DNA of 64,000 bases from Mesorhizobium terrae (lineage in GTDB: Bacteria > Pseudomonadota > Alphaproteobacteria > Rhizobiales > Rhizobiaceae), in NCBI RefSeq assembly GCF_008727715.1, contig NZ_CP044218.1:1054001-1118000 (forward strand). Reading direction: 5' to 3'. Below are positions 1 to 64,000 of the stretch, in pieces. A program made the position numbers and the translations under genes. Under the pieces are notes generated by a model, which ran no database searches, had not been told where the DNA came from, and saw nothing but the letters and a program-made list of their open reading frames with translations. The first letter of the stretch is position 1; every line of letters starts with the position of its first letter.

Positions 1-267
1 GCCCATGATTTCACCATAGGCAAGGGCGGCTTCCTCGGTCAGCCCGAAAATACGTCCGGCGAAACGGCGGCGCCATTCCAACAAACCTTGTTCCAGCCGA
101 TCCGCACGTTGATCGGGCCGAATCTTGCGGATGCCGAAAGCAATCTCACCGATGACAATCGTTGGCAGGGCGATCTCGGCATCGAAGCGCGTCAACCAAG
201 CGACAACGGCCGGGTCCGGAGCCTTTCGCAACGTTTCCGAAACCACGTTGGTATCCAGAAAGATCAA
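1..267 (-). CDS. PIN-domain ribonuclease toxin (FitB/VapC type), 3' end outside the window
   Basis: The first 89 codons of a PIN-domain toxin are read from the reverse strand. The N-terminus LIFLDTNVVSE carries the first conserved acidic residue of the PIN active site, and a second acidic position lies in TIVIGEIAFGI about 45 residues on, followed by a helical region typical of FitB-like proteins. PIN toxins are Mg-dependent RNases held inactive by a cognate antitoxin. The start is inferred as TTG because it sits directly before the conserved strand and overlaps the TGA stop of the antitoxin gene, which suggests translational coupling. The C-terminal third lies beyond the window edge, so intactness cannot be judged. 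Confidence 0.75.
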   Translation of the reverse strand, partial: MIFLDTNVVSETLRKAPDPAVVAWLTRFDAEIALPTIVIGEIAFGIRKIRPDQRADRLEQGLLEWRRRFAGRIFGLTEEAALAYGEIMG

Positions 268-512
268 AGGTCGGGCCCTGTATGAGGCTTGCGCCCGCTC
301 CGGATCACAGCGTCCAGATCAATGTCGGTGCCATGATCGGAAGAAAGTCGCGTATAGAATGCGGCAGCCGGCTCGCGGCCCGTCTCCCGCACTTCGTAAG
401 CTTCCAAGGCGCGTTCGACGATATCCGCGATCGATCGCTGTTCGCGGCGAGCCAGCCGGTGGGCAAGATCGCGCGCCTTTGCGCTGCGCACGGAAAGTTG
501 GGGTTCGGCCAT
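264..512 (-). CDS. VapB/FitA-type antitoxin
   Basis: This 82-residue protein has an early ribbon-helix stretch (LSVRSAKARDLAHRLA, then SIADIVERALEAYE), as in the small antitoxins paired with PIN toxins; family members bind their own promoter and the toxin. The ATG at 512 is chosen over an upstream ATG at 545 because a strong AGGAGG ribosome site lies 5 nt ahead of it. The stop codon overlaps the TTG start of the toxin. The C-terminal tail (about residues 45-82) is charged and Gly/Pro-rich and would be the toxin-neutralising part. The exact family name is not certain. Confidence 0.65.
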   Translation of the reverse strand: MAEPQLSVRSAKARDLAHRLARREQRSIADIVERALEAYEVRETGREPAAAFYTRLSSDHGTDIDLDAVIRSGRKPHTGPDL

Positions 513-617
513 GGGCGCCTCCTCTATCGTCTCAATATAGAGCAACGCGCCCAGCCATCAAGATGGCAAGAGATGGCTTGCCATCCCCCTTTTATCCCAA
601 GGACGGGGTCAGCTGGA

Positions 618-1163
618 TCACCCGCCGCTCTTCACCGCGGCGCGCAGCCCCTGGTGCGAGGCCATGAAAGCCTGTTCGGCCGCCGTCGGCGCGCGCGGCT
701 TGATGTCGTAGCCGAGGGCGGCGGTGAGTTCCTGGATGTCGATAAAGCGGCGGCCGGCGCGGTCATAGACGCCGGCGGTCGTCTTCATCAGCGCTGCGGT
801 CTCGCCATTGTCGAGCACGAAGCGATGCGAGCCGAGTACCTGCGTGCCTTCCCAGGTCTCGATCGAGGACACCACTTCGAAGCGGCGCCATAGCCTGATC
901 TCGCGCACGTAGACGGTCTGCAGGCCGCCCAGCATCGGCGCCCAGCCCTTCTTGCGCGCCAGCGCGATCAGGCCGGCGCGGATGAAGATGTCGATGCGGC
1001 CGAGGTCGGCCAGCATCATGTAGCGGGCATTGTTGAGATGCACGTTGAAGTCGATATCGGTCGGCAGGCAGCGGAAACCCAGTCGGCTTTCGTCGCCCAT
1101 CTTGTAGGGACCGCGCGATTTCGCCGTCAGCGCCATGCGTGCGAGACGCGGCCATACATACAT
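618..1163 (-). CDS. Acyl-CoA thioesterase-like protein (hotdog fold, 4HBT type)
   Basis: A 181-residue hotdog-fold protein. The motif DIDFNVHLNNARYMM (about residues 36-50) resembles the 4-hydroxybenzoyl-CoA thioesterase signature, in which an Asp/Asn near the N-terminus is catalytic, and the strand SHRFVLDNGETAALMKTTAGVYD follows. Proteins of this kind hydrolyse acyl-CoA thioesters in the cytoplasm. It is the last gene of the fatty-acid degradation run on the reverse strand but is separated from the FadJ gene by about 230 bp filled with palindromic repeats, so it may be transcribed separately or after processing. The ATG at 1163 is preceded by a GGAAGGGAA purine tract. Confidence 0.7.
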   Translation of the reverse strand: MYVWPRLARMALTAKSRGPYKMGDESRLGFRCLPTDIDFNVHLNNARYMMLADLGRIDIFIRAGLIALARKKGWAPMLGGLQTVYVREIRLWRRFEVVSSIETWEGTQVLGSHRFVLDNGETAALMKTTAGVYDRAGRRFIDIQELTAALGYDIKPRAPTAAEQAFMASHQGLRAAVKSGG

Positions 1164-1174
1164 GATGAAACTTC

Positions 1175-1385
1175 CCTTCCTTCTCCCCGTTCACGGGGAG
1201 AAGGTGGCCCGAAGGGCCGGATGAGGGGCTCCGGAATATCGCAAGGCAGGTGTCGCCCCTCACCTGCCTGTCAAGTGGGCCCTCCGCTATCGCTTCGGGC
1301 GTTCTTCACTCGAAAAGCCAAGCATTTGGCTTTTCGTCCGCTTCGTGGAGCGCTCTTCACCCCCCGTGAACGGGGAGAGGAACGA
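1175..1385. repeat. Composite palindromic intergenic repeat (rhizobial RIME-like)
   Basis: This spacer between the FadJ gene and the thioesterase gene is made of hairpins. CTTCTCCCCGT at 1180-1190 pairs with 1193-1203. CGAAAAGCCAA at 1311-1321 pairs perfectly with 1326-1336 around a GCAT loop. A copy of the first motif in opposite orientation closes the element near 1367-1384. Similar CTCTCCCC/GGGGAGAG palindromes recur at 19736-19891 and 22540-22568. No protein-coding potential is apparent. Such elements may stabilise or process the polycistronic message. Confidence 0.7.
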
Positions 1386-1394
1386 TGTTTCGAC

Positions 1395-3614
1395 TTATGC
1401 CGCCTTCTTGACCTCGCCCTTCGCGTAGGGGTCGAAGCGCTGGTAGAAGGTTTCGCCCTTGTCGGCCATGTCGAGAAGCAGCTTCGGCGCCTTGAACTGC
1501 GCGCCATACTTCTTCTGCAGGCCCTTGGCGATCTTGACGAACGCCTTGGCGCCGATGCCGTCGATGTAGGACAGCGCACCGCCAGTATAGGGCGCGAAGC
1601 CGAAGGCGAGGATCGAACCGACATCCGCTTCGCGCGGGTCGGTGACGATGCCCTCCTCCATCACGCGCGCGGCCTCCAGCGCGATCGTCACCAGAAGGCG
1701 CTGCTTGAGCTCCTCATAGTCGACCTTGTCGGGATCGAGCTGCGGATAGAGACCTTTGAGGCCCGGCCACAGCTTTTTCTTAGCCGGCTTCGGCGGGTAG
1801 TCGTAGAAGCCCTTGGCATTCTTGCGGCCGAGGCGTTCATGCTTGTCGACCAGCGTGTTGATCAGCGCGAACTGCTCCTTGTCGACGGCCTTTTCGCCGA
1901 GGTCGCGAATGGTCTGCTTCATGATCTTCTGGGCGAGGTCGATCGCCGTCTCGTCGGTCAGCGCCAGCGGGCCGACCGGCATGCCGGCCGCCTTGGCGGC
2001 GTTCTCGATCATCGCCCCCGGCACGCCTTCGATCAGCATCTGGAAGGCTTCAGCCATGTAACGCAGCACGCAACGGTTGACGTAGAAGCCGCGCGTGTCG
2101 TTGACGACGATCGGCGTCTTCTTGATCGCCCGCACATAGTCGATCGCCGTGGCGACGGCCTTGTCGCCGGTCTTCTTGCCGAGGATGATCTCGACCAGCA
2201 TCATCTTGTCGACGGGCGAGAAGAAGTGGATGCCGACGAAGTTCTTCGGCCGCACCGAGTTCTTGGCCAGCGACGAGATCGGAATGGTCGAGGTGTTGGA
2301 AGCAAAGATCGCCGACGACTTCAGCGCGGCCTCGGCCTTCTCGGTCGCGCCCTTCTTGACTTCCGAATCCTCGAACACCGCCTCGACGACGAGATCGCAG
2401 CCGGCAAGGTCGGCATAATCGGCGGTCGGCGTGATCAGCGCCAGCAGCTTGTCCTTCTCTTCCGGCTTGGCGCGGCCTTTCTTGACCTGCTCGGAAATCA
2501 GCGCGTCCGAATGCGCCTTGCCCTTCTCGGCCGACGGCAGGTCGCGGTCGAGCAGAACGACCGGAATGCCGGCCTTGGCGGTGACATAGGCGATGCCGGC
2601 GCCCATGAAACCGGCGCCGAGGACGCCGATCTTCTTGAACTTCGTCTCCGGCACGCCTTCGGGACGCCGCGCGCCCTTGTTCAGCTCCTGCAGCGACACG
2701 AACAGCGAGCGGATCATTGCCGCTGCTTCCTTGCTCTGCAGGATTTCGGTGAAGTAGCGCGTCTCGATCCGGAGCGCGGTGTCGAACGGCACCAGGAGGC
2801 CTTCATAGACGCATTTCAGGATCGCCATCGCGGCAGGATAATTGCCGTAGGTCTCGCGACGCAGAATGGCGATGGCCGGCGGCCACAGATTGGCGCCTGC
2901 GACCGAATAGATCGGGCCGCCGGGCAGCTTGAAGCCCTTCTCGTCCCATGGCGCCACCGGCTTCAGGCCGTTCCTGATCATCGCCTTGGCGGTCTCGACC
3001 AGCTTGGCCGGCTCGGCGACTTCGTGGATCAGGCCCATCGCCTTGGCCTTCTGAGCGGTCAGGTTCTTGCCGGTGGTCAGCATCTCCAGCGCGCCTTGCG
3101 TGTCGGTGAGCCTCGGCACGCGCTGCGTGCCGCCGGCGCCCGGGAAGATGCCGACCTTCACTTCGGGAAGCGCCATCTTGACCTTGTCGGTGTCGGCGGC
3201 GACGCGGCCATGGCAGGCCAGCGACATTTCGAAGGCGCCACCCATGCAGGTGCCGTTGATGGCCGACACCCACGGCTTGCCGCAGGTTTCCAGCTTGCGG
3301 AACAGGCCGGTCATGAAGCCGACATTCTCGAACAGCGTCTTGGTGGCCTTTTCCTTGTCCGTCACCTTGTCCTTGGCGAAGGTGCCCAGCATCTGCTGCA
3401 GCATGGTGAGGTCGGCGCCGCCCGAGAAGCTGTCCTTGCCGGACGTGATGACCGCGCCCTTGACCGCGGCGTCCGCCACCACCTGGTCGATGATGGCGTT
3501 GAGCTCGCGCATCACCTCTTCGGTGAAGACGTTCATGGAGCGGCCCGGCATGTCCCAGGTAACGAGCGCGATGCCGTCGGCGTCGGTCTCGACCGAAAAG
3601 TTCTTGTAGGTCAT
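1395..3614 (-). CDS. fadJ: Fatty-acid oxidation complex alpha subunit (enoyl-CoA hydratase / 3-hydroxyacyl-CoA dehydrogenase)
   Basis: A 739-residue bifunctional beta-oxidation enzyme. The N-terminal crotonase domain (about 1-200) has the oxyanion region [17 protein letters not shown] and the two expected glutamates near residues 129 and 151. A linker leads to an NAD-binding dehydrogenase domain starting with [11 protein letters not shown] (about 330-340); [14 protein letters not shown] holds the catalytic His, and [10 protein letters not shown] marks the C-terminal 3HCDH region. It would hydrate enoyl-CoA and oxidise the 3-hydroxyacyl-CoA, passing the product to the thiolase encoded 22 bp upstream in the same operon. 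The length is normal for the FadJ/FadB family, and no broken motif is seen. Confidence 0.93.
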
Positions 3615-3636
3615 TGTCTTCTCCTTCCGGTCGAAA

Positions 3637-4845
3637 TCAGACGCGCTCGATGATCGTCGCGGTGCCCATGCCGGCGCCGATGCACAACGTCACCAGCGCG
3701 GTGTTGAGGTTGCGGCGCTCCAGCTCGTCGAGCACCGTACCGAACACCATGGCGCCGGTGGCGCCGAGCGGATGGCCCATGGCGATGGCGCCGCCATTGA
3801 CGTTGATCTTGTCATGCGGAATCTCGAAGGCCTGCATGTAGCGCAGCACGACGCTGGCGAAGGCCTCGTTGAGCTCGAACAGGTCGATGTCCGAAAGCTT
3901 CATCTTGGCGCGCGCCAGCAGCTTCTCCGTCACGTCGACCGGGCCGGTCAGCATGATCGCCGGTTCCGAGCCGATATTGGCGAAGGCGCGAATGCGGGCG
4001 CGCGGCTTCAGGCCCATCGCCTTGCCGCCCTTCTTGGAGCCGAGCAGCACGGCTGCGGCGCCGTCGACGATGCCGGAAGAATTGCCGGCGTGGTGGACGT
4101 GGTTGACCTCTTCCAGCTCGGGATAACGCTGCACGGCGACCGCGTCGAAGCCGCCCATTTCGCCGGGCATGACGAAGGACGGGTTGAGCGAAGCCAGCGA
4201 CTGCATGTCGGTCGAGGGCCGCATATGCTCGTCATGATCGAGGATGGTCAGGCCGTTCTGGTCCTTGATCGGCACGACGGAGTTCTTGAAGTAGCCCTTC
4301 TGCCAGGCATTCGCCGCGCGCTTCTGGCTTTCCACCGCATAGGCGTCGACGTCGTCGCGCGAGAAGCCGTGCTTGGTGGCGATCAGGTCGGCCGAGATGC
4401 CCTGCGGCACGAACCAGCCGGGGAAGCCGACCGAGGGGTCCATGAACCAGGCACCGCCCGAGGCACCCATGCCGACACGGCTCATCGATTCCACGCCGCC
4501 GGCAATCACGATGTCGTCGGCACCCTGCGCGATCTTGGCCGCGCCCAGGTTAATGGCATCAAGACCCGACGCGCAGAAACGCGACAGCTGCATGCCCGGC
4601 GCCTTGGTGTCGTAGCCCGCCTCGAAGGCGGCGGCGCGCGGGATCACCGAACCCGCCTCGCCGACAGGATCGACGCAGCCGAAGATGATGTCGTCGACCG
4701 AACCGGTGTCGAGCCCGTTGCGGTCGCGCAGCGCTTCCAGCACCTTCGCACCGAGACGCACCGCCGGCACTTCGTGCAGCGATCCGTCCTTCTTACCCTT
4801 GCCGCGCGGCGTGCGCACGGCGTCAAAGACATAAGCGTCGGCCAT
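3637..4845 (-). CDS. Acetyl-CoA C-acyltransferase (thiolase), beta-oxidation beta subunit
   Basis: A 402-residue thiolase. The nucleophilic Cys lies in [10 protein letters not shown] (about residue 91), the active-site His in [14 protein letters not shown] near residue 355, and the second Cys in TLCIGAGMG near residue 388. It performs the thiolytic cleavage of 3-ketoacyl-CoA and lies immediately upstream of the FadJ-type partner, the usual gene pairing for the two subunits. The ATG at 4845 has a GGAG site 6 nt upstream. Members named FadI/FadA and biosynthetic acetoacetyl-CoA thiolases look alike; the FadJ neighbour favours the degradative role. Confidence 0.92.
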
Positions 4846-4890
4846 TTCAGTCTCCTTTGGTTCTCGGCTTTCCGCGCAAGCTCGACCTCG

Positions 4891-5523
4891 TCACAACCCC
4901 GACGGCATAAGCGCCTCGGGAGGCGCCCAGCCGGGAAGGTTGCGGATGCGGTCGAGCCAGCGCGCGATGGCCGGATAATCGTTCCAATTCACATCGATCT
5001 GGTCTGGCCAGAACAGGTAGCCGCAAAGCGAAATGTCGGCGACGGTCGGCCGCGGTGCCGCGACCCAGTCGCGATCGGACAGATGCGCGTCGAGGATCCT
5101 CCAGGAATCCTTGGCGCGCGCATAAATGAATTCGGCGGCTGGATCGCCCACCTTCTTGCGGAAGAACCGCATGAAGCGCTCGGAGGCAGTGTTGCCGGTC
5201 AGCTTGTGGTTGTCGAACAGAATCCAGCGCAGGATCTCGAATTCCTCGGCCTCGGTCTCATGGCCGAACCTACCGAAGCGACGTGACAGATAGATAAGGA
5301 TGGCGCCGGACTGGCTGAGGATGAAATCGCCGTCGGGCCGATGATGCCTGAGCACCGGCGCCTCACCCATGACATTGACTTTGCGATAGTCGGCCGTGCG
5401 GGTCTCGCCGCCGAAAAAGGCGACGCGTTCCGGCTTCCAGTCACCGCCGCAGAGCGTAAGCAGCAAGGCGACCTTGTAGGAATTGCCGCTCTCCGCAAAA
5501 CAGTGGAGGGTGAACTCGGCCAT
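4891..5523 (-). CDS. Glutathione S-transferase family protein
   Basis: A 210-residue protein with a thioredoxin-like N-terminal domain (FTLHCFAESGNSYKVALLL, with the likely catalytic Ser at about 12-15, then APVLRHHRPDGDFILSQSGAIL, where the cis-Pro and the QS glutathione-binding pair sit near 56-72). An all-helical C-terminal domain (about 85-210) includes PTVADISLCGYLF. It starts 3 bp after the acyl-CoA dehydrogenase gene and precedes the thiolase gene, so it belongs to the beta-oxidation operon. A role in detoxifying or isomerising an acyl intermediate is possible but only inferred from position. Confidence 0.85.
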   Translation of the reverse strand: MAEFTLHCFAESGNSYKVALLLTLCGGDWKPERVAFFGGETRTADYRKVNVMGEAPVLRHHRPDGDFILSQSGAILIYLSRRFGRFGHETEAEEFEILRWILFDNHKLTGNTASERFMRFFRKKVGDPAAEFIYARAKDSWRILDAHLSDRDWVAAPRPTVADISLCGYLFWPDQIDVNWNDYPAIARWLDRIRNLPGWAPPEALMPSGL

Positions 5524-5526
5524 GCC

Positions 5527-6699
5527 TCACAGGCTCCTGGAGATCAGCATCTTCATGATCTCGTTGGTGCCGCCATAGATGCGTTGCACACGGGCATCGC
5601 GCCACATGCGCGCGATGGGATATTCGTTCATGTAGCCATAGCCGCCATGCAATTGCAGGCATTCGTCGACGACCTTGCCCTGCAGGTCGGACAGCCAGTA
5701 CTTGGCCATCGACGCGGTGACGGGATCGAGGCCGCCGGCAACGTGGCGGGTAACGCAATCATTGTAGAAGACGCGGCCGATGGTGATCTCGGTTTTCAGT
5801 TCGGCCAGCTTGAACTGGGTGTTCTGGAAATCGAGGATCGCCTTGCCGAAGGCCTTGCGTTCCTTGACGTAGTCGATGGTCAGCGCCAGCGCTCGCTCGG
5901 CCATGGCAATCGCGCCGGTGCCGATCTGCAGGCGCTCCTGCGGCAATTGCTGCATGAGCTGGATGAAGCCCTGCCCCTCCTCGGAACCGAGCAGGTTGGA
6001 CGTCGGCACGCGCACGTCCTCGAAGAACAGTTCCGAGGTGTCGTTGGCCTTCAGGCCGATCTTGTCGAGGTTGCGGCCGCGCTTGAAACCTTCGACCTCG
6101 TCGGTTTCGACCACGATGAGCGACGTGCCCTTGGCTCCCTTGGCGGGATCGGTCTTGGCGACGACGATGATCAGGTTGGCATGCTGGCCGTTGGTGATGA
6201 AGGTCTTGGAGCCGTTGATGCGGTAGTGGTTGCCGTCCTTCTCGGCGCGGGTTTTCACACCCTGCAGGTCCGAGCCGGCGCCGGGCTCGGTCATGGCGAT
6301 GGCGCCGATCAGTTCGCCGCTCGCCATCTTCGGCAGCCACTTTTTCTTCTGCTCTTCCGAGCCGTAGTGGAGGATGTAGGGAGCGACGATCGAATTGTGC
6401 AGGGCGATGCCGAAACCGTCGACGCCGACATGGCCCATCGCCTCGATGATGGCGCTCTCATGGGCGAACGTGCCGCCCGAACCGCCATATTCCTCCGGCA
6501 TGGAGGCGCAGAGCAGGCCGTTGGCGCCGGCCTTTTCCCAGGCCGAACGATCGACGATCTCGTTCTTCTCGTAGTCGTCGTAATGCGGCGCGATCTCGTC
6601 CGCCATGAAGCGGCGCGCCATGTCGTAGAGCATGGTGACATCCTCGCCGGCCCAGGCGGGCTTCGGCAGCGACAGGACGTCGGCGGGATTGGTTGCCAT
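5527..6699 (-). CDS. Acyl-CoA dehydrogenase (long-chain-like)
   Basis: A 390-residue flavoprotein of the acyl-CoA dehydrogenase family. The middle domain has GAIAMTEPGAGSDLQG, the FAD/substrate loop. The C-terminal domain has QERLQIGTGAIAMAERAL and YVKERKAFGKAI. The end reads RIYGGTNEIMK, the pattern of long-chain members, in which the catalytic Glu sits on an earlier helix instead of in a YEGT motif. It performs the first beta-oxidation step and passes electrons to ETF. It is the first gene of the run toward the GST, thiolase and FadJ genes. An inverted repeat at 6735-6764 overlaps a possible TTGAAC -35 element, and a GGAG site precedes the ATG. Confidence 0.92.
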   Translation of the reverse strand: MATNPADVLSLPKPAWAGEDVTMLYDMARRFMADEIAPHYDDYEKNEIVDRSAWEKAGANGLLCASMPEEYGGSGGTFAHESAIIEAMGHVGVDGFGIALHNSIVAPYILHYGSEEQKKKWLPKMASGELIGAIAMTEPGAGSDLQGVKTRAEKDGNHYRINGSKTFITNGQHANLIIVVAKTDPAKGAKGTSLIVVETDEVEGFKRGRNLDKIGLKANDTSELFFEDVRVPTSNLLGSEEGQGFIQLMQQLPQERLQIGTGAIAMAERALALTIDYVKERKAFGKAILDFQNTQFKLAELKTEITIGRVFYNDCVTRHVAGGLDPVTASMAKYWLSDLQGKVVDECLQLHGGYGYMNEYPIARMWRDARVQRIYGGTNEIMKMLISRSL

Positions 6700-6734
6700 G
6701 GAATGCTCCCTGTTTACCGCACCATAGAGACATA

Positions 6735-6764
6735 GGTCATTTGTTCAATCGTGAACAGATGACC
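6735..6764. promoter_or_regulatory. Operator-like inverted repeat upstream of the beta-oxidation operon
   Basis: The arms GGTCATTTGTTCA (6735-6747) and TGAACAGATGACC (6752-6764) form a 13-bp inverted repeat with one mismatch around a 4-nt spacer ATCG. The repeat ends 36 bp before the start codon of the acyl-CoA dehydrogenase gene. On the reverse strand a TTGAAC hexamer within it, followed 16 nt later by TATGGT, could be a promoter, so a bound dimer would block it. The sequence differs from the MerR-type sites at 8651 and 9442, so another regulator, perhaps TetR-type, is likely. That regulator is not in the window. Confidence 0.55.
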
Positions 6765-6776
6765 GGATGTCATTGC

Positions 6777-8573
6777 TCAGAACGCCTCCGCCGGCAGGGC
6801 CATCATCGTCTCCGCACCAGAGGAAAGGCGCGCCAGATGCGCCGCGGTCTCCGGCATGACGCGCTCCATGAAGTAGCGGCCCGTCACCAGCTTGTTGTCA
6901 TAGAAAGATGTCGATCCGTTGGCGCCGTCGGCAAGCTTGCCCTGCGCGGTCTTGGCCATCTGGGCCCACATATAGCCGAGCGCGACCAGGCCGAAGAGAT
7001 GCAGGAAGTCGGTCGAGGCGGCACCGGCATTGTCGGGGTTCTTCATGCCGTTCTGCATCAGCCACATCGTCGCCGCTTGCAGGTCGTTCAAACCCTTCTT
7101 CAGCGCCTTGGTGTACGGCGCCATCTTCTCGTCGGCGCGGTTTTCCTCGCAGAATTCGCCGACTTCCTTGAAGAAGGCCTGCACGGCACGGCCGCCATTG
7201 GCGCCGAGCTTACGGCCGACGAGGTCGAGCGCCTGGATTCCGTTGGCGCCTTCATAGATCATGGCGATGCGGGCATCGCGCACGAACTGGCTCATGCCGT
7301 GTTCTTCGATGTAGCCATGGCCGCCGAACACCTGCTGCGCCATCACGGCGTGTTCGAAGCCCTTGTCGGTGAGCACGCCCTTCACGATCGGCGTCATCAG
7401 GCTCATGTGGTCGTCGGCCGCCTGGCGGTCGCTGTCGTCGCCCGAGCGGTGCGCGACGTCGGACTTCAGCGCCGTCCACAGCGTGAAGGCGCGGCCGGCC
7501 TCGTTGAAGGCACGCATGGTCATCAAAGAACGGCGGATGTCGGGATGGACGATGATCGGGTCGGCCTTCTTCTCCGGCGCCTTGACGCCGGTGAGCGACC
7601 GGCCCTGCAGGCGGTCCTTGGCATAGGCCACCGCGTTCTGATAGGCGACCTCCGACTGCGACAGGCCCTGCAGGCCGACGCCGAGGCGCGCTTCGTTCAT
7701 CATCGTGAACATTGCCCTGAGGCCGCCATTCGGCTCGCCCAGCAGGGCGCCTTCCGCCTCGTCATAGTTCATGACGCAGGTGGAATTGCCGTGGATGCCC
7801 ATCTTCTCCTCGATCGAGCCGCAGGAGAGCGTGTTGCGCTCGCCCGGATTGCCGGCGGCGTCGAGCTTGAGCTTGGGCACGATGAACAGCGAAATGCCCT
7901 TCACCCCTTCCGGCGCGCCCTCGATGCGGGCCAGCACCAGATGGACGATGTTGTCCGCCATGTCGTGCTCGCCGGCCGAGATGAAGATCTTCTGGCCGGA
8001 AATCTTGTAGGTGCCGTCGCCGTTCGGCACGGCCTTGGTGCGCAGCAGGCCGAGATCGGTGCCGCAATGCGGCTCGGTCAGGTTCATCGTACCGGTCCAC
8101 ACACCCTCGACCATCTTCGGCACGAAGGCAGTCTTCTGCTCGTCGGTGCCGTGAGTGAGAATGGCGGCGATCGCGCCCTGGGTAAGCCCCGGATACATCA
8201 GCAGCGCCAGATTGGCCGAGACCATATATTCGGCGACGGCGGTGTGCACGGCATAGGGCAGGCCCTGGCCGCCATGCTCGACCGGCGCGGCAAGCCCCAT
8301 CCAGCCGCCTTCGCAATATTGGCGATAGGCTTCCTTGAAGCCCTTGGGCGTCGTCACCGAGCCGTCGTCGTGACGGACGCAGCCTTCCATGTCGCCGACG
8401 CGATTGGTCGGCAGGATGACGTTTTCGGCGAGCCTTGCACCTTCGGCGAGGATCGCTTCCAGCACGTCGCCGGATGCATCGGAAAAGCCGGGAAGATTGG
8501 TGTACCGCTCGTAGCCCAGCACCTCGTTCAGCACGAAAAGGGTGTCACGGACGGGCGCCTGGTAGATCGGCAT
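6777..8573 (-). CDS. Acyl-CoA dehydrogenase with C-terminal extension (DmdC / 3-methylmercaptopropionyl-CoA dehydrogenase type)
   Basis: A 598-residue acyl-CoA dehydrogenase, about 200 residues longer than the standard family, matching the DmdC-like group. It has a short N-terminal lead MPIYQAPVRDTLFVLNEVLG, the FAD loop TMNLTEPHCGTDLG, the catalytic Glu in MIYEGANGIQALDLVGRKL, and an added C-terminal helical domain (about 470-598). The start at 8573 is preferred over an upstream in-frame start at 8654 because a GGAGG site stands 8-9 nt ahead of it and the homologous N-terminus begins there. A 36-bp inverted repeat lies about 80 bp upstream. The substrate (long-chain, branched or methylthio acyl-CoA) cannot be fixed from sequence. 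Confidence 0.9.
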   Translation of the reverse strand: MPIYQAPVRDTLFVLNEVLGYERYTNLPGFSDASGDVLEAILAEGARLAENVILPTNRVGDMEGCVRHDDGSVTTPKGFKEAYRQYCEGGWMGLAAPVEHGGQGLPYAVHTAVAEYMVSANLALLMYPGLTQGAIAAILTHGTDEQKTAFVPKMVEGVWTGTMNLTEPHCGTDLGLLRTKAVPNGDGTYKISGQKIFISAGEHDMADNIVHLVLARIEGAPEGVKGISLFIVPKLKLDAAGNPGERNTLSCGSIEEKMGIHGNSTCVMNYDEAEGALLGEPNGGLRAMFTMMNEARLGVGLQGLSQSEVAYQNAVAYAKDRLQGRSLTGVKAPEKKADPIIVHPDIRRSLMTMRAFNEAGRAFTLWTALKSDVAHRSGDDSDRQAADDHMSLMTPIVKGVLTDKGFEHAVMAQQVFGGHGYIEEHGMSQFVRDARIAMIYEGANGIQALDLVGRKLGANGGRAVQAFFKEVGEFCEENRADEKMAPYTKALKKGLNDLQAATMWLMQNGMKNPDNAGAASTDFLHLFGLVALGYMWAQMAKTAQGKLADGANGSTSFYDNKLVTGRYFMERVMPETAAHLARLSSGAETMMALPAEAF

Positions 8574-8650
8574 TGCGTCTTCCTCCACTGAAGCAACAAC
8601 GGGACAGGCCCGCGCCGAGCGGCGTCCGGGCCGATAGTAAGGATCGGATA

Positions 8651-8686
8651 GCAAATATTGACGTTTGCGTAAACGTCAATATTTGC
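8651..8686. promoter_or_regulatory. Perfect 16-bp inverted repeat, probable operator of the MerR-type regulator
   Basis: The arm GCAAATATTGACGTTT (8651-8666) is perfectly repeated in inverse at 8671-8686 around the spacer GCGT. Its core TTGACGTTT-N4-AAACGTCAA is shared, with one mismatch, by the site at 26612-26635 before the nitronate monooxygenase gene, and its ACGTTTACG-like centre by the site at 9442-9461 before the regulator gene itself. It lies in the leader of the 598-aa acyl-CoA dehydrogenase gene and could overlap a TTGACG -35 box. This resembles MerR-family operators such as those of LiuR; the family assignment of the site is inference. Confidence 0.65.
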
Positions 8687-8776
8687 GCCCGGCCGCTTTT
8701 TTGGATGATTTTTCGCTGCCGTAAAGGAAGCGCGCAACGACTTTGACGATCCGCCGACCCGCTTTCGGCAACAAAA

Positions 8777-8803
8777 AGGCGCGCCGCCACTGGCGACGCG
8801 CCT
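8777..8803 (-). terminator. Rho-independent terminator of the MerR-family gene
   Basis: AGGCGCG (8777-8783) pairs with CGCGCCT (8797-8803), with an inner GCC/GGC extension. On the reverse strand the hairpin is followed by a TTTTTG run. It lies 50 bp after the stop of the MerR-family gene and separates it from the downstream acyl-CoA dehydrogenase promoter. Confidence 0.75.
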
Positions 8804-8852
8804 GATCTTGTCTTGCCAATCGCAGACGACATGGCGTCCGCATTGTGCGGTT

Positions 8853-9320
8853 TCAGTTGGCCGCGGTCGATGTCGCCGCGGCGCGCTCGGCGATCATCTG
8901 GCGCACGGAACCCATGGCGCCGCTCAGCTCGTTGATCGCGTCATCGATCAGCGCGCGCTGCTTTTGCAGGCGCAGGATCTGCTTCTCCGACTTGTCGAGC
9001 GCCAGGCGAAGCTGCTTGGTGTTCGAGCCGGTCGGATCGTACAGATCCATCATCTGCTTGACCTCGCGCAGCGAGAAACCGACCTTGCGTCCGAGCAGGA
9101 TCAGTTTCAGGCGCACACGGTCGCGATGCGTATAAAGACGCGTCGCGCCGTCGCGATGCGGGTTCAAGAGCCCCTTGTCTTCATAGAAGCGCAGCGTGCG
9201 CAAGGTGACGCCATACTGCTTGGCCATCTCGCCGATGCGAACCAGCTCGTCGTCCGCCTCGCTCGGTGCGGCCTGGGTGTTGCCGGCGATCCCGCCGACG
9301 GTGGTGAGTTGAACAGTCAT
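8853..9320 (-). CDS. MerR-family transcriptional regulator
   Basis: A 155-residue protein. The winged-helix MerR domain begins at about residue 27 (VRIGEMAKQYGVTLRTLRFYEDKGLL), the wing RDGATRLYTHRDRVRL follows, and a dimerisation coiled coil spans about 105-140. No Cys cluster for metals is present, so it fits the organic-ligand branch that controls acyl-CoA or branched-chain amino-acid catabolism (LiuR-like) better than the metal sensors. It lies upstream of, and parallel to, the acyl-CoA dehydrogenase genes and is followed by its own terminator. A palindrome about 120 bp upstream of its start suggests self-regulation. Confidence 0.88.
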   Translation of the reverse strand: MTVQLTTVGGIAGNTQAAPSEADDELVRIGEMAKQYGVTLRTLRFYEDKGLLNPHRDGATRLYTHRDRVRLKLILLGRKVGFSLREVKQMMDLYDPTGSNTKQLRLALDKSEKQILRLQKQRALIDDAINELSGAMGSVRQMIAERAAATSTAAN

Positions 9321-9441
9321 CGATATTCCCCGATGGGACGCGCGGCCCTAAAGCCCGGTGTCGCCTGTGGCGGAAGCGCCGGGGGGCTTTGCTTCCAGAA
9401 CGCGGTTGCGAAAAAAATTCGCAAGAGACGCATCCGCGCGC

Positions 9442-9461
9442 CCCTTACGTTTACGTAAGGG
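9442..9461. promoter_or_regulatory. Inverted repeat upstream of the MerR-family gene, probable autoregulatory operator
   Basis: CCCTTACG (9442-9449) and CGTAAGGG (9454-9461) flank the 4-nt spacer TTTA, giving the centre TTACGTTTACGTAA. The arm spacing equals that of the sites at 8651-8686 and 26612-26635. A second perfect 12-bp palindrome AGCGATATCGCT lies next to it at 9466-9477. The rest of the 440-bp stretch between the regulator and the PodJ-like gene shows no gene. Confidence 0.55.
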
Positions 9462-9762
9462 ATATAGCGATATCGCTTTGGAAATGCAAGTAGGCCCGCC
9501 AGAACGGCGCCGGCACGGCGACGGGCGCAAGCTTTTCTCAACGAATCCTGAAGCTTCTTAAGCTTGGTTAACGGCTTGTTTACCACGTTGGGGGAAAGGT
9601 GCGGCTGTCGGTCATCCGTGTTTATCCAGTCTCGCTTTGCTCACGGTCTCCGAAGCACGGGCAAAAATCCGGAAGTTCGCCTTCCGCCGCCCCGCGGCTT
9701 CGGGTCCCGACTGGGTTAGGGAGCAGTTGGCCAAGGCCAGCCAAATTCGGAACGGGCGTTCG

Positions 9763-12700
9763 ATGAACAGCAAGCGGTCCTATCTCGACACGTTGAACGC
9801 CGGCCGGCAACGCCGGCGCCATGCGACGTTGGAAGAACTCAACCGCTCGATGGAAGCGTTGGAGCAGCGGCTCGACCACAATCGCGAAGAGCCCGCCGCC
9901 TCCCGCTATGACGAGCCGCGCTACGGCCGCAACCAGCCCTACGGCCAGCCTTACGAATCGCCCCGCGCCAGCCAGCGCCCTTACAGCGAGCCCGCCTATG
10001 CGCAGCGGCCGTATGAAGGATCGCGCGGTTATCAGCGCCCCTATGAAGAGCCCCGTCCCTACCGGCAGCGCCCCGCGCAGAGCTTCGACCAGCCTTACCA
10101 GTCGATCGCGCGCGACCTCGAACGCATGCGCGGCCAGGAAGACGGTATCGCCCAGGTCGGCAAGATCGCCGGAGAACTGCGCGGCCTGCGCGAGGAATTG
10201 CGCCAGCAGATGACCGCCGGGCTGCAGCGCGAATTCCAGTCGTTGCGCAAGGATATCGAACGCGTCTACCAACAGGCCCCGCGCGGCGGCGACAACGCCG
10301 AGCTCGGCTTCGAATTCGAACGCCTGTCGGGAGCCATCCGCACGCTGGCCGAAAAGAGCGACGACAAGAGCGTCAACATGCTGCGGCTCGAACTCGAGCA
10401 GGTCAGGGGCGCGCTGGACACGCTGGCGCGCGAGGACAGCGTGCAGGCGGTCGACCGGCGCTGGCAGGAATTCGACCGTCGCTGGTCGGCCTTCGAAAAC
10501 CGGTATGACGACAACGACCGCAAGCGCGGCGACGGCGCCGACGCGCTGGCCGAACGCCTCGAGCAGATCAACGCCGCCGTCAACAAGCTGCCGGAATCGC
10601 TGTCGTTGCGCTCGCTCGAAGAGAAGGTGCGTGCTCTGGCCGGCGCCGTCGACCATTTCGCCAGCCAGCAAGGCCGCCGTGGCGGCGACATCTATGGCAT
10701 GATCGACGAACGCCTGGACGAAATCTCGCGGGCGATCGTCGCCTCCACGGTGGCCGCGCAGTCCAATGCCTTCGACCCGGCGCCGTTCGAACGCATCGAG
10801 CAGCGCATCGCCGCGCTCGCGCGGCAGATCGACGAGGTCGCCGACGAACGCCCGCGCGGCGAAGTGCTCGATCACCTCTTCCAGGGTCTCGAACAGCGCT
10901 TCGAGACGCTTTCCGGCATCATCGAGCGCCGGCAGGACGACGCGATGCAGCAGGGCAACATGCTGTTCCGCGACATGGAGCGGCGACTGGACGACGTCGC
11001 CGACCGGCTGGAGCGCCGGCCGCAGCAAGCCGCTCCGGACAATTCCGGCATCATGGAAGCGATCGACGCCCGCTTCAACGCGCTGGCGCAGCGGCTTGAA
11101 AGCCGCGCCACCGAGAGCGCCGGCAAGGAGGCGATCCGCAGCCTCGAAGATCGGCTCGACGATATTTCGAGCCGGCTGGAATTGTCGTCTTCGCAGGTTT
11201 CCGGCATCGACCCCGACCTGATCCGCAGCCTGGAGGCGCAGGTCTCCGGCCTGTCCACGCATCTGTCGCGCCCGGGCGCTCCGCTGCCCGAATTCGACGA
11301 CCTCGGACCGCGCCTCGAAAAGATCGAGGAATCGCTGACCGCCAACCGCGACACCATTCTCGAAACCGCCAGACAGGCGGCCGAAAACGCGGTGCGGGCG
11401 CTTGGGCCCACCAATGGCGACACGGTAGCCGTCTCCGGCCTGGCGCAGGACCTGAAGACGCTGGAGGGGCTCACCCGCCGCTCCGACGAGCGCAACATCA
11501 AGACCTTCGAGGCGATCCACGACACGCTGCTGAAGATCGTCGACCGCCTGGGCTCGCTGGAGACCGGCGATGCCGTCCTGCCGGCCCCGGTCGCCAAGAT
11601 CGCGGTGCAGGATGCGCCGGCCCTCGACATGGACGAGCCGCTGCCCTTGTCGGTCGAACCGACGATGCGCGACACCACGCGCACCCCGGCACAGGCGGCC
11701 GTCGAAGCCGCTCGGGCCGCTTTGGGCTCCGAAGCCATCGCCCCCGATTCCGAAATCGCCGGCCAGGGCAGGTCGATGTTCGGCGGCCTCGCCCGCGCCT
11801 TCAAGATGCGCCGCGAGAACGACGAGCAGCAGCCGATGGCGGCCGCGCCGACGGTCGAGGTGCCGAGCGTCGATCTCGACGAGCCGCTCGAGCCGAAGCT
11901 GGTCAACCGGCCGCTCGAACCGGGTTCGGGTGCGCCCGACCTCAGCGCGATCATGAAGCGGGTGCGCGACGAACGCGGCCAGCCGGCCAGACAAGCCCCC
12001 GCCGACGCCTCGAAGGCCGATTTCATTGCCGCCGCGCGCCGTGCAGCACAGGCAGCGGCCGCCGAGGCCGAGACACTCAAGCATCAATCGTCGGCGACCG
12101 GCTCGGGCAAATCGTTCCGCCTCGGCAATCTGCTCAAGGCGCGGCGCAAGCCGATCCTGATGGCCGCCGCCGCGATCATGCTGGCCCTGGCCGGGCTGCA
12201 GCTCGGCAAGGCCTTCCTGTCCGATCCCAAGGAAGTCGCGGTCAACGACACGCCACTGCCCGCCATCGAACGCCAGGTCGAAACCGCATCGGCGGTTCCG
12301 ACCCTTGCGACGCCGACGAACGAAATCGCCGCCAAGCCAATGCCGGACGATGCATCGGTTCGCGTCATCGCCAAGCAGGAATTCGGGCAACCGAAGGCGG
12401 CCGACGATGTCGCGATGCTGCAGGGAGCGGCATCAAACCCCGCGACGCCCGAGCCGGCCGCCAGATCCGTCGAAGCGCAGCCCGCGACGCCGGCGCTGAT
12501 CGCGGCCCCGGTCACCTTGCCGACGGTCGATGTGCCCGGCATGTCCAGTCCAGGCGTCTCCGACACGGACAAGACCGGCGCCCTGCCTCCGGTGGGCGAC
12601 ACAACCGCTCCGGTCACTGCGGCGATCGACGTTCCGCAGAATATCGGCCCGACCGCCTTGCGTGACGCAGCGGTCGGCGGCGATGCCAAGGCCCTGTTCG

Positions 12701-13476
12701 AAGTCGGCTCGCGTTACGCGGAAGCGCGCGGCGTCAAGGAAGACATGGTGGCCGCCGCCAAATGGTATGGCGAGGCGGCCGAGCGCGGCTTCGCGCCCGC
12801 CGAATACCGCATCGGCAATTTCTACGAAAAGGGCATCGGTGTAACCCGCGACATCGCCAAGTCGAAGGAATGGTACCGGCGCGCCGCCGAGAAGGGCAAT
12901 GCCAGCGCCATGCACAATCTGGCGGTTCTGTTCGCGATGGGCGCCGACGGCGCCGCCGACAACGAGGCGGCGACCCGCTGGTTCCAACAGGCTGCGGATC
13001 TCGGCGTCAAGGACAGCCAGTTCAATCTCGGCATCCTCGCCGCCAAGGGCGTCGGCATGCCGCAGAATCTGGAAGAGTCCTACAAATGGTTCGGGCTGGT
13101 GGCCAAGACCGGCGACAAGGACGCCACCGCCAAGCGCGACGAGATCGCCAAGGCGCTGCGCCCCGAACAGCTCGAACGCGCCCGTCAGACCGTCGAACTG
13201 TGGAAGCCGAAGGCGCTGGATGCCGAGGCCAACAACACCGACATGCCGAGCGCATGGCAGGACGCGCCAACGACCATGGCAAGCCTCGACATGAAGAAGG
13301 CGGTGCAGAACATCCAGCGCATCCTGTCGAAGAACGGCTATGATTCCGGCGGTACCGACGGTGTCATGGGCGACAGGACCAAGAAGGCGATCATGGCTTT
13401 CCAGACCGACAACGGCCTGCCGGCGACGGGATCGGTCGACGAGAAGCTGGTCAAGGCGCTGCTGGCGCGCAAATAG
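9763..13476 (+). CDS. podJ: PodJ-like polar organising protein with SEL1 repeats and peptidoglycan-binding domain
   Basis: A 1237-residue protein. It has a Tyr/Pro/Arg-rich N-terminal region (about 40-115), a long coiled-coil region rich in Glu, Arg and Leu (about 115-640), a charged linker, one transmembrane helix at about 795-815 (PILMAAAAIMLALAGLQLG), and a Pro/Ala/Thr-rich periplasmic stretch. SEL1-type repeats run over about 970-1135 (e.g. AKWYGEAAERGFAPAEYRIG), and a C-terminal peptidoglycan-binding domain over about 1177-1237. This order matches PodJ proteins of Agrobacterium and relatives, which organise the growing pole. The start at 9763 gives the conserved MNSKRSYLDTLNAGRQRR opening; an in-frame start at 9637 is possible but less likely. 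Confidence 0.82.
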   Translation: MNSKRSYLDTLNAGRQRRRHATLEELNRSMEALEQRLDHNREEPAASRYDEPRYGRNQPYGQPYESPRASQRPYSEPAYAQRPYEGSRGYQRPYEEPRPYRQRPAQSFDQPYQSIARDLERMRGQEDGIAQVGKIAGELRGLREELRQQMTAGLQREFQSLRKDIERVYQQAPRGGDNAELGFEFERLSGAIRTLAEKSDDKSVNMLRLELEQVRGALDTLAREDSVQAVDRRWQEFDRRWSAFENRYDDNDRKRGDGADALAERLEQINAAVNKLPESLSLRSLEEKVRALAGAVDHFASQQGRRGGDIYGMIDERLDEISRAIVASTVAAQSNAFDPAPFERIEQRIAALARQIDEVADERPRGEVLDHLFQGLEQRFETLSGIIERRQDDAMQQGNMLFRDMERRLDDVADRLERRPQQAAPDNSGIMEAIDARFNALAQRLESRATESAGKEAIRSLEDRLDDISSRLELSSSQVSGIDPDLIRSLEAQVSGLSTHLSRPGAPLPEFDDLGPRLEKIEESLTANRDTILETARQAAENAVRALGPTNGDTVAVSGLAQDLKTLEGLTRRSDERNIKTFEAIHDTLLKIVDRLGSLETGDAVLPAPVAKIAVQDAPALDMDEPLPLSVEPTMRDTTRTPAQAAVEAARAALGSEAIAPDSEIAGQGRSMFGGLARAFKMRRENDEQQPMAAAPTVEVPSVDLDEPLEPKLVNRPLEPGSGAPDLSAIMKRVRDERGQPARQAPADASKADFIAAARRAAQAAAAEAETLKHQSSATGSGKSFRLGNLLKARRKPILMAAAAIMLALAGLQLGKAFLSDPKEVAVNDTPLPAIERQVETASAVPTLATPTNEIAAKPMPDDASVRVIAKQEFGQPKAADDVAMLQGAASNPATPEPAARSVEAQPATPALIAAPVTLPTVDVPGMSSPGVSDTDKTGALPPVGDTTAPVTAAIDVPQNIGPTALRDAAVGGDAKALFEVGSRYAEARGVKEDMVAAAKWYGEAAERGFAPAEYRIGNFYEKGIGVTRDIAKSKEWYRRAAEKGNASAMHNLAVLFAMGADGAADNEAATRWFQQAADLGVKDSQFNLGILAAKGVGMPQNLEESYKWFGLVAKTGDKDATAKRDEIAKALRPEQLERARQTVELWKPKALDAEANNTDMPSAWQDAPTTMASLDMKKAVQNIQRILSKNGYDSGGTDGVMGDRTKKAIMAFQTDNGLPATGSVDEKLVKALLARK

Positions 13477-13665
13477 CACGGCGGGTGTCGCCGGCGCGAC
13501 GCCCTTGCCATCAAATTGCCTGCCAACTGATTGAAGTGGTTTTTGTTTCGGCACCGTGGCGCGGGTTTTCCCGGCCGCGGCGCCGACGCAAGAACGAATT
13601 AGCTTTTCGGTGCTATACGGGCAGAGGCTCTGTCGCCGCAACGCTGGATTGATCGAGACTGACGG

Positions 13666-14589
13666 GTGGGTATCTATCTCCCGATCGCGGAAATATCCGT
13701 CAATATCGTGGTGCTGCTCGCCATGGGCGCAGCGGTGGGCTTTCTGTCGGGCATGTTCGGGGTCGGCGGCGGTTTTCTGATCACGCCGCTTTTGATCTTC
13801 TACAACATTCCGCCGGCGATCGCGGTCGCCACCGGCGCCAACCAGGTCATCGCCTCCTCCTTCTCCGGCGCGCTGTCGCACATGAAGCGCGGCACGCTCG
13901 ACTTCAAGCTTGGCGGAGTGCTGTTGGCCGGCGGTATCGTCGGCTCGACGGCCGGTATCTATGTGTTCGGCCTGCTGCGGGCGATCGGCCAGCTCGACCT
14001 GTTCATCTCGCTGCTCTACGTGATCCTGCTTGGCACCGTCGGCGGGCTGATGCTGGTCGAAAGCGTCAACGCCTTGCGGGCCACCAACAACGGTGCGGCG
14101 CCGACGTTGAAGAAATCCGGCCAGCACAACTGGATCCACCGCCTGCCGCTGAAGGTGCGCTTCCGCGCCTCGAAGCTGTTCGTCAGCATCATCCCGGTGC
14201 TGGGGCTGGGTGCGGCGATCGGCTTCCTGTCGTCCATCATGGGTGTCGGCGGCGGCTTCATCATGGTGCCGGCGCTGATCTATCTCCTGAAGGTGCCGAC
14301 CAACGTCGTCATCGGCACCTCGCTGTTCCAGATCATCTTCACATCGGCCTACACGACGCTGGTGCACGCCACCACCAACCAGACGGTGGATGTGATGCTG
14401 GCTTTCCTGTTGATGGTGGGCGGCGTCGCCGGCGCGCAATATGGCGCCAAGGCCGGCCAGCGGCTGCGCGGCGAACAGCTGCGCGCCCTGCTCGCGCTGC
14501 TGGTGCTGGCGGTTGCGATCCGACTGGCCATAGACCTGTTCGTGACGCCACCAAACCTCTACTCGCTGACCGGGGCGGGATTGATCTGA
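13666..14589 (+). CDS. TauE/SafE family sulfite/sulfonate exporter-like membrane protein
   Basis: A 307-residue integral membrane protein with two homologous halves, each carrying the family's glycine motif (FGVGGGFLITPLLI near residue 30 and MGVGGGFIMVPALIYLL near residue 195) and about eight hydrophobic helices. The family exports sulfite, sulfonates or other small organic anions. The start is GTG. The next gene overlaps by one base, and TIGR02186-like proteins are typically encoded directly after this exporter, so the two probably act together. The substrate is not determined. Confidence 0.88.
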   Translation: MGIYLPIAEISVNIVVLLAMGAAVGFLSGMFGVGGGFLITPLLIFYNIPPAIAVATGANQVIASSFSGALSHMKRGTLDFKLGGVLLAGGIVGSTAGIYVFGLLRAIGQLDLFISLLYVILLGTVGGLMLVESVNALRATNNGAAPTLKKSGQHNWIHRLPLKVRFRASKLFVSIIPVLGLGAAIGFLSSIMGVGGGFIMVPALIYLLKVPTNVVIGTSLFQIIFTSAYTTLVHATTNQTVDVMLAFLLMVGGVAGAQYGAKAGQRLRGEQLRALLALLVLAVAIRLAIDLFVTPPNLYSLTGAGLI

Positions 14590-15440
14590 TGGCGCGGTTC
14601 GCCCCGCCGGCCGCGCTGCTGGAGCGTTTCCGTTTTTCACGGAAACGCGGAAAAGCGCTACACACTTTTCCTGGAATTGCTCTGGCGCTGGTGCTCGCCA
14701 CCGCAATGCCGACGGCCGCGCAATCGCCGCATCAGGAAGGCATCCAGATCGGCCTTTCCACCGACAAGGTGATGATCACCGCCGGCTTCAGCGGCGCCGA
14801 CCTCACCATTTTCGGCGCGCTGGAAGACGCCGATGCGCAAGTGGCGCGCCAGGGCCGCTACGACGTCATCGTGGTGCTGGAAGGGCCGGCGCGCCCCGTG
14901 GTGGTGCGGCGCAAGGATCGTGTGCTCGGCGTCTGGATCAATCTCGAATCCGAAACCTTCGAGAACGTGCCGGTTTCCTATTCGATCGCCACGACGCGGC
15001 CGTTCCAGGACGTCACCGAACCGGCCAGCTACAAGCAGCTGTCGCTCGGCGCCAACAACATCTTCATGCAGCCGGCCGATACCGGCCAGAGCCCCGCCAC
15101 CATCGAGGAATTCACCGCCGCGCTGCGCGAGCGCAAGACCGCGACCGGCCTCTACAGCGAAAATGTCGGCGGCGTGCAGTTCCTGTCGCAGAACCTGTTC
15201 CGCGCCTCCGTGCGACTGGCCCCCAACGTGCCGGTGGGCACGCACAAGGCGCGCGCCTTCCTGTTCAAGAACGGCGTCTTCGTGAAGGAAAGTTCGGCGC
15301 AGCTGGAAATCCGCAAATCCGGTTTCGAACAATCGATCTTCCGCGCCGCGCACGACTATTCCTTCCTCTACGGCCTGTTCGCCATCAGCCTCGCCATGAT
15401 CACCGGCTGGCTCGGAAGGCTCATCTTCCGCAAGGATTGA
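14589..15440 (+). CDS. TIGR02186-like membrane-anchored periplasmic protein, partner of the TauE exporter
   Basis: A 283-residue protein with a probable signal sequence or N-terminal anchor (ALALVLATAMPTAAQ, cleavage near residue 45), a beta-rich periplasmic body (IQIGLSTDKVMITAGFSGAD onward), and a C-terminal transmembrane helix (FAISLAMITGWLGRLIF) ending in RKD. This architecture belongs to a conserved alphaproteobacterial family of unknown function usually found behind TauE/SafE genes. Its ATG overlaps the exporter stop codon (TGATG), so translation is coupled. A role in presenting or sensing a sulfur compound is inference from context. Confidence 0.75.
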   Translation: MARFAPPAALLERFRFSRKRGKALHTFPGIALALVLATAMPTAAQSPHQEGIQIGLSTDKVMITAGFSGADLTIFGALEDADAQVARQGRYDVIVVLEGPARPVVVRRKDRVLGVWINLESETFENVPVSYSIATTRPFQDVTEPASYKQLSLGANNIFMQPADTGQSPATIEEFTAALRERKTATGLYSENVGGVQFLSQNLFRASVRLAPNVPVGTHKARAFLFKNGVFVKESSAQLEIRKSGFEQSIFRAAHDYSFLYGLFAISLAMITGWLGRLIFRKD

Positions 15441-15651
15441 TCAAACGAAGCCTTGGAGACCCCAGGCCGCGGGCACATGGCCTTTTGCCACGGTCGCAAC
15501 GACGCGAGTTGCTGCCCAATCGCCTGGCTGGGCTGTCAAAGGGCCAGCCTTTTCACTCAGCCTTGCTGCAACTTGTGCAGATAGGCGCAAAACGTATCGG
15601 CCATGGCGTCGGCATAGGCCTCGCACCTGTCGATGAGATTCTGACGCTTAG

Positions 15652-15760
15652 GCCGGGTCGAACACGTTGAGCGAGCCGGTATAGGCGTCGAAGGCTGACA
15701 TGATCGTGCGGCCACGGCCGCGGCCGCCGCCGTCGCCGGCGACGCAGCGGCAGCAGCCTG
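15652..15760 (-). pseudogene. Remnant of a pdeM-like phosphoesterase gene (C-terminal fragment)
   Basis: Read on the reverse strand this stretch encodes TIMSAFDAYTGSLNVFDPA followed by a stop. It closely matches RMIMPAFGAYTGSLNVLDPA in the complete phosphoesterase gene at 17139-17855; the DNA from 15652 and from 17236 agrees over about 60 bp with few differences. The fragment lacks the catalytic N-terminal part and ends early relative to the intact gene. It stands in the 437-bp gap before the MFS gene, in the same orientation as the intact copy on the other side. The rest of the gap (15441-15651) shows no convincing gene; a reverse-strand tail NLIDRCEAYADAMADTF just downstream of the fragment's stop was not recognised. 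Confidence 0.65.
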
Positions 15761-15877
15761 GCGAGAGCAGCGGTTCTGCACCATGCGCTCCAAGGCACTG
15801 GCAGCATTGCCCTCCCACGCGCAAGGCGATATTGCGGCGCAGCATAACGTTGCGCAACGCAGCGCAGGAGCGGCCCG

Positions 15878-17068
15878 ATGTCCGACGCAGCAATCCTCAA
15901 AGGCGAACCGGCGGTGCAGCCCTGGCTGGTGATGCTGGCGCTCGCCATCGGCGGCTTCGCCATCGGCTCGACCGAATTCGCGGCCATGAGCCTGCTGCCC
16001 TATATCGCGGCCGGGCTCGGCATCGATGAGCCGAAGGCGGCGCACGCGATCAGTGCCTATGCGCTGGGGGTGGTCGTCGGCGCGCCGATCATTGCCGTGT
16101 TGTCGGCCCGCGTTCCGCGCCGCACCCTCTTGATGGCCCTGATGGCCGCCTATGGCATAACCAACTGCCTGACCGCGCTCGCGCCCAACTATGAATGGCT
16201 GCTTGTCCTGCGTTTCCTCAGCGGCATGCCGCACGGCGCCTATTTCGGCGTCGCGGCACTCGTCGCGGCATCGCTGGTTGGCCCGAAGGAACGGACCACC
16301 GCCATCGCACGCGTCATGCTTGGCCTGACAGTGGCGACGATCATCGGCGTCCCGGCGGCGACCTATCTCGGCCAGGTATTCGGCTGGCAAGCGGGCTTTG
16401 CCCTGACCGGCTTTCTGGCGCTGGCGACCTTCATCATGGTTGCCCTGTTCGCACCACGCGACAGGCCCGACGAAGACGCCAGCCCGCTGCGCGAACTCGG
16501 CGCCTTCCGCAACCGGCAGGTGCTGTTGACGCTGGCAACCGCCATCGTCGGCTTCGGCGGGCTTTTCGCCGTCTACTCCTACACCGCTTCGACCTTGCTC
16601 GCAGTCACCAAGGTCGATCCGCGCCTGGTTCCGCTGGTGATCGGCCTGTTCGGCGTCGGCATGACGCTGGGCAATCTGGTTTCGGCCTGGGCCGCGGACA
16701 AGGCGCTGAAGCCGACGGCGACGGTGCTTTTGATCGCCAGTGCTGCCGCCCTCTTCGCTTTCCCTTATTCGGTCGGCGCGCTGTGGTCGATCTCGCTCGT
16801 CGTCTTTCTCGTCGGCTGCACAACGGGCCTCGCTATCGTGCTGCAGACCTATCTGATGGATGTCGCGCGCGACGCGCAGACGCTTGCTGCCGCCGCCAAC
16901 CACAGCGCCTTCAACGTCGCCAACGCCCTCGGCCCCTGGCTCGCCGGCCTCGCCATTTCCGCCGGCTACGGTTTCCCTTCGGCGGGTTATGTCGGCTGCG
17001 GCCTGTCGCTGGCCGGGCTCGTGCTCTGGGTCATCACCATGATGGACGCGAAACGGCGGCCGGCATAG
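15878..17068 (+). CDS. MFS transporter (AraJ/SotB-like drug or sugar efflux family)
   Basis: A 396-residue major facilitator protein with twelve predicted helices. The N-terminal helix has IGGFAIGSTEFAAMSLLPYI, typical of the arabinose/drug efflux branch. The conserved loop between helices 2 and 3 reads LSARVPRRTLL, and helix 4-5 carries RFLSGMPHGAYFGVAALVA. An AGGAG site stands 7 nt before the ATG, and a perfect 12-bp palindrome CGTTGCGCAACG at 15848-15859 could be an operator. The gene is flanked by two copies, one partial, of pdeM sequence, suggesting that it entered by a duplication event. The substrate is unknown. Confidence 0.88.
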   Translation: MSDAAILKGEPAVQPWLVMLALAIGGFAIGSTEFAAMSLLPYIAAGLGIDEPKAAHAISAYALGVVVGAPIIAVLSARVPRRTLLMALMAAYGITNCLTALAPNYEWLLVLRFLSGMPHGAYFGVAALVAASLVGPKERTTAIARVMLGLTVATIIGVPAATYLGQVFGWQAGFALTGFLALATFIMVALFAPRDRPDEDASPLRELGAFRNRQVLLTLATAIVGFGGLFAVYSYTASTLLAVTKVDPRLVPLVIGLFGVGMTLGNLVSAWAADKALKPTATVLLIASAAALFAFPYSVGALWSISLVVFLVGCTTGLAIVLQTYLMDVARDAQTLAAAANHSAFNVANALGPWLAGLAISAGYGFPSAGYVGCGLSLAGLVLWVITMMDAKRRPA

Positions 17069-17138
17069 GCGGGCGGCGTATGAACCGCTGGGCGATAGCA
17101 GCCGGCGTGGCTGCGGCACGTCCAACCAGCGCTCTACC

Positions 17139-17855
17139 TTACCCTGGCCGCAACATGGCGCTGGAAATGGCGAAGATGCGGTCAGTGCCCAGCATATAGA
17201 CCATCAGCGCGTCGCGGTTGAACAGGCCGCGATAGGCCGGGTCGAGTACGTTGAGCGAGCCGGTATAGGCGCCGAAGGCAGGCATGATCATGCGTCCGCC
17301 GTCGCCGGCAAAGCAGCGGCGGCGCACCGAGCGGCCGCGCTGCACGATGCGCGCGCAGGGATGCAGATGGCCGGCGATCTCGCCTTCGACGCGCTGCCTC
17401 GACGGCTCGTGGCGGAACAGCACGGCGCCGACCGCCAGCTCCAGTATAGTCTCGCCGGGCAGGTCGGCCGGCGCTTCCGGGTCATGGTTGCCGGCGATCC
17501 AGAACCAGTCGCGCCCGGTCATCAGCCCTTCCAGCCGGGCGCGAAAATCGGGATGCAGGCGTTCGGCGCCTTCACCGTCATGAAAGGAATCGCCCAGGCT
17601 GACGACGATCTTCGGCCGGTAATCCTCGATCACCGCCTCGAGGCGCGACAGCGTGGCGACGGTGTCGTAGGGCGGGATCAGCTTGCCGCGCCGGGCGAAG
17701 GACGAGCCCTTTTCCAGATGCAGGTCGGAGACGGCGAGCAGGGCAAGGTCGGGGAAGAACAAGGTACCGCGCGGATCGCACAGCGCACGCTCGCCCGAGA
17801 TGGCGACCATCTCGGCGGCGGGTGCTGTCGATGCGCGCACGGCGGAAAAATTCAT
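17139..17855 (-). CDS. pdeM: Ligase-associated DNA damage response endonuclease PdeM (metallophosphoesterase)
   Basis: A 238-residue calcineurin-like phosphoesterase. Metal-binding motifs are DLHLEKG (Asp44/His46), SLGDSFHD (Asp89), GNHDPE (Asn123/His124) and the later GHLHP. Members tied to DNA ligase clusters are called PdeM and are thought to act as nucleases in repair. Its ATG overlaps the stop of the helicase gene upstream by 4 bases (ATGA), so the two are translationally coupled. A partial second copy lies at 15652-15760. The length and motifs are complete. Confidence 0.9.
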   Translation of the reverse strand: MNFSAVRASTAPAAEMVAISGERALCDPRGTLFFPDLALLAVSDLHLEKGSSFARRGKLIPPYDTVATLSRLEAVIEDYRPKIVVSLGDSFHDGEGAERLHPDFRARLEGLMTGRDWFWIAGNHDPEAPADLPGETILELAVGAVLFRHEPSRQRVEGEIAGHLHPCARIVQRGRSVRRRCFAGDGGRMIMPAFGAYTGSLNVLDPAYRGLFNRDALMVYMLGTDRIFAISSAMLRPG

Positions 17856-20572
17856 CGTGGTCCCATCGCTTCCTCGACCAGATCGGCCACCTCCATCAAG
17901 AGCGATTCATTGGCGCCGCCATTGACCGGCTCCTTGCCGATCTCCAGCATCACCGGCACGGCCAGAGGCGAGATGCGGTCGAGCGTCTTATGCACGATTC
18001 GACCGCGGATGCGCGAGAGCATGTCGGCCAGCCTCGCGACATCGAGCAGGCCGGCGGCGGCGTCCGTTCGGGTCGCCTGCAAAAGGATGTGGTCCGGCTC
18101 GTGGCTGCGCAGCACATCATAGATCAGGTCGGCCGACACCGTCACCTGGCGGCCGCTCTTCTCCTGGCCGGGAAACCGCTTCTCGATCAGCCCGGCAATG
18201 ACGGCGCAGTTGCGGAAGGTGCGCTTCAGCATCCAGCTGTCGTTCAGCCAGGCGTCGAGATCGTCGCCCAGCATGTCCTCGTCGAACAGTTCGGCCAGCG
18301 ACGGCTGCCTTGCCTTGAACAGCGCGCCCATGTCGTCCAGCGCCCACACGGCCAGCGAATAGTCGGTGGCGACGAAGCCGAGCGGGCGCGCATTGGCGCG
18401 TTCCAGCCGGCGCGTCAAAAGCATGCCCAGCGTCTGGTGCGCCAGCCTGCCCTCGAAGGGGTAACACACCATGTAGTGGCGGTTGCCCTTCGGAAAGGTC
18501 TCGACCAAAAGATCGCCCTGTTTCGGCAGCACCGAGCGCAGCTTCTGCATGCCCAGCCACTCCGACACCTGCTCGGGCAGTTTTTGCCAGCGCCCGGGGT
18601 CGGCCAGCATGGCGCGCACCTGCTCGGCCAGATAGGTCGAAAGCGGGAACTTGCCGCCGGCATAAGACGGCACGATGATGTTGGCGCCGGTGCCGTTGGA
18701 GACGATGCACTCACTTTCGCGGATGCCTTCGAAGCGCAATATTTTGCCGGCAAACAGAAAATTGTCGCCCGGCCGCAGCGTCTCGGCGAAATATTCCTCG
18801 ATCTTGCCAAGCACCGGCCCGCCGCGCCCGGCCATGCCGCGACCCTGGCGCACATAGCGCACGTTGAGCTCCGGCATCTCGACGATGGTGCCGACATTGA
18901 GGCGGTATTGCTGAGCGATGCGCGGATGCGTTACCCGCCACAGTCCCTCCTTGGTGCGACGGATGCGGGCGTAACGCTCGTAACTCTTCAGCGCATAACC
19001 GCCGGTGGCGACGAAATCGACGACACGGTCGAAGGTCTCGCGCGCGAGCGCGGCGTAGGGCGCGGCCGAGCACACCTCGGCATAGAGCTGGTCGGCATCG
19101 AAGGGCGCCGCGCAGGCGGAACCCAAAACATGCTGCGCCAACACGTCCAGCGTGCCGGCCAGCAGCGGCGGCGTGTCCTGCGCACCGAGATAATTGGCGT
19201 CGAGGGCTGCCCGGCATTCCAGCACCTCGAAGCGGTTGGCCGGAATGAGGATGGCCTTCGACGGCTCGTCCATGCGGTGGTTGGCGCGGCCGATGCGCTG
19301 GGCAAGCCGGCTCGCGCCTTTCGGCGCGCCGACATGCACGACAAGGTCGACATCGCCCCAGTCGATGCCAAGATCCAGGGTGGAGGTGGCGACGATGGCG
19401 CGCAAGGCGTTGTCGGCCATTGCCTTCTCGACGCGCCGCCGCTGGCCCACTTCCAGCGAGCCGTGATGCAGCGCGATCGGCAGCGCGTCCTCGTTGGCCC
19501 GCCACAGTTCCTGGAACAGGAGTTCGGCCTGGCTGCGCGTGTTGACGAACAGCAGCGTCATCTTGTGGCGGCGGATCGCCTCGTAGACCTCGGGAATGGC
19601 GTAGCGCGCCGAATGGCCCGACCATGGCACGCGCTCGCGCGAATCGAGGATCGAGATGTTTGGCTTGGCGCCGCCGGCGACGGTGATGAGGCCGGCCATG
19701 GGGGCGGTGGTCGTTGAAGGAGAGTTGGCGCCATACCCCCTCTCCGTCTCGCCTTGCGGGCGAGCCACCTCTCCCCCGCCTCCGGCAGGGGCGAGGAATC
19801 GCTGCCGCGACGCCTGCGCTTCTCCAGCCTGGGTTCCTCGCCCCCACGAATGTGGGGGAGAGGTGGTCTGCGGAGCAGACCGGAGAGGGGGAACGCGCTC
19901 GACGCTATTCTCCAAAGCAACCTGCGGCACCAGCCAGCGGCGCAATTCGTCCGGCTCGGCCACGGTGGCGGAAAGGCCGATGGCGGTCAGCTCCGGCACG
20001 AAGCTGCGCAGTCTCGCCAGCCCCAGCGCCAAAAGATGGCCGCGCTTGGAGGTCACCAGCGAGTGCAGCTCGTCCAGCACGATGTAGCGCAAATCCTCGA
20101 AGAAACGGTCGGCGCCGTTCGACGCGATCAGCAGCGCCAGCTGCTCGGGCGTGGTGAGCAGTATATCCGGCGGCGCCAGCTTCTGACGCTGGCGCTTGTG
20201 AGCGGGCGTGTCGCCGGTGCGCGTCTCGATCGTGACAGCCAAGCCGATCTCCTCCACCGGCTTGCCGAGGTTGCGCTCGATGTCGACGGCCAATGCCTTC
20301 AACGGCGAGATGTAAAGCGTGTGCACGCCGCGAGGGCGCATGCCGGGTTTATGCCTTGGCCGCTCGGCCAGTTCCGTGAGCGAAGGCAGGAAACCGGCCA
20401 GCGTCTTGCCGGCGCCGGTCGGCGCGATCAGCAGCATCGAGCGGCCCGACCGCGCATTGGCCAAGAGCTCCAACTGATGCGCGCGCGGCGACCAGCCCTT
20501 GGCCCCGAACCACCGAATGAAGGGTTCGGGGAGCAGGCTGTCTTCGGCAACAAGGCGCGGTTCGGCTTTCAC
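17852..20572 (-). CDS. Ligase-associated DEXH-box DNA helicase (Lhr-core type) with in-frame repeat insertion
   Basis: A 906-residue superfamily 2 helicase. Motif I is APTGAGKT (Lys56), motif II is DELH at 167-170, motif III is SAT at 201-203, and motifs V/VI lie in ATSTLDLGIDWGDVD and QRIGRANHRMD. The C-terminal Lhr-like winged-helix and WCB-like region follows. This family clusters with PdeM, an MBL exonuclease and an ATP-dependent ligase and unwinds 3'-tailed DNA. The start is GTG at 20572. Residues 228-279, rich in Pro, Gly and Arg, are encoded exactly by the 156-bp palindromic repeat at 19736-19891. They sit between motif III and the conserved LITVAGGAKPNISIL strand, so the protein is about 50 residues longer than expected. 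Confidence 0.9.
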   Translation of the reverse strand: MKAEPRLVAEDSLLPEPFIRWFGAKGWSPRAHQLELLANARSGRSMLLIAPTGAGKTLAGFLPSLTELAERPRHKPGMRPRGVHTLYISPLKALAVDIERNLGKPVEEIGLAVTIETRTGDTPAHKRQRQKLAPPDILLTTPEQLALLIASNGADRFFEDLRYIVLDELHSLVTSKRGHLLALGLARLRSFVPELTAIGLSATVAEPDELRRWLVPQVALENSVERVPPLRSAPQTTSPPHSWGRGTQAGEAQASRQRFLAPAGGGGEVARPQGETERGYGANSPSTTTAPMAGLITVAGGAKPNISILDSRERVPWSGHSARYAIPEVYEAIRRHKMTLLFVNTRSQAELLFQELWRANEDALPIALHHGSLEVGQRRRVEKAMADNALRAIVATSTLDLGIDWGDVDLVVHVGAPKGASRLAQRIGRANHRMDEPSKAILIPANRFEVLECRAALDANYLGAQDTPPLLAGTLDVLAQHVLGSACAAPFDADQLYAEVCSAAPYAALARETFDRVVDFVATGGYALKSYERYARIRRTKEGLWRVTHPRIAQQYRLNVGTIVEMPELNVRYVRQGRGMAGRGGPVLGKIEEYFAETLRPGDNFLFAGKILRFEGIRESECIVSNGTGANIIVPSYAGGKFPLSTYLAEQVRAMLADPGRWQKLPEQVSEWLGMQKLRSVLPKQGDLLVETFPKGNRHYMVCYPFEGRLAHQTLGMLLTRRLERANARPLGFVATDYSLAVWALDDMGALFKARQPSLAELFDEDMLGDDLDAWLNDSWMLKRTFRNCAVIAGLIEKRFPGQEKSGRQVTVSADLIYDVLRSHEPDHILLQATRTDAAAGLLDVARLADMLSRIRGRIVHKTLDRISPLAVPVMLEIGKEPVNGGANESLLMEVADLVEEAMGPR
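19736..19891. repeat. 156-bp palindromic repeat inserted in frame within the helicase gene
   Basis: The terminal arms begin CCCCCTCTCCG and end CGGAGAGGGGG. Each half contains its own inverted repeats (CTCGCC TTGC GGGCGAG on the left, GGTCTGC GGA GCAGACC on the right) and a CCACCTCTCCCCC / GGGGGAGAGGTGG pair. The element is exactly 52 codons long and keeps the helicase frame open. It resembles the intergenic repeats at 1175-1385 and 22540-22568. It adds a low-complexity peptide to the helicase between ATPase domain 1 and domain 2. Confidence 0.8.
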
Positions 20573-21000
20573 GCCCCAGACCTAGCGCGAGCGTGGGCGC
20601 CAGCCAAGCAAAATATGGAACAAAAGGGGATCGCTTTCGCACCACGGCCCGAGCGGGCACCTGGCGCATGCCCCATGATCCTGAATCGCCGCCGACGGTC
20701 CGGTTTGCGGGTAGCATCCGTTTCCGCGCCCTGGCTGGCATGCGGCGCCGTGTCGTCGGCGATTTCACCGGCGCGGTGCAGGATGTGGATTGGATGCGTG
20801 GAGGAAGACGCAAGCTCAAAGAAAGTACGCTGTCCCTTCAATCCCTTGCCGAAAACCGCACGAAAACCACGCCCGGATTTGCCCACACGTTCGGGGCTTG
20901 CACGACAATCAGCCCATCGCCCTCACGGGAACCTGGTGCGCACCGGGTATCAGGGAGGGCGCCGGTGCCGGACTGGCAGCGCTAACGGTGGCGCTGTCTG
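20573..21000. other. Intergenic stretch without a recognisable gene
   Basis: Short open frames exist on both strands, but none shows a convincing ribosome site, family motif or codon pattern. The stretch lies upstream of the helicase start and presumably contains the promoter of the helicase-pdeM pair, though no clear -35/-10 was identified. Confidence 0.4.
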
Positions 21001-21195
21001 GTGACGAGCCCTAAGTCCGGGCCCTGGAAAAACCCGGCCGCCGAAAATGGCGGCTTCGAGGCCCGAAGTCTGCCGTCGCGAAGGACGGCGAGGTCGGTCC
21101 GGGGCAAGAACACTGGCGGGGCGCCCGGAAGGCGCCACGTATTATTTGCTAAGAGGCACCGACCCGGCGCCCCGCTTCCCACCCTCCAATGAGGG
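21001..21195. repeat. Multi-hairpin non-coding block
   Basis: Several perfect stems follow one another: GCCGCC/GGCGGC at 21037-21054 (loop GAAAAT), CCGTC/GACGG at 21073-21088, and a long-range pair GCGGGGCGCC (21116-21125) with GGCGCCCCGC (21166-21175). A final CCCTC/GAGGG hairpin lies near 21183-21196. No reading frame is credible. It may be a mosaic of rhizobial repeats or a structured RNA; nothing ties it to a known RNA family. Confidence 0.45.
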
Positions 21196-21285
21196 AGTGT
21201 TCTTTGACAATGGCCAGACGCGAAAGCGGGCGTGGCGATGAAGAAGTGTATCAACGCTACTATGCGTCGACGCGACAACTCCACC

Positions 21286-21492
21286 GCCGTCATTCCGGCC
21301 GAGCGCAGCGAGAGCCGGAACCCATTGGCCGCACCATCGTCGAGCCCGGCCCGGTCCTCGTCCTGGACCGTTCACGCAACCGGACCGGCGTCGCATGCTT
21401 CATGTCGTCCGTGCGACCTTCGTTCCCGGCCGCGCTGCTCAATGGGTTCCGGGTCGGCGCTCGGCTTCGCCTCGCTTGCCCGGAATGACGAG
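21286..21492. repeat. 207-bp inverted-repeat element of the CGTCATTCCGG type
   Basis: The left end CGTCATTCCGG at about 21287-21297, followed by GAACCCATTG near 21313-21325, is mirrored by CAATGGGTTCC near 21439 and by CCGGAATGACG at the right end. An inner GAGCGCAGCGAGAG / CTCGGCTTCGCCTCGC pair lies in each half. Such elements are widespread between genes of rhizobia. No transposase is encoded. It lies downstream of the methyltransferase gene, which ends at 21576. Confidence 0.65.
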
Positions 21493-21575
21493 TGCTTGGG
21501 GTGCCGCTCCGTCACATCCCCCTGACGGCCCGAAACAGGGTGAAGGCGGCGACGGCCCCGCCCGAAAGGCCTCCG

Positions 21576-22481
21576 CTACCGCGCCGCCACAACGATCAGC
21601 CCGGCGACGGGCTCGCGGCGGTCCTGGCGGATGACGCGCTCCTCGAGCGACAGGACCGAAAAACCATTCGCCGCCAGCACGGCGCGGACATAGGCTTCGG
21701 CATGCGCGTAGCGACGCGAGGGCTGAAGGGCAAAATCGCCCGCCGCGGAAAGCTTCTCGACCGAAAAGGCAAACAGGCCGTCGGGCGAAAGCAGGCCGGC
21801 AACGGTTCTCACAATGCCGTCCAGGGCGCCGACATACATGAAGACATCGGCGGCGGTGACCAGGTCCGGTGCTTCGCCGGCATAAGAAAACTGCTGCAGA
21901 TCGGCCTTGCCGAGATGATCGTAGACGCCCTTGTCGCGGGCCTTGCGTAGCATGGAGGCGGAAATGTCGTAGCCTTCGAGCCTGTCGACGAAGGGGCGCA
22001 GCCGCTCGCCCATCAGGCCGGTGCCGCAGCCGAGGTCGAGCGCGAGGCGGAAGCGGCGCTCGCCCTGCGCGCGGATCGCCTCGGTCAGGAATTCGGGAAC
22101 ACGGTATTCGAGCTTTTCGACCAGCGAGGTGTCGAAGCTCGGCGCATAGTGGTCGAACAGCGCTTCGACAAAGGCGCTTGGCGGGGCGTCTGCCTGCGGG
22201 GCGCGGCCGATGAGCGTGAGCTTGAGTGCCGAGCCCGGCCGGTCGATCGGGTCGAGCTTGAGCGCCATTGCCCAGGCCTCGGCGGCGGCGTCGAGATTGC
22301 CGGCCGCTTCCTGCATTTCGCCCAGCCGAAACCAGCCGAGCGCCCAGTCGGGCGCCAGCTCCAGCGCACCCAGTATCAATTCGGCGGCGTCGGCATAGTC
22401 CTGCGAGGCGAACAGCGCCTCGGCGTAATCGGCGCGGCGGTCGGCAAGCAGGTCGCCCGACGAGGCGGGTAGCGGTTTCAT
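21576..22481 (-). CDS. TPR-containing SAM-dependent methyltransferase
   Basis: A 301-residue protein. The N-terminal third has a tetratricopeptide-like helical region (ADYAEALFASQDYADAAELI ... LGWFRLGEMQEAAGNLDAAA, about 15-75). The C-terminal part is a class I methyltransferase with the SAM motif LDLGCGTGLMGERL and an acidic strand ending in GYDIS. The ATG at 22481 is chosen because GGAG stands 8 nt upstream; extending to 22649 would translate the palindromic repeat at 22540-22568. It sits between the helicase and exonuclease genes of the ligase-associated cluster. The substrate is unknown. Confidence 0.82.
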   Translation of the reverse strand: MKPLPASSGDLLADRRADYAEALFASQDYADAAELILGALELAPDWALGWFRLGEMQEAAGNLDAAAEAWAMALKLDPIDRPGSALKLTLIGRAPQADAPPSAFVEALFDHYAPSFDTSLVEKLEYRVPEFLTEAIRAQGERRFRLALDLGCGTGLMGERLRPFVDRLEGYDISASMLRKARDKGVYDHLGKADLQQFSYAGEAPDLVTAADVFMYVGALDGIVRTVAGLLSPDGLFAFSVEKLSAAGDFALQPSRRYAHAEAYVRAVLAANGFSVLSLEERVIRQDRREPVAGLIVVAAR

Positions 22482-22539
22482 GAGGAGATCTCCGGCGCGT
22501 CGCATAGCGGTAGCGGGGCGTTCCGCGCAAGCCCCCCTT

Positions 22540-22568
22540 TTCCCTTCTCCCCTTGCGGGAGAAGGGAA
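22540..22568. repeat. Short perfect hairpin repeat between divergent genes
   Basis: TTCCCTTCTCCC (22540-22551) pairs with GGGAGAAGGGAA (22557-22568) around CTTGC. It belongs to the same CTCCCC/GGGGAG-rich repeat group as the elements at 1175-1385 and 19736-19891. It occupies the promoter space between the methyltransferase and exonuclease genes. Confidence 0.6.
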
Positions 22569-22684
22569 CGGCAGCGGCCACCCCCCTCCTGACACCCTGG
22601 CTTCAGCATAGGCACCTGCCAAATCTGGCAGCAGCCTTTGGCCGGCCACCTTTCATCTCGCCGCCGATGACCTATCCTGACACC

Positions 22685-23695
22685 ATGCGCCCAAGCGAAT
22701 TGCTCTGCTCCCGTCCCGAAGGGCTCTACTGCCCGCCCGGCGATTTCTTCATCGACCCTGTCCGCCAGGTCGACCGCGCGCTGATCACGCATGGCCATTC
22801 CGACCATGCCCGCTCCGGCCATCGCGCCGTTTTGGCAACACGCGAGACGCTGGACATCATGGCCCTGCGTTACGGCGAGGATTTCGCCGGCACGACGCAG
22901 GCGGCAAGGCTCGGCGAAACGATCACGCTGAACGGCGTTTCCGTCAGCTTCCATCCGGCCGGCCATGTGCTGGGCTCGGCGCAGATCGCGGTTCGGCACA
23001 ACGGCCTCACCATCGTCGCCTCCGGCGACTACAAGCGCCAGGCTGACCCGACCTGCGCCGGCTTCGAGGTGGTGCCCTGCGACGTCTTCATCACCGAGGC
23101 GACCTTCGCGCTGCCGGTGTTCCGCCACCCGCCGGCGGAAGACGAGATCGCCAAGCTGCTGCGCTCTGTGGCGCAGTTTCCGGAGCGTTCGCATCTGGTC
23201 GGCGCCTATGCGCTCGGCAAGGCGCAGCGCGTGATGCGGCTGTTGCGCGACGCCGGCTACGATCGGCCCATCTACATCCACGGCGCCATGGCCAAGATCT
23301 CCGATTACTACCAGAGCCAGGGCATCGATCTCGGCGTGCTGGAGCCGGCGACCGTGGAGACCGGGACGAAGCCCGACTTCGCCGGCGCCATCGTCATCGG
23401 CCCGCCCTCCACCTTCTCCGACCGCTGGGCAAGGCGCTTCCCCGACCCGGTCTCGTCCTTCGCCTCTGGCTGGATGCGCATTCGCCAGCGTGCCAAGCAG
23501 GGCGGCGTCGAACTGCCCTTGATCATTTCCGACCATGGCGACTGGGACGAGCTGGCCACCACGATCAGGGAAACCGGTGCGCGGGAAATCTGGGTCACGC
23601 ATGGCCGCGAAGAGGCGCTGGTGCGCTGGTGCGAGCTGGAAGGTCTTACCGGGAAACCGTTGCATCTCATCGGCTATGAGGACGAGGGGCAATGA
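22685..23695 (+). CDS. Ligase-associated DNA exonuclease (metallo-beta-lactamase / beta-CASP fold)
   Basis: A 336-residue protein. The metal motif HGHSDH lies at residues 36-41 (LITHGHSDHARSGH). Later conserved positions include HPAGHVLGSAQI and the SGDY segment. Family members tied to bacterial ligase clusters are DNA 3'-end processing nucleases acting with the helicase and ligase. The start is placed at 22685 to give the conserved MRPSELL opening; 22667 is an alternative. The stop overlaps the ligase ATG by 4 bases. Confidence 0.88.
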   Translation: MRPSELLCSRPEGLYCPPGDFFIDPVRQVDRALITHGHSDHARSGHRAVLATRETLDIMALRYGEDFAGTTQAARLGETITLNGVSVSFHPAGHVLGSAQIAVRHNGLTIVASGDYKRQADPTCAGFEVVPCDVFITEATFALPVFRHPPAEDEIAKLLRSVAQFPERSHLVGAYALGKAQRVMRLLRDAGYDRPIYIHGAMAKISDYYQSQGIDLGVLEPATVETGTKPDFAGAIVIGPPSTFSDRWARRFPDPVSSFASGWMRIRQRAKQGGVELPLIISDHGDWDELATTIRETGAREIWVTHGREEALVRWCELEGLTGKPLHLIGYEDEGQ

Positions 23696-25287
23696 ACCGC
23701 TTCGCCGAACTCCTCGACCGGCTGGTGCTGATGCCGTCGCGCAACGGCAAGCTGAGGCTGCTCACCGACTATTTCCGCAGTGTCGAGGACCCCGATCGCG
23801 GTTATGCACTGGCGGCGATCACCGGCGATCTTTCCATCGCAGCGGTGAAGCCCGCCATGCTGCGCGCATTGGTGACCGAGCGCATGGACCCCGTACTGTT
23901 TGGCTATTCATACGATTATGTCGGCGATCTCGCCGAAACCGTTTCGCTGGTCTGGCCCACCGATCCCGCCGCGCGGGTGAACCATGTGCCGACGCTGGGC
24001 GAGGTGGTGGGCAAGCTGCAGGCCGCCAGCCGCTCCGACGGGCCGAAAGTGCTCACCCGGCTGCTTGACAGCGCCGGCATTTCGGCACGCTTCGCCATCA
24101 TCAAGCTGGTCACCGGCGGGTTGCGCATCGGCGTCTCGGCGCGGCTGGCCAAACAGGCGGTGGCGGACCTCGGCAGGGTCGACGTGGCCGAGATCGAGGA
24201 GCTTTGGCATGGGCTGACGCCGCCCTATGCCGAGCTGTTCGCCTGGCTGGAGGGCAAGGCAGAGAAGCCAGAGCGCGCCGCCAAGGCGTTGTTCCGCCCC
24301 GTCATGCTGGCGCATCCGGTCGAAGACAAGGATTTCGAAAAGCTCGATCCGGCCGATTATGCCGCCGAATGGAAATGGGATGGTATTCGCGTGCAGGCCA
24401 CTGCGGAAGGCGGTGTGCGGCGGCTTTATTCGCGCACCGGAGAGGATGTGGCGCAGGCCTTTCCCGACCTTATGGAAGCGATCAGTTTTGACGCGGTGCT
24501 GGACGGCGAGCTATTGGTCGGCTCGCCCAACGCCACCGGCAGCTTCTCCGATTTGCAGCAGCGGCTGAACCGCAAAAGCGTGTCGCCCAAGATCCAGGCG
24601 CAATATCCCGCCTTCATGCGCTGCTACGATCTTTTGCAGCTGGGAGAGGAGGATTTGCGCACCCTGCCCTTCCGCGAACGGCGCGCCCGGCTCGAGGCGT
24701 TTATCAAAACGCTCGATCCCGCCCGTTTCGACCTGTCGCCCTTCGTCGCGTTCGACAGGTGGGCCGAACTCGAAACCAGCCGCAGCACCCCACCGCACCC
24801 GATCATCGAAGGCGTGATGCTGAAACGCTGGGATTCGCCCTATCTCGCCGGGCGCCCGAAAGGGCCCTGGTTCAAGTGGAAGCGTGACCCGCACACGGTG
24901 GACGCTGTTTTGATGTATGCCCAGCGCGGACACGGCAAGCGCTCCTCCTTCTACTCCGATTACACGTTCGGCGTCTGGGCCGGCCCCGAAGGCGCGGAGG
25001 AACTGGTGCCGGTGGGCAAGGCCTATTTCGGCTTCACCGACGAGGAATTGAAACAGATCGACAAATATGTGCGCGACAACACGATCGAGCGTTTCGGGCC
25101 GGTACGCTCGGTGCGCGCCGACCGCACCGCCGGGCTGGTGCTGGAAGTCGCCTTCGAGGGACTGAACCGCTCGACCCGCCACAAATCGGGCGTCGCCATG
25201 CGCTTCCCGCGCATTTCGCGGCTGCGCTGGGACAAGCCGACGGCCGAGGCCGACCGCATCGAGACGCTGCAGGCTCTGCTCGATTGA
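23692..25287 (+). CDS. ATP-dependent DNA ligase (cluster-associated)
   Basis: A 531-residue ligase. The adenylation lysine is Lys228 in EWKWDGIRVQ (motif KxDG). The other nucleotidyltransferase motifs are RLYSRTGEDV (III), DGELL (IIIa), EGVMLKRWDSPY (IV), and PWFKWKRDPHTVDAVL (V). An N-terminal DNA-binding domain occupies about 1-200 and an OB-fold the C-terminus. It seals nicks using ATP, unlike the housekeeping NAD-dependent LigA. It follows the exonuclease with a 4-base overlap (ATGA). The set of helicase, PdeM, exonuclease and ligase is a known alternative DNA repair module. Confidence 0.93.
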   Translation: MNRFAELLDRLVLMPSRNGKLRLLTDYFRSVEDPDRGYALAAITGDLSIAAVKPAMLRALVTERMDPVLFGYSYDYVGDLAETVSLVWPTDPAARVNHVPTLGEVVGKLQAASRSDGPKVLTRLLDSAGISARFAIIKLVTGGLRIGVSARLAKQAVADLGRVDVAEIEELWHGLTPPYAELFAWLEGKAEKPERAAKALFRPVMLAHPVEDKDFEKLDPADYAAEWKWDGIRVQATAEGGVRRLYSRTGEDVAQAFPDLMEAISFDAVLDGELLVGSPNATGSFSDLQQRLNRKSVSPKIQAQYPAFMRCYDLLQLGEEDLRTLPFRERRARLEAFIKTLDPARFDLSPFVAFDRWAELETSRSTPPHPIIEGVMLKRWDSPYLAGRPKGPWFKWKRDPHTVDAVLMYAQRGHGKRSSFYSDYTFGVWAGPEGAEELVPVGKAYFGFTDEELKQIDKYVRDNTIERFGPVRSVRADRTAGLVLEVAFEGLNRSTRHKSGVAMRFPRISRLRWDKPTAEADRIETLQALLD

Positions 25288-25293
25288 GGCGCC

Positions 25294-26427
25294 TTACTCG
25301 GTCACCGACACCCTGATCTCATAGATATCGACCGACTTGTCCTGCTTGTCGAAGTCGGAATTGATGGCGATGGATCCGGCGGCGCCCGGCCGCTTGGCCG
25401 GCATCTGCACGTCGAACAGATATTCGTTGCGCTGATTGCCGACGGCGTAGCGCTTGCGTCCGCAGTCGCCCAGCTCGCCGAAATTGCAGTCGACCGACAT
25501 CTGCGTTTCCTTGCCGTCCTCGGCGCGGGCGATGATATCGAAGACGGCATGCTTGCCGGCGATCTGCTCCAGTATGCCCTGGCCGACATCGAAACTGATG
25601 GCGGACCCGGCGGGGCCGGAGGTGACGCGCAGGAAAGAGCCGGAATCGTCCTTCATCACCGCCGCCTTGGCATCCGAAGGGGTGGCGACCTGCGCCGGAT
25701 TGGCAGGGGAGAAGACGTTGATCCAGTGGCGGTTCTGGGCGCCGTCGCTGGACAGTTTCGGCGTCTTGGTGCCGGCCTCGGGCGTATAGTCCTCGCCCGA
25801 CACGGTCGGCGTCGGCGATGGCGGCTGGCCAAGCTCCTCCAGCGTCTTGAAGGCGCCGGTCTGGACCGCCCACCAAAGGCCGATGCCGACGGCGGCGAGC
25901 AGCGTGATCCCGAAGAAGATCGCCGTCAGCGGCAGGCGACGCCCGACCCGGCGCGCGTCGCGGTCAGGCCGCACTTCCGGGCCGCCGGCCAGCCTGATGT
26001 CCTCGGGCGAAGGTCCACCAGGCAAAGTGCGGTCCGGCATGATGTCGGGAACCGAGGGCAAGACGCGCGAACGCGGCGCGTCGATCCCCGGTTCCGAGCG
26101 GTGACCGGCTCCGACGGAGGGTTCGATGCGCGGCTCCGGCGTCGCCGGCGCACCCATTGGCGCTTCCGCGGCCGGCGCATGTTCGCCGATATGAACCTCG
26201 GGTGCAACGCCCGGCACGGCCGGCAGGAATTCCGATTCGATCTCGGCGATCTTAGCCTGCATGGCCTTGCGGCGCTTGATCGCCATCTCGACGGTAACGC
26301 CCGGATTGGCCAGCAGCGCGCGGTCGAGTGCGGCGAAAGCCGAGCGATAGACCCGCTCGCGGAACGCGCGGTCGTCGGGGTCGCCTTTTTCGAAGGCGTT
26401 GCGGATCGCCTTTTCGATCGCGTCCAA
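25294..26427 (-). CDS. Uncharacterised membrane-anchored protein with C-terminal beta domain
   Basis: A 377-residue protein of no recognised family. The N-terminal part (about 1-65) is helical and charged (DAIEKAIRNAFEKGDPDDRAF). A Pro/Glu-rich linker precedes one transmembrane helix at about 160-185 (LTAIFFGITLLAAVGIGLWW). The outer part ends in a beta-rich domain (about 260-377) that looks carbohydrate-binding-like and contains a Cys pair (VDCNFGELGDCG). The TTG start at 26427 is preferred because GGAAGG precedes it and it leaves the operator at 26612-26635 outside the gene. It converges with the ligase gene, with only 6 bp between the two stop codons. Confidence 0.7.
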   Translation of the reverse strand: MDAIEKAIRNAFEKGDPDDRAFRERVYRSAFAALDRALLANPGVTVEMAIKRRKAMQAKIAEIESEFLPAVPGVAPEVHIGEHAPAAEAPMGAPATPEPRIEPSVGAGHRSEPGIDAPRSRVLPSVPDIMPDRTLPGGPSPEDIRLAGGPEVRPDRDARRVGRRLPLTAIFFGITLLAAVGIGLWWAVQTGAFKTLEELGQPPSPTPTVSGEDYTPEAGTKTPKLSSDGAQNRHWINVFSPANPAQVATPSDAKAAVMKDDSGSFLRVTSGPAGSAISFDVGQGILEQIAGKHAVFDIIARAEDGKETQMSVDCNFGELGDCGRKRYAVGNQRNEYLFDVQMPAKRPGAAGSIAINSDFDKQDKSVDIYEIRVSVTE

Positions 26428-26611
26428 ATCGCTTTCCTTCCGCCAGGCGGTCACAAGTTGCTGATGGTTAGCCGTCGGAGGCCGATCAATCAACGGGCGG
26501 ATGCCGCCATTTCGCGCTAACCGGTGCCTACAACAGGCATTTTCGCCACCAACCGTGACTTTCCGGACCCGATTTTCGGCGATTGCCGACACTGCGAGGT
26601 TGCGCTATGAA

Positions 26612-26635
26612 ATTGACGTTTACGGAAACATCAAT
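26612..26635. promoter_or_regulatory. Operator-like inverted repeat before the nitronate monooxygenase gene
   Basis: ATTGACGTTT (26612-26621) and AAACATCAAT (26626-26635) form a 10-bp inverted repeat with one mismatch around ACGG. It matches the core of the perfect repeat at 8651-8686, with the same arm length and 4-nt spacer. It lies 21 bp ahead of the start codon at 26657, where a transcription start or -35/-10 region would be. Binding by the MerR-family protein encoded at 8853-9320 is inferred. Confidence 0.55.
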
Positions 26636-26656
26636 ACGAACGGGAGGCCCGCGACC

Positions 26657-27604
26657 ATGGCATTGCCGGAGATTCTCAGCAAAAACCTCAGGATCCCGGT
26701 GGTTGGCTCGCCGCTCTTCATCATCTCGCATCCGCCGCTGGTGCTGGCGCAATGCAAGGCCGGCATCGTTGGCTCCTTTCCCTCGCTCAATGCGCGGCCC
26801 GAGGCCCAGCTCGACGAATGGCTGGCCGAGATCACCGAGGAACTCGCCCGCCACGACGCCGCCCATCCGCACCAGCCTTCGGCCCCTTTCGCGGTCAACC
26901 AGATCGTGCACAAGACCAACGGCCGGCTGGAGCACGATTTGCGGCTCTGCGTGCAATACAAGGTTCCGGTCGTCATCACCTCGCTTGGTGCCGTCGAGGA
27001 AGTGAACCAGGCCGTTCATTCCTATGGCGGCATCGTGCTGCACGACATCATCCACGACCGCCATGCCCGCAAGGCGATCGAAAAGGGCGCCGACGGGCTG
27101 ATCGCGGTGGCGGCCGGCGCCGGCGGCCATGCCGGCACGCTGTCACCCTTCGCGCTGGTGCAGGAAATCCGACAATGGTTCGACGGACCGCTGTTGCTGT
27201 CCGGGGCAATCGCCCATGGCGGCGCCGTGCTTGCCGCGGAAGCGATGGGCGCCGACATGGCCTATATCGGTTCGCCCTTCATCGCCACGGCCGAGGCGCG
27301 GGCGGTGGATGAGTACAAGCAGATGATCGTCGCATCGAAGGCCGCCGACATCGTCTATTCCAACCTCTTCACCGGCGTGCACGGCAATTACCTGAAAGGC
27401 TCGATCCGCGCCCAGGGGCTCGATCCCGACAATCTGCCGGTCTCCGACCCCTCGACGATGGATTTCAGCGCCGCCAAGGCCTGGAAGCAGATCTGGGGCT
27501 GCGGCCAGGGCATCGGCGCCGTCGACAAGGTGGTGCCGGCGGCCGAACTGGTCGAGCGGCTGGTGCGCGAATACCGGGCGGCGAAGGACAGGCTCGCTGC
27601 CTGA
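26657..27604 (+). CDS. Nitronate monooxygenase (2-nitropropane dioxygenase family)
   Basis: A 315-residue TIM-barrel flavoprotein. Motifs fit the family: IVGSFPSLNARP near the N-terminus, GADGLIAVAAGAGGHAGTLSPF for FMN phosphate binding and the active-site His, and LSGAIAHGGAVLAAEAMGADMAYIG-type glycine loops for cofactor binding. The enzyme oxidises alkyl nitronates, possibly including toxic 3-nitropropionate; some members act as enoyl reductases. The ATG at 26657 has GGGAGG 9 nt upstream. The operator shared with the acyl-CoA dehydrogenase gene places it in that regulon. The motif lengths quoted are partial. Confidence 0.88.
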   Translation: MALPEILSKNLRIPVVGSPLFIISHPPLVLAQCKAGIVGSFPSLNARPEAQLDEWLAEITEELARHDAAHPHQPSAPFAVNQIVHKTNGRLEHDLRLCVQYKVPVVITSLGAVEEVNQAVHSYGGIVLHDIIHDRHARKAIEKGADGLIAVAAGAGGHAGTLSPFALVQEIRQWFDGPLLLSGAIAHGGAVLAAEAMGADMAYIGSPFIATAEARAVDEYKQMIVASKAADIVYSNLFTGVHGNYLKGSIRAQGLDPDNLPVSDPSTMDFSAAKAWKQIWGCGQGIGAVDKVVPAAELVERLVREYRAAKDRLAA

Positions 27605-27710
27605 CGCCGCTTTCGTCCAGCTTTTGGCGAGAATCGGCAACGACGCATCTTGAATTTGCGCGGGCTTGCGGCTATCACCCAGCCATCTTCGCGGGCGCCA
27701 AGCTCGCCGG

Positions 27711-27749
27711 GCCGCTTTAGCTCAGTCGGTAGAGCACATCATTCGTAAT
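27711..27749 (+). repeat. Truncated 5' half of tRNA-Thr (39-bp direct repeat)
   Basis: The 39 bases from the acceptor 5' strand to the end of the anticodon loop are identical to the first 39 bases of the complete tRNA at 27846-27921. The following sequence (27750-27845) is unrelated and cannot form the T arm or acceptor 3' strand. It is therefore not a functional tRNA but a recombination or attachment scar. Confidence 0.85.
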
Positions 27750-27845
27750 TGGCGGGTCCGCCAGAGAATGAAGTGCAAAGCCAGCGGGTTAGGGTTGAAG
27801 AGTAAGAGTTAGTAGGGCCATAGTAGTGTGGCCGATCGTTGGTAA

Positions 27846-27921
27846 GCCGCTTTAGCTCAGTCGGTAGAGCACATCATTCGTAATGATGGGGTCAGGTGTT
27901 CGAGTCACCTAAGCGGCACCA
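27846..27921 (+). tRNA. tRNA-Thr (anticodon CGT)
   Basis: A 76-nt cloverleaf with CCA encoded. The acceptor GCCGCTT pairs with AAGCGGC, the D arm is GCTCAGTCGGTAGAGC, the anticodon stem CATCA/TGATG encloses TTCGTAA with anticodon CGT, and the T arm is AGGTGTTCGAGTCACCT. A T-rich run follows. It marks the left border of an accessory, AT-richer segment. Confidence 0.95.
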
Positions 27922-28032
27922 ATTTTTTCCGACAAAAATCAACTACTTGATTCGCCAACTCGTTTGGCGAATTCTCCATGGAATGGCCTTGGGTACCCCC
28001 AGGGCACCACGCGAGCGATTTGCGGACCAAAC

Positions 28033-28335
28033 GTGGCTGACGATGAGCCCCAAGAAAAACGTACTTTTACCCGTGAAGAAATGTATGACCTTGTGTGGTC
28101 GACGCCCATTCAGAAACTAGCTGAGCGGTTCGGGCTATCGGATCGCGGCCTGACGAAAACGTGCATCCGACATCAGGTGCCAGTACCGGAGCGTGGATAC
28201 TGGGCGAGGCTTGCTGCCGGTCAGAACCCGACGAAACCGCCCTTAAGAAAACTCAAGCTGGCTGGACTTGAACCTGTCCAAATCGGCGCACACAAGCCGT
28301 CCTATAAGCATCAGCGGAGTCCTTCCGCCGCGTGA
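28033..28335 (+). CDS. Truncated accessory protein of unknown function
   Basis: About 100 residues containing TREEMYDLVWSTPIQKLAER and SDRGLTKTCIRHQVPVPERG, then YWARLAAGQ. This is the N-terminal module of a widespread protein family found on mobile DNA, usually much longer than this. The module resembles a helix-turn-helix. Here the frame ends soon after the module with a non-family tail, so it is probably truncated. The GTG at 28033 is taken as the start; an upstream start at 27964 is possible but has no better ribosome site. Confidence 0.5.
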   Translation: MADDEPQEKRTFTREEMYDLVWSTPIQKLAERFGLSDRGLTKTCIRHQVPVPERGYWARLAAGQNPTKPPLRKLKLAGLEPVQIGAHKPSYKHQRSPSAA

Positions 28336-28408
28336 GGGTGGATGCTAGATAGATTGCCATAGCGTCCAGCGCAGTGCTGCCGCCCACTTCGTCATCATCT
28401 TCTGACAT
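28253..28408 (-). CDS. Possible small protein (51 aa)
   Basis: The reverse-strand frame starts with ATG at 28408, preceded by GGGAGG at good spacing, and begins MSEDDDEVGGSTALDAMAIY. It is acidic at the N-terminus and basic later. It overlaps the 3' end of the truncated accessory gene on the other strand. No family is recognised. Confidence 0.25.
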   Translation of the reverse strand: MSEDDDEVGGSTALDAMAIYLASTLTRRKDSADAYRTACVRRFGQVQVQPA

Positions 28409-28601
28409 TGCGCCCTCCCAAGCACGTGCAGCCAACGACATCAACTGGTGGCCGTCAATTCACGGTTTGTGACTTGCTCCAGAACAACTTATCAGCGCCC
28501 ACCGCTCGCACGGTGGGCCCCATATGATCCCGGCTATACTGCGATTTCCTCCGGCGGCGGAATCGGTTAGTTTTGTCCGAGCGTTGTTGAGGGACTAGCC
28601 G

Positions 28602-28817
28602 TTGCCATATGTAAAGGTCGAGATTGCCAAAGGGATTGTGTCCACCGATCAAAAGAGGGCAGTGATCCGGGGTATGACGGATGTTCTTGTCCGCGAATTG
28701 GGTCGCGACCCCGAATACATCTTTGTCGTCATAGATGAAGTCGAGACGGACAATTGGTGACGGAAGGGCCAGTCGCTAACCGAACTCTGGGCAGAGCTCG
28801 ATAACAAAAAGACTTGA
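28602..28817 (+). pseudogene. 4-oxalocrotonate tautomerase family gene interrupted by a stop codon
   Basis: From a TTG start with GAGGGA upstream, the frame reads LPYVKVEIAKGIVS (N-terminal Pro as catalytic base), then VIRGMTDVLVRELGRDP and YIFVVIDEVETDNW. A TGA at 28758-28760 follows where homologues have Gly. The same frame continues as RKGQSLTELWAELDNKKT to the next stop at 28815. A single GGA-to-TGA change would explain the break. The N-terminal 52 residues contain the active-site Pro but lack the C-terminal segment needed for oligomer packing, so loss of function is likely. Confidence 0.7.
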
Positions 28818-28866
28818 GGCCGCATCGGGCTGCGGTTGCAGAGGTGGATCGTTCTAGCCCGGCTCG

Positions 28867-28971
28867 CTATTTTGGCACGGCCTCATCCCACTCTCGGTCA
28901 CGTGGTGTCTCTTCAGCGATACGCGCCCAGGCGGCTTGTCCCAGTTTTGCCCGGTACTCAGCCATCGGCAT
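28867..28971 (-). CDS. Possible very small ORF (34 aa) or gene remnant
   Basis: The reverse frame reads MPMAEYRAKLGQAAWARIA and ends in WDEAVPK. Composition looks protein-like, but no family or ribosome site is clear. It may be the tail of a decayed gene in the region between the broken tautomerase and the glycosyltransferase. The rest of 28818-29087 shows nothing recognisable. Confidence 0.2.
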   Translation of the reverse strand: MPMAEYRAKLGQAAWARIAEETPRDREWDEAVPK

Positions 28972-29087
28972 GTCACACCTGATCAGCGCTGCCTTCCGTC
29001 TGCACGATCAACTCAACGCACCCGTGAAGAACGGCTACGCGGCTCACACATTCCATTGCAGCATCGAATCGATCGGCGTGTCGTTCT

Positions 29088-30128
29088 TCAAATCGGGTCG
29101 TCTTCATTGACGGCTGCCTTATCGGTGATCAGCGATAGCCGGTGTAGTTTCCATCGCGATAGGTTTGGATGAAGCACACGTTTCGGCACCGAGGCGATGT
29201 CATAGTTCAGGAATGCCAGTAACAATTGTAAGCCCATTAGGACGGTAAGAGCCGCAATCATCACCGTTCCCGCTGTGGCGACGATGTCCCTGATCGCGGA
29301 AAGGTACCAATGATAGCTTCCCCAGATCATTCCAAATGAAACGAGTAAAAGGCCGGCGACCAATTCCACCGATGCAGCGGTAAAGTCTCTTGTAAAATAT
29401 CTGTAGATGATCCGCTTGATGAAATTTCGCACGTGCTTGGCGAAAAACTCAGGGATAATTTTTCCGATTCGAAGGCCACTTACCTCGTCTTCGTAGCGCG
29501 CCTGCATGGGGACATCGACGACGACCGCGTTCAAGCTATTCAGCCGGAAAAGAATGTCGGTCTCGAAAAAATATCGGTTGCTGATCTTCTTGAACGGAAG
29601 GCGCTCCGCGACTCTGGCATGAATGGCAGTATAGCCATTGGTCGGATCGAAAATATTCCAGTAACCGGTCGACAGTTTGGTCATGAAAGACAGAGCTGCA
29701 TTGCCGACTACACGGGCTCGAGGCATCGCTTCGAAGGCCTCCGGATCAAAGAATCTGTTGCCTTTCGTATAGTCGGCGTCACCTGCAGCGATCGGCACAA
29801 CGAATGCCGGAAGAAGCGCCGGGTCCATCTGACCGTCTCCATCGATTTTCACGATGATCTCGGCACCGGCAGCTATCGCCTCTTCGTAGCCTCGCATGAC
29901 GGCACCACCAACACCCAGATTATGCGTGTTTTCGAGAACGGCAACGCGCGGGTCTGTACAATTCTCGCGGACGAACTTACCGCTCCCGTCAGGGCAACGA
30001 TCGTCAACGGCGAAAATGGTTGTAACCTCAGGACCTATTGATCTAATGACGTCTAATATATGCGCACCGACTCGATAACACGGTATAACGACTGAGATCG
30101 ACGGCGTTTGCATCGGTAGGTTAGCCAT
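29088..30128 (-). CDS. GtrB-like polyprenyl-phosphate glycosyltransferase (family 2)
   Basis: A 346-residue protein. The GT-A domain begins SISVVIPCYRVGAHILD, has the Asp pair VDD at 42-43 and the metal-binding DGDGQM at 96-101, and ends with KISNRYFFETDILFRL. Two hydrophobic helices at about 245-310 anchor it in the inner membrane. This matches GtrB/DPM1-type enzymes that load a sugar onto undecaprenyl phosphate at the cytoplasmic face. Its ATG overlaps the stop of the preceding gene (TGATG). The start at 30128 avoids an upstream ATG lying in that gene. Confidence 0.85.
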   Translation of the reverse strand: MANLPMQTPSISVVIPCYRVGAHILDVIRSIGPEVTTIFAVDDRCPDGSGKFVRENCTDPRVAVLENTHNLGVGGAVMRGYEEAIAAGAEIIVKIDGDGQMDPALLPAFVVPIAAGDADYTKGNRFFDPEAFEAMPRARVVGNAALSFMTKLSTGYWNIFDPTNGYTAIHARVAERLPFKKISNRYFFETDILFRLNSLNAVVVDVPMQARYEDEVSGLRIGKIIPEFFAKHVRNFIKRIIYRYFTRDFTAASVELVAGLLLVSFGMIWGSYHWYLSAIRDIVATAGTVMIAALTVLMGLQLLLAFLNYDIASVPKRVLHPNLSRWKLHRLSLITDKAAVNEDDPI

Positions 30129-31411
30129 CAGGCCGCAGCACCGAGCGGCCAAATATGCCGCAGCACATGTGAATTCGGCACACGCGCAGGCATTTCGACG
30201 CCTGCCGCGAAATATGTGCCTTCGGGAACATGTTCTCCGGTCCGTTTGGCGTGGACCGCAAACTCCTCGTCGAACCGCATGAGATGGTTGCCAACCGTCA
30301 AGGGTGCTTTCATATCCACCTCGTCCCAGAAGGCTAGTTGGTAGAAGAGCTTGGTATCGTCAAACTGGTCGACTTCGACATAGAAAGCATTTTGTCCTTC
30401 GATATGGCCCGTGGACAAGATCCGCGCAGCGTTATCACGCTCCTCCTTGGTTGCGAAGAATACATGAGCGTCGTTTGTCATACACTGCTCGACGCTGACC
30501 GGTTTAAGATTGAGGCGCTCCAGAAATCGCAGCGGATCTATCTGGCGGTAGATGTAGAAATCCTCGTCAGAAACGTTGCGCTGGGACAGGCCGTTCAGGA
30601 CCAAGATCTTAACATCAGCACCTTCCTTCGGAAGGACAAATGACAAGACCCGGTCGATCGTCTTGAATACGAATTCTCCAGTCGCATCGAGATGGCCGCC
30701 GCTTTCCCAGTCATGATGCTGAAAATGTGCAATCGAGTTTAGAAAGATGATGTTTGCATCTGGATTATGGGCCTTGCGGAATTTCGCAAACACCCGCGCG
30801 GACATCAGTTCGTAGGCGCCGAATAGCACCGCGGTGTTCACCCCTGTACGCAACACATTGCGAGCCAGATACCAGCCGTCTGAAATCAGTTTCGACAACG
30901 GGATGTTACGGAGGAGGTAAGCGCTTGTTTTCAGCGCGGAACCAAGAAGGCGACTCTTGGAAGGCGCCAGGTAATTCTTCGCGAAATATCCGGGCAGTTG
31001 AAGAAAACCCGAAACGTTCTCGGGGAACGGCCGTTCGGAGAACGTCCATGGGTCGGCTACAAAAAACAGATTGTTCTTTGCGTTACTACGCGATGCGTTC
31101 ATCACGCCCCACACACCGGTGGTCCAACCCTCTCTGCCAATCCGCTCCCAAATCTGCGTATGTTTAAGCTTGGTGACGTCGCCCAGCCGGATGACCTCGT
31201 GCTCTTGTGAAGGCGTTTCCGTGTGGACTGAAACCCACTGCACCCACGGATCCAAGCCATGGTGCTCATGCTCTTGATCCGCCATAGTAGATCCTGTTCG
31301 GAACGACAGAACACGCTTCAGACTCTTCAGGTCAAGCTCGTCGGCGGCTTTCCGAAGCAGGTCGGTATTGAATTCGTTGATCTCGATTACCAGAACTTTT
31401 TCGCCAGCCAT
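30128..31411 (-). CDS. Alkaline-phosphatase-superfamily-like protein of unknown activity
   Basis: A 427-residue cytoplasmic-looking protein with no signal peptide. The opening VLVIEINEFNTDLL mirrors the metal-binding strand of type I phosphodiesterases (usually VIGIDGLD), WVQWVSVHTETPSQ resembles the nucleophile loop, and FLNSIAHFQHHDW resembles the Asp-x-x-x-His metal site. The usual SDHG segment appears as LNGLSQ, so the second metal site is altered and catalysis is uncertain. It lies between the flippase half and the glycosyltransferase genes, 14 bp and -1 bp away, so it should act in the same glycan pathway. Confidence 0.5.
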   Translation of the reverse strand: MAGEKVLVIEINEFNTDLLRKAADELDLKSLKRVLSFRTGSTMADQEHEHHGLDPWVQWVSVHTETPSQEHEVIRLGDVTKLKHTQIWERIGREGWTTGVWGVMNASRSNAKNNLFFVADPWTFSERPFPENVSGFLQLPGYFAKNYLAPSKSRLLGSALKTSAYLLRNIPLSKLISDGWYLARNVLRTGVNTAVLFGAYELMSARVFAKFRKAHNPDANIIFLNSIAHFQHHDWESGGHLDATGEFVFKTIDRVLSFVLPKEGADVKILVLNGLSQRNVSDEDFYIYRQIDPLRFLERLNLKPVSVEQCMTNDAHVFFATKEERDNAARILSTGHIEGQNAFYVEVDQFDDTKLFYQLAFWDEVDMKAPLTVGNHLMRFDEEFAVHAKRTGEHVPEGTYFAAGVEMPARVPNSHVLRHIWPLGAAA

Positions 31412-31425
31412 GCTGTCCGCCTCTC

Positions 31426-31779
31426 TTAGCTACGTCCGAACGCCGAAATACATATGCCAGCGATTATAGCCATCGAGGCGAGCGCGTCGTACCATGACAG
31501 CCGCTCCGAGAAAAAGATCAAACCGCCGATCGGAACGATAACGAAAGTCATCGACAGAAACGGGTAAGCGGCCGACAGAGGTGTTTGCCTCATAATGTAA
31601 AGCCAGCCTATCGATGAAGCGCCGTAAAGTGCAAATGCGCTTGATACCCACGCGATCACCCGAAAATCGAAAGGTGTTCCAGCCGCAACCCAGGCCTGAC
31701 TGCCTGCCTTTATCATGATCTGCCCCGACGCCACCCCGAACGCGGCGATAATACATGATATCATTGTGACAATCGACAT
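31426..31779 (-). CDS. SMR/EamA-type small membrane protein, ArnE-like flippase half
   Basis: A 117-residue protein with four transmembrane helices. The Gln/Lys pair in VASGQIMIKAGSQAW and the motif PLSAAYPFLSMTFVIVPIG correspond to the ArnE/ArnF subunits that flip undecaprenyl-phosphate-linked aminoarabinose. It is the first gene of the operon with the phosphatase-like and GtrB-like proteins, which suggests that it moves the lipid-linked sugar across the inner membrane. The promoter should lie in the 116-bp gap shared with the divergent GT-C-like gene. Confidence 0.72.
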   Translation of the reverse strand: MSIVTMISCIIAAFGVASGQIMIKAGSQAWVAAGTPFDFRVIAWVSSAFALYGASSIGWLYIMRQTPLSAAYPFLSMTFVIVPIGGLIFFSERLSWYDALASMAIIAGICISAFGRS

Positions 31780-31895
31780 TCGGAGCGCCCTTCAAATACT
31801 AAATCGCCACGCCGTGTACCTTGGATTTCCGCCCGTGTCGATTGCGTGTCGCGGGCTCCTCAGCTAAGAACCGCCGGGATTGAGCGGGGCGTACA

Positions 31896-33758
31896 TTGCA
31901 GATTTTTTTTCTCGGACTTTCTCTGATCGGCCTATGGATCGGCGCGTCGGTCTATCTTCGACTTCCAGTCTGGTTCGTTCCGTTTTTCGTAACCTGTTCG
32001 ATCATCGTGGTATTATACGCTGCGGCGCTCTTCGGATTTCCCTACCCCGTCGCGATCTCTATCTACCTACTCGGCTTCGTGTGCCTGATGCACGTGCTGC
32101 AGAAGATAATCTGGGACAAACTCGATCCCGGCACTGCGGTCTACTTCGCGGCAGTTCTGTTAGTCTTGATCTGTTTCTACGTTCGGCTGGCGAATGATTT
32201 CCAGTTCCTAGGTTGGGACGAGTTTTCCCATTGGGCCCTCGCCGTCAAGAATCTGCTTGCCGATCAGGCACTCTGGGGAGCGACGTCGAACATCCAGTTC
32301 AAAGCCTATGCGCCAGGCACTGCGGTGCTGCAGTATTATTTCGCTTTTTTCGGCGGCAGAGGCGAAGCGGCACAACTCATCGGGATCGATGTGCTGATAG
32401 CCTCAGCGATCACGGCCACGATCGGACCGGCGATACGCCAACCAATCGTCGCCCTTCTCTTGGCCGGACTATGCGTCTTTCTCTGCTACTTGCTCGGATA
32501 TTCGCTCTACGACATATATGTCGACCACACGCTAGGCTTCGTGTTCGCCGCAACACTGTCGGCCAGCTTTTCGCTGCCGAGAAACTGGATCGGTGTGCTC
32601 GCGCTGGTGCCGCCGATTGTCACCCTTCTGCTGATCAAGCATGTCGGGCTTTTGCTTGGGCTTGTTGTGGTTGCCGCCGTCACATGCAGCCAGTTGTGGA
32701 GGGATCGATCCGCACTGCGCGAGCTGAAGATGAAGGCAGTTCTTGCGGCGATAGCTCCAGGTGTACTTCTCCTCGCCAGCATTCTGGCCGCCAGTTGGAC
32801 CTGGAAGAACTATGTCGCGGGGATAGGGGAAACCACCCAAACGATCACGCTACGATCGCTTCTTGGCTTCCTCTTCGCCCCTGACGAGAGATCGCTTGTA
32901 ATACAGGCCGAGTTCACGAACCGGTTCTTTAACGGTTCTGCCGCGACCGTCTGGCTCCCTGTTGTTTGGCCAGATGAAATCGGGATTTCACTTGCGAAGG
33001 TTTTCTTTGTACTTGTCGCAGCCACACTGGCACTCGCCGCGCTAGTAAGGCAATCGAGGGTGGTTATATCCCTCGGGGTACTAACCGCTGGATCAATCGG
33101 CTATTTACTCGTCCTGCTCGCCGCCTACCGTTACTATTTCGGGGAATACGAGGGCCGGATACTGACCTCTTTCGAGCGATACTTTGGCACCTATCTCTTA
33201 GCGTGGGGCGTGGTGTTGCTGGGTATTCTATGCCGCCAAATCGCGATTGCGCCTCAGGGGGTGCGCATAGCGGCAAGCGCAGCCCTTGCGATGATCTTCC
33301 TAGCTTCGCCTGTCGGCCTACGAAACACGGTGTTTCTCGGTCCTGAGCAGCGAACCGCGTCTGCGGCCAAGGATGCGAAAATGCGTGGTGAACTCGAAAC
33401 CATCGCCAACGTTTTGCTTCCGCAGACTTCGAGGAAAAGCGTTATCTACTACGTTGACCAGGACACAACGGGCTATTCCTATTATCTTTTCAGATACCTA
33501 GTCGCTCCATTGGCAACCAATAAATGGTGCTGGTCGCTCGGAAAGCCGTATCGTGAAAGCGATCTTTGGACCTGCGACAAAGAAATGGCCAAGGAATGGC
33601 GCGACTACAGCTTTGTCGTCACTTACAACGCTGACGCTCAGTTCTGGCAGAGGTACGGTGCAATCTTCGATCCCAAGGACAGAGGCGCGCGCGTCGGCAT
33701 CTACCGGATCACGTGGCTTGGAGATGCGTCGGTGCAGCTTGAGAGGATTGGGCCGTAA
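31896..33758 (+). CDS. Multispan membrane protein, probable GT-C glycosyltransferase
   Basis: A 620-residue protein with about 11-12 hydrophobic helices and a hydrophilic C-terminal domain (about 500-620). The first large loop contains FLGWDEFSHWALAVKNLL with Asp108/Glu109, placed where GT-C enzymes have their catalytic acidic residues, followed by FKAYAPGTAVLQYYF. Such enzymes transfer sugars from polyprenyl-phosphate donors at the outer face of the inner membrane. The gene is divergent from the flippase/GtrB operon. The start TTG at 31896 is the best available but weakly supported. Codon use is AT-richer than in the flanks. Confidence 0.65.
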   Translation: MQIFFLGLSLIGLWIGASVYLRLPVWFVPFFVTCSIIVVLYAAALFGFPYPVAISIYLLGFVCLMHVLQKIIWDKLDPGTAVYFAAVLLVLICFYVRLANDFQFLGWDEFSHWALAVKNLLADQALWGATSNIQFKAYAPGTAVLQYYFAFFGGRGEAAQLIGIDVLIASAITATIGPAIRQPIVALLLAGLCVFLCYLLGYSLYDIYVDHTLGFVFAATLSASFSLPRNWIGVLALVPPIVTLLLIKHVGLLLGLVVVAAVTCSQLWRDRSALRELKMKAVLAAIAPGVLLLASILAASWTWKNYVAGIGETTQTITLRSLLGFLFAPDERSLVIQAEFTNRFFNGSAATVWLPVVWPDEIGISLAKVFFVLVAATLALAALVRQSRVVISLGVLTAGSIGYLLVLLAAYRYYFGEYEGRILTSFERYFGTYLLAWGVVLLGILCRQIAIAPQGVRIAASAALAMIFLASPVGLRNTVFLGPEQRTASAAKDAKMRGELETIANVLLPQTSRKSVIYYVDQDTTGYSYYLFRYLVAPLATNKWCWSLGKPYRESDLWTCDKEMAKEWRDYSFVVTYNADAQFWQRYGAIFDPKDRGARVGIYRITWLGDASVQLERIGP

Positions 33759-33769
33759 TCGCCGACGGC

Positions 33770-33785
33770 GCGCTCGCAAGAGCGC
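33770..33785 (+). terminator. Hairpin after the GT-C-like gene
   Basis: GCGCTC (33770-33775) and GAGCGC (33780-33785) enclose a GCAA tetraloop just past the stop at 33758. A second weak stem GGGG/CCCC lies near 33801-33815. No strong T run follows, so termination is only likely, possibly for both converging genes. Confidence 0.4.
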
Positions 33786-33819
33786 ATGGTCCGACAGTCT
33801 CATGGGGATTTGATGCCCC

Positions 33820-35232
33820 TTATTGAGAGCCAGTGTTGGGCCTCCGACCGCATTTCGCCGCCATCGCAGCCGGTGCAAACTTCAAGCACACCGTCGTTCC
33901 ACCGCCCTCGGTCTCCTCGAGGCTAACGGAGCCACCATGGGCGCTCATGATCTGCTCGACGATGGCGAGCCCCAGACCGGTGCCTTCGCTGTCGCAGCGC
34001 TTGCCACGGACGAAAGGCTGCAGAACCGCGAGGCGTTCGTCGACCGGGATGCCTGGCCCATGATCGATCACGCGGATTTCGGATGGCACGAGCACCTCGA
34101 CAATCACCAGCCGGGTGCCGGCGGCGTGGCGCACGGCATTCAGGATCAGGTTTTCCAGCGCGACCCGGATCGCCGTTTCCGACCCGGAAACCGGCACCAG
34201 CCGACCCGGCGTCCGCAATTCGATCTCGATACCCCGCTTCAGCGCCATCGGCACCTGATCGGACACCACCGCCTTGGCGATCGCGGCCAGGTCCATTTCC
34301 GCGAAGGCCAGCGACTGGCCGGAGAGGCGGGCAAGCTGCAGAAGCGTGGTCACGATCGAGGCCAGTCGCGTCGTGTCGCGGACCAGCACGCTCCGCAGTT
34401 CGGCATCGTTCACCTGTTCCAGCTTGAGGCGCATCTTGGTCAGCGGCGTGCGCAATTCGTGCGCCGCGTTCGCCAGGAAATTGCGCTGCGCCTCGAAGGC
34501 CGTGTCGATGCGCGTCAGCGCGGTGTTGAAGGCCGCAACCATGGGCTTCAGTTCGATCGGCGTATCGTCGTCCGAAATCCTGCGGCCATTGGGCAGGCCG
34601 TCGATCTGCTCGGCCGATTCCACGACACGTCGCACCGGCCTCGCGATCGAGCGCTTGACCACGACAACAGCGATCGAGGTGGTGGCGATCAAGACGAGAC
34701 AGAGGAGTTGGACCAGGCCCTGCGAACGCACTGCTATAAGGGCTACAAGGATCGTCTCCCAGGTGGAGAGCCAGATGCCACCGACCGCAACGGTCTTGCG
34801 CCCGCCGCCTTGCGTGACGGTCCTGATGCCGAGCATGTCCCGATCGTCCTGCCGATAGCTGAACTCCGAATAGCCTATCTCCTGAGGGACCTGATCGAAG
34901 ACGCGCCGGGCCGAGGACGGTTGGGTGCCGCGGGTTATGGTCTGGACCCCGTCTCCGATGACATACCAGAATGTGGGTTGCGCCTCGGCGAAGTCGACGA
35001 TGTTCGTGGCAAGCCGCTTGCTGTCGAGCGCGAGATGTCCGCTCGCGTCATAGGTGATGGCCGCGGACAGAACCTTGGAGAGCTCGGTCGTGTTGATGCG
35101 CAGCCGCTCCTCGAGGCTGGTGCTGACGAGAACAGCGAGCGTCAGCACGGTGCTCAATATCATGACGATCGGCATGCCAACGACCAAAAGGGTGGCAACC
35201 GGAAAGGCGATGGATCGGCGCAACCGCGTCAT
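33820..35232 (-). CDS. Sensor histidine kinase
   Basis: A 470-residue membrane kinase. It has two transmembrane helices (about 8-38 and 145-175) around a periplasmic sensor domain, and a HAMP region (IARPVRRVVESAEQIDGLP). The H-box is NAAHELRTPLTKM with the phosphorylated His, and the ATP-binding domain has NLILNAVRHA (N box), DHGPGIP and GTGLGLAI (G boxes). The start at 35232 overlaps the response-regulator stop by 4 bases (ATGA). The signal is unknown. Confidence 0.92.
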   Translation of the reverse strand: MTRLRRSIAFPVATLLVVGMPIVMILSTVLTLAVLVSTSLEERLRINTTELSKVLSAAITYDASGHLALDSKRLATNIVDFAEAQPTFWYVIGDGVQTITRGTQPSSARRVFDQVPQEIGYSEFSYRQDDRDMLGIRTVTQGGGRKTVAVGGIWLSTWETILVALIAVRSQGLVQLLCLVLIATTSIAVVVVKRSIARPVRRVVESAEQIDGLPNGRRISDDDTPIELKPMVAAFNTALTRIDTAFEAQRNFLANAAHELRTPLTKMRLKLEQVNDAELRSVLVRDTTRLASIVTTLLQLARLSGQSLAFAEMDLAAIAKAVVSDQVPMALKRGIEIELRTPGRLVPVSGSETAIRVALENLILNAVRHAAGTRLVIVEVLVPSEIRVIDHGPGIPVDERLAVLQPFVRGKRCDSEGTGLGLAIVEQIMSAHGGSVSLEETEGGGTTVCLKFAPAAMAAKCGRRPNTGSQ

Positions 35233-35900
35233 TCCGACACCAGCATGTAGCCGATGCCGCGCACGCTTTTGATCACGGCGTCGCAATCGGCTTCACGCAG
35301 GCGCCGCCGCAGGCGGCTCACATGCGAGTCCAGGGCGTTGGATTCGATGTCTTCATTGATGTTGTAGACGGACGATTCCAGCGTCTCGCGCTGGACGACG
35401 CGCCCCGCGCGCCTCACCAGGGTTTCCAGTATGGCCAGTTCGCGGCGCGGAATCTCCAGCACTTTCTGTCCCACACTCGCCGATCTGTGGTTGAGATCGA
35501 ACACCAGATTGCCGATCTGCGTGGTGCCCAGCGCGTCCAGGCTGTAGCGGCGCAGGACCGCGCGGGCGCGGGCGACGAGCTCGGTCGGCTCGAAGGGTTT
35601 GCCGACATATTCGTCCGCCCCTTTGTCCAGGGCCGATGCGATGTCGAAAGGGTCGTCCAGCGCGGTCAGGACCAAGGTGGCGGGCCGCGGCCGCAGCCGG
35701 CGCAGCACCGGAAGCAGCGAAAGGCCGTCGCCATCGGGAAGCCGGCGGTCGATGATCACCAGATCGAACGGATGGGCGATCAAGGCCGCCTCGGCTTCCG
35801 CGATTGTCGCAAAAGCGTCGGTCACCCCGATCGCGCTTTCCATGATGTGCTTCAACGAGGATGCGAGCTCGCGATCATCCTCAACGATCAATACGTGCAT
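35229..35900 (-). CDS. OmpR/PhoB-family response regulator
   Basis: A 223-residue regulator. The receiver domain has the acidic pair VEDD at 7-9, the phospho-acceptor Asp51 in VIIDRRLPDGDG, Thr in LTALDD and Lys in VGKPFEP. A winged-helix DNA-binding domain occupies about 125-220 (RRELAILETLVRRAGRVVQ ... DSHVSRLRRRL). It is followed with overlap by its kinase gene and preceded 60 bp upstream by a small lipoprotein gene on the same strand, which may belong to the same unit. Confidence 0.93.
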   Translation of the reverse strand: MHVLIVEDDRELASSLKHIMESAIGVTDAFATIAEAEAALIAHPFDLVIIDRRLPDGDGLSLLPVLRRLRPRPATLVLTALDDPFDIASALDKGADEYVGKPFEPTELVARARAVLRRYSLDALGTTQIGNLVFDLNHRSASVGQKVLEIPRRELAILETLVRRAGRVVQRETLESSVYNINEDIESNALDSHVSRLRRRLREADCDAVIKSVRGIGYMLVSE

Positions 35901-35960
35901 TGGTCACTGTTGCTTGAGAGGGGTGTGCTTTAGCCGGAGATCACGTCGCGGTCCATGCCG

Positions 35961-36152
35961 TCAGTATTCGTAGCGCTCGTCGTCGAACGGGCGGTCGCCC
36001 CGGCGATCCCTGTCCAGGTCAAATCGCTGCAGACATCTTGAGAAGCTTGGGGTTCCGTCGATAAACCCGTAGGACAGACAGCGTTCCCGATCGCGTGTGT
36101 TCTGACAGCCGGACAGAACAACAGCGATACACACCACAGATAACAAACGCAT
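35961..36152 (-). CDS. Small predicted lipoprotein
   Basis: A 63-residue protein. The signal peptide MRLLSVVCIAVVLSGCQN ends in a clear lipobox (LSGC), so the mature protein would be about 48 residues tethered by an N-terminal lipid-modified Cys. The mature part has two more Cys (RERCLSYG, SRCLQR), suggesting a disulfide, and an acidic/basic tail DRDRRGDRPFDDERYEY. ATG 36152 has GAGG 6 nt upstream. The gene lies directly ahead of the two-component genes; function unknown. Confidence 0.65.
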   Translation of the reverse strand: MRLLSVVCIAVVLSGCQNTRDRERCLSYGFIDGTPSFSRCLQRFDLDRDRRGDRPFDDERYEY

Positions 36153-36449
36153 TGCAGGCCTCATCTCGAAATCATTGCGGCACCAGATGCCGTCGCCCTG
36201 CTTCGCGTCGTCACATTGCAACAATGTTACGGGTCGATGTTGTCGCTACGCCACCCGCCGCCTGCCGCACAGGCCAGTGCGAAAGTCCTGAAAACGACAC
36301 GGTCCCGATTCACCAATCCGATACCCCGATCGGAGATTGCTGTTGGCCGCGACATCGCGGCAATTGTCTATTGTCGGTGTTCATGGTTACCTGCACGGGT
36401 TCTAATTGAGACGCGCCGCAGCCCGATGGCGCCGGGTGATGAGACGGTC

Positions 36450-36743
36450 ATGTCCGAACAGGAAACGGAACATCGCGAGCGCGAGCACCGGCAACGCGTG
36501 CTCAAGGGCGCGACGATCATCACCAGTATCCACACGTCGGAAATCCCCTGCGTCATCCGCAACCAGCATGCCAACGGCGCCGAACTGAAGGTGGCTGCCG
36601 ACGTCGTCGTGCCGGAACGATTCAGCCTCTACGTGCCGGTGGACGGCGTTGCCTATGAGGCCGTGCTGCGCTGGCGCCGCAACGACCGCGTCGGCGTGCA
36701 ATTCGTCGGCCAGGGTCCGAAACCGCGCCTCCATTACGGCTGA
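36450..36743 (+). CDS. PilZ-domain-like protein
   Basis: A 97-residue protein with the pattern of a lone PilZ domain: an N-terminal REREHRQRVLKGA in the position of the RxxxR c-di-GMP motif, then IPCVIRNQHANGAELKVA in the place of D/NxSxxG, and a closing VLRWRRNDRVGVQFVG strand. In the first motif the Arg pairing is irregular, and in the second Asn-His-Ala-Asn-Gly-Ala departs from the consensus, so c-di-GMP binding is uncertain. The 297-bp gap to the divergent lipoprotein gene holds no other gene. Confidence 0.7.
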   Translation: MSEQETEHREREHRQRVLKGATIITSIHTSEIPCVIRNQHANGAELKVAADVVVPERFSLYVPVDGVAYEAVLRWRRNDRVGVQFVGQGPKPRLHYG

Positions 36744-36817
36744 GGTCGCGGCATCACTGCCATCGCGGCATTCGTTCGCCGGCCCGGTTGACGCGCCGGG
36801 CGGCCATGGCTAGCTTC

Positions 36818-37015
36818 CGAATCGGAATTGGTTCCGCCGCGAGGCGGATGAAAAGGGAACACGGTGAGGCCGAGCAATCGGACGAAGCCGCGACTGCCCC
36901 CGCAACTGTAACCGTTGAGCCTTCTTCCACGATGCCACTGGCGCTGACGCGACCGGGAAGGCGGAAGAGAGCGATGACACGGAAGTCAGGAGACCTGCCT
37001 GTTCCGGTCACCCAT
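36818..37015 (+). promoter_or_regulatory. Cobalamin (AdoCbl) riboswitch
   Basis: All hallmark boxes of the cobalamin riboswitch occur in order: GGTTCCG, GATGAAAAGGGAAC, GCCCCCGCAACTGTAA, GCCACTGG, CGGGAAGG, GATGAC, and the B12 box AAGTCAGGAGACCTGCC near 36982-36998. The last stem is followed by about 185 nt of leader to the GTG start of the B12 receptor gene. Binding of adenosylcobalamin is expected to shut down the uptake operon. Confidence 0.95.
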
Positions 37016-37200
37016 GCTTGATCACGGGGTGTGATCAGGCGCGGTCGTCCGTGGCGGTGACACGACAAAGTGTTGCCGCGTGCCGGAACGGCCGAGAGGT
37101 GAAATGCGACCCGTCGCAAATCCTCGCATCGCCACATCCGTCTGCGGTTCGTGATGAACCTTGCGGCGCCGTTGCGCCGTCGATCCTTTTGGGGGCGGAA

Positions 37201-39063
37201 GTGAAAAAGACTGTTTTCCTGGCCGGCGCAGTGGCGCTGGCTTCGACGAACCATGCCGGCGCGCAGGACGATAATGACCGCGGCGACGTCACGATGCTCG
37301 ACCGCATCGTGGTCACCACACCGCTGAGACGCGAAACCACGCTGGAGCGCTCGACTTCCTCGGTGACTGTGATCGATGCCAGGAGCATCGAACGCTCGGC
37401 CGCGCCCGATCTGCCCTCGCTGCTGAAAGCCTATACAGGCGTTTCCATCATCACCTATGGCGGTCAGGGTGCCGGCGCCAATCTTTATCTGCGTGGCATG
37501 TCAGCCAGCCAGACGCTGGTGCTGGTCAATGGCGTCCGGGCGAGTTCTGTCACCACCGGCACCGCCTCGCTCGGCAACATCCCGCTCGATTCGATCGAAC
37601 GCATCGAAATCGCCAAGGGCGCGCATTCGGCGCAATACGGCTCCGACGCCATGGGCGGTGTCGTCAACATCATCACCAAGCAGGGCGGCCCCTGCGCCGA
37701 CGGCCGCGACAGCAGCGCCTCCATCACCACCGGCGTCAGCCATCCGTGGGGCGGAACCCTGTCCGGCAATTTGCGCGGCCGCAACGCGAGCGGCGTCGAC
37801 TATTCGATCGGCGGCAGCGTCATCGGCACGCGCGGCTATGATTTCACCACGCCGACGGCCTGGGGCCACGAGCCGGACGATGACGGCTTCCTGCTCGGCT
37901 CGATAAACGCTTCGCTGTCGAAGCAGTTCGACTGGGGGCGCATCTATGGCGACGCGCTGATTTCGCGCAGCCGCGGCCAGTACGACGCCTCCTATCCCGA
38001 CGCCAATGAAGTCGACACGACAAGTTTCGTCGGCAAACTGGGCGCCGAGATCAAACATGCCGAAGACTGGATCTCGACGATCGAACTGTCGAACTCCGTC
38101 GACCGCTCCCGCAATTTCCGCGACGGCGTGGCCGGCGACAGCCGTTTCAATTCCAGCCGCTACGGCATCTTCGCATCGACCCAGAAGGGTTTCGACACCG
38201 GCGCCATGTCGCATGTGCTGACCAGCGGCGTGGAGGCCTATCGCGAACAGGTGGATTCCACCGTCAAATTCGACGTGACCGCGCGTACGCTGGCGGCGGT
38301 GTTCAGCCAATACTCGCTATCATACGACGCGCTGACGATCGACAGCGGCATCCGCTATGACCACAACGGCCAATTTGGCGGCGCCACCACCTACAATGTC
38401 GGCGCGAGCTATGAAATCCTGCCCGACGTCACGTTGCGCTCATCCTATGCCACCGGCTTCAGGGCACCGAGCTTCAACGAGCTTTATTATCCGGGCTATT
38501 CCAACCCGGACCTCAAGCCGGAAAAATCCAAATCCTACGAAGTCGGGCTAAACTGGCGGGCGGGCGCCGACACCAGTCTCGACCTCGCCTTCTACCAGAC
38601 CTGGCTGGCCGACGCGATCGCGTCCAATCCGCCGACTTATCGGCCCTTCAACGTGGCCAAGGCCCGCATCACCGGTTTCGAGGCGGCGCTCGACCACCGC
38701 TTCAACACTGAATGGGCCGGAAAGGTGACTGTCGATGTGCGCGAACCGCTCAACCAAGACAACGGCAAATACATCCCCTATCGCGACCGGTTCAAGGCGA
38801 CGGCCGAGATCACCTATAGCCCGACCGAACAGCTCGATCTGACCGCCCGTCTGCTCTACGGCGCGGCGCGCTATGCCAACGCGGCCAACACGGTGAAACT
38901 GCCGGACTATGTGACGATGGACTTCACCGCGCTCTATGCGCTCGACGCCCGTTCGCAGGTGAAGTTCGCGGTCGAGAACCTGTTCGACGCCGAATATTCG
39001 ACGGTGACGGATTATCGCGCGCCCGGCCGGACTTTCAATCTGAGCTTCACCCGGACATTCTGA
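37201..39063 (+). CDS. btuB: TonB-dependent cobalamin receptor
   Basis: A 620-residue outer-membrane receptor. It has a signal peptide of about 22 residues (KKTVFLAGAVALASTNHAGA), a TonB-box region (DRIVVTTPL), a plug domain (about 45-150, with GAHSAQYGSDAMGGVVNII), then a 22-strand barrel ending in RTFNLSFTRTF with the typical terminal Phe. GTG at 37201 follows a GGGGG ribosome site. The cobalamin riboswitch directly upstream and the BtuFCD-like genes downstream identify the ligand as a corrinoid. Confidence 0.9.
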   Translation: MKKTVFLAGAVALASTNHAGAQDDNDRGDVTMLDRIVVTTPLRRETTLERSTSSVTVIDARSIERSAAPDLPSLLKAYTGVSIITYGGQGAGANLYLRGMSASQTLVLVNGVRASSVTTGTASLGNIPLDSIERIEIAKGAHSAQYGSDAMGGVVNIITKQGGPCADGRDSSASITTGVSHPWGGTLSGNLRGRNASGVDYSIGGSVIGTRGYDFTTPTAWGHEPDDDGFLLGSINASLSKQFDWGRIYGDALISRSRGQYDASYPDANEVDTTSFVGKLGAEIKHAEDWISTIELSNSVDRSRNFRDGVAGDSRFNSSRYGIFASTQKGFDTGAMSHVLTSGVEAYREQVDSTVKFDVTARTLAAVFSQYSLSYDALTIDSGIRYDHNGQFGGATTYNVGASYEILPDVTLRSSYATGFRAPSFNELYYPGYSNPDLKPEKSKSYEVGLNWRAGADTSLDLAFYQTWLADAIASNPPTYRPFNVAKARITGFEAALDHRFNTEWAGKVTVDVREPLNQDNGKYIPYRDRFKATAEITYSPTEQLDLTARLLYGAARYANAANTVKLPDYVTMDFTALYALDARSQVKFAVENLFDAEYSTVTDYRAPGRTFNLSFTRTF

Positions 39064-39083
39064 CGGTGAACGAGGACAAGGCG

Positions 39084-39971
39084 ATGGCACCAGACAGCAC
39101 AAGCCACACCGGCTGGATCGACCGTGCCGCCGCCTTTGCACTGACAGCGGGCCTTGCCCTCGTCGCGTTTGCCGGCGCGGCGCGCGCCGGCGAGGCGCCG
39201 CGACGCGTCGTCTCGACGAATGTCTGCACCGACCAGATGGCAATGCTGTTGGCCGCCGACGGCCAGCTTCATTCCGTTTCCTATCTTGCCGCCGATCCCA
39301 ACACCTCGGTGCTGGTGGACGAAGCACAGCGCTTCGCGATCAATCACGGATTGGCCGAGGAAGTGTTCCTGATGCAGCCGGACCTCGTTCTTGCCGGCAG
39401 CTATACGACGCGAGCGACGGTCGGCCTGCTCAGGAGGCTCGGTATCCGCGTTGAGGAATTCGCGCCCGAAACCTCCTTCGACGACGTCAAGGCGGGCCTC
39501 AGGCGGATGGGCGACATGCTCGGCCGCCGCAACCGCGCCGAGGCGCTGGTGGCCGAGCTCGACCGCAAGCTGGCCGCAGCCAGGGCCAAGGCGCATCCCG
39601 ACATCACCGTCGCTACCTATTACGCCAATGCCTACACCTCCGGCGCCGGCACCCTGGTCGACGCGGTGGTAACCGCGTCGGGCCTGACCAATCTCGCCAC
39701 CAGGCTTGGCATGTCCGGAACCCAGCAATTGCCGCTGGAGTTGCTGGTCATGGCCAGGCCGGACATGCTGGTCGACAGCGAGGCGCGCTACGCCGCGCCG
39801 GCCCTTGCCCAGCAGACCTTTGTCCACCCCGCCTACAGAACGCTGGCGGCGGAAACCGGCAGCATTTCCGTGCCGGCCAGATACACGATCTGCGGCACCC
39901 CGTTCACGGCGGAGGCAGTGCAATTGCTTGTCGAGGCGGCCAGCGATCATTCGGGAGCCGAAAAGCCATGA
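39084..39971 (+). CDS. btuF: Periplasmic cobalamin-binding protein of the ABC importer
   Basis: A 295-residue class III solute-binding protein. It has a signal peptide ending in GAARAGE, then RRVVSTNVCTDQMAMLLA typical of BtuF/FhuD-like proteins, a long connecting helix near residues 135-165, and a second lobe. ATG at 39084 is preferred over a GTG at 39066 because GAGGA precedes it. It begins 20 bp after the receptor gene and overlaps the permease gene by 4 bases. Confidence 0.85.
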   Translation: MAPDSTSHTGWIDRAAAFALTAGLALVAFAGAARAGEAPRRVVSTNVCTDQMAMLLAADGQLHSVSYLAADPNTSVLVDEAQRFAINHGLAEEVFLMQPDLVLAGSYTTRATVGLLRRLGIRVEEFAPETSFDDVKAGLRRMGDMLGRRNRAEALVAELDRKLAAARAKAHPDITVATYYANAYTSGAGTLVDAVVTASGLTNLATRLGMSGTQQLPLELLVMARPDMLVDSEARYAAPALAQQTFVHPAYRTLAAETGSISVPARYTICGTPFTAEAVQLLVEAASDHSGAEKP

Positions 39972-40969
39972 GTGAAACGACCCGCTACCGCGCCCTGCTC
40001 GCGGCGCTGACAGTCCTGGTCGTGCTGCTGTTCATGCTGTCGCTGACGGTCGGTCCGGCAGCCATCGCCTTCGGCGACAGCATGCGCGCGCTGTTCTCCG
40101 ACAAGGCGGACGAAATCGTACTCATCATGCGCGAGATCCGGCTGCCGCGCGCGCTCCTCGGCTTGATGGTCGGCGCCACGCTCGGCCTTTCGGGCGCGGC
40201 CCTGCAAGGCTATCTGCGCAACCCGTTGGCTGAACCCGGCCTGATCGGCGTCAGCGCCTCGGCCTCGCTCGGCGCCGTGCTCGCCATCTATTCCGGCCTG
40301 ACGATGCTGTTTCCCTTCGCCTTGCCACTGGCAGCGCTCGCGGGGGCGATGGTCGCCGTCATCGTCGTGCAGGCGCTCGCCGGAGGGCGCGGCAGCACGC
40401 TTACCATCATCCTGGCCGGCGTCGCCGTCTCCAGCCTCGCCGGGGCCATGACCTCGCTAGCGCTCAACCTGTCGCCCAATCCCTTCGCGGCGTTGGAGAT
40501 CATGTTCTGGATGCTCGGCTCGCTCACCGACCGTTCGATGACCCATGTCTGGCTGGCGGCGCCGTTCATGCTTGCCGGCTGGGCGGTGCTGCTGACACTC
40601 GGCCGCGCGCTCGACGCCTTGACGCTCGGCAGCGACACCGCGGCCTCGCTGGGCATCGACATACGCCGCGTGCAGCGCCTGGCGGTGCTCGGCACCGCCG
40701 CTTCCGTGGGCGCCGCCACCGCCGTGGCCGGCGCCATCGGCTTCGTCGGGCTGGTGGTGCCGCATCTGCTGCGACCGCTGGTGGGAGCACGGCCCTCGCG
40801 GCTGCTGCCGGCTTCCGCCCTTGGCGGCGCGGCGGTGGTTCTCGCCGCCGACATCCTCGTGCGCGTCATCGCACCGGGCAAGGACCTCAAACTCGGCGTG
40901 CTCACCGCGATCGTCGGCGCGCCGTTCTTCCTGTGGCTCGTCTATCGCGAACGGCGGAGGCTGGCATGA
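39968..40969 (+). CDS. btuC: Cobalamin ABC importer permease (FecCD family)
   Basis: A 333-residue permease with about ten transmembrane helices. Typical FecCD motifs are REIRLPRALLGLMVGATLGLSGA, LAEPGLIGVSASASLGAV and the coupling segment AIGFVGLVVPHLLRPLVG before the last helices. It forms the membrane channel for BtuF-delivered B12. The start overlaps the btuF stop and the end overlaps the btuD start (ATGA). Confidence 0.9.
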   Translation: MSETTRYRALLAALTVLVVLLFMLSLTVGPAAIAFGDSMRALFSDKADEIVLIMREIRLPRALLGLMVGATLGLSGAALQGYLRNPLAEPGLIGVSASASLGAVLAIYSGLTMLFPFALPLAALAGAMVAVIVVQALAGGRGSTLTIILAGVAVSSLAGAMTSLALNLSPNPFAALEIMFWMLGSLTDRSMTHVWLAAPFMLAGWAVLLTLGRALDALTLGSDTAASLGIDIRRVQRLAVLGTAASVGAATAVAGAIGFVGLVVPHLLRPLVGARPSRLLPASALGGAAVVLAADILVRVIAPGKDLKLGVLTAIVGAPFFLWLVYRERRRLA

Positions 40970-41775
40970 GCCTGCTGACCCTCACCAGCCTTTCCGCCTC
41001 GCTCGGCGCCCGGCGCGTGCTGGAAGACATTTCCTTCACCGTCCGGCCGGGCGAATTCGTCGGATTGATCGGCCCCAACGGCGCCGGCAAGTCGACATTG
41101 CTGCGCTCGGTGCTCGGCCTCGTCGCGGCACGAGGCAGCATCGTCATCAACGGACGCGATGCCGCCGGGATGAACGCCCGAGAACGGGCTGCAGCGGTGG
41201 CCTATCTGGCGCAGGAGCGCGAACTTGCCTGGGCAATCCCGGTCGAGATGGTGGTGGCGCTGGGGCGGACTCCGCACCGCGCGGGATTTGCCGCCCCGTC
41301 GCCTGACGACCGCGCCGCCGTGGAGCGGGCGATGCGGCGCATGGAAGTGGACGGCTTCCGCGACCGCGCAGCGACCGAACTGTCCGGCGGCGAAAAGGCG
41401 CGGGTGCTGATCGCACGCGCGCTGGCGCAGGAAACACCGCTGCTGCTCGCGGACGAACCGACCGCCGGCCTCGACCCGTCGCACCAGATCACGCTGATGC
41501 GGCTGTTTGCCGAACTGGCGGGGCAAGGCCGCAGCGTCGTCGCCTCGCTGCACGATCTCGGTCTCGCGGCGCGCTGGTGCAGCCGGCTGCTCATCCTCGA
41601 CGGCGGCCGTCTGGTGGCCGACGGCGCGCCGGACCAGGTGCTGACACCGCAGGCGCTGCGCGATGTCTATGGCGTCGAGGCCTATTTCGGCACGGCGCAC
41701 GGGCGAGCCGTCGTCCAACCGCTCGACCTCGCCGAACCAGCCCAACAACAGGAAGAAGACCATGACCGACCTTGA
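40966..41775 (+). CDS. btuD: Cobalamin ABC importer ATPase
   Basis: A 269-residue ABC ATPase. Walker A is GPNGAGKST (36-44), the signature is LSGGEKARV, Walker B is LLLADEPTAGLD, and the switch His lies in VVASLHDLGLAARW. It energises BtuC. Its last 14 bases overlap the start of the next gene, indicating a single translationally coupled operon under the riboswitch. Confidence 0.92.
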   Translation: MSLLTLTSLSASLGARRVLEDISFTVRPGEFVGLIGPNGAGKSTLLRSVLGLVAARGSIVINGRDAAGMNARERAAAVAYLAQERELAWAIPVEMVVALGRTPHRAGFAAPSPDDRAAVERAMRRMEVDGFRDRAATELSGGEKARVLIARALAQETPLLLADEPTAGLDPSHQITLMRLFAELAGQGRSVVASLHDLGLAARWCSRLLILDGGRLVADGAPDQVLTPQALRDVYGVEAYFGTAHGRAVVQPLDLAEPAQQQEEDHDRP

Positions 41776-42793
41776 GCCGCTGCTGCAAACCCATCTCGGC
41801 GACTGGCGGTCCGGCTGGAGCATGGGTTCCTTCGGCGCCATTGCCGAATTCCACCAGGACAAGGGCGAACAGCCGGTGATCGACGACGGGCTGGAACTGG
41901 CGCGCGCGACGCGGCGCGGTGGCATCCGGCTGGAGCGGCGGCGCCTCGCCGACGTGACCGCGATCGCCTATGAGACGCTGAGCCCGAAACGACATCGCTG
42001 GAGCCATGCCGTGGCACTCTGCCTGCCGGAGGCCAATGCGCGGCGCGCGGAACGCAAGGTGCTGACCGAGATCGGACCGGACGACCACGCGATCCGCGGT
42101 ATCGACCGCACCGGCATCCTGTTCGACATGGGGCTCGGCCTGGCGCAGTGCGATTTCTGCATCCGCACCAGCGACCCGAAGCTGCTTGGCGAGCTGCGCG
42201 CCAATCTCGGCCGCTCCTTGTTCGAGGCAGGCAACAATGCGACCGCCGCCATCCTGTCGACGCATCCGCATCGTGTGGCGCTGACCGCGCTCGGCCGCGT
42301 CGAGGTCTATCAGAAGATCGGCGGACCGGACACTGGCGGTGTTTCGCCGCCCGGCCCGCACACACATCTCCTGCCGAAGCTGCTGGCCAGCGGCCGCACC
42401 CATTCGGCCAACACCCCGATCCCGGCCGGCCTCTTGCCGCTGGCCTTCCTGCATCCCGGCAATCCGGTGATCGGCGCGCTCGGCGAGGAACAGGCCTTCG
42501 ATCCGGACCTGCACGTGGCGTTTCAGGCGCTGCTCACCCGGTATGGCACCGGCGAAGCATTGGAGGCAAAGGCCGCGGTCGGCGAAGCGCTGGCGACAGG
42601 CGTCGAACCTCGAGGGTGGGTGCCGCCGTCAGGCCGCGTTGCGCGGGCTGCCGCACGCATCGCGCTGAGACAGGAGGCGCGGCTTGCGGCCCAGGGCGGT
42701 GACAAGGCGCGCGCCGATATCGTCGCCGACTGGCAAATCGCGTTCGATCAACTGGAACCTGAGGCTGAGGAAGACGAGGCGCCCGGACATTGA
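41762..42793 (+). CDS. Conserved protein of unknown function in the B12 uptake operon
   Basis: A 343-residue soluble protein without signal peptide or membrane helix. Notable segments are SFGAIAEFHQDKGEQP, DMGLGLAQCDFCIRTSD (with a Cys-x-x-Cys) and GVSPPGPHTHLLPKLL with a His-x-His. A charged helical C-terminus ends in EAEEDEAPGH. From memory it resembles an alphaproteobacterial family listed as DUF6925; this is unverified. The 14-bp overlap with btuD and the riboswitch upstream tie it to corrinoid metabolism, possibly as a salvage, chaperone or metal-handling factor. The Cys and His positions make metal or cobalamin contact conceivable. Confidence 0.7.
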   Translation: MTDLEPLLQTHLGDWRSGWSMGSFGAIAEFHQDKGEQPVIDDGLELARATRRGGIRLERRRLADVTAIAYETLSPKRHRWSHAVALCLPEANARRAERKVLTEIGPDDHAIRGIDRTGILFDMGLGLAQCDFCIRTSDPKLLGELRANLGRSLFEAGNNATAAILSTHPHRVALTALGRVEVYQKIGGPDTGGVSPPGPHTHLLPKLLASGRTHSANTPIPAGLLPLAFLHPGNPVIGALGEEQAFDPDLHVAFQALLTRYGTGEALEAKAAVGEALATGVEPRGWVPPSGRVARAAARIALRQEARLAAQGGDKARADIVADWQIAFDQLEPEAEEDEAPGH

Positions 42794-42904
42794 CCTGGCC
42801 CACAACCTCGAAAATCGGGTTCGCTTTTCGGAACGAACCAGCCGCTGTGCCAAACTGCTGGAGTGTCCTTTTCGCGCCCGACAGGAAGCGCGGCGTTCAA
42901 GCCG

Positions 42905-43456
42905 CTACTTCGTTGCTACCATCTTGTCGACGGCGGCGGTGAAGCCCTTCAACGGGACGGGGATGGTGACAGGTTTGCGCGTCACCGCTTCCATGCCGAT
43001 GCTCAGCGTCGTGCCGGATTTCAGCGTCTTCAGCAGGGCCGGCGCCAGCGGCACGGCCGCATAGGCGCCGTTCTGGTCGCTGGTCTGGATGGCGGCGGTC
43101 GCCTTTTCGCCTTCGTCGACCTGGTAGGAGACCCCTGACGGCAAGAACAGCCCATGCGGCAAGGCCAGCAGCAAGGTCAGTTCGCCCTTTTCCCCCTGCC
43201 GCCGCACCGTCAGCGTCAGCACGCGCTGGCCGGTCTTGGTTTCGGTCAAGTTCTGCGAAGCCTGGCACTCGAGATCAGTGCTCGAAACCCCGCTGGCGCA
43301 ATTGATCAACCAGGGCGCACCGTCGGCCGGCTTTGCCGCATCGAGCTTGGCCTCCTGGCCCATTGCCGGCATCGCCATGCCGAGCAGGACGAGGGCCGCG
43401 GCAACGCTCCGGCGCCCGCCGGACAGAAAACCGCGAATATTTTTCGACATTGTCAT
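42905..43456 (-). CDS. IalB-family secreted protein (invasion-associated locus B)
   Basis: A 183-residue protein with a signal peptide (SVAAALVLLGMAMPAMGQEA). The mature part has WLINCASGVSSTDLECQASQN, whose two Cys are the family's conserved pair, and ends in FTAAVDKMVATK. IalB-like proteins are periplasmic or surface proteins common in rhizobia and Bartonella, with roles in stress and host contact. The start is taken at 43456 because of the purine-rich GGGACGGG upstream; 43450 is also possible. Confidence 0.85.
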   Translation of the reverse strand: MTMSKNIRGFLSGGRRSVAAALVLLGMAMPAMGQEAKLDAAKPADGAPWLINCASGVSSTDLECQASQNLTETKTGQRVLTLTVRRQGEKGELTLLLALPHGLFLPSGVSYQVDEGEKATAAIQTSDQNGAYAAVPLAPALLKTLKSGTTLSIGMEAVTRKPVTIPVPLKGFTAAVDKMVATK

Positions 43457-43663
43457 CAACCCGTCCCTGGAAGTTTCGAGCGCGTTCTCTACACCAGCCG
43501 GGACCGCCAGCAAAGTGTAACCGGACGCAAACACGTATGCTCTACCCGGGCAAGCGCGGCAGTACTTCCAACTATTTTTGGGTGTATTTCAGCGGGAAGT
43601 TCGCTGGCGCGGTAAATTTGGCTAGACTTCCCGCGCCTGGGGTTCGGGTGGAATGGGTTCGGT

Positions 43664-43699
43664 CGCGCACGCCGTATCGTATCTCGACCGGCGTGCGCG
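43664..43699. terminator. Strong 11-bp hairpin between ialB and the M81 peptidase gene
   Basis: CGCGCACGCCG (43664-43674) pairs perfectly with CGGCGTGCGCG (43689-43699). It lies about 95 bp downstream of the M81 peptidase stop on the reverse strand. There is no T tract, so it could act as a rho-type or processing hairpin. The remainder of the 336-bp gap shows no gene. Confidence 0.4.
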
Positions 43700-43792
43700 G
43701 CCTGACCATTGTTGCAATCCGTCGACCTCGGCTCTTTGCCGGGCAGCGTCGCGGGGTGTTTGGCCGTCGCGACGTCGACCGTCCAGGCCAGC

Positions 43793-45277
43793 CTAGTTCT
43801 GCGCGTCTTTCCAAGGATCGCTGACGCGCGGCCAGATCGGCCGCACCAGTTTGGCGTAGTCGGTCGCCCTGGGGTCGCTCGGATAGGAGCTCGGCGCCGA
43901 CACATAGATGATCTCGGCGGCGATCGGTTCGAAGCCGGCGTAGAAATGGTTGGTCGACTTGATCAGCAGCACGTCCTTCGTCAGCGGATCGAGGCCCAAG
44001 TTGGAAAAGATATCCGGCTCGAAAGTCTGCGTGCGGTTGGTGTTGAGGATGACGTCGATCTCGGTGCCTTCCAGCCGCACCAGCGCTGCGGCGCCCAGCG
44101 TCACACGGCTCGGGCCGAAGCTCTGCCACCCTTCGTCGACGGCCTTGACCACGCGCACCTTGGCGTCGATCGGCTCGCCGGCGAGCGGGCCGGCCTTGCC
44201 GCCGAAGCGCAGGTCGATGACGGCACCCTCGCCCGCAGCGTGGCAAAAGGTGACGGCGAGCGGGTCCCAGATGGTGGCGACGCCGACATTCTTGAGCCCG
44301 CGCGCCAGCATCGCGCGCAGCAGCGACGTGCCGTCGCCGGCGACGCCGCCGCCGGGATTGTCCCAGACATCGGCGATGACCACCGGCTTTGCTCTCTCGG
44401 AAGCGCGCACGACAAGCGCGCGGTCGATGCCCGGATCCGCCGTCAGCATCGGCATGGCGAGCTGCCCGCGCAACGCGTAAAGCTCGCGTCCCAGCCGCTC
44501 GGCCAGCGCGTCGCCCTTCTTCTTGTCATTGTCGGTGACGACCATGACGCGCGCGCCCATCTCCGGCACGTCGGCGGCCATGAAGCCGTGGATGACGGAG
44601 ACCGACAGGATGCCGTCCTTGCCGTGCAGCGCCTTGATGCGATCGACGAAACCGCGCATCGGCTGGCGGCTGGTCGGCATCACCTCGATCATGCGGCAAT
44701 CGAAGGTGGAGATGACGGGCTTGATCTCGCCACGCGCGGCGGCGAGGCCGAGTTCGACGACATGTTCGCCGCGTTCATAGAAATCGGTGTGCGGGAATTC
44801 GAGGAAGGCGGCCAGGATGTTGGCCGCCGCCACCCGCTTCGGCGTCAGATGGCTGTGCGGGTCGAGCTCGGAAGCGACCACGACATCCGGCCCGACGATC
44901 TCGCGCACGCGCGCCAAGAGGTCGCCCTCGCAATCGTCATAGCCTTGCGCCACCATCGCGCCATGCAGGCCGAGGATGACGGCGTCGACGGGAAGCGCTG
45001 CGCGCAGCTGGTCGAGAATTTCGTCGCGCAGCGCTTCGAACGTCTGGCGCTGCACCAGCCCGCCGGGCTCGGCCCAAGTCGCCGTACCTTCGATCACGGT
45101 CAACCCTTCGGCAGCGGCGCGACGGCGCAACGCGACGATCGGCGAAGAGCACAAAGTCGGCGTTTCCGGATGCTCGCCCGGCCCGGCATAAAAGGCCATC
45201 TCGAAGGATGCCCGGTCGGTCGGCACGGGGGAGAAGGTGTTGGTTTCGGTCGCCAGCGAGGCGGTGAAGATACGCAT
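43793..45277 (-). CDS. M81-family metallopeptidase (MlrC-like)
   Basis: A 494-residue protein of the MlrC family, named after the enzyme that degrades linearised microcystin. The zinc-site residues are visible as Asp139 and His141 in ELDPHSHLTP and His163 in EFPHTDFYERG. The C-terminal half carries NPGGGVAGDGTSLLRAML. In rhizobia such proteins often accompany ABC transporters and RidA. It is the last gene of the reverse-strand arm of a catabolic locus, and its true substrate is likely a small amide or peptide-like compound taken up by that transporter. Confidence 0.87.
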   Translation of the reverse strand: MRIFTASLATETNTFSPVPTDRASFEMAFYAGPGEHPETPTLCSSPIVALRRRAAAEGLTVIEGTATWAEPGGLVQRQTFEALRDEILDQLRAALPVDAVILGLHGAMVAQGYDDCEGDLLARVREIVGPDVVVASELDPHSHLTPKRVAAANILAAFLEFPHTDFYERGEHVVELGLAAARGEIKPVISTFDCRMIEVMPTSRQPMRGFVDRIKALHGKDGILSVSVIHGFMAADVPEMGARVMVVTDNDKKKGDALAERLGRELYALRGQLAMPMLTADPGIDRALVVRASERAKPVVIADVWDNPGGGVAGDGTSLLRAMLARGLKNVGVATIWDPLAVTFCHAAGEGAVIDLRFGGKAGPLAGEPIDAKVRVVKAVDEGWQSFGPSRVTLGAAALVRLEGTEIDVILNTNRTQTFEPDIFSNLGLDPLTKDVLLIKSTNHFYAGFEPIAAEIIYVSAPSSYPSDPRATDYAKLVRPIWPRVSDPWKDAQN

Positions 45278-45349
45278 GGGGTACTCTATCAGCTTGGGAG
45301 TTGTGCCCCTCCGCCGCTTGGGCGGAGAAGCTAGCGCAAGTGCCGGTCT

Positions 45350-45721
45350 TTATTTCACCGGCGCGTAGGCAACGGCCTCGATCTCGACCTTGATGTCGAT
45401 CATCAACCGCGATTCCACCGTGGTGCGGGCCGGTGGCTCCTTGGCGAAGACGGAGCCATAAACCTTGTTCATGCCGCCGAAGTCGCGGGCGTCCTCGATC
45501 CAAACGGTGGTTTTCACCACATCGTCCATGGTGGCGCCGGCCAGCGCCAGCGCCGCCTTGACGTTTTCCAGCACCTGCCGGGTCTGCGGCTCGATACCGC
45601 CATCGACCACCGTGCCATCGGCGCGCACCGGCACCTGACCCGAGACGAAAACGAAGTCGCCGGCCCTGACCGCCGGCGAAAGCGGCACATGCGAGGACCC
45701 GAAAACCTGCTTGCGTGACAT
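45350..45721 (-). CDS. RidA-family enamine/imine deaminase
   Basis: A 123-residue protein of the YjgF/RidA/UK114 family. The active-site Arg99 lies in EPPARTTVESRL and the family Glu residues in KVEIEAVAY. RidA hydrolyses reactive enamines such as 2-aminoacrylate made by PLP-dependent dehydratases. A D-serine-dehydratase-like gene is in the same locus at 53.3 kb, which offers a direct rationale. It starts 17 bp after the permease gene. Confidence 0.88.
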   Translation of the reverse strand: MSRKQVFGSSHVPLSPAVRAGDFVFVSGQVPVRADGTVVDGGIEPQTRQVLENVKAALALAGATMDDVVKTTVWIEDARDFGGMNKVYGSVFAKEPPARTTVESRLMIDIKVEIEAVAYAPVK

Positions 45722-45738
45722 GTCTCAAATTTCTCCTG

Positions 45739-46566
45739 TTATTTGACCGCGCCGATGGCGAGGCCGCGAACGAGATAGCGCTGCAGCCAGGCAAACATCA
45801 CCGCCACCGGCAGCGTGGCAAGCAAGGCCGCGGCCATCACATGATGCCATTCGATGGTGTAGCGGCCGGCAACCAGCGCGAACACCTGAATGGGCAGCGT
45901 GTAGTTCTCCTGACTGCGCAGGATCGTCAATGCCACGATGAACTCATTCCAGGCGTTGATGAAGGTAAAGATGGCGGTGACGGCGATGGCCGGCAGGCAA
46001 AGCGGCAGGAACACCTTGCGCAGGGTGAGCCAGCGGCTGGCCCCTTCCATCCAGGCCGCTTCCTCTAGATCGCGCGGGATGGTGTCGAAATAGCTCTGCA
46101 ACATCCACACGGTGAAGGCGACGTTGAAGGCCATGTAGACGACGCCAACGGCCGTCGTGCTCTCGATCAGCCCCCAGGCGGCGATCAGCCGGAACAGGCC
46201 GAGCACCAGCACGATGGACGAGATCATCTGCGAGACCAGCAGGAACTGCCGCATCAGCCCGTAGCCGGCGAAACGGAAGCGCGACATGGCATAGGCAGCG
46301 GGAATGGAAATCAGGATGGCGCCGACGGTGGCCAGGATCGAAACGTAGAGCGAATTGATGAGCGCCCGGCCGAAACCGGTCGCCACCCACATGTCGGCGA
46401 AGTTCGACCAGCGGAATTCGCTCGGCCACCAGGTCGGAGACAAAACCTCGGTGCGCGGCTTCACCGCCGTCAGGAACATCACCGCGAAGGGAAACAGCGT
46501 GACGACGATCAACGGCGCCAGCAAAAGCCAGGCGATTATGGAACGGACGAGTTTGCTCTTTTTCAT
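45739..46566 (-). CDS. ABC sugar transporter permease (MalG-like)
   Basis: A 275-residue permease with six helices. The coupling motif [20 protein letters not shown] (EAA loop) is complete and [13 protein letters not shown] lies toward the C-terminus, as in carbohydrate CUT1 permeases. Its start overlaps the stop of the other permease by 4 bases. It forms the transport channel with that partner. Confidence 0.9.
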
Positions 46567-47432
46567 GCCTGCCGCTCCCGCATGGCCAGCCGCACATAGA
46601 TCATGGTGAAGATGAGCAATATGGCGAACATCACCAGCGAGACGGCGGAGGCCTCGCCGAGTTTGCCGACGCGGAAGGCCAGCTTGTAGAGATAGGTGAC
46701 CAGGATGTCGGTGGAATTGGCGGGCCCGCCCTGCGTCATCACCCAGATGATCGGGAAGGAATTGAAGACGTAGATCATGTTCAGCACGATGGCGATGTTG
46801 ATGAACGGCTTCAGCAGCGGCAGCGTGATGGTGCGGAATTGCTGCCAGGGGGACGCCCCTTCGAGCGCGGCCGCCTCATAGAGATCGTCGGGGATCGAGG
46901 ACAGACCGCCGAGGAAGATGGTGACCGTGAACGGCACCGTCACCAGGATACCGATCAGCACCTGCATCGGGAAGGCGGTGCCGGCGCTGGCCAGCCACTG
47001 GATGTTCTGGTCGATGATGCCGAGCCCGATCAGGGCCGAATTCAACATGCCGCTTTCGCCGTTCAGCGCCCAGCGCCAGACCACGGCGGTCATGGTCAGC
47101 GAGACCGCCCAGGGCAGCATGATGATGATGCGGGCGAGACCGCGGCCGTAGAAGTCGGAATTCAGGATCATCGCTACGGGGACCGACAGGATCAGCGCGC
47201 CGGCGACGACCGAAAGCGTCCACAGGCCGGTGCGCCACAGTGCGGCCATGAAGTCGGGATCGCCCGCAAGGGCTGCGAAATTGGCAAAGCCGATGAAGTC
47301 ACGCAGCTGGCCAAAACGACTGACATCGTGGGTCGATATCTGGATCAGGTCGTAGACCGGCCAGAAGATGACCACCGCAGCCAGAAACAGGCTGGGCAAG
47401 GTGAGCAGATAGGGCAGCGCGCGATTGTGCAT
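46563..47432 (-). CDS. ABC sugar transporter permease (MalF-like)
   Basis: A 289-residue permease with about six helices. The EAA loop reads [20 protein letters not shown] and the N-terminal helix has [18 protein letters not shown]. It follows the binding-protein gene after a 284-bp gap filled by a long imperfect palindrome and is coupled to the MalG-like gene. Confidence 0.9.
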
Positions 47433-47459
47433 GCGAAAATCTGTCTAATCCGGTTGGGG

Positions 47460-47637
47460 CCTCGCCCGATCCCGCTTCACGAAGCCGCTTCCGTCCTGCG
47501 GAAGCGACCGCCCAACGATCAGGTCCACCTGGGCGACGACCTCGAAGGGAGGCAACGAGACCGGCGCCGCGGTGGACCTGACCGGTTCCCTCTTCTGATG
47601 CGGAAGGATGCCGGACGAAGCGGAGATCGGGCGAGAG
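47460..47637. repeat. 178-bp imperfect palindrome between binding-protein and permease genes
   Basis: The ends CTCGCCCGATC and GATCGGGCGAG are perfect inverse copies, followed inward by CGCTTC/GAAGCG. A middle pair CAGGTCCACC and GGTGGACCTG and a local hairpin CGCTTCCG-TCCTG-CGGAAGCG lie between. The rest of 47433-47716 contains no gene. Such a structure between binding-protein and permease genes may cause differential expression by partial termination or RNA protection. Confidence 0.6.
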
Positions 47638-47716
47638 AAGGCGCGGCGGCCTGGTTGGTGCCGCATTCTTCGCCGTGCCGTGGCACGCCCGGCGAAACCG
47701 GGCGCGCCGTCGGCTG

Positions 47717-48946
47717 CTACTTCTTCAGCACGCCGTTTGCCTTGGCGGCGGCGTCCTTCAGCGTCGCCTCCGGCTCACCCTGGCCGAGATAGATCTTCTG
47801 CACAGCGTCGCTGGTGATCTGCGCGATCTCCTCCCAACCCGGGATGACCGGAGCGAAGCGGGCTTCGGGCAGCAGTGCTGTAAAGGCGGCAAGACCGGCA
47901 TTGTCGACATAATACGGCATCTTGGCCTCTTCCTTGTTCACCGGCAGGAAGCCTTCGTTCTGAGTGAACTTGGCGCGCTGCTTTGTGGTGAACAGGAAGT
48001 CGAGCAGTTTCCAGGCCTCATCCTTGTTCTTGGAATTCTTGAACATGATGATGGAGTCGGTGACGCCGTAGGTGCCGCGCGCGCCTGTCGGACCGGCCGG
48101 GATGGCGGCAACGCCGTATTTCAGGTTCGGCGCCTCGTCCTTGAGCTGGTTCATCATGAAGGGCGCGGTGACCATCATGCCGACCTTGCCCTGCTTGAAC
48201 AGGGCCATGACGTCCTCGCGGTTCATCGAGGTGACACCGGGCTGGGTCAGTCCTTCGTCGATCATCGACTTGTAGAGTTTGGCCGCCTCAAGCGCTCCGG
48301 GCGTGCTCAGGCCGGAAGTGCCATCCTTGTTGAGGATTTCGGTGCCGAACGACCACATCGCGTAATAATAATAGACGTCGGTCTCGATCTCTTTGCCCTG
48401 GATGCCGTAACCGAAGGCGCCGTTGGCCTTGATCTTGCGGGCGTCCTCCTGAAGCTCGGTCCAGGTCGCTGGCGGGTTCTTGATGCCGGCTTTGTCGAAC
48501 AGGTCCTTGTTGTAATAGAGCGCGCGCGCCGAAGCGGCGATCGGCAGACCGTAGGTCTTGCCTTCCATGATCGAGGGCGACAGGAAGGTCTCGATGAAGC
48601 GGCCCTTGAAATCCGGCGTCACATAGCTGTCGAGCGGTTCGGCGACGCCCTGCTGGACGAAGTCGATCAGCCAGCGCGTGCCGATGATCGAGAGATCCGC
48701 ATTGGTGCCGGCGGCAATGTCGGTGGTCAGCTTCTGCAGCAACACGTCCCACGGAACTATTTCGAACTTCAGTGTCGTGCCGGGATTGGCCGCCTCGAAT
48801 TCCTTCTTGACCTCTTCGAAATAAGGGCCGGTCTTGGAGCTGTATTCGGCGACGGTCACCCGCACTTCGCCCGCTTCCGCCTGTGCGGCCACCGCCAGCA
48901 TGCTCAACCCGGCCAGGAGGCCGGCAGTCCATCGTGCCAGTTTCAT
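47717..48946 (-). CDS. Sugar ABC transporter substrate-binding protein
   Basis: A 409-residue periplasmic binding protein. The signal peptide ends in AVAAQAEAGE, and the body follows the MalE/UgpB-like plan (VKKEFEAANPGTTLKFEIVP, ALYYNKDLFDKAGI, PATWTEL). It is the first gene of the reverse arm of the locus, divergent from the SDR/ATPase/RpiR arm. The 180-bp AT-rich gap between the arms (48947-49126) must hold both promoters and probably the RpiR operator. Start 48946 gives the signal peptide. Confidence 0.9.
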   Translation of the reverse strand: MKLARWTAGLLAGLSMLAVAAQAEAGEVRVTVAEYSSKTGPYFEEVKKEFEAANPGTTLKFEIVPWDVLLQKLTTDIAAGTNADLSIIGTRWLIDFVQQGVAEPLDSYVTPDFKGRFIETFLSPSIMEGKTYGLPIAASARALYYNKDLFDKAGIKNPPATWTELQEDARKIKANGAFGYGIQGKEIETDVYYYYAMWSFGTEILNKDGTSGLSTPGALEAAKLYKSMIDEGLTQPGVTSMNREDVMALFKQGKVGMMVTAPFMMNQLKDEAPNLKYGVAAIPAGPTGARGTYGVTDSIIMFKNSKNKDEAWKLLDFLFTTKQRAKFTQNEGFLPVNKEEAKMPYYVDNAGLAAFTALLPEARFAPVIPGWEEIAQITSDAVQKIYLGQGEPEATLKDAAAKANGVLKK

Positions 48947-49126
48947 AAAATCTCTCCCATTGTCTTTGCGGGCCGGCGGCCCGAGTCGCAACATGCGGTT
49001 TTGCCTTCATGTTACTTTCCTACATTATCGTGCAAAATCCACCTTTCAAGCAGATTTTTCTGTTGCTTAATTACATTTTTGCGCCTAGCCGTGAAAAGGT
49101 CCAGCCAGGGGGAGAGAGCACGGGCG

Positions 49127-49894
49127 ATGTCCGACAAAGAGTTCCAGGGCAAGACCGTGGTGATCACCGGCGCGGGCGGCGGCCTGGGCTCGGCGCTGGT
49201 CGCGTTGCTTGCTGAGCGCGGCGCACGTGTGGTCGGCTGCGACCAGTCCATGGAGGCGCTGAGCAATCCGGCGATCGCCTCGCGCCATGTCTTCGACCTG
49301 ACGGATCGCGCCGCGCTGGAGACGGCCGCGGCTAACCTTGTCGAACGCGATGGCGTGCCCGACATCCTCGTCAACAACGCCGGCTGGACCCGCGCCGAGA
49401 CGCTTGTCGCGCTCAACGCGGCAAGCATCGAGCGCGAACTCGACCTCAACCTGACCGGCGTGATGACCTTCGCCGACCCGCTGACCAAGGCAATGGCGAA
49501 ACGCGGCGGCGGCAGCGTCGTCTTCGTGTCCTCGGTCAACGCCATCGCGCATTTCGGCAATCCGGCATATGCCGCCGCCAAGGCCGGCATCAACGCCTAT
49601 GCCAAGGCACTTGCCGTCGAGCTTGGTCGCAGCGGCGTGCGCGCCAATGTCGTGTGCCCCGGCTCGATCCGCACCGCCGCCTGGGATCACCGGCTGGAGA
49701 AAAACCCCGACATTCTCGGCAAACTGAAGCGGCTCTATCCGCTCGGGCGCATCGTCAATGCGAAGGAAGTGGCGGAAGCCGTCGCCTTCCTCGCTTCAGA
49801 GCGCGCCTCGGGCATCACCGGCGTCGTCATGCCTGTCGATGCCGGTTTGACGGCGGGCTATCTGCCATTCATCGACGACATTCTGGGAGGTTAG
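49127..49894 (+). CDS. Short-chain dehydrogenase/reductase
   Basis: A 255-residue SDR. The NAD(P)-binding motif TGAGGGLG is at 14-21, NNAGW follows, the catalytic Ser is in VFVSSVNA and Tyr-x-x-x-Lys in AYAAAKAG, and the C-terminal PVDAGLTAGY closes the barrel-like fold. It is the first gene of the forward arm, 6 bp before the ATPase gene. It may oxidise the sugar or alcohol released inside the cell. Confidence 0.9.
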   Translation: MSDKEFQGKTVVITGAGGGLGSALVALLAERGARVVGCDQSMEALSNPAIASRHVFDLTDRAALETAAANLVERDGVPDILVNNAGWTRAETLVALNAASIERELDLNLTGVMTFADPLTKAMAKRGGGSVVFVSSVNAIAHFGNPAYAAAKAGINAYAKALAVELGRSGVRANVVCPGSIRTAAWDHRLEKNPDILGKLKRLYPLGRIVNAKEVAEAVAFLASERASGITGVVMPVDAGLTAGYLPFIDDILGG

Positions 49895-49900
49895 CCAGAC

Positions 49901-50962
49901 ATGACCGACGTCTCGTTCCGCAACCTGTCAAAGTCCTTCGGGCATCACAAAATTCTGGAGGACATCAATCTCGAGATCGCCAGTGGCGAGTTCGTCGTGC
50001 TGGTCGGCCCATCGGGCTGCGGCAAGTCAACGCTTTTGCGCATGCTGGCCGGACTGGAGACGATCAATGCCGGCGACCTGCTGGTCGGCGGCGTGCGGTC
50101 CAACAACCTGCCGCCGCAGAAGCGCAACATCGCCATGGTGTTCCAGTCCTATGCGCTGTTCCCGCATCTGAAAGCGGCGGAGAACATCGGCTTCGGCCCC
50201 AAGATCCGCGGCGAGAGCGGGCCGGTGGTCGAGGAGAAGGTCAAGAAAGCGTCCGGCATCCTCAACCTGTTCTCCTATCTCGACCGCTATCCACGCCAGC
50301 TTTCAGGTGGCCAGCGCCAGCGTGTCGCCATGGGTCGCGCCATCGTGCGCGAACCTTCAGTCTTCCTGTTCGACGAGCCGCTCTCCAATCTCGACGCGCA
50401 ACTGCGCGTGCAGATGCGCACCGAGATCAAGGCGCTGCACCAGCGGCTCAAATCCACCATCGTCTATGTCACGCACGACCAGATCGAGGCGATGACCATG
50501 GCCGACCGCATCGTGGTAATGGACAAGGGCCGTATCCAACAGGTAGGCAGGCCGCTCGACCTCTATGACAAGCCGGCAAACAAGTTCGTCGCCTCCTTCA
50601 TCGGCTCGCCATCGATGAGCTTCGTTTCCGGGGCGCTGAAAGCGGCATCGGACGGCGGTTGGTTCGAGCCTGCGGGCGGCGGCCGGCTGAAGCTTGCCGG
50701 CAGCGCAGCCGCTGGCGGCACCATAGAGGCCGGCATTCGGCCCGAGCATTTTATCGCCGGCGGCGATGGCGCCATCACCATTCGTGTCGACGTCGTCGAA
50801 CCGACCGGCTCCGAGACCCATGTCTATGGCGCCATCGGCAGCGACCCGGTGCGCGCGGTGTTCCGCGACCGCATCGCAGTGAAGCCCGGCGACCAGCTTC
50901 CGGTCAGCGTCGCCCCCCGAAACATCCATCTTTTCGACACGGCAACGGGCCTGCCGCTGTGA
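49901..50962 (+). CDS. Sugar ABC transporter ATPase (UgpC/MsmK-like)
   Basis: A 353-residue ATPase. Walker A GPSGCGKST ends at residue 44, the signature is LSGGQRQRV, Walker B is FLFDEPLSNLD and the switch His is in YVTHDQIEA. A C-terminal OB-like TOBE domain (about 235-353) is typical for sugar importers. It completes the transporter whose permeases and binding protein are on the reverse arm. Its stop overlaps the regulator's GTG start. Confidence 0.92.
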   Translation: MTDVSFRNLSKSFGHHKILEDINLEIASGEFVVLVGPSGCGKSTLLRMLAGLETINAGDLLVGGVRSNNLPPQKRNIAMVFQSYALFPHLKAAENIGFGPKIRGESGPVVEEKVKKASGILNLFSYLDRYPRQLSGGQRQRVAMGRAIVREPSVFLFDEPLSNLDAQLRVQMRTEIKALHQRLKSTIVYVTHDQIEAMTMADRIVVMDKGRIQQVGRPLDLYDKPANKFVASFIGSPSMSFVSGALKAASDGGWFEPAGGGRLKLAGSAAAGGTIEAGIRPEHFIAGGDGAITIRVDVVEPTGSETHVYGAIGSDPVRAVFRDRIAVKPGDQLPVSVAPRNIHLFDTATGLPL

Positions 50963-51840
50963 AAAGCCCGGCGGACATCATCACCCGCCTGCAAATGATG
51001 GCGCAGGACGGCACCAAGTCGGATCGCCGGCTGGCCAGCATGGTGCTGTCCGAACCCGATTTCGTCTCCAAGGCGGCAATCTCCGAGATCGCCGCGCGGG
51101 CCGCCATCAGCGAACCGACGGTGACGCGCTTCTGCCGCAGCCTCGGCTGCGAAGGCCTGCGCGATTTCAAGTTCTACCTTGCCCAGGCCATCGCCATCGG
51201 CGGCCAGTATCTGTCGGCCGAGCCGCCCGGCAGCGACGTGCGCGAGCAGCGCATCGCGGCCGCCATCACCGAATCCGCCATCGCCGCCATCCAGCGCGCC
51301 ACCGGCAGCCTCGCCATGCCGAAGCTGATCGAGATCGCCGAGCGCATAGCCGTTTCCGGCAATATTCTGTGCGTCGGCTCCGGCGGTATCTCCTCGATGA
51401 TGGCGACGGAAATGCAGAACAGGCTGTTCCGGCTCGGCCTGTCGGCGCTCGCCCAGGTCGACGGACAGTTGCAGCGCATGTATGCGTCTGTGGCGACGCC
51501 CGAAACCACGGTGGTCGCCTTCTCGGTGTCGGGCTATGCGCGCTCGACGGTCGAGGCCGTGCAGGTGGCCCGCCAGTACGGCGCCGTCACCGTGGCCGTC
51601 ACGCCGCCGGAGTCCGCGCTCGCCAAGGCGGCCGAAACGGTGATCCCGTTCCAGGCGGTCGAGGACGGCAACATCTACAAGCCGACCTCGTCGCGCTACG
51701 CGCTGCTGGCCATCCTCGACATCATCGCCACGGCAACCGCCGAAGCGCGGGGATCGAAGGCATTGGAAAATCTGCGCCGGATCAAGCAAAGCGTGAACAC
51801 GCTGAAGGTGGCCGATCCGCGCCTGCCGCTCGGAGATTGA
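50959..51840 (+). CDS. RpiR/MurR-family transcriptional regulator
   Basis: A 293-residue regulator. The N-terminal HTH (about 20-75) has FVSKAAISEIAARAAISEP and TVTRFCRSLGCEGLRDFK. The SIS sugar-phosphate-binding domain (about 110-270) contains CVGSGGISSMMA and VVAFSVSGYARSTVEAV. The ligand is expected to be a phosphorylated or free sugar from this locus. The start GTG at 50959 overlaps the ATPase stop (GTGA). It probably controls both arms from the 48.95-49.13 kb gap. Confidence 0.9.
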   Translation: MKSPADIITRLQMMAQDGTKSDRRLASMVLSEPDFVSKAAISEIAARAAISEPTVTRFCRSLGCEGLRDFKFYLAQAIAIGGQYLSAEPPGSDVREQRIAAAITESAIAAIQRATGSLAMPKLIEIAERIAVSGNILCVGSGGISSMMATEMQNRLFRLGLSALAQVDGQLQRMYASVATPETTVVAFSVSGYARSTVEAVQVARQYGAVTVAVTPPESALAKAAETVIPFQAVEDGNIYKPTSSRYALLAILDIIATATAEARGSKALENLRRIKQSVNTLKVADPRLPLGD

Positions 51841-51842
51841 CC

Positions 51843-53267
51843 GTGGCACTTCCCTCCACCCTTTCCGGCCAGTCTCGCGTGATTGCTGAAACACCAGCAG
51901 CACTCGGTGCCACATTCCCGCGCGACTTTCTGTTTGGTGTCGCGACCGCCGCCTATCAGGTCGAAGGCGCGCTCGCCGAGGATGGGCGTGGTGAATCGGT
52001 CTGGGATCGATTCCTGCGAGAGCCCGGCCGCGTCGTCGACGGCAGCGACGGTTCCGTCTCGGCCAACCACTATCATCGCTGGCGCGAGGATCTCGGCATC
52101 ATGACCGAACTGGGCCTCAGCGCCTATCGCTTCTCCGTCTGCTGGTCCCGGGTCCAGCCGACCGGCAGCGGCGCGGTCAATGAAGCGGGCCTCGGTTTTT
52201 ACGATCGGCTCGTCGACGGTCTTCTGGAACGGGGCATCGAACCCATCGCCACGCTTTTCCATTCCGACATGCCCGCCGCGCTGATGGAGAACGGAGGCTG
52301 GTGTGCGCGTGAAACCAGCACACGCTTCGCCGACTTCGCAGAACATGTGGCACGGAGGCTCGGCGACCGGGTCCGCAGCTGGTTCACCATTGCCGAGCCT
52401 TATACGCTGATGCGCCACAGCTATGTGCTTGGCGAGCATGCGCCGGGCTTTCGACTGTCGACCGGCGCGGCGCTGCCGGTGATGCATCACCTGCTTCTCG
52501 GCCATGGCCTGGCGACAAGGGCGATCCGCGCGCATTCGAATGCCAGAATCGGCCTGACCAATCATTCCTCACCCTGCCGGCCCGCCTCGAATGCTCCCGA
52601 AGACAGAGCCGCGACCGTCCTGTTCGATGCGCTGCGCAACAACCTCGTCACCGATGCCGTTCTGCTCGGCCGCTATCCGAAGGAACTGGAGGCCCTGCCC
52701 GACGCCAACTGGTCCGCGGTGCGGGAAGGCGATTTGGACATCATCAAGGCGCCGATCGACTGGCTCGGTCTGACCTATTTCCACCCGCTCACGGTCACCG
52801 CGCTGAAACCCGCTGCCACGCCCGCCCTTGAGCCTTTCGAGGTTGAGGTGACGGGCGGCGCCGCGGAAACAACGATGGGATGGCCGATCGTGCCCAGTGG
52901 CCTCGGCGAGGTCCTGACCGCCCTCCGCGACCGTTACGGCGATAAGCTGCCGCCTGTCGTCATCACCGAAAATGGCTGTTCGATGCCAGACCAGCTCTCC
53001 GAAGACGGCCGTGTCGACGATCCGGGGCGAATTCGCTTCCTGTCGGGCCACCTGCAGGTGCTGACTGAAGCGATGCGGTCCGGCATTCGTGTCGATGGCT
53101 ACTTCGTCTGGTCGTTCCTGGACCATTTCGAATGGGAACTTGGCTACACCAAGCGGTGGGGCATCGTGTATGTCGATTTCGCCACCCAGCAGCGAACGCT
53201 GAAATCGAGTGCCCGCTGGTACCGGGAGCTGATCGAGAGCTGGCGCTCCGCCACCGGCCAGGTTTGA
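51843..53267 (+). CDS. Glycoside hydrolase family 1 enzyme with altered active-site motifs
   Basis: A 474-residue GH1 (beta-glucosidase-like) protein. The nucleophile is Glu376 in VVITENG and the acid/base Glu185 is in TIAEP. In most GH1 enzymes the latter motif is TFNEP, and the YHWDLP segment appears here as FHSDMP (139-144), while LDNFEW reads LDHFEW (427-431). These substituted positions contact the glycone, so the preferred sugar probably differs from glucose. The GTG start is 2 bp after the regulator stop. No signal peptide, so it acts on an imported glycoside. Confidence 0.88.
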   Translation: MALPSTLSGQSRVIAETPAALGATFPRDFLFGVATAAYQVEGALAEDGRGESVWDRFLREPGRVVDGSDGSVSANHYHRWREDLGIMTELGLSAYRFSVCWSRVQPTGSGAVNEAGLGFYDRLVDGLLERGIEPIATLFHSDMPAALMENGGWCARETSTRFADFAEHVARRLGDRVRSWFTIAEPYTLMRHSYVLGEHAPGFRLSTGAALPVMHHLLLGHGLATRAIRAHSNARIGLTNHSSPCRPASNAPEDRAATVLFDALRNNLVTDAVLLGRYPKELEALPDANWSAVREGDLDIIKAPIDWLGLTYFHPLTVTALKPAATPALEPFEVEVTGGAAETTMGWPIVPSGLGEVLTALRDRYGDKLPPVVITENGCSMPDQLSEDGRVDDPGRIRFLSGHLQVLTEAMRSGIRVDGYFVWSFLDHFEWELGYTKRWGIVYVDFATQQRTLKSSARWYRELIESWRSATGQV

Positions 53268-53305
53268 AAGATCGACAACCGTTTCTGCCGACAAGAGACA
53301 AAAAG

Positions 53306-54376
53306 ATGAGCCCACGCCCGAAAACCATCGCCGAAATCGACACGCCTGCCGTGCTGATCGATCTCGACCGCGCCGAGCGCAACATCGCCCGCGCCCAGGC
53401 TGCTGCCGATGCGGCGGGCGTGAAGCTCAGGCCGCATATCAAGACGCACAAATTGCCCTATTTCGCGAAAAAGCAGGTCGAAGCCGGCGCCGCCGGCATC
53501 ACCTGCCAGAAGATCGGCGAGGCCGAGGTGATGGCGGATGCCGGGCTGACCGACATCTTCCTGCCCTACAACATCATCGGCAAGGCGAAGCTGGAGCGGC
53601 TGCTGGCCCTGCATCGGCGCGTGACGCTTTCGGTGACCGCCGACAGCGCGACCACCGTCGCCGGGCTCGCTGAAATGTTCACGGACGCTAGCCGCCCGCT
53701 GAAAGTGCTGATCGAATGCGACACGGGTGCCGCCCGCTGCGGCGTGCAGACGGCTGAGCAAGCGCTGACGCTGGCAAAGCAGATCGCTTCGGCGCCCGGC
53801 CTGACCTTCGGCGGTCTGATGACCTATCCCGCCGCCGGCGCGCCGGAAGCCGCGGAAACCTGGCTCGCCGACGCCCGCGACCTGCTGGCAAAGGAAGGCT
53901 TCGCCTGCGAGACCGTGACCAGCGGCGGCACGCCCGACATGTGGCGCAGGCAGGACGCAGCCATCGTTACCGAATACCGGCCCGGCACCTACATCTATAT
54001 GGACCGCTACCAGGTCGAGAAGGGTGCGGCCAGCGCGGACGATTGCGCGCTGACCGTGCTCGCCACCGTCGTCTCCGCACCAACGCCGACCCGCGCCATC
54101 CTCGACAGCGGCTCGAAGGCACTGTCGAGCGACCTGCTCGGCCTGCCGGACCATGGCGAACTGGTCGGCATCCCCGGCGCGCGCGTCACGGCCTTGAGCG
54201 AAGAGCATGGCAAGGTCGAACTCAGCGGCGGCGCCAGGCTTGCCGTCGGCGACCGCGTGCGCGTGTTGCCCGACCATGCCTGCGTCGTCACCAATCTGTT
54301 CGACGAGGTCTATCTGATTTCCGGCGACCGCGTCGTCGACATCCTGCCCGTCGCCGCGCGCGGCAAACTCTCCTGA
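53306..54376 (+). CDS. D-serine dehydratase / D-threonine aldolase-like PLP enzyme
   Basis: A 356-residue fold-type III PLP enzyme with an alanine-racemase-like N-terminal barrel. The PLP lysine lies in LRPHIKTHKLPY (Lys46), and SGGTPD, which binds phosphate, lies near residue 210. The C-terminal domain has DHACVV with His324 and Cys326. Eukaryotic-type D-serine dehydratases use a His/Cys zinc pair here, while D-threonine aldolases have His/Asp, so a dehydratase-like role is favoured. It is the fifth gene of the forward arm. Confidence 0.82.
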   Translation: MSPRPKTIAEIDTPAVLIDLDRAERNIARAQAAADAAGVKLRPHIKTHKLPYFAKKQVEAGAAGITCQKIGEAEVMADAGLTDIFLPYNIIGKAKLERLLALHRRVTLSVTADSATTVAGLAEMFTDASRPLKVLIECDTGAARCGVQTAEQALTLAKQIASAPGLTFGGLMTYPAAGAPEAAETWLADARDLLAKEGFACETVTSGGTPDMWRRQDAAIVTEYRPGTYIYMDRYQVEKGAASADDCALTVLATVVSAPTPTRAILDSGSKALSSDLLGLPDHGELVGIPGARVTALSEEHGKVELSGGARLAVGDRVRVLPDHACVVTNLFDEVYLISGDRVVDILPVAARGKLS

Positions 54377-54410
54377 ACCATTTCTGCAGACGAACCTTAC
54401 CGGAGCCGAC

Positions 54411-54884
54411 ATGACCGAGACCAAGAACCCCTTTGCCGGCGACGCCGACCGCGCCTTCATCTGGGAGATGCTGATGCCGCGCGACTTCGAGGCCTTTGCC
54501 GCGCAGGATTGGTCGATGGTGGCCAATGATTTCGACGAGGTGCGCTTCCTCGGCATCCATGCCCACAATTCTCCCAACCAGGACGATTGGAACGCCGCCT
54601 TCCCGACGCTGCAGGCCTATCGCGACGAATGGCTGCGCCAGGCGGCCGAATCCGCCGCCGTCGCCTATGCCGAGCCGTTGCCATCGGCCCTGCTCAAGGC
54701 GGTGACGCTCAACCGCATCGAGATCAACGGCAATGTCGCGGTGGCGCACAAGAAGTTCGACGGCACCGTGCCGCTGGCCGATGGCGGCAGCGACCGGCTG
54801 AACTGGCAGACGCTCTATTTCTGCCGCAACGATGGCGACCGTTGGCGCATCGCCGGCTTTGTCGGCTACATGAAATACCGCTGA
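54411..54884 (+). CDS. SnoaL/NTF2-like protein of unknown function
   Basis: A 157-residue cytoplasmic protein with an NTF2-like profile: an N-terminal helix (DRAFIWEMLMPRDFEAF), then a cone of strands such as RIEINGNVAVAHKKFDGT and the closing WRIAGFVGYMKYR. It follows the PLP enzyme by 34 bp and ends the forward arm, before the hairpin at 54897-54921. Its function is unknown; a binding or isomerase-like role is typical of the fold. Confidence 0.65.
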   Translation: MTETKNPFAGDADRAFIWEMLMPRDFEAFAAQDWSMVANDFDEVRFLGIHAHNSPNQDDWNAAFPTLQAYRDEWLRQAAESAAVAYAEPLPSALLKAVTLNRIEINGNVAVAHKKFDGTVPLADGGSDRLNWQTLYFCRNDGDRWRIAGFVGYMKYR

Positions 54885-54896
54885 GGCGGTTGCGGG

Positions 54897-54921
54897 CATC
54901 GCCTTGCCCGGCAAGGCGATG
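54897..54921 (+). terminator. Strong hairpin after the SnoaL-like gene
   Basis: CATCGCCTTGCC (54897-54908) and GGCAAGGCGATG (54910-54921) are perfect inverse copies separated by one base. The hairpin begins 12 bp after the stop of the last gene of the forward arm. There is no T run, so termination is probable but not certain. The next 195 bp up to the deacetylase gene show no gene. Confidence 0.5.
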
Positions 54922-55116
54922 ACACCCAAAACGTAGCGCTGCACGGGCAGTTTATTAACTGGCGCTGGAATAGGCTTTCAGCGGCCGTGCCATCGGCCAT
55001 CGACGCGTCCTGCATTCCGCGGGCGCGTAGCAGAGCCGAGGAATGTCCGTGCAACGCCATCCTGGATCGGAAGGCCGCCTTGCCAATGCCGCCAGCTTCG
55101 CGGACGGGGCGCCGGC

Positions 55117-56163
55117 ATGTCGCTGAAAAATTCGGCCAAGCGGTTTCTGAAACATGGCGCCATCCGCGCTGGCCTCGAAGGGGTAGCCCTGACCAGGGCA
55201 GGTGCGCTGTGGCCGGCGGCGGCGGGTCGCGGCGTCATTCTCACCCTGCATCATGTGCGCCCAGCCCGGCGCGGCGGCTTCGACCCGAACGCGACGCTGT
55301 CGGTGACGCCTGAATTCCTGGACGAGGCGATCCGGGTCTGCGTCGGAACCGGCCTGACGCCGGTGGCGCTGGACGATCTGCCGGCACTGCTCGCCGACAG
55401 GCAGGACAAGCGCCGCTTCGTCGTGTTCACGCTGGACGACGGCTTCCGCGACAATGCCGAGCATGCCGCGCCGGTGTTCCGCCGGCACCACGTGCCCTAC
55501 ACCATCTTCATCGCCAAGGGCTTCGTCGAGCGCACCCGCTCCATATGGTGGGAGACCGCCAAGGTGCTGACCCGCTCGAAGGACAAGTTCGAATTCGACT
55601 TCGGCGGTGGCGGCGAGACGGTGCTGACCGACACGCCAAGCCGCAAGCAGGACGCCTATGAGCGCATCGTACACTACGTCCACTCAAACGACGAAGACGT
55701 TGCGGTGGCGCAGATCGACCGGGCCGCGCGCTCGCGCATGATCGAACCGCTCTCCATCGTCGACCAGTTGATCATGAACGCCGACGAACTGCGCGCGCTT
55801 GCCGCCGACCCGCTCGCCCGTTTCGGGGCCCATACGCAGACCCATATCAACATGGCGCGTGTCGGCGCCGACCGCCTCGCCGACGAGATTTCCGGGTCGA
55901 TCGCGGCGGTGGAAACCTATATCGGGCGCCGGCCGACGACCTTCGCCTATCCCTATGGAACCAAGGTCGCGGTGACGCCACGCGAATTCGACGCGGTGGC
56001 CAAGGCGGGCATCCAGCTGGCGGTGACGACGCGGCCCGGCGTGCTCGACGCGACCAGCCTGGAGCGACCGACGGCGCTGTCGCGGGTCTCGCTCAACGGC
56101 CACTACCAGAAGCGGCGCTATGTGAAGGCGCTGCTGACCGGCATTCCGTTCCGCCTGCTCTAG
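55117..56163 (+). CDS. Polysaccharide deacetylase family protein
   Basis: A 348-residue protein with a NodB-homology domain. Motif 1 is VFTLDDGFRDN (Asp107/Asp108), and motif 2 is FGAHTQTHINM (His239/His243), giving the metal site. TTFAYPYGTK follows as a later motif. There is no cleavable signal peptide; it opens with a basic segment. Family members remove N- or O-acetyl groups from polysaccharides, often surface glycans. The target is unknown. It converges on the HTH-citrate synthase gene with 2 bp between the stops. Confidence 0.85.
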   Translation: MSLKNSAKRFLKHGAIRAGLEGVALTRAGALWPAAAGRGVILTLHHVRPARRGGFDPNATLSVTPEFLDEAIRVCVGTGLTPVALDDLPALLADRQDKRRFVVFTLDDGFRDNAEHAAPVFRRHHVPYTIFIAKGFVERTRSIWWETAKVLTRSKDKFEFDFGGGGETVLTDTPSRKQDAYERIVHYVHSNDEDVAVAQIDRAARSRMIEPLSIVDQLIMNADELRALAADPLARFGAHTQTHINMARVGADRLADEISGSIAAVETYIGRRPTTFAYPYGTKVAVTPREFDAVAKAGIQLAVTTRPGVLDATSLERPTALSRVSLNGHYQKRRYVKALLTGIPFRLL

Positions 56164-56165
56164 AT

Positions 56166-57305
56166 TCATCCCTCTGCCGGCAACTGCCCTTCATAGCGGG
56201 CGCGCGGGCGGATCGGCTTGCCCGAAGCGATCTGTTCGATGGCATGCGCAGTCCAGCCGACGCTGCGGCCAAGCGCGAACAGCCTGATCGGCGCGTCGGC
56301 GGGCAGGCGATAGGACCGGGTCAACGCCACCAGCGCGAAATCGATCGTCGGCTCGCTGCCGGTCGCGGCGTGCGCTGCATGACGCAATTCCTCGACATTG
56401 TCTTCCAGCACCATGTCGGCCAGCAGGCCGGCGGCGCGCGGGTCGCCATTCGGGTAGAGCATGTGGCCGAAGCCCGGCAATGGCCGGTCATGGTCGATCC
56501 AGCGCGCAATGGCGGCTTTCGCGCCAAGCCGCGCCGCATCGTCCACCAGCATGGCGACGGCTTCGGCGGCGGTGCCGTGGCGTGGGCCATAAAGCGTCGA
56601 AAGACCGGCCAGAAGACAGGCGGCCAGCGGCGCGCCGGTCGAGGCGGCCACCCGTGCCGCGAAAGCCGAGGCGTTGAGCTCATGGTCAGCCACAAGCACC
56701 AACACCCGGCGGATCACCTCGGTCGCCGGTTCGACACGCCAGCCCCTGGCAAGCCTGGCATGCACCGGCTCGGTTCCCGGCGTCGCGCCGAGCGCGCCGG
56801 CAAGGGCCGCGATCGCCGGCATCGCGTCGGCCTGCAATGCCGTTGCCGTGCGCCCAAGCGAAGGCTGTCCCTTCGCGGCCAAGGCCGCGAGCACGGCGAA
56901 AGCCTGGGCGAGGCCCGTCTCGGTCGGAGCGCCCGATGTCGCGAAACGCGCCGGACCATCGGCCGCCCACAAAAGGCGCGCCGCTTCCTCCAGTGTCGCT
57001 GTACGGGAAAACTCCACCGCATCCTTGCCGCGATAGATCAGCCGACCGCCGATCACCGTGGAAATGGCGGTGGCGAAAACCGGTTCGCCCCAGGCCACCG
57101 CGCTTTCGGCGATCGCCGAAACCCGCCGACCGCGGGCGCGGCGCGTGGTCAGAGCAGCGATGTCCTCGGAACGATAGAGGCTGCGGCGCGGATCTGCCGG
57201 ATCGGGCCGCATGCCGATCTGGCCGCGACTGACATAGGCGTAAAGGGTCTGCGGCCGCACGCCCAGCCTGTCCAGCGCTTCGTCCCGGGTCAGCCAGGCA
57301 TTCAT
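56166..57305 (-). CDS. Citrate synthase family protein with N-terminal helix-turn-helix domain
   Basis: A 379-residue protein. Residues 1-55 form a MerR/excisionase-like domain (LTRDEALDRLGVRPQTLYAY ... YRSEDIAAL), and the rest is a citrate-synthase fold. The catalytic positions appear as His243 in GPRHGT, His281 in GFGHMLYP and Asp322 in TIDFAL; the usual HR after the second His is HM. It is divergent from a second citrate synthase homologue 78 bp away. It could be an active enzyme, a regulator sensing CoA or oxaloacetate, or both. Start 57305 excludes an unrelated N-terminal extension. Confidence 0.8.
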   Translation of the reverse strand: MNAWLTRDEALDRLGVRPQTLYAYVSRGQIGMRPDPADPRRSLYRSEDIAALTTRRARGRRVSAIAESAVAWGEPVFATAISTVIGGRLIYRGKDAVEFSRTATLEEAARLLWAADGPARFATSGAPTETGLAQAFAVLAALAAKGQPSLGRTATALQADAMPAIAALAGALGATPGTEPVHARLARGWRVEPATEVIRRVLVLVADHELNASAFAARVAASTGAPLAACLLAGLSTLYGPRHGTAAEAVAMLVDDAARLGAKAAIARWIDHDRPLPGFGHMLYPNGDPRAAGLLADMVLEDNVEELRHAAHAATGSEPTIDFALVALTRSYRLPADAPIRLFALGRSVGWTAHAIEQIASGKPIRPRARYEGQLPAEG

Positions 57306-57383
57306 ATTGATTCTCTTGATCAAGATTGATGACAATCAATAGCAGCATTATCTCGTCTCGAACAACGATCAAGGAGACGGACG

Positions 57384-58472
57384 ATGACAAGCGGGCTCGA
57401 CGACGTGATTGCAGCCGAAACCGTGCTATCCGAGGTCGACGGCCTCGGCGGCCATCTCACCATAAGGGGCTATGCCCTACGCGACCTTGCCGGCCACCGC
57501 GACTTCGCCGGTGCGGTGCACCTTCTGTTCGACGGCTTCTTCGCTGACCTGCCGGATGCGAAGGAACTGGCGGCGCGGCTTGGCCAGGCACGCGTCGAGG
57601 TGTTCGAGCGGATCGCCCCGCTGCTGCCGACCCTTGCCAAATTGGATGTCTATGACGGCATGCGCGCCGGCACAGCGCTGATGCCGGACGGCGCCACATT
57701 GGACGATGCACTGAGGCTGGTCGCGGCGCCTGCGGTGTTGACCCCCGCATTGCTGCGGCTGCGCCAGGGCAAAACGACGGTCGCGCCCGATGCCAAGGCC
57801 TCCCATGCCGCCGACATGCTGCGCATGCTGGCCGGCAAACCGGCGAAACCGGAACTGGCGGCTGCGCTCGACGCCTATCTCGTCACGGTCTGCGATCATG
57901 GCCTCAACGCCTCGACCTTTGCCGCGCGCGTGGTGGCCTCGACCCAGGCCGGCCTGACCTCCGCGACACTCGCGGGGCTTGGCGCCTTGAAAGGCCCTCT
58001 GCATGGCGGCGCGCCCGGCCCGGTCATCGCCATGCTGGATGCCATCGCCGCCTCCGGCGACGCCGCCGGCTGGATCTCAAAGGAACTGGCCGCAGGCCGC
58101 CGCATCATGGGCTTTGGCCACCGCATCTACCGTGTACGCGACCCGCGCGCCGACGTGCTGAAGAGCGTGGTGCGCCGGCTCGGTCCCGATGGCGAGGCCG
58201 GACGCCGCCTGGCTTTCGCCGAAACGGTCGAGCAGGCAGCGCTTGCCGCGCTGAAGCGCGCCAAGCCCGATCGTGTCCTGCAGACCAATGTCGAGTTCTA
58301 CACCGCGCTGCTGCTCGAGGCGGCGGGGTTCCCGGAAGAGGCTTTTACCTGCGTCTTCGCGGCCGGACGCACGGCCGGCTGGATCGCGCATGCGCGCGAA
58401 CAGCTGGCGACGGGCCGTCTGATGCGCCCGCAATCGCGTTATATCGGGCCTGTGCCGGACCTTGTCGCCTGA
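57384..58472 (+). CDS. Citrate synthase / methylcitrate synthase family protein
   Basis: A 362-residue citrate-synthase-like protein. The active-site His residues are His207 in GPLHGG and His246 in GFGHRIYRVRDPRA. The usual catalytic Asp position is Glu304 in TNVEFYTALLL, a change found in a subgroup of the family. It lacks the HTH domain of its divergent neighbour. Both genes may make 2-methylcitrate or a related acid rather than citrate; a separate housekeeping gltA is expected elsewhere. Confidence 0.85.
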   Translation: MTSGLDDVIAAETVLSEVDGLGGHLTIRGYALRDLAGHRDFAGAVHLLFDGFFADLPDAKELAARLGQARVEVFERIAPLLPTLAKLDVYDGMRAGTALMPDGATLDDALRLVAAPAVLTPALLRLRQGKTTVAPDAKASHAADMLRMLAGKPAKPELAAALDAYLVTVCDHGLNASTFAARVVASTQAGLTSATLAGLGALKGPLHGGAPGPVIAMLDAIAASGDAAGWISKELAAGRRIMGFGHRIYRVRDPRADVLKSVVRRLGPDGEAGRRLAFAETVEQAALAALKRAKPDRVLQTNVEFYTALLLEAAGFPEEAFTCVFAAGRTAGWIAHAREQLATGRLMRPQSRYIGPVPDLVA

Positions 58473-58484
58473 CCGGCGACGGCG

Positions 58485-58772
58485 TCAGACCCCTTCGACC
58501 AGAACGATCTCGCCGTCCGCCACCTTTTGGCGGATGGCCACGGCACGCTGATATTCGGGCGAATGGTAGCAGTCATGCGCTACCTGCAGCGATTCGAATT
58601 CGATGATGACATTGCGGCCGCGGCCCTGCCCTTCGGCCTTTTCGTGCTGGCCGCCGCGCGCCAGGAACTTCGCGCCAAACCGGTCGAAGGCAAGCTTCGA
58701 GGCCTCGACATAGGCCTTGTAACCCTCCGCATCGCGCACATCGACGCGGGCGATCCAATATCCCTTGGGCAT
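58485..58772 (-). CDS. DUF1330 family protein
   Basis: A 95-residue small alpha-beta protein of the dimeric ferredoxin-like-barrel type (GYWIARVDVRDAEGYKAYVE ... VIIEFESLQVAHDCYHSPEY). This family is common in rhizobia and of unknown function. ATG at 58772 has GGAG upstream. It lies tail to tail with the citrate synthase gene. Confidence 0.85.
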   Translation of the reverse strand: MPKGYWIARVDVRDAEGYKAYVEASKLAFDRFGAKFLARGGQHEKAEGQGRGRNVIIEFESLQVAHDCYHSPEYQRAVAIRQKVADGEIVLVEGV

Positions 58773-58904
58773 CTGCTTCTCCTCGCTCTCCGCCGCGCCG
58801 TCCAGATGCGGTTTCATCCAAGTCAGAGCCGAGTTACCGCCGTTGCGCAAGCCCTTGCGTCAAAGCGGTGATCCACTTCGTCGCCAAGTTTGTGGGCCAA
58901 AGGC

Positions 58905-59597
58905 TCAGGCCGAGCGCATCTCCGCCAGGATCGCCTCGGCCGCGGCCTTGCGGTTCGATGCCGCGACGATCGGGCGTGCCACGACGAGATGGCTGGAGCC
59001 GTTGCGGATCGCATCCGCCGGCGTCACCACGCGCTTCTGGTCGCCACGGTCGGAGCCCACGGGGCGGATGCCCGGCGTCACCACCGCCATCGCCGGACCG
59101 ACGATCTTGCGCACCGCCGATGCTTCCTCGGCCGAGCAGACAATGCCACCCATGCCGGCGGTCAGCGCCTGTTCGGCGCGGCGCAGCACAAGCGTATGCG
59201 GGTCATATTCATAACCGGCGTCGATGACGTCCTGCTCGTTCATCGAGGTCAGCACCGTCACCGCCAGCAGGCACAGATTGCTGCCCTTGGCCGCCTCCAC
59301 CGCCGCGCGCATGGCCTTGGGGTAGGCGTGAAGCGTCAGCATGGTCATGCCCATCTTGACGATGTTCTCGACGCCCTTGGCCACGGTGTTGTCGATGTCG
59401 AGCAGCTTCATGTCGAGGAAGATCTTCTTGCCGTCCTCGGCAAGCTCGCGGGCGAAGTCGAGCCCGCCGGCAAAGGCGAGCTGGTAGCCGATCTTGTAGA
59501 AGGAGACGGTGTCGCCCAGTTCGCGCACCGCCTTCTCGGCCTCGGTCAGGGTCGGAAGGTCGAGGCCGACGATCAGCTTGTCGCGCATATCGCTCAT
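58905..59597 (-). CDS. pyrF: Orotidine 5'-phosphate decarboxylase
   Basis: A 230-residue TIM barrel. It opens with [11 protein letters not shown] and has the catalytic tetrad region [13 protein letters not shown] (Asp62, Lys64, Asp67), then later [15 protein letters not shown] for phosphate binding. It makes UMP in pyrimidine synthesis. Its ATG overlaps the stop of the FMN reductase gene by 4 bases. Start 59597 is the family start; longer frames are not supported. Confidence 0.95.
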
Positions 59598-60184
59598 ATG
59601 TCTCCCCTGGCTGACAGCATTCGGGCGCGTTCGATCAGAACCTGCGCAACGATATCCATGGCATGGCGCAACCGCTCGTCGGCGAAACCGCCTTCTGCAT
59701 CGAAAGCGCTGCCCCCGTTCGGCACCGAGCATTCCGGCGTCACGATCTCCATATGGCAGCGTACCAGCACCGCGCGCAGATGGTTGATGGCGCGCACGCC
59801 GGCATGTTGGCCCTTTGACGACGAGCACAGCGCCACCGCCTTGCCGGCCAGCGGCTTCAACTGCCGGCCGCCGTCATGCCTGACCACGCTTACCCAGTCG
59901 ATGGCATTCTTGAGCAGCGGCGGCAGCGACCCGTTATATTCCGGCGTGGCGATGAGCAGCCCGTCATGCGCGCCAATCATGCGCGCCAGCTTCATGACGT
60001 TTTCGGGGATGCCCTCTTCCCGCTCCAGATCCTCGTCGAAGATCGGCATCGGATAATCAGCCAGCGAAATGCGGGTCACGTCGGCGCCCTGCAAGGCCAG
60101 CGCCTTCTGCGCTGCGTCGGCGGTCCTGCCGCTGAACGCGCCGCTACGGACCGAACCCGCGAAGACGAGAATTTTGGGGATCAT
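59594..60184 (-). CDS. NADPH-dependent FMN reductase family protein
   Basis: A 196-residue flavodoxin-like protein. The phosphate loop is [20 protein letters not shown] (about 7-26), the active patch is [19 protein letters not shown], and [11 protein letters not shown] comes later. Related enzymes reduce quinones, azo dyes or FMN. It is coupled to pyrF by overlap, and no metabolic link is known. Confidence 0.88.
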
Positions 60185-60248
60185 CAGGCGACTGCCTCCT
60201 TCGCCTTCCTATGGCGAAGCGAGGCACAAATCAACGCCAAGACCGATC

Positions 60249-60857
60249 TCAGTTCCTGGCCGGACGGCGGTAGATCCAGAGCCGGGTCGGCGGAATGTTG
60301 CGCAGCACGAAATGGAAGTGCTCCACCGTGTAGTTGCCACGACCGGGCGGGATCGGCGACAGCGGGCCATAGCACAGTTGCACGATCGGCCGGCCGGCCG
60401 GGATGCGGTCGAGCAGGCTCTCGATGTAGCGGATGCGCTGGTCGACCGGGAAATTGAGCAGCGGCACGCCCGTCACCACCGAATCGAAGACAACGTCCTT
60501 GTGCTCGCCCAGCGTCGCGTCGAGATTGAAGGCATCGCCCTCGATGACGTTCACGCCGGGATAGAGCGTGCGCAGATGGCGCACGAAATCGGTCGAATAT
60601 TCAACGGCGTAGAGGTTCTGCGGCTTGATCCCGCGCGCCAGGATGGCGCGGGTGATGACACCGGTGCCAGGCCCGACCTCGAGCACCGGCAGCCCGGAGT
60701 CCGGATTGACGATCGAGGCCATCTTGCGCGCGGTGACCGAACTGGTCGGCACGATGGAACCGACGGTTTTCGGCTTGTCGATCCACCCTTTGAAGAATTT
60801 CAGCTCGTCGTCGAACTTTTCAGCGAGCGACTTCCTCAGTCCCGGACCTCTTCCCAT
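60249..60857 (-). CDS. pmtA: Phospholipid N-methyltransferase
   Basis: A 202-residue SAM-dependent methyltransferase of the Sinorhizobium PmtA type. SAM motif I is LEVGPGTGVITRAI (about 68-81), followed by YAVEYSTDF and VIEGDAFNL, and the product-side motif VVTGVPLLNFP. It methylates phosphatidylethanolamine toward phosphatidylcholine, a major membrane lipid in rhizobia. The ATG at 60857 has GGGAGA upstream. It stands downstream of dnaJ, with 118 bp between the two genes. Confidence 0.88.
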   Translation of the reverse strand: MGRGPGLRKSLAEKFDDELKFFKGWIDKPKTVGSIVPTSSVTARKMASIVNPDSGLPVLEVGPGTGVITRAILARGIKPQNLYAVEYSTDFVRHLRTLYPGVNVIEGDAFNLDATLGEHKDVVFDSVVTGVPLLNFPVDQRIRYIESLLDRIPAGRPIVQLCYGPLSPIPPGRGNYTVEHFHFVLRNIPPTRLWIYRRPARN

Positions 60858-60975
60858 CAAGCTCTCCCGACCGGCTCCCCCCGGAACCCACTGTTCAGAC
60901 GCTACTTACCAGTTACGCCGGGGTAGACAAGGTATCCGCCCACCAATGTCGTGGACAAGACAGAATTTGTCGCCC

Positions 60976-62106
60976 TCAACGCTCGCTGAAGGATTCGAAG
61001 AAATCCTTCATCCGCGTGAAGAAGCCGCTCGACTGCGGGCTGTTCTCCTTGGACGAAAGCTGTTCGAACTCCTCGAGCAGTTCTCGCTGGCGCCGGGTCA
61101 GGCTCTGCGGCGTCTCGACCGCTGTCTGGATATAGAGGTCGCCGATCTGCGTCTGGCGCAGCACTGGCATGCCCTTGCCCTTGAGCCGGAACTGGCGGCC
61201 GTTCTGGGTGCCTTCCGGCACTTTCACGCGGGTCTGCGAACCGTCAAGCGTCGCCACCTCGAAGGAGCCGCCGAGGGCGGCCGTCGTCATCGAGATCGGC
61301 ACCTTGCAATAGAGGTCGGCGCCGTCGCGCTGGAAGAATTCATGCGGCTTGATGGCGAGGAAAATGTAGAGATCGCCCGTCGGACCGCCGCGCAGCCCGG
61401 CCTCGCCTTCGCCGGCCAACCGGATGCGGGTGCCGTCCTCGATACCGGCCGGGATGTTGACCGACAGCGAGCGCTCCTCGGTGACACGGCCCTGGCCGGC
61501 GCATTTCGGGCACGGGTCCTTGATAGTCTGGCCGCGGCCCTGGCACTGCGGGCAGGTGCGTTCGATCGAGAAGAAGCCCTGGCTCGCCCGCACCTTGCCG
61601 TGGCCGTGGCACATCGAACAGGTGACCGGCTGCGTGCCGGGCTTGGCGCCCGTACCCGAACAATCGGTGCAGGACAGCGATGTCGGCACGCGGATCTGCG
61701 CGGTCTTGCCGGCAAAGGCCTCTTCCAGGCTGATTTCCATATTGTAGCGCAGGTCGGCGCCACGCTCGCGCCCGCCGGACGAGCGACGGCGGCCGCCGCC
61801 CATCATCTCGCCGAAGATATCCTCGAAGATGTCGGCGAAGCCGCCGGCTCCAAAGCCGGCACCGGCGCCATTCATGCCGCCATTTTCGAAGGCGGCGTGG
61901 CCGAAACGGTCATAGGCCGCGCGCTTCTGCGGGTCCTTCAGCGTCTCGTAGGCTTCGTTGATTTCCTTGAACTTGTGCTCGCAAGCCGCATCGCCCGGGT
62001 TGCGATCGGGATGGAACTGCATAGCGAGCTTGCGGAAGGCGCTCTTGAGTTCCTTCTCGTCGGCGCTTTTTTGCACGCCGAGCGTTTCGTAGAAATCAGC
62101 TTTCAT
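60976..62106 (-). CDS. dnaJ: Chaperone protein DnaJ
   Basis: A 376-residue type I DnaJ. The J domain is at 1-70 with HPD near residues 33-35, then a Gly/Phe-rich stretch (about 75-120), four CxxCxGxG zinc repeats (from CTDCSGTG to CPKCAGQG), and two C-terminal substrate domains. It stimulates DnaK, encoded 220 bp upstream on the same strand after a terminator. All zinc-site Cys are present. Confidence 0.96.
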
Positions 62107-62273
62107 CGAGAGCCTGTTCCAATCCCGCTGACTAATGGCTCAAGCAACAGCCAACGTCCTTGCGCATTGTTTTGACCAGTCAACTAAAGAAGACTGATCT
62201 CCGATTTAGTAACGATGCGGTGGCAATGCCAGTACCGGCAAGGAGACGCCGCAATTTTCCAGTGCATGGTTGC

Positions 62274-62304
62274 AAAAAAGCCCGGCTTGGCGCCGGGCTT
62301 TTCT
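62274..62304 (-). terminator. Rho-independent terminator after dnaK
   Basis: AAAAGCCCGGC and GCCGGGCTTTT pair around a five-base loop at about 62276-62302. On the reverse strand it is followed by a T run, 25 bp after the dnaK stop. It limits readthrough from dnaK into dnaJ. Confidence 0.85.
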
Positions 62305-62326
62305 GAATTTTGGGCCGTCAGGCCAC

Positions 62327-64000
<1,674 letters not shown>

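Follow-up and report, generated by a model that had tools for sequence, protein, structure and literature searches.

How does a DNA repair helicase come to carry a palindromic repeat inside its reading frame? The question is raised by a 64,000-nucleotide stretch of the Mesorhizobium terrae genome (the window, by which we mean this whole stretch), in which a 156 bp palindromic element that we call type A (19736..19891, reverse strand; recognized by its fold and its matches in the genome) lies within the gene of a ligase-associated DNA damage response DEXH helicase (17852..20572, reverse strand; 906 residues, GTG start). The helicase scores 1096.9 bits against the TIGR04121 profile, above the curated cutoff of 850, and contains the Pfam domains DEAD (residues 31-207), Helicase_C (334-430), WH_Lhr and DEAD_assoc. 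The same window also holds further genes of its module, namely a partner gene encoding a cisplatin damage response ATP-dependent DNA ligase (TIGR04120; 23692..25287, forward strand) whose own linker is here in the empty form, a ligase-associated exonuclease (TIGR04122; 22553..23695, forward strand) and the ligase-associated endonuclease PdeM (TIGR04123; 17139..17855, reverse strand). The preliminary description had read the element as exactly 52 codons in frame (residues 228-279) between helicase motif III and the next domain, and its position, length and frame all proved correct: the open reading frame runs unbroken across 906 codons, and the element sits between the DEAD and Helicase_C domains, downstream of a SAT motif which we take to be helicase motif III.

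The element is also predicted to fold as a hairpin. Its RNA fold reaches -109.5 kcal/mol (z -7.7, equalled by none of 200 dinucleotide shuffles), and it ranks first among 1639 window segments in a GC-corrected folding scan. Its left terminal arm CCCCCTCTCCG (19881..19891, reverse strand) and right terminal arm CGGAGAGGGGG (19736..19746, reverse strand) pair in this fold and recur as boundaries among copies of the repeat, the ends reading CCCCCTCTCC/GGAGAGGGGG, while an inner arm CCACCTCTCCCC occurs at 19765..19776 on the forward strand and again on the opposite strand at 19855..19866. A strict inverted-repeat scan of the window, allowing few mismatches and neither G-U pairs nor bulges, missed the element, Rfam gave no match across positions 17000-24500, and a protein search with the insert alone (proteins of similar length, shared five-letter words) returned the helicase itself as sole match. 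Because the sequences flanking type-A copies recur among relatives, as judged by eye, the full repeat may extend beyond 156 bp. We also considered these flanks as pairing outer arms and dropped the idea, with mutual pairing in 2 of 25 copies and the window copy not among them.

What was added to the gene can be read from relatives in which the site is empty. In Mesorhizobium sp. 1M-11 (L058), whose best segment shows 95% identity, the empty site reads VPQPPGAAPMAGL, and the linker measures 47 residues versus 115 in the window, with 68 extra columns in the alignment. The whole extra segment, consisting of the element plus its flanks, spans about 68 codons (residues 218-285, roughly 204 bp; 19718..19921 on the reverse strand, as computed from residue numbers, with edges good to within a few codons); the 52 added residues originally counted hold for the element itself and fall short of the full difference from 1M-11. 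Among 81 helicases without an insert, which include most of the Mesorhizobium helicases read as well as those of Nitratireductor, Roseibium and Bradyrhizobium, the SAT and PW anchors lie 44, 46, 47, 48 or 51 residues apart, and exactly 46 in 48 of these proteins. A set of 30 loci comprised 23 without an insert and, besides the window, six filled ones, all with other elements, and the closest relatives of the protein either lack an insert (1M-11) or hold a different element. The 52 residues are absent from these homologues, strains without the repeat are also without these residues, and the repeat is present at other places in the genome, as expected of the insertion that the preliminary description had suspected. 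The empty site of 1M-11 may itself represent a loss.

Since GC-rich, hairpin-rich DNA is generally difficult to assemble, one might ask whether the insert is an assembly or annotation artefact, or whether the gene is a pseudogene. Against this, the 906-codon reading frame is intact, inserts of the same kind with the frame kept appear in assemblies of many species, and dN/dS is low, at 0.11-0.13 before the insert and 0.07-0.10 after it when the window helicase is compared with its four nearest relatives, and 0.13-0.15 against a fifth, more distant one (L089). Such low values on both sides of the insert fit a working gene, and we regard an artefact or pseudogene as extremely improbable.

Type A proved to be a dispersed repeat: its own genome holds it at three further places, with a partial copy at one, and 96 of the 99 genus genomes searched match it, many with boundaries 1-156; eight candidates were scored per genome in this search, and the loci are mostly one per genome. 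This distribution bears out the view of the element as belonging to a rhizobial repeat family, and its usual location between genes was likewise upheld: by a heuristic based on GC content at codon positions, which looks for a spanning frame with coding bias, none of 31 other type-A copies (three from the window's genome and 28 from relatives, some partial, with L155 outside this set) was flagged as coding. Because none of these 31 lies in a spanning, coding-biased frame, the helicase copy is unusual within the type-A family. The expectation of further coding copies thus failed for type A itself and held for other repeat families, one of which occupies the polymerase gene polA of the same genome. 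Among 23 type-A copies, lengths modulo 3 split into 9, 7 and 7, and every copy has at least two of six frames open. With lengths so spread and frames so often open, the in-frame state fits a selective filter, in which a type-A element would occasionally keep the frame by chance and selection would sort out the remainder.

Insertion at this site is not restricted to the window strain, a circumstance unknown to the preliminary description. At least 10 extra residues follow residue 217 in 22 of 103 helicases, all 22 at this single site (the 103 being a convenience sample with duplicates removed, in which insert-spanning matches rank first, so that the fraction is enriched for inserts and is no frequency; L106, in which the motif was not found, was left out). 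Besides Mesorhizobium, filled linkers occur in Aminobacter, Pseudaminobacter and further genera of the family, and also in Hyphomonas. Within the genus search, 7 of 99 genomes gave a linker-spanning match; of the remaining 92, we read 23, all of them insert-free, and G007 and G067 gave partial matches. In a wider search, 360 of 394 genomes matched, with at least 13 spanning among the matches listed; such span counts are lower bounds because one genome (G360) carries an insert and yet gave no spanning match. Elsewhere in the 103 proteins, the only other internal blocks of at least 10 residues were one of 10 residues in five Bradyrhizobium and one of 19 in Hyphomonas. Four helicases have an extended C-terminus, and the extensions of L012, L013 and L090 are not palindromic in appearance.

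Although they share a site, the inserts differ in sequence, and we grouped the 22 ourselves from an all-against-all blastn comparison, in which the window insert matched none of the other 21 at E 1e-5. Type A is found in the window only; type B in eight helicases (G005, M. loti LU, IRAMC:0171, four Aminobacter and LHD-90); type C in two (Root552, which is G051, and G373); type D in three (M. composti, which is G042, 61-13 and G295); type E in five (G076, Pseudaminobacter soli, G260, G109 and G340); and type F in one (G230), with Root157 (degenerate) and Hyphomonas oceanitis left ungrouped. These types are not sharp, as C, E, F and B have segments of about 45-56 bp in common at 82-89% identity and the grouping of type D depends on 40-50 bp arms. 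We saw no motif shared by all inserts. When folded, 15 of the 22 inserts reach z of -4 or below, four are weak (-0.7 to -3.3; L009, L013, L053 and L057) and three are shuffle-like (L008, L046 and L109), the strongest hairpins being those of G373 (-17.8), Root552 (-14.3), 61-13 (-12.3) and M. composti (-9.5); z for relatives' inserts was obtained with mononucleotide shuffles and that of the window element with dinucleotide shuffles.

We searched four of the other inserts in their own genomes, and all are repeats there, with 80 matches for the Root552 insert (none in the window's genome), 147 for that of M. composti (and 143 in its sister G076), 106 for the type-B insert of LHD-90 and 16 for that of Hyphomonas. 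Since hits on either strand and to single arms are included, the true copy numbers are lower than these counts, and in the larger genomes only part of the candidates were scored. For the LHD-90 insert, G054 and G055 give four matches apiece and G005 gives none, and type B is therefore not a high-copy repeat in that clade. Judging from these comparisons, different repeats have landed in this linker repeatedly, and a functional protein appears to have one of its linkers rewritten again and again by small mobile repeats.

How often the linker was filled is reflected in a tree of 100 helicases (21 with an insert), built with the linker excluded and without the long branches L104, L105 and L109. 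A minimum of 12 gain or loss changes is needed on this tree, at least six of them forced by branches with SH-aLRT of 95 or more, and the number rises to 19 when element type is counted (19 under a stricter grouping, 17 under a coarser one); an earlier tree of 86 helicases gave 7 and 5, and both trees are quick searches without bootstrap. Sister genomes can carry different types, such as C in G051 and D in 61-13, D in G042 and E in G076, or D in G295 and F in G230, and four members of one genus (g80) carry types B, C, E and E. Filled sites also stand beside empty ones, as with G109 (filled) and G389 (empty) or within an Aminobacter clade divided into four filled and four empty. The number of gains is uncertain, with gain and loss indistinguishable in places, and one old insertion may account for part of the type-B inserts of Aminobacter, LHD-90 and G005/G054/G055.

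This history could also be told as one ancient insertion in the family's ancestor that some lineages retained, where ectopic recombination or gene conversion with resident repeats then overwrote it, exchanging the element type with no fresh insertion. Sister species that are both filled with different element types would be accounted for in this way, three repeat families are abundant in the same genomes, some types have arm segments in common that offer possible homology for recombination, and the regions of L012 and L013 look by eye like composites of several repeat types. Set against these points are the 81 empty linkers of 44-51 residues, which occur in outgroups and many genera beside filled sisters and are so nearly uniform that a single origin needs many near-exact excisions, and the fact that type A matches no other insert. 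We consider an ancient insertion with overwriting very unlikely, and favour repeated insertion of resident repeats.

Coding copies in other genes argue in the same direction, and support the proposal that such repeats spread into coding DNA. In 71 stretches from two genomes, 9 of 75 elements were flagged as lying inside coding frames, and eight of these nine have Pfam support, all in M. composti, where they reside in genes for a PGA_cap capsule protein, an E2 acyltransferase, an HrpB helicase, PolA, a phosphonate-binding protein, a nitrite/sulphite reductase-like protein, an FAD amine oxidase and the ATP-dependent ligase; several fall between domains (E2, PolA and HrpB). Four further in-frame copies were found in a class I tRNA synthetase (presumably the isoleucyl enzyme, judged from its sequence), an oligopeptide-type ABC ATPase and E2, all of G076, and in a hydantoinase of A. 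niigataensis. The ninth flagged copy (L295 in G051, 196 residues), which is without a Pfam family, is doubtful and was not counted, and two more that had been flagged as coding (L222 and L174) were rejected, as GC content was highest at codon position 1, a wrong-strand pattern, and L222 is without a Pfam family.

The linker between the two exonuclease domains of PolA behaves similarly, being occupied by palindromes that differ between M. composti, 61-13 and the genome of the window (z -5.3, -12.0 and -6.8, respectively), with weak or shuffle-like folding in G076 (-2.8) and G051 (0.2); five of seven genomes were folded, again with mononucleotide shuffles. The PolA element of the window's genome has about 19 matching places there, mostly single arms, and represents the coding copy of another family noted above. 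The partner ligase has a filled linker in M. composti and A. niigataensis; in the window's genome (G000), G051, G076, 61-13, G005 and LHD-90 its linker is empty.

Copies such as these would also be expected if insertion were random, without any special target, and the helicase linker were merely one tolerant place in coding DNA, a version of repeated insertion by resident repeats that does not exclude it. The eight other in-frame copies of M. composti, several of them between domains, agree with random insertion, as does the finding that all helicase inserts sit at one site; it is harder to reconcile with the rarity of coding copies elsewhere, given that none of the 31 other type-A copies was flagged and that G051 has one doubtful copy besides its helicase. 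We put random insertion at slightly below an even chance. Any proteome would presumably contain many equally tolerant linkers.

A further possibility is that the insert is useful, with an mRNA hairpin or a protein loop tuning the expression or activity of the repair helicase, and that insertions are favoured as a result. Recurrence within one module (the helicase, joined in two species by its partner ligase) and in PolA is suggestive of such a role, as is a survey in which many intragenic REPs lie in DNA synthesis or repair genes (PMC3733652). Yet most Mesorhizobium helicases read are insert-free, the inserts show no common motif and type A matches none of the others, and 1M-11 has possibly lost its copy. 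A useful insert is, in our assessment, unlikely, and purifying selection on tolerated insertions is the reading that we carry forward.

Dispersed palindromic repeats of rhizobia include RIME, which type A resembles by description alone, being rhizobial, dispersed and palindromic. The same likeness by description extends to Br-REP1 and Br-REP2, likewise dispersed palindromic repeats of rhizobia (PMC5082802). Closer in behaviour are the Rickettsia palindromic elements, palindromes of about 105-150 bp that occur both between genes and in frame inside conserved protein genes, with ten families in one lineage (PMC2229807, PMC10969869), fused in frame in 19 reading frames (PMC2229807), and with one tested product of an element-bearing gene that was active with changed affinity (PMC2229807, PMC10969869). 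The parallel with these elements drawn in the preliminary description was apt: the window element is a palindrome of the same 100-150 bp class with a stable long hairpin (156 bp, z -7.7), and copies lie between genes as well as in frame in conserved genes, with one in-frame copy for type A and several for other families. The present repeats differ in being GC-rich repeats of rhizobia and their relatives, several families of which recur at one codon position across genera. We suggest that the window element works like the Rickettsia elements, to which we liken it by description without placing it among them; the later review repeats the account of those elements, and its main text does not contain the term rhizob (PMC10969869).

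Two other classes invite comparison. GTAG/CGTC REPs are palindromes of 20-40 bp found inside open reading frames of several species, many in DNA synthesis or repair genes, with targets that include DNA polymerase I and a DNA ligase, and in the recB genes of X. campestris and X. oryzae different REPs occupy about the same site (PMC3733652); rhizobial repeats are present in the main text of that survey, and Mesorhizobium is absent from it. In contrast to these REPs, the window unit is 156 bp long with recurrent 1-156 boundaries, its ends (CCCCCTCTCC/GGAGAGGGGG) carry neither a GTAG nor a CGTC tag, and recurrence extends here across several genera and repeat types. MITEs such as ERIC, YPAL and Correia are small non-autonomous repeats with hairpin transcripts and with open frames fused to genes (PMC2229807), and type A is similarly short, dispersed, bounded by terminal inverted repeats and too small for a transposase, while no target-site duplication is evident by eye in its flanks, the true ends being uncertain since the flanks recur between copies. 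Our literature search, which mostly did not extend to subscription journals, found no report of coding palindromes in Mesorhizobium or Aminobacter. Protein-coding palindromes are already known as a kind, and the present case adds one linker filled several times by different repeats.

The observations are very probably best explained by resident, non-autonomous mobile palindromic repeats that insert into coding DNA and are kept by purifying selection where they are tolerated. We infer an act of transposition, and an enzyme performing it, by which repeats of whichever families reside in a genome would occasionally enter coding DNA, with purifying selection retaining insertions that fall in a tolerant stretch and preserve the reading frame. 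One such stretch, filled repeatedly, would be the linker that joins the two RecA domains in this ligase-associated Lhr-type helicase, and in the window strain it would have received the 156 bp type-A element (about 204 bp as a whole segment). The insert would be translated as 52-68 residues of low complexity, for which we expect a flexible loop on the protein surface, and the helicase would continue to work with it in place.

Recurrent filling of the linker is compatible both with target preference and with tolerance alone. As a tentative and on balance doubtful extension, mobile palindromes of rhizobia and their relatives could land preferentially in the linkers of repair enzymes (the helicase, its partner ligase and PolA), each lineage loading its own repeat at the same codon window; such a preference might come from insertion at points of repair or replication within these genes, or from selection acting on how long the linker is. 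If this is true, the helicase, the ligase and PolA would have linkers that mobile DNA encodes and keeps replacing. For protein-coding palindromes, Rickettsia offers the best-described case, joined by REPs and MITEs of other bacteria, and here they are found in rhizobia and their relatives. With one site refilled by different repeats, and empty sisters for comparison, coding-target preference becomes testable, and so does the question of whether selfish DNA provides new protein segments, be they neutral or useful.

The PolA gene of the window's own genome carries an in-frame palindromic repeat between its two exonuclease domains, distinct from the element in the ligase-associated helicase gene and located beyond the window, at G000:C2:2562515-2562676 (loci L304 and L311). 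Within the window, we also observed a match to one arm of this PolA-type repeat at positions 1171-1229 (81% over 59 bp, E = 9e-7). Separately, an inverted-repeat scan of the window returned a pair of perfectly matched 16-bp inverted arms, separated by a 4-base loop, at 8651-8686. At window positions 21288-21490, on the upstream side of the helicase gene, sequences of the form CGTCATTCCGG...CCGGAATGACG occur in inverted arrangement, and are similar to published CGTC-tagged REPs (PMC3733652).

Elsewhere in the window, a 48-nt stretch at 27711-27758 is 92% alike to the 5' part of an intact tRNA-Thr gene (27846-27921), lying 135 bp ahead of it, and is perhaps the remnant of an integration event.

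Among related helicase loci, the proteins of L012, L013 and L090 have C-termini extended by 41-47 residues, with a common GTADYGRR motif and, on examination, no palindromic look. The linker inserts in two of these helicases, L012 and L013, appear by eye to combine two types of repeat, as would be left by the insertion of one element into another.
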